Translations under genes and position numbers: made by a program
Notes under the pieces: generated by a model
Database searches by the model: none
What the model was told of the DNA's origin: nothing
Seen by the model: only the letters and a program-made list of their open reading frames with translations
Shown: in pieces, positions 1 to 26,062 of the stretch
Layout of the letters: the number at the start of each line of letters is the position of its first letter
How positions within the stretch are numbered: position 1 is the first letter of the stretch
DNA from: a virus
Strand: one strand, 5' to 3'
Virus record (IMG/VR): IMGVR_UViG_3300007540_000010
Coordinates: 1 to 26,062 of that record
DNA: 26,062 nucleotides

Positions 1-123
1 GCGTTTGAGGATGCTCCACAAGTTCTTTTTACCTATATACTTCATTTGATTTGAAGTGTTAGTAATACAATAAACAAACCCTTGATATTCTTCAGGGGCA
101 GTTGTAAAAGGTTTGTCTTGGTA
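1..123. repeat. Terminal direct repeat, left copy
   Basis: Bases 1-123 are identical to bases 25940-26062. A SegE-like reading frame runs uninterrupted across the join, so the simplest explanation is a circular (or circularly permuted) genome whose contig ends overlap. The repeat is short and lies wholly inside a coding region, so it is more likely an assembly overlap than a physical terminal repeat of the virion DNA. Confidence 0.95.
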
Positions 124-135
124 AATCCAAGTCAT
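1..135 (-). CDS. GIY-YIG nuclease (SegE-like), N-terminal part, continues at 25939
   Basis: This is the first 45 codons of a gene that continues across the circular junction to 25655. The start is the ATG at 135-133, which overlaps the TGA of the gene at 132-500 as ATGA, indicating translational coupling. The N-terminus reads MTWIYQDKPF, then GFVYCITN (about residues 19-26) and KYIGKK (about 32-37), which are the two strands that name the GIY-YIG nuclease fold. Joined to the right-hand part the protein is 139 residues. The family resembles SegE-type homing endonucleases common in T4-like and marine phages. They are usually free-standing mobile genes in intergenic positions, and here the gene sits between the small and large terminase genes. 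Nuclease activity is inferred from family motifs only. Confidence 0.85.
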   Translation of the reverse strand, partial: MTWIYQDKPFTTAPEEYQGFVYCITNTSNQMKYIGKKNLWSILKR

Positions 136-500
136 TTGTTTGCCGTGTTAATTACTTCACGTATGGTCATTAGAGCCCTCCAGGCAATACCTCTGTGTTT
201 CATCTGGGGCTTATTGATATGTAATACATTGTCATAGTAGTCATAGTATTCATTTAGGGTATCAAGAGCATTGCGAACAGCTACAGTTTGATGTATTTCA
301 AACATGTAAGGCTCTTGTTGGAATAATTGTTCAAGTGTTTCAAGTACACCTCTCCACACTACATTGTCCATTTGATGCAGGTATCTGTTCCAAATAGTTT
401 TGTTGTTGATGTTGATATCACCGTCTCTTGCTACTATCTCATTGAGAGTCTTTGTAACATGGCACATGATATCAACACTTAGTTCAACAGTATTACTCAA
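132..500 (-). CDS. Hypothetical protein, 122 aa, in terminase module
   Basis: I do not recognise this protein. It is acidic to neutral, predicted mostly helical, with many aromatic residues and a tyrosine-rich stretch (EYYDYYDN) in the C-terminal half. There are no transmembrane segments or metal-binding clusters. The longest frame starts with TTG at 500, two bases past the stop of the upstream gene, with only a weak GAAG-like ribosome site. The next in-frame ATG is at 467 and also lacks a clear site, so the start is uncertain. The stop overlaps the start of the SegE-like nuclease as ATGA. Position between small terminase and nuclease, in the same transcript, suggests an accessory late gene. 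Confidence 0.7.
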   Translation of the reverse strand: MSNTVELSVDIMCHVTKTLNEIVARDGDININNKTIWNRYLHQMDNVVWRGVLETLEQLFQQEPYMFEIHQTVAVRNALDTLNEYYDYYDNVLHINKPQMKHRGIAWRALMTIREVINTANK

Positions 501-501
501 C

Positions 502-681
502 TTAGTCTTCGCTTGGCTTTAGTACAACAGGCTCATCTAGGGTTACAAAGTCCGCTTCGGAATATGTCCAGTTGTCTTCACCGTCTTCTGGTTCAACATA
601 TATTTCAAAGTCTCCACTTGAGTTCTTTGTGTATTTGACTGCACCGTCTGTCCATACTGCTGTGTTATCAATTCTCTTCAT
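502..681 (-). CDS. Hypothetical small acidic protein, 59 aa
   Basis: A short acidic protein beginning MKRIDNTAVW, with an acidic middle (EPEDGEDNW) and C-terminus (KPSED). I chose the ATG at 681 because GGAG lies about nine bases upstream. The longer frame that begins at 702 has no better ribosome site. It overlaps the end of the small terminase gene by 14 bp in another frame, which is typical of compact phage operons. No family is recognised. The size and acidity could fit a DNA-mimic or small regulatory protein, but nothing in the sequence demonstrates that. Confidence 0.65.
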   Translation of the reverse strand: MKRIDNTAVWTDGAVKYTKNSSGDFEIYVEPEDGEDNWTYSEADFVTLDEPVVLKPSED

Positions 682-1081
682 CGTGTTCTTCTCCAATTTC
701 AACTGTGTTGTCTGATTCTACCCAAGGTAGAGGTGCTGAGCCTTCTCCTTGTGCAGGTTCACTGGTCATGCCCAATAGATTCTTGGCAAGGAATATTTGC
801 ACTGCGGCATTCATATTTGAGCAGGCATTCTTAAACATTGCACGTCTAAGTTTAATCTTCATAACCTCTCTGCCTTTTACAAGTTCAGCCGCAAAATTAC
901 GACTGATAGCGTCTTCTTTTACTCCAAAGAAGTTGGCGATCTCTTTGTTGTTGCAACCAAGAGCAGCAAGTTCTTCTACTTGATCCTGAGGTACAATTGT
1001 GTTGTCTCTACCAACTGGCAATCCAACTATAGTACCTTCAGTGGGTGCTTTTGGCTTTGGTCCTGTTTTTGCTTTTTCCAT
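668..1081 (-). CDS. terS: Terminase small subunit (putative)
   Basis: A 137-residue protein with a proline/lysine-rich start (GPKPKAPTEG), then a helix-turn-helix-like segment (about residues 38-60, including NKEIANFFGVKEDAISRNF). It is followed by a basic helix and an AAVQIFLAKNLLGM segment that matches the usual C-terminal part of phage small terminase DNA-recognition domains. Small terminases bind the packaging site and hand DNA to the large subunit. On the joined circle this gene lies about 2.5 kb upstream of terL, separated by accessory genes. The ATG at 1081 has no Shine-Dalgarno; instead AATAAATA sits exactly five bases before it, so a leaderless late mRNA is predicted. The assignment rests on recognised sequence style rather than on a profile search. 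Confidence 0.75.
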   Translation of the reverse strand: MEKAKTGPKPKAPTEGTIVGLPVGRDNTIVPQDQVEELAALGCNNKEIANFFGVKEDAISRNFAAELVKGREVMKIKLRRAMFKNACSNMNAAVQIFLAKNLLGMTSEPAQGEGSAPLPWVESDNTVEIGEEHDEEN

Positions 1082-1086
1082 ACAAT

Positions 1087-1094
1087 TATTTATT
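1087..1094 (-). promoter_or_regulatory. NATAAATA late-promoter-like motif before terS
   Basis: The minus strand reads AATAAATA, then ATTGT, then the ATG of terS. With T4 late-promoter spacing (octamer at -13 to -6) the start point would be the A of the ATG. The same layout precedes the genes starting at 2893 and 25354. Confidence 0.55.
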
Positions 1095-1262
1095 CTTTTT
1101 TGAGAATTATGGTTGTTTTATGGCAGATTGCCGGCCCGGTTTCATATTCCCTAAGACGGCTGTGCCGTGTTCTCTTGACGAAGTCGTTCTCTCTGCCAAG
1201 AGAATGAGTCTCAGACGAAATATCAAATACCTCACCTGAAAGGTGTGTTTGTTATGAACTAA
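1095..1262. other. Hairpin-rich non-coding region between divergent transcription units
   Basis: No convincing gene is present here. On the plus strand I see ACGGC-TGT-GCCGT (1156-1168), TTCTCTTG (1170-1177) pairing with CAAGAGAA (1197-1204) around an inner ACGA-AG-TCGT, GTCTCAGAC near 1208-1216, and CACCT-GAA-AGGTG (1233-1245). The density of inverted repeats in 170 bases between divergent promoters suggests operators, a structured transcript, or part of a replication origin. A minus-strand frame (1107-1322) covers it but has no ribosome site and looks spurious. Confidence 0.5.
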
Positions 1263-1298
1263 AGTTCTAAGTAGTTCTATAGTTCTAAGTAGTTCTAT
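1256..1298. repeat. Tandem 18-bp direct repeats with palindromic edge
   Basis: AGTTCTAAGTAGTTCTAT is repeated twice without a gap (1263-1280 and 1281-1298), giving four AGTTCTA units starting at 1263, 1273, 1281 and 1291. The first unit also forms the palindrome GAACT-AA-AGTTC with 1256-1260. The array ends 17 bases upstream of the -35 of the plus-strand promoter. It could be an activator or repressor array, or iterons of an origin. Confidence 0.8.
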
Positions 1299-1315
1299 AT
1301 AAACACCACTTTTTC

Positions 1316-1353
1316 TTGACAAAGCATAAATACTAGTGTATACTTAATGTATA
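1316..1353 (+). promoter_or_regulatory. Sigma70-type promoter with overlapping palindromic operator
   Basis: TTGACA at 1316-1321, a 17-bp spacer and TATACT at 1339-1344 form a near-perfect sigma70 promoter for the two plus-strand genes. TATACTTAATGTATA (1339-1353, five-base arms) covers the -10 and start region and recurs exactly at the minus-strand promoter near 25636-25650. A CATAAATA octamer (1325-1332) lies inside the spacer. Confidence 0.85.
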
Positions 1354-1373
1354 AACAAAAACGGAGAAACACA

Positions 1374-1862
1374 ATGGCAACCCCAAACACCCTAGACAAT
1401 TTCAGCCTTTTCTTATGGAGCAATCCTGAAGGCTATCATATAACTGTGACCACCAACTACAACACCCCAACTGAAAAGCGCAGTTTTTTTAGCTTTGGTA
1501 AACAAACTTATAAAAGTTGGAGAGCATTTAACCTACATCAACCTGAACCCTTACGAGAGTTTTTTAGCAAGTTTAAAGGCGACAACAAAGCAATTAAAGA
1601 AATAGGCAATGACTATTGGATCAGCAAACTAGCAGTGAATACTGGATCAAAAGGAAGACGTACTGCCCCAGGTGCAATGATACTAATTGATGACAACGGT
1701 ACATTTAGATTTAAGTTAAGCCTTGCACAACACACGTTTGGTGGTGAGTTTGACGCCAGCACACTCAGTGACAAGCAGCGCAAAGGAGCTAAAGGCATGT
1801 GCCTTGGCAGTTATATTTGGAAAGAAGATACAGAAATTGACGACTATGCGGAGGCATTCTAA
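1374..1862 (+). CDS. Hypothetical protein, 162 aa, first gene of plus-strand early unit
   Basis: I do not recognise this protein. I chose ATG 1374, preceded by GGAG at seven bases. The upstream in-frame ATG at 1347 lies inside the promoter and could not be in the transcript. The product is soluble-looking, basic and rich in aromatics and lysine: a beta-like N-terminal half (FSLFLWSNPEGYHITV), a basic KGRRTAPGAMILIDDNGTF middle, and an acidic tail (EDTEIDDYAEAF). It shares one nucleotide (TAATG) with the next gene, so the two are coupled. The strong sigma70 promoter, the tandem repeats upstream and the opposite orientation to all structural genes suggest an early role such as regulation, host takeover or replication initiation. 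No catalytic motif is visible. Confidence 0.75.
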   Translation: MATPNTLDNFSLFLWSNPEGYHITVTTNYNTPTEKRSFFSFGKQTYKSWRAFNLHQPEPLREFFSKFKGDNKAIKEIGNDYWISKLAVNTGSKGRRTAPGAMILIDDNGTFRFKLSLAQHTFGGEFDASTLSDKQRKGAKGMCLGSYIWKEDTEIDDYAEAF

Positions 1863-2431
1863 TGGAACTATTTGATGACAGCGATATAGACCGGATGATT
1901 GCTGAGTTAAATCCCGACATCAACTTTAAAACCGTGAAGCATTATGACGCTAACTGGGCTGCTCTAAAACAAGAAACAAAGCCTAAGTTTGACACCAGTC
2001 GTTGTGTTAAAACAAAAACACCTACGCTAATGCAGTTTGAAAAACATTACGGATTTGTTTACAGACGTTTTGATGGTACTAGTTGGCACACAGAACTGCG
2101 TCAAATTGATACAGAGAATAGAGTGAGAGGATTAACCGCCAGTCAAAGACTGCTAAAAGATAATATTGACACAATATTTGCTTTAAAGAACTTTGAACAT
2201 AAACTACGGTGGATAACGCCAACTAATAAAACAAGTAAAGAGTATGATCCCCGCTATCAACTGCTACAGTTTGGTTCAAGCTGGATGTGTTGTATTGATG
2301 ATGAAATATATGAAGCTAGTAACACTCGCCGCCCACCTAATAGAACGCACAAAGAAATTACTTTTAGCACTCGCCAGCAGCCAGTGTTTACTCTTGCAAG
2401 TACTAATAAGATGCTGGATAAATTGATATAA
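1862..2431 (+). CDS. Hypothetical protein, 189 aa, second gene of plus-strand early unit
   Basis: Unrecognised protein starting MELFDDSDIDRMIAEL, with an acidic N-terminus and a basic centre and C-terminus. Cysteines are few (one near residue 48, a CC pair near residue 143), so a zinc site is unlikely. A central region (KTKTPTLMQFEKHYGFVYRRFDG, quoted in part) and a threonine/arginine-rich tail (NTRRPPNRTHKEITF) could bind nucleic acid, but this is a guess. The start codon overlaps the stop of the preceding gene as TAATG. The stop is followed at once by back-to-back terminators. It is probably co-expressed early with its neighbour, and the pair is a natural place to look for the missing late activator or a replication initiator. 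Confidence 0.75.
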   Translation: MELFDDSDIDRMIAELNPDINFKTVKHYDANWAALKQETKPKFDTSRCVKTKTPTLMQFEKHYGFVYRRFDGTSWHTELRQIDTENRVRGLTASQRLLKDNIDTIFALKNFEHKLRWITPTNKTSKEYDPRYQLLQFGSSWMCCIDDEIYEASNTRRPPNRTHKEITFSTRQQPVFTLASTNKMLDKLI

Positions 2432-2463
2432 AAAAGCCTTAGACTACAGGAGTAATCTAAGGC
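2430..2463 (-). terminator. Intrinsic terminator, minus strand
   Basis: On the minus strand GCCTTAGA pairs with TCTAAGGC (2436-2443 with 2456-2463, eight perfect pairs, 12-base loop) and is followed by a T run. It ends leftward transcription from the fibre module and from the candidate small RNA. Confidence 0.8.
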
Positions 2464-2490
2464 AAAAGTTGTCAGAACTTTTTTTATTAT
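2464..2490 (+). terminator. Intrinsic terminator for the plus-strand genes
   Basis: AAAAGTT (2464-2470) pairs with AACTTTT (2476-2482) around GTCAG, followed by further Ts and TTAT. Together with the adjacent minus-strand terminator it forms a back-to-back pair between convergent units. Confidence 0.65.
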
Positions 2491-2494
2491 AGGA

Positions 2495-2582
2495 GTGTAG
2501 CGAGCAAAACGGAGTTATTTCAATGGCATTAGAAATTTAGATGTTTGTGTTAGATTTATGACAGCCTAACTACTCGCTACAC
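2495..2582. repeat. 10-bp perfect inverted repeat with 68-bp spacer
   Basis: GTGTAGCGAG at 2495-2504 and CTCGCTACAC at 2573-2582 are exact reverse complements. The pair lies in the only large gap at the end of the late genes. It may be the closing stem of an RNA or a protein-binding or recombination site. Confidence 0.75.
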
Positions 2583-2584
2583 AT

Positions 2585-2893
2585 TTATTTATCCATTTGT
2601 GCTGTTTTTGGTTTGTTTTTGGCACCTGGAGGACGTCCTGGACCGCCGTGTCGTTGCTGTTTAGGAATCTTTAATCCTGCTTCTAATATGTGGTAATGTC
2701 TTAGTTCTACATTTGTTAAATTAAATTCACCAGTGCTAGGTGATTGATACCACTTGCAGGTTTGGCACTGTTTGCTCCAGTGCGGGTATGGTTTAATCAA
2801 TCGCTTGGTGTATACTATGCGAGTATGGTCTAACTCACAGTTGCAGTCTTCACAGTTTGGATAAGTTCTAGGTGGTAATTCTAAGTCTTTCAT
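2585..2893 (-). CDS. Zinc-ribbon/AT-hook-like protein, 102 aa
   Basis: The protein opens with a cysteine cluster, NCEDCNCELD (about residues 14-23), and a second pair, QCQTC, near residue 48, which together look like a zinc ribbon. The C-terminal third is basic and contains GGPGRPPGAKNKPK, resembling an AT-hook core (PGRPPG). DNA binding is therefore plausible, possibly as a late regulator or packaging accessory. I chose ATG 2893: GTTAAATA lies exactly five bases upstream and there is no ribosome site, as for terS and the gene at 25354. A TTG at 2908 would extend it by five residues. It is the last gene of the leftward late region; its stop codon overlaps a GATAAATA motif facing the candidate small RNA. 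Confidence 0.7.
   Translation of the reverse strand: MKDLELPPRTYPNCEDCNCELDHTRIVYTKRLIKPYPHWSKQCQTCKWYQSPSTGEFNLTNVELRHYHILEAGLKIPKQQRHGGPGRPPGAKNKPKTAQMDK
2586..2593 (-). promoter_or_regulatory. NATAAATA motif facing the candidate small RNA
   Basis: GATAAATA on the minus strand overlaps the stop codon of the zinc-ribbon gene. With T4 late-promoter spacing the start would be at 2580, at the foot of the 10-bp inverted repeat. Confidence 0.4.
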
Positions 2894-2898
2894 GCAAC

Positions 2899-2906
2899 TA
2901 TTTAAC
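2899..2906 (-). promoter_or_regulatory. Late-promoter-like motif (one mismatch) before zinc-ribbon gene
   Basis: The minus strand reads GTTAAATA, then GTTGC, then the ATG at 2893. The spacing equals that before terS and before the gene at 25354; the second base of the octamer differs from NATAAATA. Confidence 0.45.
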
Positions 2907-2926
2907 AAATAGTATAAAATTTAAGA

Positions 2927-3169
2927 TTAAATTGGCATACTGGCAACAATAGTAGCAACTGCCCCAACTAAAGCAACAATAATAGCAACAACTCCAGTAA
3001 TTATAACTTTAGTCATTGACAGTTTGGCTGCGTGTATGCTGTCATTCAACAAATCAACTTTTGTTTCTACTTTTGAAAGTCTGTCATCCAATTGCGAATA
3101 CCTCACTGCACACAAGTCAACGTGTGCTTCAAGACTGGTGCGTTCGTGTGTTGTGGTTTCATTTAACAT
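2927..3169 (-). CDS. Holin-like small membrane protein (XhlA-like), 80 aa
   Basis: Residues 1-50 are polar and look like a coiled coil (LDDRLSKVETKVDLLNDSIH). Residues about 54-78 form one hydrophobic segment (VIITGVVAIIVALVGAVATI) ending near the C-terminus. This architecture, an N-terminal coil followed by one C-terminal membrane helix in about 80 residues, is that of XhlA-type haemolysin/holin accessory proteins, so a role in lysis or membrane association is likely. The start overlaps the stop of the preceding fibre gene (TGATG). No endolysin is recognisable next to it or elsewhere, so the lysis assignment is not supported by context and could be wrong; a tail-anchored structural protein is the alternative. 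Confidence 0.6.
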   Translation of the reverse strand: MLNETTTHERTSLEAHVDLCAVRYSQLDDRLSKVETKVDLLNDSIHAAKLSMTKVIITGVVAIIVALVGAVATIVASMPI

Positions 3170-3507
3170 CAGGCGCTTCTATTAACGCACTTCACACGGA
3201 AATTTCTTCTGTCAGTAACACCATTGCCAGTAACAACCTTAGCTGTAACAATATAAGTTTTGTTGGCTTGTCCGCTGCTAAGTTGTACATAAGTGTCACT
3301 GTCTGAGTCAGTTATACCACTGTCAACTATAACAATTGGAGCAGGATCATTTATTCTTGCTGCTACTGTGTAATCAACAGTTGCAATAGTGTCTCCTGTG
3401 TCTAGCCACGTGCTCCAGTCAAAGGTGTAGATCATCACTGCTTCAACATCTTTGTCTATTTCTAATCCTTGATTGGTTTGATAAAAACCAGTTCTATTGT
3501 TGCTCAT
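3169..3507 (-). CDS. Small tail-fibre-associated beta domain protein, 112 aa
   Basis: The C-terminal half contains TYIVTAKVVTGNGVTDRRNF and ends in VKCVNR. This follows the pattern of a short Ig/Fn3-like beta domain found in many phage fibre-associated proteins, in which a final strand with TxxGxTDxRxFxxxV is conserved. The N-terminal DWSTWLDTGDTI is the usual opening strand of that domain. It is translated after the long repeat fibre (ribosome site AGGAG of its own) and is coupled to the holin-like gene. A structural role in the tail tip or fibre is likely; a precise one cannot be given. Confidence 0.65.
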   Translation of the reverse strand: MSNNRTGFYQTNQGLEIDKDVEAVMIYTFDWSTWLDTGDTIATVDYTVAARINDPAPIVIVDSGITDSDSDTYVQLSSGQANKTYIVTAKVVTGNGVTDRRNFRVKCVNRSA

Positions 3508-6212
3508 TATAATTCTCCTAGTGTGAATGTTCTTGTTTCTTTATGAATAGTGTGTGTTCTTGTTTCTTTGTCCACTGTGAACACTCTTAACTCTCTTGGT
3601 ACAACATACACATATCTTGTTGTATCAATAATTGTACCAATTACTGTTTGTGTAAATGCTGCACTAATGCTACTAGTGGTACTTACTAATACACCTGCCG
3701 TAGACGTTATATTAGCTTCACACACGGGCGAAGCACTTAATTGCTTAGTAAGTGTGCCGGTTGCTGTTATTGCAGTTGAAACACCTAAGGTGCTGCTAGT
3801 TTCTGTTGTTTTTGTTGCTGTTGCAGTTTGTGTAGAGTCAACTGCTAAGTCAATATCACCTGCACGACTTACAACTGCTGTAATGCTTGGAGCAAATGCA
3901 CCTGCTAGTGTTGCACCTGCTTCAACTGCCTTGATACCAGCGACTGTTTGTGTTGCAGTTACATCTAGTGCGGCACTTGTGGTTCTTGTAATTTTAGGTG
4001 TTGCAGCAAGTGTGGTATTTACTTGACCTTCAAATGTAGTTGTACCTAAGAAAGTAACACCAGTTGCTGTTGCTGCAAATTCACTTGCAAAATTAGCGTT
4101 TAATCCTTTTGCACGAATACCTATACTATCTAAGGTTGCAGTTGTGTCTAGGTTTGCTACACTACCTGCTACTAATTCACCATCACAGGTTATAGTTGCT
4201 GATGCTGTTAGATTACTTGCAGCAAAGCGTATTCTATCGCCGCTTGCACTCGCTGTTGCAGTTGTGTTTAGGCTTGCACTTGTTGATGCTGTGAATGTTG
4301 CAGTTGCAGCAAGTGTAGCTGTTAAATCAACATCAACAAAGAAGTCGCCTACTTTGCCTGCTGCTGTAAGTGTTGACGCAAATGCTGTTAAGTCACTTGC
4401 AAGTTGTTTAATACGCAAGTTAAGCGCGGTTATGTCCGCTGTTGCTGTTTGAGTGCTAGTTGCACCTGCAATTGTGTTTACAACTGCGTTTTGAGCGAAT
4501 GTGCAGGCTAGGCTGGTAGCGCCTTGTTGTATTCTAGTTGCTGTGCTGGTTTGTGCAAACGTGGCATTTAAACTAGCGTCTGAGGTTAGTATCTTGTCCG
4601 CTGTTGCTGTTGTAGCGAATGCTGTTGCTAGTGTTGCACCATTGTTAACTATTCTATCAACGTCTGCGGTAATTGTTGCTGTTGTTGTTAAATCTGCTTC
4701 TGCACTACTTGTTTCGCCTGCACTTGCAGTCAACGATGCTGTTGTGCTTAGTGCTGCTGCGCCAGATAGTGTAAAGTCAAGCAGATAATCGTCAAGTGTT
4801 TGTTCAAACTGGTGATATAAAACTGCGGTATCAGTGTTAGCTGGACTTCTAACTGGTCCAGTGTCGTTTACTCTAAATGTTACTAGGTCAAATCTTGGGT
4901 ATGGCCCGGAAGGATTTGAATCGCCTTCTGGGTTGTACAGTGTAATTTGACTTATGTCTGAATATAACTTGCCGTTGTAGGTTTTACTGCCAACTTCAAT
5001 ATTTCCGTAATAAAAGGTAAAATCATTGCCTACTCGTTGCAAAGTAAAGTTGCTTTGAATTTCAGTAAGATTACCAACCTGAGCTGTAGTAGCAGTTATT
5101 GTTATGTAACTACCGTTTTGTTTACGGATTTTTACACTTGGTAATTCAACAGTATCATTAACTCTTTCATAACCAAAGTTAATGGTGTTGTCCATAATAA
5201 CATATCTTGGACCGGTGATGGCATATACTGTGTTAAATCCTTCACCAGCACTAAGTATTGTGCTGTCTCCAATAGTTGTTCTTCCATCATTCTGTTTGTG
5301 ATACACGTGAAGATAAAAGTCATCACTGTCTAAATCAATACTGTCAAAATTTGCTGCAAGTGCAACTGTTTCTGCAATTACACTGGGTTCTTGTAACTCA
5401 ACCATGTAATCTAGATAGAAACCACTAGTTTGATTGCTTGTATAATCGTAAACTGTATCGTCAGTTTGCCAACGTGTGGCTAAAGGCCGTGCTGTGCTAT
5501 AATTGTATCCAACAAAGTTGTTTGGACGTCCAAAGTTTAAATTACGAAGCGGATTTGCACTTGCAGTAAATAGTGTGTTTAAACTTGCGTCAAACTGTTT
5601 AATTATTCCTACATTTGCACCAGCAGTTGCAGTTGCGTGTAAGTCTATGCTGCCATTCAAACTTGCTGTTGCTGTAATGCTTGGACTAAACACACCGCTA
5701 AGTGTTGCATCAAGTTGTTTAATTCTTAGTGAATTAATAGTCTGCTCAAAAGAAATCGCTAGTGAACTTGATGTTGCTCTTGTTCTACTAACGATTGGGG
5801 TAGCCGCGAAACTTGCTGCAATACTCATTGCTGTGTCGCGAATCCTGGCGCTTTGTAGACTGAGGTTAACAATGTTGTCAAGTGTTACATCTGTGGTTCT
5901 TGTTCTCTCAAAATCACTTGCAAATGCTGTTTGCAGTGCCATGTCAATTGAGCCATTGCGACTTGCGACAGCTAAAATACTTGGACTGAACACACCATTA
6001 AAATTAGCACCACTGGACTTAACAATTCCCGCAGTTACAGTAGATGCGAATGCGACAGTAATTGTTGCACTTGTTTCTAGTATTGCGCCTTCTTCTTGGT
6101 AGTAGGTTGCATCTATATAACCTGTCGCGATGTAAGGCTCATACTCATAGTAGCCTGTTTCAATGTAGTCTTCTTCGTAATAATAACCTAGTGCGTCACC
6201 TGTTTGTGCCAT
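3507..6212 (-). CDS. Long repetitive tail fibre, 901 aa
   Basis: The protein consists largely of tandem, degenerate units of roughly 20-23 residues built around A(S/T)L-x3-FA and a following Arg- or Lys-containing strand, for example DATLSGVFSPSITATASLNG. Such low-complexity Ala/Thr/Ser repeats form long fibre shafts in marine phages. The N-terminus is tyrosine/glutamate rich (YYEEDYIETGYYEYEPYIAT). Roughly residues 225-475 form a non-repetitive beta-rich domain resembling a concanavalin-like lectin fold. The C-terminus has three short units of the RTHTIHKETRTFTL type. A ribosome site (AAGGA) precedes ATG 6212. Likely function: host receptor binding. Repeat number could vary by recombination because the DNA repeats too. 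Confidence 0.8.
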   Translation of the reverse strand: MAQTGDALGYYYEEDYIETGYYEYEPYIATGYIDATYYQEEGAILETSATITVAFASTVTAGIVKSSGANFNGVFSPSILAVASRNGSIDMALQTAFASDFERTRTTDVTLDNIVNLSLQSARIRDTAMSIAASFAATPIVSRTRATSSSLAISFEQTINSLRIKQLDATLSGVFSPSITATASLNGSIDLHATATAGANVGIIKQFDASLNTLFTASANPLRNLNFGRPNNFVGYNYSTARPLATRWQTDDTVYDYTSNQTSGFYLDYMVELQEPSVIAETVALAANFDSIDLDSDDFYLHVYHKQNDGRTTIGDSTILSAGEGFNTVYAITGPRYVIMDNTINFGYERVNDTVELPSVKIRKQNGSYITITATTAQVGNLTEIQSNFTLQRVGNDFTFYYGNIEVGSKTYNGKLYSDISQITLYNPEGDSNPSGPYPRFDLVTFRVNDTGPVRSPANTDTAVLYHQFEQTLDDYLLDFTLSGAAALSTTASLTASAGETSSAEADLTTTATITADVDRIVNNGATLATAFATTATADKILTSDASLNATFAQTSTATRIQQGATSLACTFAQNAVVNTIAGATSTQTATADITALNLRIKQLASDLTAFASTLTAAGKVGDFFVDVDLTATLAATATFTASTSASLNTTATASASGDRIRFAASNLTASATITCDGELVAGSVANLDTTATLDSIGIRAKGLNANFASEFAATATGVTFLGTTTFEGQVNTTLAATPKITRTTSAALDVTATQTVAGIKAVEAGATLAGAFAPSITAVVSRAGDIDLAVDSTQTATATKTTETSSTLGVSTAITATGTLTKQLSASPVCEANITSTAGVLVSTTSSISAAFTQTVIGTIIDTTRYVYVVPRELRVFTVDKETRTHTIHKETRTFTLGEL

Positions 6213-6221
6213 TACAATTCC

Positions 6222-7748
6222 TTACAGTTGATATCTTATTATAACAACACCACTGCCACCAGTGCCGCCTGATTTATTACTGCCGCCGCCGCCACCACCG
6301 CCTGAGCCTGTGTTTGCTGTGGCTGGATTGCCTACACTAGTTTTACTGCCGTCACCTCCGCCGTGTGTTCCTACACCTATTCCTGGATTGGCCCAAGAAG
6401 CTAAGCCACCACCGCCTCCTCCACCACCGTAGTATTGTGTTCCGCTAGCAAATGTATCTGTAGTTGATACACCATTACCGCCAGCGCCACCGCTTTGTCC
6501 ACTAGCAGTTGATCCTACTCCGCCATTGCCACCGCCAGCGCCACCTATCTCTGGACCATCAGTTCCAGCGCCACCTGCATATGTTCCTGTGCCACCCGCT
6601 TTGCCGCCTTGCCAGTGACCACCGCCGCCTCCGCCTGCTGCATTAGTTCTTGAATTACCAGTTTGATGTTGTGATCCGCCACCACCACCACCACCTTCAC
6701 TGGTGTAGCCAAATGCACTTGTGTCGTTGCCATTTGCGCCTGCTGCTCCGCCTGCACCAATAGTAATTGTGTAATTTTGTGCTGTAACTGCAATGCTGCT
6801 TTGATATCTTACTTGGGCGCCACCGCCACCACCACCTGCTATGTTACCAGCGTCTGAACTACCGCCACCACCGCCTCCGCCAACAATTAGTGCATCAATG
6901 TTTATTGATTCTAACGGTGTAAATGTGTCGCTTGATGTAAGTGTGTGTATTGCGTAATCATTAGTGCCATCGTTGTAGGTGCTAAATGTGCCGCCAGTTG
7001 CTAGTGGAGTAACCGTGTCGTCTGTAAATGTAGTTGAACCATTGGCTCCATCACAATGCACCAATAATAGTGTATTGTCGTCATTTGCAAATGCACTTGT
7101 GCTTGGTGTAAATCCACTAGTGTAACGTGCGTTATCTGAAACACGCACTTCGTCCATGTATCCATTTATACCAAAACTATCTGTAGCTGCATCAATACCA
7201 CCAATACTAATAAAGTTTGCACCTCCGCCGCCTAGGGTATTGGTATCTGTGTCAGACTGTAGGGCTACACCATTCACATAAAATGTAAAGTTGTTTGTGC
7301 CCATTCCATCTCTAACCAATGCTATATGATACCAAGTGTTGTAGCTAAATGTTTGTGTAGTAATGTTGGCACCCATTGTGGAATTGCCCCACTGCCATTT
7401 GTTGTCAGTTGTTCTTGCAGCAATGTAGAGGTTATTTGCATTAAATCCACCTCTGTTGCCAAGGAATGTCATGGTATCATTAGAACTGTTGTCAATTATA
7501 TAAACCCAAGTTTCCCAAGTGAAATCGCCACTAAAGATAAAATCATCACTGGTGTTGGTTACAATTGTATCTGTTGATCCATCTGTAGCATCAGTGGTAA
7601 AAAATCTTGCACTTGCTCCACCAAACTTTGATTGCACTGTGCTTACTTCAACATTGCCGTTTGCGGTAAGTGTTTTGGCTGTTCTGCCACCTGCTGCTAC
7701 GGCTGCTTGGTATGCTAGTAAACTTAGTCTTGCGGCTCCTAAAGGCAT
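6222..7748 (-). CDS. Lectin-like plus glycine-rich adhesin, 508 aa
   Basis: Residues about 30-235 resemble a LamG/concanavalin-A-like domain (FTWETWVYI, WYHIALVRDG, YMDEVRVSDNARY). Residues about 285-508 are a glycine-rich domain with many runs of five to eight glycines separated by short loops (for example GAGGAAGANGND and SGGAGGNGVS), ending GSGVVIIRYQL. That ending and the glycine pattern match the Gly-rich domain of phage receptor-binding tips, in which polyglycine II helices present variable loops, as in the S16 gp38 adhesin. A clear ribosome site (AAGGAG) precedes ATG 7748. Likely role: receptor recognition at the tail end. Confidence 0.8.
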   Translation of the reverse strand: MPLGAARLSLLAYQAAVAAGGRTAKTLTANGNVEVSTVQSKFGGASARFFTTDATDGSTDTIVTNTSDDFIFSGDFTWETWVYIIDNSSNDTMTFLGNRGGFNANNLYIAARTTDNKWQWGNSTMGANITTQTFSYNTWYHIALVRDGMGTNNFTFYVNGVALQSDTDTNTLGGGGANFISIGGIDAATDSFGINGYMDEVRVSDNARYTSGFTPSTSAFANDDNTLLLVHCDGANGSTTFTDDTVTPLATGGTFSTYNDGTNDYAIHTLTSSDTFTPLESINIDALIVGGGGGGGSSDAGNIAGGGGGGAQVRYQSSIAVTAQNYTITIGAGGAAGANGNDTSAFGYTSEGGGGGGGSQHQTGNSRTNAAGGGGGGHWQGGKAGGTGTYAGGAGTDGPEIGGAGGGNGGVGSTASGQSGGAGGNGVSTTDTFASGTQYYGGGGGGGGLASWANPGIGVGTHGGGDGSKTSVGNPATANTGSGGGGGGGSNKSGGTGGSGVVIIRYQL

Positions 7749-7758
7749 ATTATTCTCC

Positions 7759-8538
7759 TTACGCTTGGAAGTCTGTTGCTATACTAGTCCAATAAGTTGT
7801 GCCATCATAAAAGATACTTACAATACTCTTGGTGGTTAGTGTTTTGTTGCCGCCTGCGAATACATAATCACCTGTGCCACTTGCTGTGCCTGAACCATTA
7901 ACAAGTAAGGTAACACTTTGTCCTGCAACAGGATCTGTAAATGCTGGCAGTGTAAGTGCTGAACCAATAGTAACACTTTGAACATTTGCGTTGTCTGCAT
8001 TAATACTAGGAGTATCATTTGACCCTATACTGAAGATTTCTTCAGTGTAGCCTTGTAAATTCTTTGATGCTTCAAATTCAGCGCCATTGTATATTAACAT
8101 TGTTCCGTCTGTTTTGACAGTGCCTGTGAATGCTTCATAGTTAAAGTCTGTTATTGAACTTACATTGGTTATGCTGATTGGGCTACCGCTTAAGACATTT
8201 GATATTTCATAAGTGGCAACGCCGCCGACAACTGATGCAATATAATAGTCTGTGTTAAGTGCTAACCCAGCTGTTGTTACATCAGCGCCTGTAAAACGAA
8301 GTCTTGTGTTGTATGCTAAAACTGGGCCACTTAAACTAAGTGTGTTTGGATTTCTTACTGCGTCAGTAGCAGTTACTGTGCCAGTTTGATTTGAACCTAA
8401 ATCAACATCACTTAAATCGCCAATGCTTTCGCTGTTGATGTTTTCTAATTTGTCGTTGTTTAGATTGGTGAAGTTAGCATCACCTTCGGCAAATGTTAAG
8501 GCGCTGCCTTTGCCTGTTCTTGTTACTATTGTTGCCAT
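7759..8538 (-). CDS. Tail fibre/appendage protein, 259 aa
   Basis: The N-terminus (TRTGKGSALTFAEGDANFTNLN) is a common opening of marine phage fibre proteins and probably attaches the protein to the tail. The rest is beta-rich, Ser/Thr/Gly-rich, with no enzymatic motif. The C-terminus, IVSIFYDGTTYWTSIA, is a strand pattern typical of fibre tips. A GAGGAG ribosome site lies in front of ATG 8538, downstream of a strongly structured intergenic RNA (8561-8615). Function inferred from family style and neighbours. Confidence 0.7.
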   Translation of the reverse strand: MATIVTRTGKGSALTFAEGDANFTNLNNDKLENINSESIGDLSDVDLGSNQTGTVTATDAVRNPNTLSLSGPVLAYNTRLRFTGADVTTAGLALNTDYYIASVVGGVATYEISNVLSGSPISITNVSSITDFNYEAFTGTVKTDGTMLIYNGAEFEASKNLQGYTEEIFSIGSNDTPSINADNANVQSVTIGSALTLPAFTDPVAGQSVTLLVNGSGTASGTGDYVFAGGNKTLTTKSIVSIFYDGTTYWTSIATDFQA

Positions 8539-8560
8539 GCTAATCTCCTCTAAGCAAGTT

Positions 8561-8615
8561 GGGGGTTGCTACTATAAGGGTAGTAGCGGACTGCAGAATT
8601 ACAGTCGCTACCCCC
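8561..8615 (-). promoter_or_regulatory. Structured intergenic RNA with two exclusive hairpins
   Basis: Plus-strand coordinates: GTAGCG+ACTG (8583-8593, one bulged base) pairs with CAGT+CGCTAC (8602-8611). GCTACTA (8568-8574) pairs perfectly with TAGTAGC (8581-8587). The two stems share 8583-8587 and cannot coexist. GGGGG (8561-8565) can also pair with CCCCC (8611-8615). There is no T run, so it is not a simple terminator. It lies just upstream of the ribosome site of the 7759-8538 gene and could control its expression or mRNA processing. Confidence 0.5.
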
Positions 8616-8624
8616 ATAAAACTA

Positions 8625-9014
8625 TTAGTCTAGGCTGATAGTTAGGTTGCCAGTTGAAATTTGGAAAGTATCTCCAGTTTCAATGGTCTTACTTGTAGTA
8701 ACTGCACCATGGAACAATAGGTTGCCTGCTGCTGAAGCATCATACAACGAAATGTGTGTAATAGTACCCCAGTTGCCTGTTGCTGCATCAAACGTAATTG
8801 TTGCGTCTGTTGAAGCTGAGCCAGCTGCTGCTGCTGCAAAACTTGCTACTTTGCGAGTATAACCGTTGCCAGTTATTTCGTTTGCACCTGAGTTGTCGTC
8901 TGATGGGCTACCTGTGTGTAAGCCAACATAAACACCTGCTGGTGCTGTGTATGGTGTTGTTGCTAGAGCATGGTCTAGTAATTTTAGTTCTAAATAATCT
9001 GAAGCTGCCGCCAT
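8625..9014 (-). CDS. Tail fibre/tip structural protein, 129 aa
   Basis: The sequence follows a family widespread in phages of this type: DYLELKLLDHAL at the N-terminus, VYVGLHTGSP, a GNGYTRK segment, ATGNWGTITHISLYDA, and LLFHGAVTTSKTI near the C-terminus. Members are annotated as tail fibre or minor structural proteins of about 130 residues; this one has the usual length. A ribosome site (AAAGGAG) precedes ATG 9014. It is the first gene of the fibre module, with a NATAAATA motif and a 60-base structured leader upstream, and likely the first product of a separate late transcript. No enzymatic motif is visible. Confidence 0.75.
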   Translation of the reverse strand: MAAASDYLELKLLDHALATTPYTAPAGVYVGLHTGSPSDDNSGANEITGNGYTRKVASFAAAAAGSASTDATITFDAATGNWGTITHISLYDASAAGNLLFHGAVTTSKTIETGDTFQISTGNLTISLD

Positions 9015-9034
9015 TTTAATTCTCCTTTAAAGAT

Positions 9035-9073
9035 ATGTCTGCGATTGTTTTCACGAAAGCAGACATTGTCTGC
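9035..9073 (-). promoter_or_regulatory. Structured 5' leader of the fibre operon
   Basis: The leader RNA starts near GCAGACAATGTCTGC (9073-9059), a palindrome at its 5' end. The second arm, ATGTCTGC (9066-9059), can instead pair with GCAGACAT (9042-9035), eight perfect pairs, closing a 16-base loop directly before the ribosome site. The two folds are mutually exclusive. It could stabilise the mRNA or gate translation of the first fibre gene. Confidence 0.5.
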
Positions 9074-9079
9074 TATTGT

Positions 9080-9087
9080 TATTTATA
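9080..9087 (-). promoter_or_regulatory. NATAAATA late-promoter-like motif before fibre operon
   Basis: Exact TATAAATA on the minus strand in the 112-bp gap between the hub gene and the first fibre gene. T4 spacing would put the start at 9074, at the base of the 5' leader palindrome. Confidence 0.55.
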
Positions 9088-9126
9088 TGAAAACCTAATA
9101 AAACCCTAAAAAAAGACTAAAAAAGT

Positions 9127-11007
9127 TTACCAATAACCATTGAAGGTTGATACGGTGCCTGTTAGTAGTGTATCACCACCACTTGGGGGCGGATCAAAGC
9201 TGGTAATTACATCAATTTGTACTCCGCCTGCACCAGTAACTGGATCAATATTAACAGTTGATCCAATTGATATTGCCGCAGTTGCTTCGCCTGGATTGGT
9301 TACACTTAGTGTTGTAGGAACTGCTGTGCCGCCAACTGGTGACAACGGTAAGAATGCAGTTTTCTTTACGCTTATTGATTTAAGACGCTGTGTGTCTGCA
9401 TCAAATGTACCACACCACATAATAGGAACTTCAACATACTCACAAGCAAAATCACCTGGCTTACTAACACTTGGCGGTGTAGGTCCAGTTGTAGCATTGT
9501 TAGTAACTGTAATATCTGCTTGATTGTTAGTAATTGCGCAGGGATTGTTTAAACTGCTTCCAACAAATACACTTATACTTTTACTTGTATCATACACTCC
9601 GTCATCAGCAGTTACAATATTAAGGGTAGCAGTATTGTTATTAATTGTAACTGTACCTGATGTAGCTGGTGATGTCATCTTTGGTGTACCATTACCAAAT
9701 ATGTTGTAACTTAGAGTAGTGCCATTTGCATACCCTACCGTTGTTATGGTAACTGTAGTTGACGCACCTTCTTGAATTGAAGTTGGACTTGCTACAACAT
9801 TTTGTACATATTCTGTTGGAGCAGGTTTTACATTAATAACTGTAGCTTCGCCATCAACTGTAACAGTCATTGTCTTATCTGCACTTACAGTAGGTGTAAT
9901 TACAAGAGTGCCCGGTGTTGTGCCTACGATTTGAATGTTTCCAGTTAGCGGAACGTCTACTTCTCCTGCACTAACACCTGTAATTGTATAAGGATATTCA
10001 AATGCCGGATTGTCAAAGAAACAACTTTCGCAACTGCTTTCTAAACTAAATGTTACAGGAGAGCCACTACAAACATCAGTTGCACTTGCACTTTTAGTTA
10101 CTGCTCCGCCTGTTGGCTTTGCAATACTTTCTATTGCTTTTTGTATATCAGGGTCAGCAAACTTGCCTTCATTAATAATTGCACCAGTGTCTTCGTCAAC
10201 TGTAAACAAACTATTAATTAACCCTAGGGCGGCATTGGCTGCTAATAGTCCGCCCATTTGCTTACCAATACTAATGTCGTCTTTTAAGTCTAGTTCTTCA
10301 CTTAGTAGTTTTGATTTGATGCCAGTGAAGTTTGAACGATATTCGTATGTTAATCCAGTACCACCACTTGAGTTGTTTACACCAACTGTTGGATCATAGA
10401 TGTTTGCATCATATTCTTGTGCTGTGATGCTGAATATTAAATTGCCATCGTCTTCATCTTCTTCTTCAATTTGTATTACTCTAAACAACTTGCCAGTAAA
10501 GTCAAGGGCACTATTTGTAATGTCAACAACATCGCCTGCTCTTACAGTGTTTGCTTCAAAGTTAGCACGGAATTCAATAATCTTATCAAGTCTGCTTTGT
10601 TTTAATTCGCGACTGGCAATGTAAGCTGCCTGAACAGGTTCATTTACAATTGGTATTTCTATGTTAAGAACATTGTCTATTTCTTGTGCAAATCTATCTG
10701 CTGTTGGAACAGTTAATTGTATTTGATCCGTTGTGTCTCTAGTATCTTTGTTAGGGAATGTTGCAACAACACTGTTGTATAAGTCATTAACACCAGTGCC
10801 GCCTACATTTATTTCACCAATAATGTTTGAGTCATCAAATGCACGAACACTGCTAGATGTTGTATTAAGAATAACAATCCACTTGCCTTGTTGCGGATCC
10901 CATGTTAAGTAGCATCCACTTACGTTTGCTAGTTGATTAAGATTGTCTAACACATTATTGCTTGTGTTTATTAATCCGTTAATTTTAAATTGATCTAAAG
11001 AAGCCAT
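9127..11007 (-). CDS. Tail hub protein, C-terminal portion (Phage-tail_3-like), 626 aa
   Basis: Residues 1-205 match the second half of the tail hub/baseplate protein of marine siphophages: QFKINGLINTSNNVLDNLNQ, YLTWDPQQGKWIVIL, INEPVQAAYIASRELKQSR in pattern (written here as NEPVQAAYIASRELKQSR), VRAGDVVDI, GKLFRVIQIEEED and a final ITAQEYD. In related phages this domain continues directly from the domain at the end of the 13420-14184 product. After it come a helical linker (about 205-295) and Ig-like beta domains. AGGA lies seven bases before ATG 11007. It lies in the same reading frame as the N-terminal portion, with a separate 803-codon ORF between the two, so the hub seems to be built from separate chains. 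Likely location: distal tail tip. Confidence 0.75.
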   Translation of the reverse strand: MASLDQFKINGLINTSNNVLDNLNQLANVSGCYLTWDPQQGKWIVILNTTSSSVRAFDDSNIIGEINVGGTGVNDLYNSVVATFPNKDTRDTTDQIQLTVPTADRFAQEIDNVLNIEIPIVNEPVQAAYIASRELKQSRLDKIIEFRANFEANTVRAGDVVDITNSALDFTGKLFRVIQIEEEDEDDGNLIFSITAQEYDANIYDPTVGVNNSSGGTGLTYEYRSNFTGIKSKLLSEELDLKDDISIGKQMGGLLAANAALGLINSLFTVDEDTGAIINEGKFADPDIQKAIESIAKPTGGAVTKSASATDVCSGSPVTFSLESSCESCFFDNPAFEYPYTITGVSAGEVDVPLTGNIQIVGTTPGTLVITPTVSADKTMTVTVDGEATVINVKPAPTEYVQNVVASPTSIQEGASTTVTITTVGYANGTTLSYNIFGNGTPKMTSPATSGTVTINNNTATLNIVTADDGVYDTSKSISVFVGSSLNNPCAITNNQADITVTNNATTGPTPPSVSKPGDFACEYVEVPIMWCGTFDADTQRLKSISVKKTAFLPLSPVGGTAVPTTLSVTNPGEATAAISIGSTVNIDPVTGAGGVQIDVITSFDPPPSGGDTLLTGTVSTFNGYW

Positions 11008-11011
11008 CTGT

Positions 11012-13423
11012 TTATCCTACGTTTGTTATTATGACAGTTTTATCTTCAGTATTTGACACTGGAGTTGTTACGTCATATGTTAATTGAATATTACTAATAC
11101 TAGAACTTGTTAGTGTTATTGTATCTATATCACTATTAACCTCAGCCTTTGTGCCTACTATTGTATATGTTTTTGCAGTATCATCAAATGCTTGTGGCTT
11201 AGGTCCATATGTGTATGTAACAAATCCTTTATCGCCATTACCGTCAATGCCAGTGGCAACAATTTCGGTGCCGTCTAAATTAATTTGCCAGCCGTATATT
11301 ATATCCATATAAGGTGATAAATCAATTGTTCTGTCTTCAGTAAATGTATTAGTTGATTCGTCAAAATCAATTTTAATAAATTCAAAATCAGTCTGAGAAT
11401 TAACTAATTTAAGAACAACTGTTGTTCCGTCATCGCTTACTTTATAATCATTTAAATTAAATGTAGAACTAGGTGTAAAGCTGGTAGTCTGTGTGTAAGT
11501 TTGTGGTGCACTGCCTGTGCCTCTTGTCATCACATAAAGATTAGTTCCGTCACCGTAAATATACCTAGTTCCATCTACAGTAAAATAACTGTTACGCTTT
11601 GAATTTGAAATCTTTTCATCAAAATACCAAACACTGCCACTTCCGGTATAATAGTAAGTATCTGTATCACCAATTCCGTCTGATATTACTAATTTTGTGC
11701 CATCTGCTGATAGTCTAGTCTGGCCCCAACCATAACTGCTATTAAGGTCATTATCTGGATCTGTAAATGTTTTTACTCTACTGTAATCTCCTAATCCAGT
11801 GCGTGTATAGATGTAAACTGATCCTGCTCTGTTTTCACCAGTATCTATATCAGTTGGTTCAGCGATAGCAAGTGTGTCACCGTCCCTACTGCATGAAATC
11901 TCTAGTCCAAACCAAGAATCAGCAATGTTGCCGACTTGACTAATTGTTTGTTTCAGTGCCCAAGTTGTGCCTGACTGTGTAAATGTATTAGTTGCTTGAT
12001 CATATCTTTTGTAAACGTAAACTCTGCCAATAGGATCATTAACAGTGCTGCTGCCTAAGTAACCAAACCCACTTGTAATAACTGTATCGTCATCTGCCAT
12101 TATTATTCTTGAGCCTAAGACTTGATTAGCGCCGACTCCAAATATTGATCTAACTAAACTATATTCTGTGCCAGTTTTAATAAACCAATGCAGTGCGCCA
12201 TTGTCTGTTTGAACTGTATCGTCTCCAGGATTACCAAGAACCAATACATTATTTGTACTTCCGTATGCGCCTCTTATTAATTCACCAGTTGAACTTGCAG
12301 TATATGTATATTCTTGTTCTACGCCCCAACGAATTACACCAGTAGATGATATATTTTGGACTTGGCTAGTAATTGCTGGAGTTAGTGTTAGTGTGTACTC
12401 GCCATTACCAGTATAATCAGGGTCAAGTATTTGTGGAGCATCTAACCCTATATTACTAGCAACAGTTGATGTATAACTAGCAGTGCCTCTTGGCTCAGTC
12501 AAATAATCTAAATTTAAACAATTCATTTGTTGTCTAACTGAATATGTTATTGCACTTGTACTTACGGTACCTTGATACTGTAGATAAAAGTCTGCTTTTA
12601 CACTGGTGGTTGATATTAAAATGTTTGCAAGTAAAGTTTCTACTTGAGATTCATTTCCAGTAAGTGATAACACTTTAGTAGATTCATTCCAAACACTGCC
12701 AAAACCCAGTGCTGTCATACTATCAACTACACTTAAATCGCTTGGTGTAACAGTAATATTCCAAGTTCCAGGAGTACCGTCATAAACAATAGTTGGTGTT
12801 CCAGTAATTGCTTGATCGTTTGTTGATTTGGTAAAACTAAATGTGCTTGTGTCACTAAATCCTGCAGGTGTTAAATTAGCAGTAACACTAAAGTAATCTG
12901 CTAACGCAGTAGTTGTACCTCTTGTAACATTGGGTGTAACTGTTAAACTTGCAGTAGAACTTACTGCTAACACTGGCACAAATGTACCTACTTGCCAACT
13001 TGATTCTTGTATGCCTTCTGGTGTATTATATCTAATAGTTGAAGTGTAAAAAAAACTGCCTTGGAATGTGTTTGGAATAGTAATAGTTGGTGCTCTAACT
13101 GTTTGCCAATCACTTACGCTATCAATTCCTTGCATAATAAAAACGCCATTACTACTTACAACACTGCATCCAGCAGGTATTGTGCTCCATGATACCGTTG
13201 CGCCAGGTACACCACTGACATCAATTTCATATTCAACTAATGCTTGTGTAGGTTTTATAATTTCGTCAATTTCATTACTGCGTTGTGCAGTAAATGATTG
13301 CGTTTCAATAGTAAAATTTAAATTTCTTGATGTTAACCAAGTTAATTTAGCTCCATACGGACGATTGTCTGTAAATGTAACTGTGTTATTTGAATAATTG
13401 TTAAGTTCTGTTAAACTGCTCAT
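11012..13423 (-). CDS. Beta-domain/propeller-like tail tip protein within the split hub, 803 aa
   Basis: The first 18 residues (SSLTELNNYSNNTVTFTD) look like the linker that in related phages follows the hub N-terminal domain. Then come Ig-like domains (for example VEYEIDVSGVPGATVSWS) and, in about residues 370-760, repeated blades with SADGTKLVISDG, DDTVITSGFGY and VYVYKRYD patterns that resemble FG-GAP or kelch-like propellers. The ORF overlaps the upstream gene by ATGA and ends four bases before the downstream ATG, so the three ORFs are translationally coupled. Likely role: surface-exposed tail tip or receptor contact. It may represent a large domain inserted into a once continuous hub gene. 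Confidence 0.65.
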   Translation of the reverse strand: MSSLTELNNYSNNTVTFTDNRPYGAKLTWLTSRNLNFTIETQSFTAQRSNEIDEIIKPTQALVEYEIDVSGVPGATVSWSTIPAGCSVVSSNGVFIMQGIDSVSDWQTVRAPTITIPNTFQGSFFYTSTIRYNTPEGIQESSWQVGTFVPVLAVSSTASLTVTPNVTRGTTTALADYFSVTANLTPAGFSDTSTFSFTKSTNDQAITGTPTIVYDGTPGTWNITVTPSDLSVVDSMTALGFGSVWNESTKVLSLTGNESQVETLLANILISTTSVKADFYLQYQGTVSTSAITYSVRQQMNCLNLDYLTEPRGTASYTSTVASNIGLDAPQILDPDYTGNGEYTLTLTPAITSQVQNISSTGVIRWGVEQEYTYTASSTGELIRGAYGSTNNVLVLGNPGDDTVQTDNGALHWFIKTGTEYSLVRSIFGVGANQVLGSRIIMADDDTVITSGFGYLGSSTVNDPIGRVYVYKRYDQATNTFTQSGTTWALKQTISQVGNIADSWFGLEISCSRDGDTLAIAEPTDIDTGENRAGSVYIYTRTGLGDYSRVKTFTDPDNDLNSSYGWGQTRLSADGTKLVISDGIGDTDTYYYTGSGSVWYFDEKISNSKRNSYFTVDGTRYIYGDGTNLYVMTRGTGSAPQTYTQTTSFTPSSTFNLNDYKVSDDGTTVVLKLVNSQTDFEFIKIDFDESTNTFTEDRTIDLSPYMDIIYGWQINLDGTEIVATGIDGNGDKGFVTYTYGPKPQAFDDTAKTYTIVGTKAEVNSDIDTITLTSSSISNIQLTYDVTTPVSNTEDKTVIITNVG

Positions 13424-14184
13424 TGTGCTTCAATCTCCGCTGCTGGTATACCTGCTCCGTAGCGTGTATTAGTCATATAATCATACAAACAATCACCTGG
13501 ATCTGTCATTGTATTTGACAATTTAAATTTAATTTCTCTACCAATACTTGTAAGTTTTTTGTTTTGTTCGCTGCTGTACCTAAACTTCATAATGCAGAAT
13601 ACTAAATCATTCATTGTGTCTGTGCTAGTCCATCCAGGCATAATATCGTATGCCGGTTGTGTGTTACCAGTTGATTCACTATAAAAACTCGCTGGACTTG
13701 TGCTGCCGCCACTGAATGGATATACTTCAATTAAGTTTGCCCACTGTTCACTGTTGTTGCCACTGTCATCCCATATGGTGCTTACTGTTGTGCCAGTGCT
13801 GTCAAATCCAAGACGCATCCCATCAACGTATATTTCTTTGAAACTAATTGCACTGGCTGTTCCGTCAATCTTTGTGCCTGTCTTTTCACATAAGGTAAAG
13901 CAAACCCACATATCAAAGTTGTTGTCTGCCATAACTGCATCTGTAATTTTACCAGTAACAAAGCCTTCGCCGTACAACACTGGAACGCTGTATTCTGTGT
14001 CAGGATCAAGTGTAAACTGTGTGCCTTTGTCTGGTTGTTGATTTGCTTTTTGGGCACTTGCTGTTACTCTGTTTAGGGCATAACCTAAAAGTGCAGTTCT
14101 TGCTAGTTGACCACCTATGCTGCTGCCGCCTACAAACCCTAGGGCTTTTTTGCCAAAGCCTACTATACTATCTATAAAACTCAT
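13420..14184 (-). CDS. Tail hub protein, N-terminal portion, 254 aa
   Basis: After a short amphipathic Gly/Ala-rich N-terminus (GGSSIGGQLARTALLGYALN) the protein has DPDTEYSVPVLYGEGFVTGK, MWVCFTLCEKTG and a terminal TDPGDCLYDYMTNTRYGAGI. These are hallmark segments of tail tip attachment (J-like) proteins in marine phages. In those relatives the chain continues through a linker into the domain found here at the start of the 9127-11007 product. Here it stops with TGA overlapping the ATG of the next gene (ATGA). The start likewise overlaps the stop of the upstream gene. Either the break is genuine domain splitting, or a frameshift fuses the products. Confidence 0.75.
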   Translation of the reverse strand: MSFIDSIVGFGKKALGFVGGSSIGGQLARTALLGYALNRVTASAQKANQQPDKGTQFTLDPDTEYSVPVLYGEGFVTGKITDAVMADNNFDMWVCFTLCEKTGTKIDGTASAISFKEIYVDGMRLGFDSTGTTVSTIWDDSGNNSEQWANLIEVYPFSGGSTSPASFYSESTGNTQPAYDIMPGWTSTDTMNDLVFCIMKFRYSSEQNKKLTSIGREIKFKLSNTMTDPGDCLYDYMTNTRYGAGIPAAEIEAQ

Positions 14185-14774
14185 TGTGGTGCTCCAAAGT
14201 TAAATTTTGTACCTTTAATAGTTGGTACTCTATTCATTGCAGTGTCACTGGGGTAAAAAGTCTTTTGACTTTGTGGATTTGTTTTACGTCCGCTAATCTT
14301 TTGACTTAGTATGCCTACACTGCTTGCACATTCCAACATTAATATATGGCTACTGGTTCTTGAATCAACGTCAAAGTCTTCTTGAATTGAATAGTTGTTA
14401 ACACTACCTATAAACCTGCCCGTAATGGTGCCAATTAGATCGCCTGCTGAATTAAAATAGCCGCGGTATATACTTATTGGGCAACCTTTAATCTTGCTGT
14501 GTACAATTTCATTGATACTGTTGGTTGGTATGCCACTGAGGCCTATGGTTACAGGATTTTCACTTGGACGCAATTCATTAGTGCTTGATGTAACACTTAG
14601 AAATTCGCCAAGGGCAGTGTATACTTCTGAGTTAATTGTAACTGGTGCATCGTAATCACTAAAACGTAATACTTGTGATGAATATGCTCCACTTGAAGTT
14701 GTTCTGTATTCGTCAACTTGTAAGCGAACAAACATGCCTACTCTAACGCTGGTGTATGAGTCTAAATTAGGCAT
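14181..14774 (-). CDS. Distal tail protein (DUF2163-like), 197 aa
   Basis: A beta-rich protein between the tape-measure-proximal minor tail protein and the hub, the position of DUF2163/L-like tail tip proteins in lambda-type and GTA-type tail modules. Visible segments that fit are the opening VRVGMFVRLQVDEYRTTSSG, APVTINSEVYTALGEFLSV, PVTIGLSGIPTNSINEIV and a late LMLECASSVGILSQK. The last segment corresponds to the conserved region before the C-terminal motif in these proteins. A GGAGG ribosome site lies in the end of the upstream gene. Family placement is by position and general pattern only. Confidence 0.6.
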   Translation of the reverse strand: MPNLDSYTSVRVGMFVRLQVDEYRTTSSGAYSSQVLRFSDYDAPVTINSEVYTALGEFLSVTSSTNELRPSENPVTIGLSGIPTNSINEIVHSKIKGCPISIYRGYFNSAGDLIGTITGRFIGSVNNYSIQEDFDVDSRTSSHILMLECASSVGILSQKISGRKTNPQSQKTFYPSDTAMNRVPTIKGTKFNFGAPQ

Positions 14775-15155
14775 TTACACCTCCACAAACACAAAAGCGC
14801 CGTCCCAACTTACTTGGTCCCTTGCAAATATAGTCCATTGAGGGAATTGAACACAAATAACAGTATAATCTTCTTCAGCAGCGCCTGGATCTACATCGCC
14901 ATAGTACCAAGGAAACTTGGTATACAATATTGATATGCTGTCAGTTGTGTGTTTGTCTAATGCTTCAGCTGCTAGAATATTAGCTCTAACCTGACTCCAG
15001 CGTGGACCATCAGGTAGTTTAACTGTAAATGTTTTTTTAGGTGTTCCGCGATTGACTGCTTTTACAGTACCGTCTCTTGCTTGTGTGCTGCCTACTGTAT
15101 CAAGTCTGTTGATACTTAGTGTTTCAGCGTTGTCTACTATCCATTGAAAGCTCAT
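14775..15155 (-). CDS. Minor tail protein following tape measure, 126 aa
   Basis: A tryptophan-rich beta protein starting MSFQWIVDNAETLSINR, with a basic middle (GTPKKTFTVKLPDGPRW) and a C-terminal QFPQWTIFARDQVSWDGAFVFVEV. The TVKLPDGPRWS segment and ending are typical of the small distal tail proteins that follow the tape measure gene in siphophages. A strong ribosome site (AAGGAG) precedes ATG 15155. Its stop abuts the next start (TAA then ATG), so the genes are coupled. The likely role is in joining the tail tube end to the tip complex. Confidence 0.6.
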   Translation of the reverse strand: MSFQWIVDNAETLSINRLDTVGSTQARDGTVKAVNRGTPKKTFTVKLPDGPRWSQVRANILAAEALDKHTTDSISILYTKFPWYYGDVDPGAAEEDYTVICVQFPQWTIFARDQVSWDGAFVFVEV

Positions 15156-15159
15156 CTGT

Positions 15160-17439
15160 TTATCTCCTTACCGGTACTTTTCTTGCACCCTGTTGTGCTA
15201 CTGCGTGTATGAAGCCAGGATCTCTAGCAATCATTGCTTTGAAGCTTGGCGCATCTACTGCATTAATGTTATAGATAACTTGTGAACCACCGCCACCTAG
15301 GCCATCTAATGGTGTAATGTTAGCAGGTCCGCTAATTAGTTCAGGACCTTTCTCACCAACAATTCCAAACTGTCCACTTGGTATTAATCCACCATTAGCA
15401 AAGAAGCCTGCAAACGGACTTGATCCTCCGCTGCCGCCACCAAATGCACCAAATGTGCTGGCAATCAATTTTTGTATTTGACTGCGTAATAGTTCTTCAA
15501 GTATTGTATTTACAAGATCCTTAAATTCAAATTTTCCTGTCTTGGCAAAGTTTACAATGCTATCTTCCATGCTCTTGGTTGTTTTGTTAAACAGTCTTTC
15601 TGCTTGTTTTCCTGCGTCTGTGGCATTTTTAGCATATTCATCAAACGCAGTTTTCCAGCCTTCAGCAAAGGATTTTTGTGCATTTTTTGCTGCGTCTTCT
15701 GCATCCTTTGCTGCTTTTGCTTTTTGTTCTTCTGCTGTACGGAATGCAGTAACATTAGCTTCAATCTGTCTTGCAGCTTCTTGACGTGCTTGTATAGTAC
15801 GTTGTGTAACTGCGTCAATTGCAGCTAATTGCTGTGCTAGAATTTCTGGATCAGAATTTGCAAATTGTTCTTGGATACGGTCTTTGGCTGCTGTTGCCAA
15901 ACGCTCTTCTTCAATACGTATTTCTTCAAGTGTTCGTTTTATGCCTTCAAATGCACTTAAATCTGCTTGTTCTGCTGCTTTGGCAATACGTTCATCAGCT
16001 GAAGTATTATACGCTACGACACTTACATTTAGTGCATCTTGCAAGCGTTTTGCTTCAGCTAGTTTTTCGTTTGCAGCTTCTTGTGCTCTTGCTACTCTTA
16101 GGATTGCATCGTCATAGTCGTCAAATACTTGAGTGGTAGTTGCTGCTGAAGAAGCAGCAGTTCTAAGTTCAGCAGCAGTCTCTCTTAGACCATCTGCCAT
16201 AGGTTTAGTAAAATCTGAAGCGTTAACTCCTGCTTGTTCTATTTCTTCAAATATAACTAATGTTCCGTCACGGTAACTTTCAAGTATTCCTTCTAACTTA
16301 CCAATTCCTACAGCAGTTTTAACTGCTGTATCAGTTAAGCCTAGCTTATCAAATAATGTAAAATCTTCTTGGTTGGCTTTTAATTGTGCTAAATTGCTTT
16401 CCACTCCTGCAATATAATCGTCAACATTAGTGCCTAGATCCAAGAACATTGCATCAAACCCTACTCCGGGTATATTGCTAATACTTACAATTACTCTTTG
16501 TAATGCTGCAAGTGCACCATACATTGTATTAACAAAAGAATCAACGCCTCTGCCAAATCCTTCTAAGAAATCTGCAAGATATTCTGTTACGTCAGCAGCA
16601 AGATTTTGAAAACCACCTGCACGTAACAACCCTGTAGTTTCAAGCAATCCAACAATTTGATCTTTAAGGAATAAGATTGCATCGCCAAGCCCTCTGCCAA
16701 TAACCTGTGCAATACCTTTGTTCTGCTCAATAAAGTCTGTTAAGCCAATTGTAAGTTCTTTGATAGCAGGAGCAAGTCCCGTACCAAATTCGTTTGCGAG
16801 GTTTGCAACTGATATTTTGAAGTTACTGATAATTATTGATAGATTGTTTAGTCTTGCTTCTGCTGCACCACCAAACTCTTTGTCTAGTCCTGCCAGTAAG
16901 TTGTCAACAATTATTCTTGCGCCTTCAGCAGTCTTGCCAAACTCACTTATGCCATCTCTAGTAAGTCCAATTTCTCTTTGAAGTATTCTGTAAACAGGAA
17001 TGCCTCTGTCTGCAAGGCGTTCTAGTTCTTCAAGACCTAAGCCACCTCCTGTAGTTCTTGACAACAGTGCAGTAATTGCTTCTAGTGAGCCAATTTGATC
17101 AGTAGTAACAGCCGCAGTATCAGCAAATGTTTTTAACAGTTTTTCTGTTGGCTCAATACCTGACGCTTTTAATTGGATAAAACTCTTAGATAAATCTTCA
17201 ATGCCAAATTGTGTTTGCGTTGCAAATTTACTAATAAAATCAAAGGCTTGCCCGCCTGCTTGTACGCTTTTTGTAACAGTGTTTAAACTAGTTCTTAAAT
17301 CTTCAAAGCGAGCTGTTACATCAATAATCTCTTTAGTTACAAGAGCAGCACCAATTGCAACTAATGCAGATTTAAGTCCACCTAATGCTCGTGTTGCGCC
17401 TTTGGTATCTACGTCTACAGAATATTTTAAATCAGCCAT
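15160..17439 (-). CDS. Tape measure protein, 759 aa
   Basis: Residues about 45-205 resemble the tape-measure N-terminal domain (TARFEDLRTSLNTVTKSVQA; QFGIEDLSKSFIQLKASGIE; LERLADRGIPVYRILQ). A hydrophobic region follows. Residues about 430-620 are an Ala/Glu/Lys-rich coiled coil (ARAQEAANEKLAEAKRLQDA). The C-terminus carries the lambda-type tail-length domain (KFEFKDLVNTILEELLRSQI, FGAFGGG, FANGGLIPSGQFGIVGEKGP). It sits directly after the tail chaperones, as in all siphophages. At the usual 0.15 nm per residue it predicts a tail of about 110 nm, which argues for siphovirus morphology. A GAGGA ribosome site precedes ATG 17439. Confidence 0.92.
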   Translation of the reverse strand: MADLKYSVDVDTKGATRALGGLKSALVAIGAALVTKEIIDVTARFEDLRTSLNTVTKSVQAGGQAFDFISKFATQTQFGIEDLSKSFIQLKASGIEPTEKLLKTFADTAAVTTDQIGSLEAITALLSRTTGGGLGLEELERLADRGIPVYRILQREIGLTRDGISEFGKTAEGARIIVDNLLAGLDKEFGGAAEARLNNLSIIISNFKISVANLANEFGTGLAPAIKELTIGLTDFIEQNKGIAQVIGRGLGDAILFLKDQIVGLLETTGLLRAGGFQNLAADVTEYLADFLEGFGRGVDSFVNTMYGALAALQRVIVSISNIPGVGFDAMFLDLGTNVDDYIAGVESNLAQLKANQEDFTLFDKLGLTDTAVKTAVGIGKLEGILESYRDGTLVIFEEIEQAGVNASDFTKPMADGLRETAAELRTAASSAATTTQVFDDYDDAILRVARAQEAANEKLAEAKRLQDALNVSVVAYNTSADERIAKAAEQADLSAFEGIKRTLEEIRIEEERLATAAKDRIQEQFANSDPEILAQQLAAIDAVTQRTIQARQEAARQIEANVTAFRTAEEQKAKAAKDAEDAAKNAQKSFAEGWKTAFDEYAKNATDAGKQAERLFNKTTKSMEDSIVNFAKTGKFEFKDLVNTILEELLRSQIQKLIASTFGAFGGGSGGSSPFAGFFANGGLIPSGQFGIVGEKGPELISGPANITPLDGLGGGGSQVIYNINAVDAPSFKAMIARDPGFIHAVAQQGARKVPVRR

Positions 17440-17440
17440 A

Positions 17441-17728
17441 TTATTTCCTCATTATCTTCTTCAACTGTTGTTTAATAAAACGTTCAGTTGGTTTGCTCAT
17501 GCCGTCTGGTGCTTGACGGCTATATCCGTTATCAAGAGGAACTGCATAATTGTAATTGGCTTTAATTTTACTGCCTTGCAATCTAGTGCGGCGGCGTGCA
17601 TTACCTGATCTAATAGGTGTTATACTTTTCCAATAATCATATGCAGCTTCAGGTAATACTTTTACCTTAGCACTTATCTTAGTTGCGCTTGGAGTAATTC
17701 TATTTTTTACTACCTTTATTTTAGCCAC
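17441..17728 (-). CDS. Tail completion protein (HK97 gp10-like), 95 aa
   Basis: A basic protein with TPIRSGNARRRTRL and NYNYAVPLDNGYSRQAPDGM, the pattern of HK97 gp10-type tail completion proteins (a TPxxTG/SGN-R motif, then AxxxDxGxS). The start is GTG at 17728, preceded by GAGGG, and overlaps the end of the tail-chaperone extension by eight bases. In most phages this gene lies before the major tail protein; here it lies between the chaperones and the tape measure, a local rearrangement. Molecular role inferred from the motif. Confidence 0.65.
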   Translation of the reverse strand: MAKIKVVKNRITPSATKISAKVKVLPEAAYDYWKSITPIRSGNARRRTRLQGSKIKANYNYAVPLDNGYSRQAPDGMSKPTERFIKQQLKKIMRK

Positions 17729-17984
17729 CTTGTTGCCCTCTTACTTGTTGCATCATCGCCATCATTTCTTCTTGGCTCAGATCCTTGTTTGGTTCGTTTC
17801 CTTCTCTCGCTTTACTATTTAAATAGTTTTCATATTCAATAGCAACAATGGCACACCTAATATCAATAGTGTTGCCCAGTTTTAGTGCTTGACTTGGCAG
17901 TATGCCGTAACGCTTGCAAACCAAGTCAAGCGTTACCCAAGCATTTACTTCTCCATTGGCTCTGGTGAAGTCTGGGCTACTAGG
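17721..17984 (-). CDS. Tail assembly chaperone extension, made by -1 frameshift
   Basis: This frame has no good start codon: its only candidate is a TTG at 17924, and it is open upstream as far as the slippery heptamer at 17990-17984. It encodes 87 residues after the shift, beginning PSSPDFTRANGEVNAW and containing LVCKRYGILPSQALKLG and a methionine/glutamine-rich tail. The RYGxLPSxxL pattern is common in the downstream part of phage tail chaperones. Translation of 18280-17984 followed by -1 slippage gives a fusion of about 186 residues, equivalent to lambda gpGT. The shorter protein is made in excess and both help the tube assemble around the tape measure. Confidence 0.8.
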   Translation of the reverse strand, partial: PSSPDFTRANGEVNAWVTLDLVCKRYGILPSQALKLGNTIDIRCAIVAIEYENYLNSKAREGNEPNKDLSQEEMMAMMQQVRGQQGG

Positions 17985-18280
17985 TTTCCCAATTGTTTAA
18001 TACTTTCTTCAATTACAGCTATCATGATATCTGGCGGTAACATTCCCTTGCCTTCAAGAATTAATTTACCGTTTTTATCTCTGATTAATTTTTTGGTTAT
18101 GTTTGACATATCACCAAGGCCGTCTTCTCCTGACATTTTAGCCAGTTGCATATAGGTGTCTAGGTCTTGTCTGTCGTGGATGTAAAACACAAGTGCCTCA
18201 CCGTATTTTTCTACGATTTCTGCCTTGTCAATTTTAATTTCTACCAGTTGTGGTTCGTTTACTAGGGTTTCTAAAAACAT
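17945..18280 (-). CDS. Tail assembly chaperone (gpG-like), 111 aa
   Basis: A 111-residue, largely acidic protein with IDKAEIVEKYGEALVFYIHD at its core, directly downstream of the major tail protein region and upstream of the tape measure, the standard place for the first tail chaperone. GGAG lies in the end of the upstream 58-codon gene, about seven bases before ATG 18280. Near its 3' end the in-frame codons TTG GGA AAC contain the heptamer GGGAAAC, a canonical X-XXY-YYZ site that joins it to the downstream frame. The C-terminus of the unshifted product is the 12 residues after QLGN. Confidence 0.82.
   Translation of the reverse strand: MFLETLVNEPQLVEIKIDKAEIVEKYGEALVFYIHDRQDLDTYMQLAKMSGEDGLGDMSNITKKLIRDKNGKLILEGKGMLPPDIMIAVIEESIKQLGNLVAQTSPEPMEK
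17984..17990 (-). promoter_or_regulatory. Programmed -1 ribosomal frameshift site GGGAAAC
   Basis: The minus strand reads G GGA AAC in the frame of the chaperone gene, matching the X-XXY-YYZ rule. After slippage the next codon is CCT and the frame runs open for 87 codons to 17721. The zero-frame stop is 12 codons downstream. Confidence 0.82.
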
Positions 18281-18283
18281 CTC

Positions 18284-18460
18284 TTAATCTCCTGTTCTTT
18301 CAATCATTTTGTTAGCAAGTACAACTAAGAAGTTTAATCTTGAAGTTGCCTTGGTAATATCTCTTTTAGCACAAGCGATTTCGTTGCTTGCTTTTGCTGT
18401 TTCTGCAATTATACTCTGCAAGAGTTCTGTATCTGTTTTATTTTCTATTAAATCTTTCAT
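18284..18460 (-). CDS. Small helical protein before tail chaperones, 58 aa
   Basis: An ORF below common length cut-offs. It begins MKDLIENKTDTELLQS, is predicted wholly helical, and ends NKMIERTGD. ATG 18460 has a good AGGA ribosome site at about seven bases. Its end supplies the GGAG for the chaperone gene, which begins three bases after its stop. Codon use and coupling support a real gene. Position between the major tail protein and the chaperones suggests a tail assembly accessory role; I recognise no family. A promoter-like GCTAAATA lies just upstream, after a terminator hairpin. Confidence 0.75.
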   Translation of the reverse strand: MKDLIENKTDTELLQSIIAETAKASNEIACAKRDITKATSRLNFLVVLANKMIERTGD

Positions 18461-18477
18461 CTTTTAATCCTACATTG

Positions 18478-18485
18478 TATTTAGC
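18478..18485 (-). promoter_or_regulatory. Late-promoter-like motif (one mismatch) before tail module
   Basis: GCTAAATA on the minus strand differs from NATAAATA at its second base only. With T4 spacing the start would be 18472, giving a 12-base leader carrying the AGGA ribosome site of the 58-codon gene. It directly follows the hairpin at 18499-18516. Confidence 0.4.
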
Positions 18486-18486
18486 C

Positions 18487-18516
18487 ACATAAGAAATAAG
18501 GGGGCGTAAACCCCCT
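18487..18516 (-). terminator. Terminator or attenuator after major tail protein gene
   Basis: AGGGGG (18499-18504) pairs with CCCCCT (18511-18516) around a six-base loop, followed on the minus strand by TTATTTCTTA, a modest T-rich tract. A second near-palindrome (CACGCTCTAGAGTGTG, 18531-18546) lies between it and the major tail gene stop. It probably lowers transcription into the tail chaperone genes. Confidence 0.6.
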
Positions 18517-18547
18517 CATCCTTGTGCCCGCACGCTCTAGAGTGTGA

Positions 18548-19027
18548 TTATGCTACTGTGTAATCGCCATCTACTGTAATAGTAATTGGTGATACCCATA
18601 CTGGGCTGTCTGCACTTACAGTTGGGGCAAGTCCTGTGACATAACCTTTGCCTGTAATTGTTTTACCTTCTACGCCGTCAGACGTGTCGCCAAGGTAAAG
18701 TTCAAAGTCAAGCAAGTCTTTAGCTGTTGATAAGCCAAAGATTCCCTTGAAGTCTGCTTCGCCTGAAGTTGCTCCGCTGTCGCCAAAGAATACAGTTTGG
18801 TCAAGTACGATGTTCATTGAAAGACTGTTAGTAGCAGTAGTTGCAATTTGCAATTTACTACCTTGATCTAACTGTGTCCATGTAAACACGTCATTGGCTG
18901 CATTAACAGTGACGTCCTGGAGTGCAGGTACTGTTAGTTCTGGTGTGACCGCATTGTTAGCTTCAACACTAAGTTTTAGAGTTGATTGCTTTGATGCTAC
19001 ACCTGGTGCTGGATAGATATAAGCCAT
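18548..19027 (-). CDS. Major tail (tube) protein, 159 aa
   Basis: A Ser/Thr-rich, beta-sheet protein of 159 residues starting MAYIYPAPGVASKQSTLKLS and ending SPITITVDGDYTVA. Its length, composition and place between the tail terminator and the chaperones are those of a siphophage tail tube protein, which stacks in hexameric rings around the tape measure. TAAAGGA precedes ATG 19027 at good distance. A strong hairpin follows the gene, consistent with its need for a much higher level than the genes downstream. Assignment by context and general pattern. Confidence 0.78.
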   Translation of the reverse strand: MAYIYPAPGVASKQSTLKLSVEANNAVTPELTVPALQDVTVNAANDVFTWTQLDQGSKLQIATTATNSLSMNIVLDQTVFFGDSGATSGEADFKGIFGLSTAKDLLDFELYLGDTSDGVEGKTITGKGYVTGLAPTVSADSPVWVSPITITVDGDYTVA

Positions 19028-19043
19028 ATTGGTTTCCTTTAAG

Positions 19044-19433
19044 TTAATTAATCCTAGTTAGTCTGTATTCCACTGTAACAATTAGTAAGTCCTCTTCATA
19101 GTCTGTTGAGACCGTGCTTTCTCTTGTGTGAGCGCCGTCTAATACTATTGTATCTTCAAGCCCTCGCAAACTTTGAATGATTGCGTCTAATTGTGCAAGT
19201 GGATTTTTTGCGTCAACAGCAAGATAGACACTGACTGCTGTTGTTGTATTGCTGATATTTAAACCATTGAGTGCTTGTATTACAGGAACACTTTCGTATT
19301 GAGTACGGTCCACATAAAGAGTTTTTGGATTCTTTATGTAAATTGCACCTGACTCATCATAAGGTAATTCATTGCTTAACTTTATTCCGTTAAGCGCCAA
19401 AGCCTTAATTTTGTCAATTACTTGTGTTCTCAT
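19044..19433 (-). CDS. Tail terminator/completion protein, 129 aa
   Basis: An alpha/beta protein beginning MRTQVIDKIKALALNGIKLS, with GLNISNTTTAVSVYLAV, an acidic LEDTIVLDG region and a final strand EEDLLIVTVEYRLTRIN. A helix, two strands, a helix and a long C-terminal strand is the layout of lambda gpU or DUF3168-type tail terminators, which cap the tube and dock it to the head. The position just before the major tail protein is right. Its ATG overlaps the stop of the connector gene (ATGA), and an AGAAGAG ribosome site lies there. Confidence 0.65.
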   Translation of the reverse strand: MRTQVIDKIKALALNGIKLSNELPYDESGAIYIKNPKTLYVDRTQYESVPVIQALNGLNISNTTTAVSVYLAVDAKNPLAQLDAIIQSLRGLEDTIVLDGAHTRESTVSTDYEEDLLIVTVEYRLTRIN

Positions 19434-19939
19434 CTTACTCTTCTTAAGTTAAAATATCCTGGTTCTCGCTCATCTGAATCAACAGTTGCATCATCATCAA
19501 AGTCATACCAGTCGCCTGCTATAATAAGTTCACCAAATAGACTCTCAGCACGATTCTGATAGTAGCCCATCTTTGCTCTGTCTGAGTCATTTTCATCTCC
19601 AAAGTCTGCGACTTGTGGAAGTATATAATCAGCTAGTGCAGTATAAACGCAGAGTTCAGTGAAATCGCCTTGGCGTCCCAGTATCTTCCCTGCGTCTATG
19701 CTTGGTATATCAGCAACGCTAGAATACGCTATACTTGAGTCACGATGTCTATAGTAGTCTCTCCACCATTGACTTGTGCTCAATTTACTTAATATTCTTT
19801 GCGTTGCCCTTATTAGTGCGTCTTCAACAACTTCGTCAGTTAAGCCTTCATTACTGTCAAATAGACGCTGATCTCTTTGCAGAACATCTGAATATTCTGC
19901 AAAAGAAACTACAACATCTGATTCAATAATAAAAGCCAT
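19430..19939 (-). CDS. Head-tail connector/head completion protein, 169 aa
   Basis: A mainly helical acidic protein: SFAEYSDVLQRDQRLFDSNE, then LTDEVVEDALIRATQRILSK, WWRDYYRHRD, and a second helical bundle (FTELCVYTALADYILP) before an acidic tail (DFDDDATVDSDERE). The helical bundle starting with a VEDALIRATxRI helix is typical of gp6/gp15-type adaptor proteins that attach under the portal. It lies right after the major capsid gene. AAGGA precedes ATG 19939. Role by position and fold-like pattern. Confidence 0.68.
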   Translation of the reverse strand: MAFIIESDVVVSFAEYSDVLQRDQRLFDSNEGLTDEVVEDALIRATQRILSKLSTSQWWRDYYRHRDSSIAYSSVADIPSIDAGKILGRQGDFTELCVYTALADYILPQVADFGDENDSDRAKMGYYQNRAESLFGELIIAGDWYDFDDDATVDSDEREPGYFNLRRVR

Positions 19940-19950
19940 TTTAACTATCC

Positions 19951-20763
19951 TTAAGCTACGTTGATTAACTTAACGCCACGACCGGCGTCAATAACACCAA
20001 CGCCTGCGTGTAGACTTGCAACGATGTCTTGACCAACTGCTTCTGGACGACGTGCTGTTTCAATGTCAACATTTTTCTGCATTGCGATACGCATTGCGTC
20101 ACCTGCAAAGATGAAGCCTTTGTTAGCGCCTGTTACATATGAACTTTGGAACAAGCGAACGCCTGCGATTTGGCCCAAGAAGCCATTACGCATTGCTTCA
20201 CTTTGGAAGTCACCACCGCCGTAAGCTGCTGTACCAATAACTTTCATCAAGTTAGCGGCTTCAACTGTTGAAATAACACCCATTAGTGGTCCTGTTTCAC
20301 CATTGCCACGGATTTGTGCAACTGCGTCAAACAATGCGTCAACTGTCATTGGATCTGAATCTGAAGTTGATGCTGTTAGGCCGTCCATTGCTGTAACAAC
20401 TGCTGTGTCAAATGCTTTTGATACTGCGTTGCCCAACACTCTACCAATTTCACTTGGATCAATGTTGCCTAAGTCACGTAGAACTGAACGTGCTGCGTAA
20501 ACATCACACTGGATAGTGTTTTTTGTGTCTGCTGAAAGAACTGCGTCTAAATCAACGCCTGTGCTTGCTTCTGCAGTTAGTGTTGTAGCTGCAACTGCTG
20601 CCAATTCAGGAACTTGTAGAAGTCCGTTTGGAGAGTTTACAACTGGGATCATTCCGCCGCCTAAGAACAATGATTGCTCGTGAGCTGCGTATACTGTTGC
20701 CGCTTTTGCTGCGACGAATAATGCATCGGTGTTAAAACCTGATGTGTATGCTGCGTTTGCCAT
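19951..20763 (-). CDS. Major capsid protein (HK97-fold, putative), 270 aa
   Basis: A 270-residue Ala/Val/Gly-rich protein lying directly after the scaffold gene, with the compact length of HK97-fold capsid proteins that lack a fused protease or delta domain. Notable segments are a central CDVYAARSVLRDLGNIDPSE, helix DALFDAVAQIRGNG (spine-helix-like), RNGFLGQIAGVRLFQSSYV, and MQKNVDIETARRPEAVGQDI near the C-terminus. The turn PEAVGQDIVASLHAGVGVID is a usual end of such capsid proteins. AAAGGA precedes ATG 20763. No protease is seen, so head maturation probably occurs without cleavage or with a host enzyme. Confidence 0.85.
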   Translation of the reverse strand: MANAAYTSGFNTDALFVAAKAATVYAAHEQSLFLGGGMIPVVNSPNGLLQVPELAAVAATTLTAEASTGVDLDAVLSADTKNTIQCDVYAARSVLRDLGNIDPSEIGRVLGNAVSKAFDTAVVTAMDGLTASTSDSDPMTVDALFDAVAQIRGNGETGPLMGVISTVEAANLMKVIGTAAYGGGDFQSEAMRNGFLGQIAGVRLFQSSYVTGANKGFIFAGDAMRIAMQKNVDIETARRPEAVGQDIVASLHAGVGVIDAGRGVKLINVA

Positions 20764-20783
20764 GATAATTTTCCTTTATTTGA

Positions 20784-21464
20784 TTATAACAAGCCACGTT
20801 GTTTGGCTTGGGCATATAGTTTTCTGTGTTCAGGATTGCTTAGGTCCATTTTAGAAAGATCAAAACCATCAACAGCATTAGTGCCTTGACTGCTTTTAGT
20901 ATTAGATGTTGCAGGTGTAGGTTGAACAAAATGCGGATTCGCATCTAAGAATTCTCTAACAAGGTCGTCAACACCAACTGGTGCTCCTGAATCATTGTAG
21001 CGAACTGCTCCTGTATTATCAACTACTTCTACATCACCATCTTCATTAAGTCTTACATTTCTTGCAAGTAAATTTTGCACTTGCTCAGGGTTGACACTTT
21101 TATATTTTGCTGCTGTGTTTAGCAACGGTGTGTTAACCTTGTATTCCTTAATAATACTGTCTCTCTTTTGGATTTCACTATCCTTTTTTGAAGCAAGTTC
21201 TTGTAGAGTCTTTTCAAACTCTCCACGCTTGAGTTGTTCTTCTTGTCTGCGCTGTTCTTCAGCGGTTTTAAGTTGTTTCAACTCTGTAGGATCACCTAAG
21301 CCTTCATAAGGTTTAAGCAGTTTCTTTTCCAACGATCCGCGCATACGGGCCATCATATTATCAACTTCATCCTGTGTGTAAGATCTTGTTTCTTGAGCCT
21401 GATTTTCAGTTTGTGCTGCTGCATCAGTTGCAGTGTTTGTAGCCAATGTTTCAGTATGGTCCAT
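20784..21464 (-). CDS. Scaffolding protein, 226 aa
   Basis: An acidic, charged, largely helical protein without cysteine. Glu/Gln-rich N-terminus, then DEVDNMMARMRGSLEKKLLK, a coiled coil (EEQRRQEEQLKRGEFEKTLQ), a middle VNPEQVQNLLARNVRLNEDG, and a C-terminal helix that ends NPEHRKLYAQAKQRGLL. This is the usual profile of scaffolding proteins, which guide procapsid assembly and leave the head. It lies just before the major capsid gene. AAGGAGG precedes ATG 21464. An NATAAATA motif about 70 bases upstream suggests a late start for the capsid genes. Confidence 0.82.
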   Translation of the reverse strand: MDHTETLATNTATDAAAQTENQAQETRSYTQDEVDNMMARMRGSLEKKLLKPYEGLGDPTELKQLKTAEEQRRQEEQLKRGEFEKTLQELASKKDSEIQKRDSIIKEYKVNTPLLNTAAKYKSVNPEQVQNLLARNVRLNEDGDVEVVDNTGAVRYNDSGAPVGVDDLVREFLDANPHFVQPTPATSNTKSSQGTNAVDGFDLSKMDLSNPEHRKLYAQAKQRGLL

Positions 21465-21534
21465 TGTTAACCTCGCCTCCTTGTTAGAGTATGTTTGTTG
21501 TACAGTTATTTAGCAGATTGCTTAATAATCGTAT

Positions 21535-21542
21535 TATTTATG
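21535..21542 (-). promoter_or_regulatory. NATAAATA late-promoter-like motif before scaffold/capsid genes
   Basis: Exact CATAAATA on the minus strand, overlapping the end of the 21-codon basic ORF. T4 spacing puts the start at 21529, 65 bases before the scaffold ATG. A second TAAATA lies downstream near 21507-21512. Confidence 0.5.
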
Positions 21543-21546
21543 CTGG

Positions 21547-21612
21547 TTATTTGCCATAACCTTTTTTCTTGGGTTTCTTCTTAGGTTTTGCTTTGGGTTT
21601 ATAATTTTTCAT
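21547..21612 (-). CDS. Lysine-rich micro-protein, 21 aa
   Basis: Eleven of its 21 residues are lysine (MKNYKPKAKPKKKPKKKGYG plus a final K). The ATG overlaps the stop of the upstream gene (ATGA), and a perfect AAGGAG lies at six to seven bases, inside that gene. It sits between portal and scaffold. A highly basic peptide there could bind DNA, RNA or the acidic scaffold during head assembly. Too short for homology; the ribosome site, coupling and non-random composition argue that it is translated. Confidence 0.65.
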   Translation of the reverse strand: MKNYKPKAKPKKKPKKKGYGK

Positions 21613-21803
21613 TTGCTTCTCCTTGTGATGCTCATTCTTGTGCGAACGCCTCTCTTTTTAAGTTGCGTTTGCGATATTCTCATACCTTTGTTGAAGCTGC
21701 TTGAACTTCTAGTAAGAGTTCTTCCACCGCCACGTGCATAACGTGCTCCTGCACGATGTCCATCGCAGGCGCCTTTGCATTGACTTTTGTAATAGGTAGC
21801 CAT
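21609..21803 (-). CDS. Small basic protein after portal, 64 aa
   Basis: A very basic protein with a Cys/His-containing N-terminus (YKSQCKGACDGHRAGARYAR), then Gly/Ser-rich and Arg-rich segments (SSSSFNKGMRISQTQL, ending SITRRSK). CKGACDGHRAG could bind a metal ion or contact DNA. Comparable small basic genes follow the portal gene in related marine phages, where they are presumed head components. The start lies one base after the portal stop, with GGCGAG as a weak ribosome site, so it is coupled to portal translation. Function unknown. Confidence 0.72.
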   Translation of the reverse strand: MATYYKSQCKGACDGHRAGARYARGGGRTLTRSSSSFNKGMRISQTQLKKRGVRTRMSITRRSK

Positions 21804-21804
21804 C

Positions 21805-23295
21805 TTACTCGCCTGTGTTCAACAGTTCTTGCTTGGCTGCATCAATGTCTGCAGGTGTAATTTCTGGGTGCATTTCAAGTATTTGATTGTCAGTATAACC
21901 TTCCATAATCATAGCTTGAATGTGCTGGCTCCTATCTGCAGGAGTTGTAGTTGAGTGATCCAACGCCTCTTCATCATAGTCAACATCCATCCATTTTGCA
22001 ATTTTCTTAGCAACTGCCTTTTGAATCTGTCTATCATTAGGTGCTGCTTCAGCTGCTACTTTAAGTTGATTGATTTCACTTGCAGTGTCACGAATGTTAA
22101 AGCTGCCTGGATAGTTGATTTCACCTGTCCACTCACGGTTTAGATAATCACACACAATGCGCCATATGTTCTCTTCAGCAAGTTCTAGGCTGTTGGCTTT
22201 GTTTGACAAGCGACTGTTAAGTAGTTGGAATTCTGTTTCCATTGCTACTCCACTCATTGTGCGACTTTCTGTTGCACGGACTGCTCCAGTGTTAGCTAGT
22301 TTGTCAATTGCATTGGTTGCATGATTGATTGCAGTGTATATTGATTCAACACTTGCACCATTAAACTCTAATAGGTAAGGTTTAAGTGCTGGATCCATTG
22401 ACTCATCCATGTGTATGATTGAACCTGCACCAATGCCTGCGTTAGTGTCTGGTGTCTTTACTAGGCTTGGGTGAGTGTTAAGTCTAATGCTTTGTTCAAC
22501 TTCACTGGTGCTGTTATAGATAAACTTTTGCAAATCTGCAATGTCTGAGATATCACTAAGTCCAATACCACGTAGACTTGAACGCTGGTTGTAGGCAATA
22601 ACTGCTGGAATGTATCCAAGCTGATTGTCTTCAAGTATTTCTTCAATTATTCCATTTTCTTCTACATCAACAGTTGTGGTTTTGATAGCTACAGGTGTCC
22701 ACTCTTTGATTACTTTAACACTACCATTAACGTCTTCAAGGTATTTAAAATAGTCTAAACTGTAGCGTCCGCTGGGCTGTCTAGCATATTCCCAGTCAAG
22801 CACTGTGAGAGGTGTTAGCATACTTAGATATGGACGCACACCTTGATCACGTTGATCCGCTAGTGTTTGGGCATTTACGTTGGCTTGTGTAACCATTACC
22901 CATGCGTGTCCATACACACTAATCCAAGTGTGTAGGTCATTCATAAACTGATCCATACTACGGTTTTCAAAGTCACAATCACGTAGGAATTCACGTGTCT
23001 CTGTCATGCCCTCTATTAAACCAAGCTCACGCTCAGGTGGTGTTCTAAACAAGAAACTATTGTAAACACTAACAGTTGACTGGCAGTGATTCTCTAGGGG
23101 TGTTGTTAAACATCTTGCCATATACTCAGCATGGCTTTCATTAACGTAACGTGTTAGGTGTCCTGCTTGTGAGTATTCTTGTCCGCCAATGTAGCTTTCT
23201 AAATAATACATCCAACGGTCTTGTAGTTCATGATAAACACTATTGCCTGATAATAGTCCATCAACTTCATTTTGTATTGTATCTGTTATATTCAT
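21805..23295 (-). CDS. Portal protein, 496 aa
   Basis: The length of 496 residues and the place after terL identify the portal, the 12-subunit ring through which DNA enters the head. Recognisable parts: HLTRYVNESHAEYMARCLTT near the N-terminus, a beta-rich clip/wing region (WEYARQPSGRYSLDYFKYLE), IADLQKFIYNSTSEVEQSIR leading to the crown, and the helix EFQLLNSRLSNKANSLELAE near residue 370. It resembles the DUF4055-type portal family. The C-terminal 60 residues are acidic with ATG/Asp-rich turns. AAGGA precedes ATG 23295. Stop and next start are one base apart. Confidence 0.85.
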   Translation of the reverse strand: MNITDTIQNEVDGLLSGNSVYHELQDRWMYYLESYIGGQEYSQAGHLTRYVNESHAEYMARCLTTPLENHCQSTVSVYNSFLFRTPPERELGLIEGMTETREFLRDCDFENRSMDQFMNDLHTWISVYGHAWVMVTQANVNAQTLADQRDQGVRPYLSMLTPLTVLDWEYARQPSGRYSLDYFKYLEDVNGSVKVIKEWTPVAIKTTTVDVEENGIIEEILEDNQLGYIPAVIAYNQRSSLRGIGLSDISDIADLQKFIYNSTSEVEQSIRLNTHPSLVKTPDTNAGIGAGSIIHMDESMDPALKPYLLEFNGASVESIYTAINHATNAIDKLANTGAVRATESRTMSGVAMETEFQLLNSRLSNKANSLELAEENIWRIVCDYLNREWTGEINYPGSFNIRDTASEINQLKVAAEAAPNDRQIQKAVAKKIAKWMDVDYDEEALDHSTTTPADRSQHIQAMIMEGYTDNQILEMHPEITPADIDAAKQELLNTGE

Positions 23296-23304
23296 TTTTG
23301 TTCC

Positions 23305-24546
23305 TTAAGATATTTTGTGTCCCCAACGGGCTGGTTGCTCTGTTTGTGCGACTGTTTTTCTAATAGGATACATAAACGCCACGCAATAACTCAAGGCATC
23401 AAACATATGGTCGTATCCTGAGTCTTTGTCCGGAACCATAGTACCTTCTTTAAACTGGTGCTTGTCTAAACACTCTATCGTATATTTAGCTGTCTTTGCT
23501 ATATAGAGGTTAACTTTACCGTCTGCTGAACGAAAACGTGCGTTAATGGCGTTTATTCTATCCCTTACTGGGTCGTGCTTGCGCGGTGCTTTTACTACAA
23601 AGCCTGCGTTTTGTAGTATCAAGTGGTCACTCATTCCACTACTTGACGTTTGTCTTCTACTGCCACTAGGGTCAGGATAAACAAACACTTTTGAATTTGG
23701 ATATCTACGTTTGATTTCCATGCTCATTTCGTCTGTGTTTGAGGCAAACATCTGTATCTCATCAATTACAGTGAGTGTTTGTGCATCCATTTGAACACTT
23801 ATGGTTGCCACAGCTGGGTTAATGTTGAAGTCCATGCCCACGTGTATGATACTGGTGTTTGCTTGTTTGGGTTCGTCTATTACATGAACGTCTCTGGCAA
23901 ATGCCCATGCTACTCTGTTTTCATATGTTTCAAAAGTAGCAAGGAATTCTTGATTGAACTGTCTCTCACTCATATCCTGCCGGGCTGCTAGTATTTCTTG
24001 CTCAGTAACAAAGCCACCTTGAACTGTTGTGAATTGAAATGCACTCCAGTCTGTGAGTTCTTTTGCACTAACGTACAAGTCATAGAATGGATTGCTTTTG
24101 CCTTTGGGTGTTCCAATAAACAGTGCACCACCTTGTTGATCCGCTAGTGCAGGACGAACAATCTCACCCCATAGGCTTTCTAGTTTACATTCAGCAGCTT
24201 CATCTATCACAGCATAACTTAGACTTACACCACGTAGTTTGTCAGGATCTTCTGCACCCTTGAGACTTATAGTGCTTCCATTCTTGAGTAGTATACTAAG
24301 TTCACTTTCATTAATCTTACTTACCCAGCGTAGGTCCAGGAGTCTACGTTTGAGAGGCTTCCAAAGAATCATCTTGGCCGCTCTATAACTTGTAGTAATG
24401 TAGAATATCTCTTGATTGGGTACTCTAGCCCTATAACAGATTTCACGCATACTAAGATAAGTTTTACCAAAGCGTCTACCTGCTACAACTACCTTGAAAC
24501 GACTAGAGTTGTCTGCTACAGTTTGCTGAGGATTACTAAGCTTCAT
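23305..24546 (-). CDS. terL: Terminase large subunit, 413 aa
   Basis: The packaging motor. The ATPase domain has Walker A VAGRRFGKT (residues about 21-29), Walker B AVIDEA (112-117) with catalytic Glu116, and a motif C-like FIGTPKGKS (143-151). The nuclease domain shows HVGMDFNINPAV (Asp239), a second acid in YPDPSG (Asp292) and GYDHMFDALSY (Asp379, Asp383), the metal-binding acids of the RNase H-like fold. It is somewhat short for the family but complete. The start overlaps the previous stop (ATGA). Packaging mode (cos or headful) cannot be decided from the sequence. Confidence 0.95.
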   Translation of the reverse strand: MKLSNPQQTVADNSSRFKVVVAGRRFGKTYLSMREICYRARVPNQEIFYITTSYRAAKMILWKPLKRRLLDLRWVSKINESELSILLKNGSTISLKGAEDPDKLRGVSLSYAVIDEAAECKLESLWGEIVRPALADQQGGALFIGTPKGKSNPFYDLYVSAKELTDWSAFQFTTVQGGFVTEQEILAARQDMSERQFNQEFLATFETYENRVAWAFARDVHVIDEPKQANTSIIHVGMDFNINPAVATISVQMDAQTLTVIDEIQMFASNTDEMSMEIKRRYPNSKVFVYPDPSGSRRQTSSSGMSDHLILQNAGFVVKAPRKHDPVRDRINAINARFRSADGKVNLYIAKTAKYTIECLDKHQFKEGTMVPDKDSGYDHMFDALSYCVAFMYPIRKTVAQTEQPARWGHKIS

Positions 24547-24737
24547 AGTCCCTCAACGTAGGTGTTTATTTTATAGATTAATCGTTCAGTTTCAGTGAGA
24601 CGATTGTTTAGTTTTTGATGACTCTCTGCAAGTTCCTCTACGAGCTTTGCAACTTCATTGTGGGCGTTAATTAAATCGTTAAGTGTTCGCTCATGATTGT
24701 GTAGTATGTCATATGGATCAAAGTCATCATTGAACAT
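24543..24737 (-). CDS. Small coiled-coil protein before terL, 64 aa
   Basis: I start it at ATG 24737, which has GAGG at about eight bases; the longer frame to 24794 lacks such a site. The product begins MFNDDFDPYDILHNHERTL and is otherwise one long helix with heptad-like leucines (LINAHNEVAKLVEELAESHQ and NRLTETERLIYKI). It overlaps terL by ATGA and overlaps the upstream gene by 11 bases. Small coiled-coil genes in this position are common in marine phages. A role in packaging is only suggested by coupling to terL. Confidence 0.72.
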   Translation of the reverse strand: MFNDDFDPYDILHNHERTLNDLINAHNEVAKLVEELAESHQKLNNRLTETERLIYKINTYVEGL

Positions 24738-25083
24738 CACGGTTCCTCTTTTTAATATCACTGAAGTGCTTGCGGCGGCTAACAACTTCAACATTGGAAA
24801 GGTGCCAACCCTCTCCTGGAGTTATTTGTTGCATACACATATTGTCAGCACGTCTTCCACGTGCAAACCAGTCTTCATCACTCCACATTGTTTGCCATTC
24901 TTCAAGAGTTAGTGTGTACTCTTCATTGCGGTAATTAGCTTGTGCTTTATGCTTGAGGTATCCATAGTGCTTGTCATGTGCAATTCTGCAAGGTCCTGTT
25001 TGCCAAGATTCAGGGTCTGGATTGCGTCCACGTTTGCCTGGACCTCCCACTGTCTCAGGGGCATATCTAAATTTATAAGTCAT
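24727..25083 (-). CDS. HNH-like accessory protein next to terL, 118 aa
   Basis: ATG 25083 is chosen over the longer frame because the upstream part overlaps another gene. The protein starts MTYKFRYAPETVGGPGKRGR, has a Tyr/Lys-rich middle (HDKHYGYLKHKAQANYRNEE), then DEDWFARGRRADNMCMQQI and GEGWHLSNVEVVSRRKH. The last two segments match the second half of HNH-type phage endonucleases (RGR-x-L-x-R followed by G-W-x-x-x-N-V-x-V), but the expected His-Asn-His residues are not clear, so it may be a non-catalytic relative. It lies in the terL transcript; an HNH partner of terminase is known in other phages. Role inferred. Confidence 0.55.
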   Translation of the reverse strand: MTYKFRYAPETVGGPGKRGRNPDPESWQTGPCRIAHDKHYGYLKHKAQANYRNEEYTLTLEEWQTMWSDEDWFARGRRADNMCMQQITPGEGWHLSNVEVVSRRKHFSDIKKRNRDVQ

Positions 25084-25354
25084 TGTGAGTGCCTTTGGGT
25101 TTATAGGTTGGTGTATATGTTCTCTGACGTCCATATGGCATTGTGCGCCAGCCAGCATTGTCAGGAGTCCAACCTTTGCTCCAGTCATCTCTACAGAACT
25201 GATCCGTAGGGTTCTTTCTTGGACCAAGTTCATTGAGCCAAGTTTCAAAGTCTTGCCAGTCAGGATGTATGTGTAAGTCTAGTTCACGTGCTTTGTTGAA
25301 TGCGTTATACCACACACGCCATTCAAGCAAGTATTCTTTTCTAAGATTGTTCAT
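25073..25354 (-). CDS. Degenerate HNH-like protein, first gene of terL module, 93 aa
   Basis: A Trp-rich protein: YLLEWRVWYNAFNKARELDL, DWQDFETWLNELGPRKNPTD, then CRDDWSKGWTPDNAGWRTMP. The order ...FxxWLxxLGPRP...RxDxxxG(Y/W)xPxNxxWR is that of the small HNH endonucleases found in many phages, but the catalytic histidines are missing, so nuclease activity is doubtful. The ATG at 25354 has no ribosome site and lies exactly five bases after TATAAATA, predicting a leaderless late mRNA. It follows the terminator of the preceding module and is therefore the first gene of a long late transcript. Confidence 0.6.
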   Translation of the reverse strand: MNNLRKEYLLEWRVWYNAFNKARELDLHIHPDWQDFETWLNELGPRKNPTDQFCRDDWSKGWTPDNAGWRTMPYGRQRTYTPTYKPKGTHNDL

Positions 25355-25359
25355 ACAAG

Positions 25360-25367
25360 TATTTATA
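25360..25367 (-). promoter_or_regulatory. NATAAATA late-promoter-like motif before terL module
   Basis: Exact TATAAATA on the minus strand, followed by CTTGT and the ATG at 25354. It lies just after a strong terminator. T4 spacing puts the start at the A of the ATG. Confidence 0.6.
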
Positions 25368-25387
25368 CAAAAGCATTATTTACTCAT

Positions 25388-25413
25388 AAAAAAAGGCTCT
25401 AGGGAGCCTTTTT
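25388..25413 (-). terminator. Strong intrinsic terminator after lipoprotein gene
   Basis: A perfect 10-bp stem, AAAAAGGCTC (25390-25399) with GAGCCTTTTT (25404-25413), a four-base loop and seven Ts on the minus strand. The lipoprotein stop codon (25401-25399) lies at the loop edge. A-runs on the other side make it potentially bidirectional. Confidence 0.9.
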
Positions 25414-25614
25414 AATGTAACCTAAGGGTGTACCGTCTGGATTGTATATTACTATTCTTTCACTTGCACTACAGAAACTTGGAGCAGCGGTGTGATTAAT
25501 AGCTGCTTGCAAGCATGGGTCCTGACTGTCATAGTAGTTTGCGATAGTGTTACAGCCTGTGAGACTGAGCATCACAAACACTAAAATTAAAAATAATATG
25601 GGTAGGTATTTCAT
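25399..25614 (-). CDS. Small lipoprotein, 71 aa
   Basis: The N-terminus is a lipoprotein signal: MKYLP, a hydrophobic core (ILFLILVFVMLSL) and the lipobox LTGC with Cys21 as the lipid site. The next residue is Asn, not Asp, so outer-membrane sorting is likely. The mature part (about 50 residues) contains YYDSQDPC, PSFCSASERIVIYNPDG and a terminal GYIKKAP, with two further cysteines that may form a disulfide. A strong sigma70-type promoter sits just upstream and a strong terminator overlaps the stop, so it can be made alone and probably early. That fits a superinfection-exclusion lipoprotein better than an Rz1-like lysis protein, but neither is proven. Confidence 0.8.
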   Translation of the reverse strand: MKYLPILFLILVFVMLSLTGCNTIANYYDSQDPCLQAAINHTAAPSFCSASERIVIYNPDGTPLGYIKKAP

Positions 25615-25635
25615 TACGCTGCCTTGGTGATTGCC

Positions 25636-25672
25636 TATACATTAAGTATAGCATCTATACACTGTTTGTCAA
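25636..25672 (-). promoter_or_regulatory. Sigma70-type promoter with palindromic operator, lipoprotein gene
   Basis: On the minus strand TTGACA (25672-25667), a 16-base spacer and TATACT (25650-25645). The palindrome TATACTTAATGTATA (25650-25636) covers the -10 and start region, identical to that at 1339-1353. The -35 encodes the final residues of the SegE-like gene. Confidence 0.85.
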
Positions 25673-26062
25673 CCTTTTTAAACCGCTTGCATTTATTCTA
25701 CAACTAATGAATTCATTGTAGTAGGTGTCATCGTACAACACGTTCAAGTCAAATTGCAGCTTGGTTTCCCAGTATGCCATCATTGTTTTGTTTGCACATA
25801 GGTGCAGGATCTCTCGTGTTATTGTATGTGGTTCAAGTTTCTCAATGTCTGCACTGAGTGTCTTGCTGCTTCCGTAATACCGTTGCCAATCCGTTTCAAT
25901 GCGACTATGCCGCTTATTGGACTTACCTTTGAGGGGCTTGCGTTTGAGGATGCTCCACAAGTTCTTTTTACCTATATACTTCATTTGATTTGAAGTGTTA
26001 GTAATACAATAAACAAACCCTTGATATTCTTCAGGGGCAGTTGTAAAAGGTTTGTCTTGGTA
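25655..26062 (-). CDS. GIY-YIG nuclease (SegE-like), C-terminal part with repeated junction segment
   Basis: This is the rest of the gene starting at 135; the bases 25940-26062 repeat 1-123, so only 25939-25655 are additional. The joined protein has 139 residues. After the KYIGKKN strand it contains a basic loop (KRKPLKGKSNKR), RIETDWQRYYGSSKTLSADI, ITREILHLCANKTMMAYWET and a final YDDTYYNEFISCRINASGL. These match SegE-like GIY-YIG endonucleases, in which W-x-x-YYGS and the terminal YYNxFI-x-C-R/K are conserved. The end of the gene overlaps the -35 of the lipoprotein promoter. Window truncation only; no sign of inactivation. Confidence 0.85.
   Translation of the reverse strand, partial: YQDKPFTTAPEEYQGFVYCITNTSNQMKYIGKKNLWSILKRKPLKGKSNKRHSRIETDWQRYYGSSKTLSADIEKLEPHTITREILHLCANKTMMAYWETKLQFDLNVLYDDTYYNEFISCRINASGLKRLTNSV
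25940..26062. repeat. Terminal direct repeat, right copy
   Basis: Identical to bases 1-123. See the left copy. Confidence 0.95.

Follow-up and report, generated by a model that had tools for sequence, protein, structure and literature searches.

Late promoters predicted to yield leaderless mRNAs in small aquatic tailed phages

How are the late genes of a small tailed phage transcribed and translated when three of them carry a T4-style late promoter octamer exactly five bases before ATG and no Shine-Dalgarno sequence? The question arose from a preliminary description of IMG/VR virus record IMGVR_UViG_3300007540_000010 (26,062 nucleotides, all of which were analysed and are referred to as the window). 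It proposed that terS, a zinc-ribbon gene and an HNH-like gene share an octamer followed by a five-base linker conforming to NTTGY, and that the first genes of these late units are translated from leaderless transcripts. On the minus strand we found AATAAATA-ATTGT-ATG (1094-1079), GTTAAATA-GTTGC-ATG (2906-2891) and TATAAATA-CTTGT-ATG (25367-25352), so the observation is confirmed. The pattern TAAATANNTGNATG has 3 matches in the window compared to 0.02 expected from shuffled sequences, none of which reached 3, although the pattern was chosen after seeing the data. What the sites share is the hexamer TAAATA plus its spacing rather than one octamer, as the first two letters vary. The NTTGY linker is a local feature: among 61 non-redundant relatives only -1 (55 T, 6 C) and -2 (G in 30 of 61) are conserved. 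In that set, selected on a strict TAAATA, -12 is A in 39 of 61 and -13 is variable, in keeping with an octamer TATAAATA or NATAAATA. The contrast in ribosome-binding sites also holds, since most other called genes in the window have a Shine-Dalgarno match of 4 nt or more whereas these three have none. A less biased count comes from relatives: at gene starts in 19 small genomes, TAAATA occurs 32 times at spacing 4-5, compared to a mean of 1.7 (maximum 9) for the other 14 hexamers of the same composition.

To determine what kind of virus carries these sites, we examined the gene content and the ends of the window. An exact 123-base direct terminal repeat closes the contig into a circle of 25,939 bp. 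The genes are those of a non-T4 tailed phage, with terS, terL, portal, scaffold, MCP and tail genes; the head and terminase families differ from those of T4-like phages. A nucleotide search of known phages gave no match, Rfam and tRNA searches returned nothing, and a search for the host through terL in bacterial genomes returned two distant fragments (37% and 35%) and identified no host. The nearest named terL relatives are phage DSL-LC06 (45% identity) and, among others, Pelagibacter phages such as HTVC202P (41%). IMG/VR holds many relatives of 24-30 kb, of which three (G008, G010 and G016; G and L numbers are our labels for the genomes, contigs and orthologs compared) also have exact terminal repeats of 55-127 bp. 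Repeat lengths of 123-127 in three of the four repeat-ended genomes look like assembly overlap of circular molecules. A SegE-type GIY-YIG gene at the end of the window has homologs in the T4-like phage Syn33 (36%) and in the promoter-bearing contigs L201 and L232 (45-48%), suggesting a possible exchange with T4-like phages.

Coordinates of promoters, genes and other elements in the 26,062-nt window
Feature	Coordinates	Strand	Sequence	Remarks
Direct terminal repeat	1-123 and 25940-26062			Identical copies
terS-like small terminase subunit	668-1081	-		phrog_309, E 2.4e-9; predicted mRNA starts at A 1081
Late promoter octamer of terS	1087-1094	-	AATAAATA	Spacing 5 to ATG; predicted leaderless
Upstream element of the terS promoter	1117-1124	-	GCCATAAA	-43 to -36
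Region without a convincing gene	1107-1322			About 230 bases between the + strand sigma-70 promoter and terS; 18-bp direct repeats at 1259-1294; candidate packaging or origin region
Sigma-70 promoter before the + strand genes	1316-1344	+	TTGACA-N17-TATACT	11 of 12 matches
Palindrome-like sequence over the -10 element	1339-1353	+	TATACTTAATGTATA	Likely shared operator
Unknown gene	1374-1862	+		Sigma-70 promoter; one homolog only (G005)
Unknown gene	1862-2431	+		No homolog found
Zinc-ribbon protein	2585-2893	-		GRPPGAKNK tail
Late promoter octamer of the zinc-ribbon gene	2899-2906	-	GTTAAATA	Spacing 5
Upstream element of the zinc-ribbon promoter	2929-2936	-	GCCAATTT	-43 to -36
Octamer upstream of head protein gene 8625-9014	9080-9087	-	TATAAATA	Leadered class
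Octamer of the 58-aa gene 18284-18460	18478-18485	-	GCTAAATA	17 nt before ATG; leadered class, Shine-Dalgarno AGGA; similar sites in G003, G008 and L085
Head scaffolding protein	20784-21464	-		phrog_2303; leadered, Shine-Dalgarno AAGGAGG
Octamer of the scaffold gene	21507-21514	-	GCTAAATA	42 nt before ATG; leadered class; a second copy CATAAATA at 21535-21542
Terminase large subunit	23305-24546	-		phrog_2, E 1.4e-38
HNH-like gene	25073-25354	-		First of the unit leading to terL; predicted leaderless
Late promoter octamer of the HNH-like gene	25360-25367	-	TATAAATA	Spacing 5
Upstream element of the HNH-like gene promoter	25390-25397	-	GCCTTTTT	-43 to -36; overlaps the end of the preceding gene and its terminator-like T run
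Palindrome-like sequence over the -10 element	25636-25650	-	TATACTTAATGTATA	Identical to that at 1339-1353
Sigma-70 promoter before gene 25399-25614	25645-25672	-	TTGACA-N16-TATACT	11 of 12 matches; extended -10
SegE-type GIY-YIG gene	25655-26062			Pfam PF19835, E 1.4e-32

We next tested whether the motif and its position are conserved. Relatives lacking the motif at this spacing had been named in advance as the outcome that would overturn the leaderless reading, yet the comparison did not overturn it: TAAATA lies 4-7 nt before ATG in 40 of 53 distinct terS orthologs with a visible start, in 11 of 12 zinc-ribbon orthologs and in 4 of 7 HNH-like orthologs. In contrast, 38 of 44 scaffold orthologs and 17 of 24 scored orthologs of the 8625-9014 head gene have the motif 14-75 nt upstream together with a Shine-Dalgarno. 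The motif is absent from MCP (0 of 33) and from gene 18548 (0 of 31), which are internal to operons; among the genes compared, only those that are first in their operon carry it. In some terS orthologs without the motif (L012, L048, L053 and L058), the start overlaps or abuts an upstream stop codon (TAATG, TAATATG), as if terS had moved inside an operon, suggesting translational coupling instead.

The spacing between TAAATA and gene starts is bimodal, with 71 ATG starts at 4-6 nt, only 3 at 7-12 nt and 77 at 13-30 nt; a count by single spacing shows the same. In the close class 4 of 71 have a Shine-Dalgarno and 71 of 72 starts are ATG, compared to 53 of 77 and 77 of 98, respectively, in the far class. 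In an independent gene set, 4% (4 of 92) of the close class against 93% of the far class have a Shine-Dalgarno, although there the starts of the 13-30 class were chosen with a preference for Shine-Dalgarno sequences, a bias that the first comparison avoids. A promoter with +1 about 5-6 nt after the hexamer predicts such a distribution, as a leader of a few bases can carry no ribosome site and would spoil a leaderless start. The literature places the octamer of T4-like phages at -13 to -6, with -13 variable (PMC1524935), so that a spacing of 5 puts +1 on the A of ATG. No RNA 5′ end has been mapped, and the position of +1 rests on sequence alone. The leaderless interpretation is nevertheless well supported, since bimodal spacing, lack of a Shine-Dalgarno in the close class only and near-exclusive use of ATG are what leaderless transcripts predict. 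The preliminary description did not recognize, however, that this phage is not T4-like and has no detectable gp55, which leaves the source of the sigma factor open.

To find out which factor could read these promoters, we built a gp55 profile from 11 T4-like phages and searched six-frame translations at maximum sensitivity (hmmsearch --max). The profile recovered T4 and Pelagibacter phage HTVC008M but found nothing in the small-clade genomes, an absence that rests on a profile search and a few complete genomes. The only other hit, contig G018, was excluded because it is unrelated to the small clade (26% terL match, GC 0.51). Scans of the non-structural proteins of four circular genomes, the window and three relatives, found no recognisable replication or transcription gene, although genes of unknown function remain. 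The same scans against PHROGs and Pfam gave no hit to gp33 or to the sliding clamp gp45, but as no dedicated profile was run for either, whether these phages encode them is left undecided. The + strand genes, considered as a candidate sigma factor or initiator, had no match in PDB sequences, Pfam, PHROGs or NCBIfam. Genes conserved across the clade belong to the structural block or are terS, terL or an HNH-like gene (24727), while the + strand genes are not conserved. Yet the genome has two near-consensus sigma-70 promoters for other genes. A promoter conserved across the clade without a conserved cognate factor points to a factor from outside, either the host or another virus.

We then asked whether the same geometry occurs in T4-like phages, which differ in this respect. 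HTVC008M, which was not selected by motif, has 13 starts at spacing 4-5 compared to a mean of 0.7 for control hexamers, whereas T4 and the two cyanophages Syn33 and S-CRM01 have 0-1. Seven annotated genes of HTVC008M start at exactly this spacing, among them the baseplate wedge and DNA end protector genes. A scan of IMG/VR by promoter pattern alone retrieved T4-like late genes (DNA end protector, head maturation protease, tail tube, baseplate wedge), and 8 of 20 of the longer contigs tested carry gp55. Further leaderless sites on these contigs were not used for retrieval, but each contig was chosen through one such site.

Alignment of the sites on the octamer revealed a second element, absent from the preliminary description. 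CC starts at -43 or -42 in 42 of 74 non-redundant sites, and in 30 of 59 after removal of sites with a T run, compared to 0-12 at any other position (mostly 0-5, with a smaller rise at -32/-31). It is followed by A/T at -39 to -36 and C/G near -31, at a fixed distance from the octamer. All three sites of the window have GCC at -43 to -41. The element is also present, more weakly, in the leadered class. We considered whether it is a feature of T4-like late promoters in general and rejected this: in HTVC008M and in nine uncultured contigs, eight of them with gp55, it is at background apart from the sites used for retrieval, several of which are terminator stems. The element is specific to the small phages and may bind an activator, a factor that we could not name. 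In several relatives (terS or other late promoters of L050, L056, G016 and G017), a terminator hairpin of the preceding unit lies exactly over the CC box (-46 to -29), ending just before the octamer.

Taken together, we consider it likely that TAAATA-N5-ATG is the core of a T4-type late promoter from which transcription starts on the A of ATG, so that terS, the zinc-ribbon gene and the HNH-like gene are translated from leaderless mRNAs. In this view, the same promoter placed further upstream would give leadered, Shine-Dalgarno-bearing mRNAs for the scaffold, the 8625-9014 head gene and the 18284-18460 gene. As no gp55-like sigma is detectable in this phage or its complete relatives, we infer that the sigma acts in trans, the most economical source being a T4-like phage in the same cell, a virophage-like dependence that we put forward only tentatively. 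The motif, its spacing and conservation, the Shine-Dalgarno and ATG contrasts and the lack of a detectable gp55 come directly from the sequences, whereas promoter activity, the position of +1 and the source of the sigma are our inferences. T4-type late promoters have no sequence conservation upstream (-35). The conserved CC box, which T4 late promoters lack (PMC2988020), suggests that recognition may not be identical.

Carried further, and somewhat less likely than not, this would be a widespread clade of tailed satellite viruses of T4-like phages, a bacterial counterpart of virophages, that build their own virion but leave replication and late transcription to a T4-like helper by copying its late promoter, with the CC box binding a further factor and many late genes on both sides translated from leaderless mRNAs. 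Dependence on a helper was not examined by co-infection. If right, a T4-type late promoter that abuts the start codon is a new arrangement of a textbook promoter, and would mean that late structural genes of abundant aquatic phages, T4-like ones included, are translated from leaderless mRNA. A conserved T4-type promoter in genomes without the T4 sigma gives a direct, testable link between small structural-only phages and possible helpers, by the same kind of evidence that was used for virophages and giant viruses.

The alternative that survives best, although we find it unlikely, is that the octamer is a variant -10 element of a host sigma factor (sigma-70 or an alternative one), perhaps aided by an activator bound at the CC box; transcripts would still be leaderless, but no second virus would be needed. 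TATAAA resembles TATAAT, the CC box with a second C/G block about 11 bp on (-31) is where a class II activator would sit, and no other conserved regulator was found in the genomes. However, the octamer differs from the two near-perfect sigma-70 promoters that the same genome has for non-late genes, terS orthologs keep TAAATA and show no drift to TATAAT, and the motif equals that of gp55 phages and is shared with HTVC008M at the same spacing. Moreover, the relatives HTVC202P, HTVC026P and Vibrio phage 1.157.O lack ATAAATA-N5-ATG. Still less likely, the small phages could encode their own unrecognised late sigma or activator. Several small genes in each genome are of unknown function, including the two + strand genes behind a sigma-70 promoter, but no non-structural gene of plausible sigma type is conserved across the clade (among the genomes compared, 1862-2431 has no homolog and 1374-1862 only one) and the sensitive gp55 search found nothing. 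terS is the only conserved HTH-type candidate, and a role for it in transcription would, to our knowledge, be unprecedented. Finally, although its tight spacing to ATG and replacement of the Shine-Dalgarno could suggest a translation signal inside a longer 5′ leader, this is very unlikely because the same hexamer precedes scaffold and 8625 genes that have a Shine-Dalgarno, distances of 7-12 nt are avoided, a further element lies at a fixed distance upstream, and the motif is the late promoter of another phage group.

Comparison with known systems places these promoters closest to the T4-type late promoter (TATAAATA; gp55, gp33, gp45), with which they share the TAAATA core with A/T variation at -13, operon-first late genes and a spacing that puts +1 where T4 starts (PMC1524935, PMC2988020). 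In T4 and the cyanophages tested, the octamer stands well upstream with a leader, whereas here many copies abut the ATG, a CC box is present and no gp55 was detected. HTVC008M (Kyanoviridae) shares TAAATA-N5-ATG at 12-13 gene starts but has a 147-kb T4-like genome with its own gp55 and no CC box enrichment (1 of 13); we found no report of leaderless late genes in this phage, in other pelagiphages or in T4-like phages in the library searched. DSL-LC06 and the Pelagibacter phages HTVC202P, HTVC111P, HTVC112P and HTVC026P, the nearest named terL relatives (41-45% identity), have a similar structural block, but HTVC202P has a DnaD-type protein, nucleases and an HTH regulator, and DSL-LC06, like HTVC202P and HTVC026P, has no ATAAATA-N5-ATG. 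The DSL-LC06 paper deals with taxonomy only, and we found no mention in it of missing replication genes. The Streptomyces satellite phages MiniFlayer and MulchRoom (PMC10690885) are likewise small tailed phages that encode encapsidation machinery and lack key replication genes, and MulchRoom carries a GIY-YIG endonuclease, as does the window. Their helper dependence was shown by culture, whereas here it is inferred, and we found no shared late promoter reported for them. Virophages (Sputnik with mimivirus, Mavirus with CroV) are small viruses with their own capsid whose genes carry the late promoter of a large virus (PMC6723459); they are unrelated viruses of eukaryotes and serve as an analogy only.

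Follow-up and report, generated by a model that had tools for sequence, protein, structure and literature searches.

We report that the tail hub of an uncultivated virus is, by homology, a split counterpart of the T5 pb3/lambda gpJ-type hub, whose two halves are encoded on either side of a gene for a modular adhesin-like protein. The explanation that we favor, and that we regard as quite probable, is that this adhesin is made separately, can be exchanged between phages, and docks by completing the fold of the hub.

The DNA examined (the window) is the whole 26,062-base IMG/VR virus record IMGVR_UViG_3300007540_000010, possibly a genome fragment. The tail genes on its minus strand are transcribed in the order tape-measure protein, two small tail proteins, hub part 1, middle gene, hub part 2, and fiber-like genes (Table 1). 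A sequence-only reading had described three abutting open reading frames (ORFs), of which the outer two share a frame and the middle one occupies another, with an ATGA overlap at the first junction and a four-base gap at the second. All of this is accurate: the ORFs have the boundaries and lengths claimed for them, the starts of the hub parts lie 3177 (3 x 1059) nucleotides apart, and the gap occupies positions 11008-11011.

Table 1. Features of the divided hub locus in the window, in order of transcription
Feature	Position	Strand	Description
Upstream tail protein	14181..14774	-	197 aa, own gene; phrog_2048 (7.9e-24); position comparable to lambda gpL, role putative
Hub part 1	13420..14184	-	254 aa; N-terminal part of T5 pb3/lambda J-type hub; hydrophobic N terminus through ...GDCLYDYMTNTRYGAGIPAAEIEAQ
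ATGA	13420..13423	-	TGA stop of hub part 1 shares bases with the ATG of the middle gene
Middle gene	11012..13423	-	803 aa; modular adhesin-like protein
Linker/strand of hub, proposed docking segment	13364..13423	-	middle protein residues 1-20, MSSLTELNNYSNNTVTFTDN; linker HMM E 3e-4
Conserved N-domain	12974..13363	-	residues 21-150; common to most middle proteins (alignment A4)
Complete cadherin-like repeat	12560..12835	-	residues 197-288 (...LSLTGNESQVETLL...); 3.8e-18 with repeat HMM built without the window
First half of second cadherin-like repeat	12329..12478	-	residues ~316-365; repeat HMM 2.4e-10 for 316-376
Probable FG-GAP-type beta-propeller, nested in second repeat	11192..12328	-	residues ~366-744, boundaries approximate; flanked by the repeat halves
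Second half of interrupted repeat	11015..11191	-	residues ~745-803; same motif in the window sequence
AGGA, Shine-Dalgarno-like site of hub part 2	11015..11018	-	overlaps end of middle gene
Hub part 2	9127..11007	-	626 aa; residues 1-210 are the Phage-tail_3 hub domain, followed by a variable C-terminal region

The Outer Genes Encode Halves of One Hub Chain

Both hub parts are found in a single ORF in 13 unique fused homologues, among them that of the cultured Methylophilaceae phage P19250A. These fused relatives read ...DCLYDYMTNDLYGASINPNLIN-TSSITALNTYSAQSVTYGNFPAQQRYAVNGLVSTNNKVL... within one ORF of about 1000 aa. In loci L064, L066-L078, and L081, both halves share one ORF (about 1000 aa where complete) with a linker such as INTSSITALNTYSAQSVTYGNFPAQQRYAVNGLV between them, and both parts lie in one annotated gene in the cultured phages P19250A, HTVC111P, and HTVC202P. 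The fused ORFs bear out the earlier proposal that the two pieces form a single chain in related phages.

A profile built from the fused hubs and both halves (A1) matches the solved structure of the T5 hub protein pb3 (7zhj) with an E value of 3.7e-14 over pb3 residues 248-720, the match starting at residue 248 over hub part 1. The same profile matches a second hub, 8hqz, with an E value of 2.8e-16. In addition, hub part 2 matches PF13550 at residues 17-181 (6.8e-6) and phrog_5616 (3e-15), and its stretch of the profile aligns with pb3 ~519-719. This alignment places the cut at about pb3 residues 499-521, after LMDYLTSDRYGADI and before ENRQIVQLNTILDTSESVF. Over residues 461-533, pb3 follows the same path (LMDYLTSDRYGADI...QIVQLNTILDTSES), but as a single chain, and a short loop (~499-521) takes the place of the separate 803-aa protein of the window (PDB 7ZHJ; PMC10038345).

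In the window, as in 65 unique relatives, the homologous core is carried on two ORFs rather than on one continuous chain. Both T5 and lambda have a trimeric hub (PMC10038345, PMC10721106), and by homology the hub of the window phage would be a trimer that closes the tail tube. It is probably already divided upstream of this site as well, with the 197-aa phrog_2048 protein encoded separately and the 254-aa part matching pb3 only from residue 248.

The Three-Gene Layout Recurs with Nearly Constant Junctions

A search with one alignment returned 322 IMG/VR stretches that encode relatives of hub part 1, and gene layout was classified for 138 examined loci. The three-gene arrangement was observed in 65 unique hub lineages. 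Hub part 1 ends 8-9 residues past the motif YGAG in 61 of these 65, and in all 65 the start of hub part 2 precedes the end of the ING motif by 9-15 residues. The first junction is a 4-base overlap in 41/65 unique loci, and the second is mostly a gap of 9-10 nt rather than an overlap. Given that 65 unique lineages share this layout and these nearly constant junctions, sequencing or assembly error was rejected as the cause of the split. An intein- or intron-split gene was rejected as well, since Pfam reveals no splicing domain in the middle protein and hub sequence begins directly at its start codon.

Several loci depart from this plan. Four relatives (L030, L051, L060, and L079) are split at the same point but carry no insert, and their linker continues directly into hub part 2, as in L030, whose second ORF includes MKTLAQLNSYSTGTVTFTDETAGIGQILANRYQINGLID. 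In L045, L046, L053, and L139 the middle gene is present twice in tandem, with a first copy of 133-154 aa and a second of 779-877 aa. Both copies open with the linker motif, which would fit a pair of adhesins sharing the sockets of the hub. In L136, an 83-aa ORF that follows hub part 1 opens with the linker motif and ends 1572 nt before hub part 2; no clear continuation ORF was found after it, and we consider it a broken gene or an assembly error. Finally, a LamG (concanavalin-like) domain of ~140 aa lies in frame within hub part 2, near residue 50, in two loci (L016:9944-11965 and L019:8078-9967), so that the hub tolerates insertions at another site as well.

Each of the Three Proteins Is Probably Translated Separately

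The tight abutment of the ORFs raises the possibility that programmed frameshifting or readthrough of the stop codons yields one giant chain, such that the split is only apparent. Indeed, the overlapping frame is open for at least 5 codons before the middle start in 42/65 loci. However, in the window the middle frame is open for only 2 codons before its ATG and the frame of hub part 2 for only 3, and a slippery heptamer is present in the first overlap of just 1 of 55 loci. The prevalent gap between the middle gene and hub part 2 also speaks against a joined product, as do the Shine-Dalgarno sites at both starts. Specifically, Shine-Dalgarno 4-mers precede 58/65 middle starts and 63/65 starts of hub part 2, compared to 25 of 709 internal in-frame ATGs. 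We therefore regard a giant chain as very improbable. The sequence features support separate translation of three proteins, and a frameshift-fused product is essentially excluded in the window.

The Middle Protein Begins with the Linker of Fused Hubs

It had also been proposed that the middle ORF opens with the short linker that joins the two halves in related phages. When an HMM built from fused linkers only was compared to 1030 ORFs of non-fused loci, its 8 best matches were all N termini of middle ORFs, and the middle ORF of the window was matched with an E value of 3e-4. These results confirm the proposal. The motif is present at the start of 64 middle proteins among the 65 unique three-gene hubs, with LN at residue 7 in 57, and the resulting signature is MxSLxxLN...TDxR. 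With middle ORFs in the top 8 of 1030 positions of the linker HMM search, and with 65 unique hub lineages showing the layout, the linker match and the arrangement are well beyond chance.

Middle Proteins Are Replaced between Phages with Similar Hubs

Close relatives keep the hub halves and the linker but differ in the rest of the middle protein. Hub part 1 of the window is 89% identical to that of L003 and the N-domain of hub part 2 is 96% identical, whereas the middle proteins cannot be aligned past residue 170. Like swaps are seen between the window and L004, and in the pairs L002/L003, L002/L004, L096/L100, L135/L140, L129/L140, and L022/L140. Across swap pairs, which are not all independent because loci recur among them, hub part 1 is 84-93% identical and the N-domain of hub part 2 is 89-96% identical, with no alignable middle protein past residue 170. 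In these swaps, the middle protein is best conserved at residues 1-20, with 60-90% identity, compared to 26-48% for residues 21-150 (81% in L096/L100). This combination of a conserved N terminus and a variable distal part is that of a receptor-binding protein or adhesin, in which the N terminus would anchor the protein to the virion. The middle gene of the window is under purifying selection: its dN/dS value against L002 is 0.29 over 791 codons, compared to 0.12 and 0.20 for the hub halves.

One could argue that the middle gene is unrelated cargo, inserted at the boundary of two tail proteins that are separate by nature, and that the linker similarity arose by chance. Each ORF has its own start and Shine-Dalgarno site, and ATGA overlaps are common in the tail operon of the window, as at 14181-14184. 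Yet this idea conflicts with the existence of fused and two-gene homologues, with the linker HMM result, and with the 60-90% identity of the linker when the remainder is swapped, and we find it scarcely credible. The comparative data instead support, at the level of genes rather than proteins, the earlier suggestion that a large insert in a hub gene has been resolved into separate proteins.

Domains of the Middle Protein

Middle proteins are assembled from different modules. Among 67 that were scanned, Pfam matches include Gly_rich_2 (27/67), LamG (7/67), and DUF285 (3/67), and FG-GAP_2 is found in 16/67 at E<0.01, in some cases far above the cutoff (best 3e-50). The beta-propeller named for the window in the sequence-only reading is supported by an FG-GAP_2 repeat at residues 502-539, but its score of 18 bits is below the curated Pfam cutoff of 23, and no Pfam match exceeds the cutoff in this protein. 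Thus, adhesin-type distal domains are found across the family, whereas the window itself provides only the subthreshold FG-GAP_2 match. The repeat HMM used to define the cadherin-like repeats also aligns through the corresponding C-terminal stretch of the L002 protein (68% identical) with an E value of 1.2e-12. The probable propeller appears to lie within a cadherin-like repeat (window 11015-12478), which would amount to an insertion inside an insertion.

The N-domain (residues 21-150) has no PDB match at E<1, and no convincing PDB relative was identified for the middle protein. Relatives were likewise absent from the cultured-phage collection, in which no three-gene phage was found, and a search of genome contigs for hosts or prophages returned no relative. 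Modules homologous to those of middle proteins do occur in fiber genes. One such gene follows the fused hub of L073-L075 and L081 at a distance of 3 nt. The LamG/Gly-rich fiber gene of the window matches the middle protein of L005. To judge from the domain types and the swaps, the insert is a swappable multi-domain adhesin-like protein, and not one fixed domain.

A Model for the Divided Hub

In the arrangement that we propose, the products of all three genes would form one tail-tip hub assembly, in which parts 1 and 2 are the halves of a pb3/gpJ-type chain cut at one loop. The middle gene would provide a free-standing multi-domain adhesin whose first ~20 residues correspond to the linker that fused hubs carry just before the loop. 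The three proteins are likely made separately by coupled translation, and the N-terminal segment of the middle protein is predicted to dock by completing the hub fold. Each trimeric hub presumably holds three copies of the middle protein, if lambda and T5 are a guide. The repeats, propeller, and lectin-like or Gly-rich tips would then extend outward from the tip of the tail to bind the surface of the host. Because the binding module is a separate gene, it can be exchanged without touching the hub.

The putative adhesion role is drawn from the variability and the domain types of the middle protein. Propeller and LamG folds occur in glycan-active enzymes too, and it is possible that the middle protein resides in the tail tip but does not bind the host, serving for example as a surface-glycan enzyme or as a structural spacer by which the hub is sealed or made longer. 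The hub insertions of lambda and T5 have plug or structural roles (PMC10721106, PMC10038345), which adds some weight to such a function. However, wholesale replacement between phages with ~90% identical hubs is not expected of a structural part, and Gly-rich and LamG modules are common to middle proteins and fiber genes. We consider an enzyme or spacer unlikely, and retain host binding as the preferred role.

Relationship to Known Tail Tips

Division of a hub is known from other phages. The content of T5 pb3 is spread over gpL and gpJ in lambda and over gp13 and gp15 in the gene transfer agent (GTA), and lambda gpI sits at the place of the plug domain that is inserted in T5 (PMC10721106). In lambda (gpL/gpI/gpJ) and RcGTA (gp13-gp15), as in the window, neighboring genes thus encode pieces of the hub that T5 makes as one chain (PMC10721106). 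Those systems are divided around the HDI/HDII-insertion with an internal plug between, whereas the window hub is cut further on and its insert is a large, variable, adhesin-like protein. A split of the lambda L/I/J type was rejected for the window because its cut, at pb3 ~499-521, is well past the plug tip at 233-236 (PMC10038345). In T5 itself, pb3 keeps hdI and the plug in the same chain, and host binding is carried out by pb5 on the central fiber (PMC10038345).

Insertion of binding modules also has precedents. Evolved Dit and other tail proteins of siphophages with Gram-positive hosts carry inserted carbohydrate-binding modules (PMC6669499, PMC10688798), and so, as proposed for the window, have a host-binding module inserted in a tail-tip protein. 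The insert there stays in one chain and in a different protein, whereas in the window it has its own gene and the hub is split. Another parallel is the Pelagibacter phage HTVC112P (L090, MN698246), which has a PA14/GLEYA domain at hub residues 293-399, just before Phage-tail_3 and at about the same site. This is a different domain in a single-chain hub, rather than a separate gene.

Hence, split hubs and binding-module inserts in tail proteins are known, and the new features are a cut at another loop and an exchangeable adhesin. In a literature search, for which subscription papers were mostly outside reach, we met no account of a hub that is cut at this loop and holds the gene of an exchangeable adhesin in the gap. 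We lean, by a little, toward the view that this is a widespread and undescribed design in uncultivated, probably aquatic phages, wherein the hub is permanently split at one loop, the missing segment comes from an exchangeable adhesin gene, cassettes swap as whole genes, and tandem adhesins in some lineages compete for or share docking sites. If so, a conserved tail-tip core would tolerate rapid change of host range by offering a fixed socket to which a separate gene can bring any binding domain. The MxSLxxLN...TDxR signature would then pick out probable host-binding genes in many uncultivated phages, and the split hub would offer a ready test of docking by fold complementation.

Order of Splitting and Insertion

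AU tests on the hub part 1 tree do not reject the hypothesis that splitting arose once (p = 0.16), but they do reject one origin for the inserted form (p = 0.013). Given these tests and the four relatives that are split without an insert, splitting may have occurred before, or independently of, insertion. Nine fused IMG/VR hubs nest among split ones with modest support, and the branch that leads to P19250A is very long; the nesting may reflect re-fusion or an artifact of long branches. The continuous chain is probably ancestral, because T5 pb3 and the cultured outgroup are both continuous at the cut site.

Two additional genes of the window were noted. Positions 3507-6212 encode a probable fiber component of 901 aa, which is repetitive, rich in Ala and Thr, and matched by neither Pfam nor PHROG. 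At the contig end (25655-26062) lies a gene for a SegE-type GIY-YIG endonuclease (PF19835, 1.4e-32).
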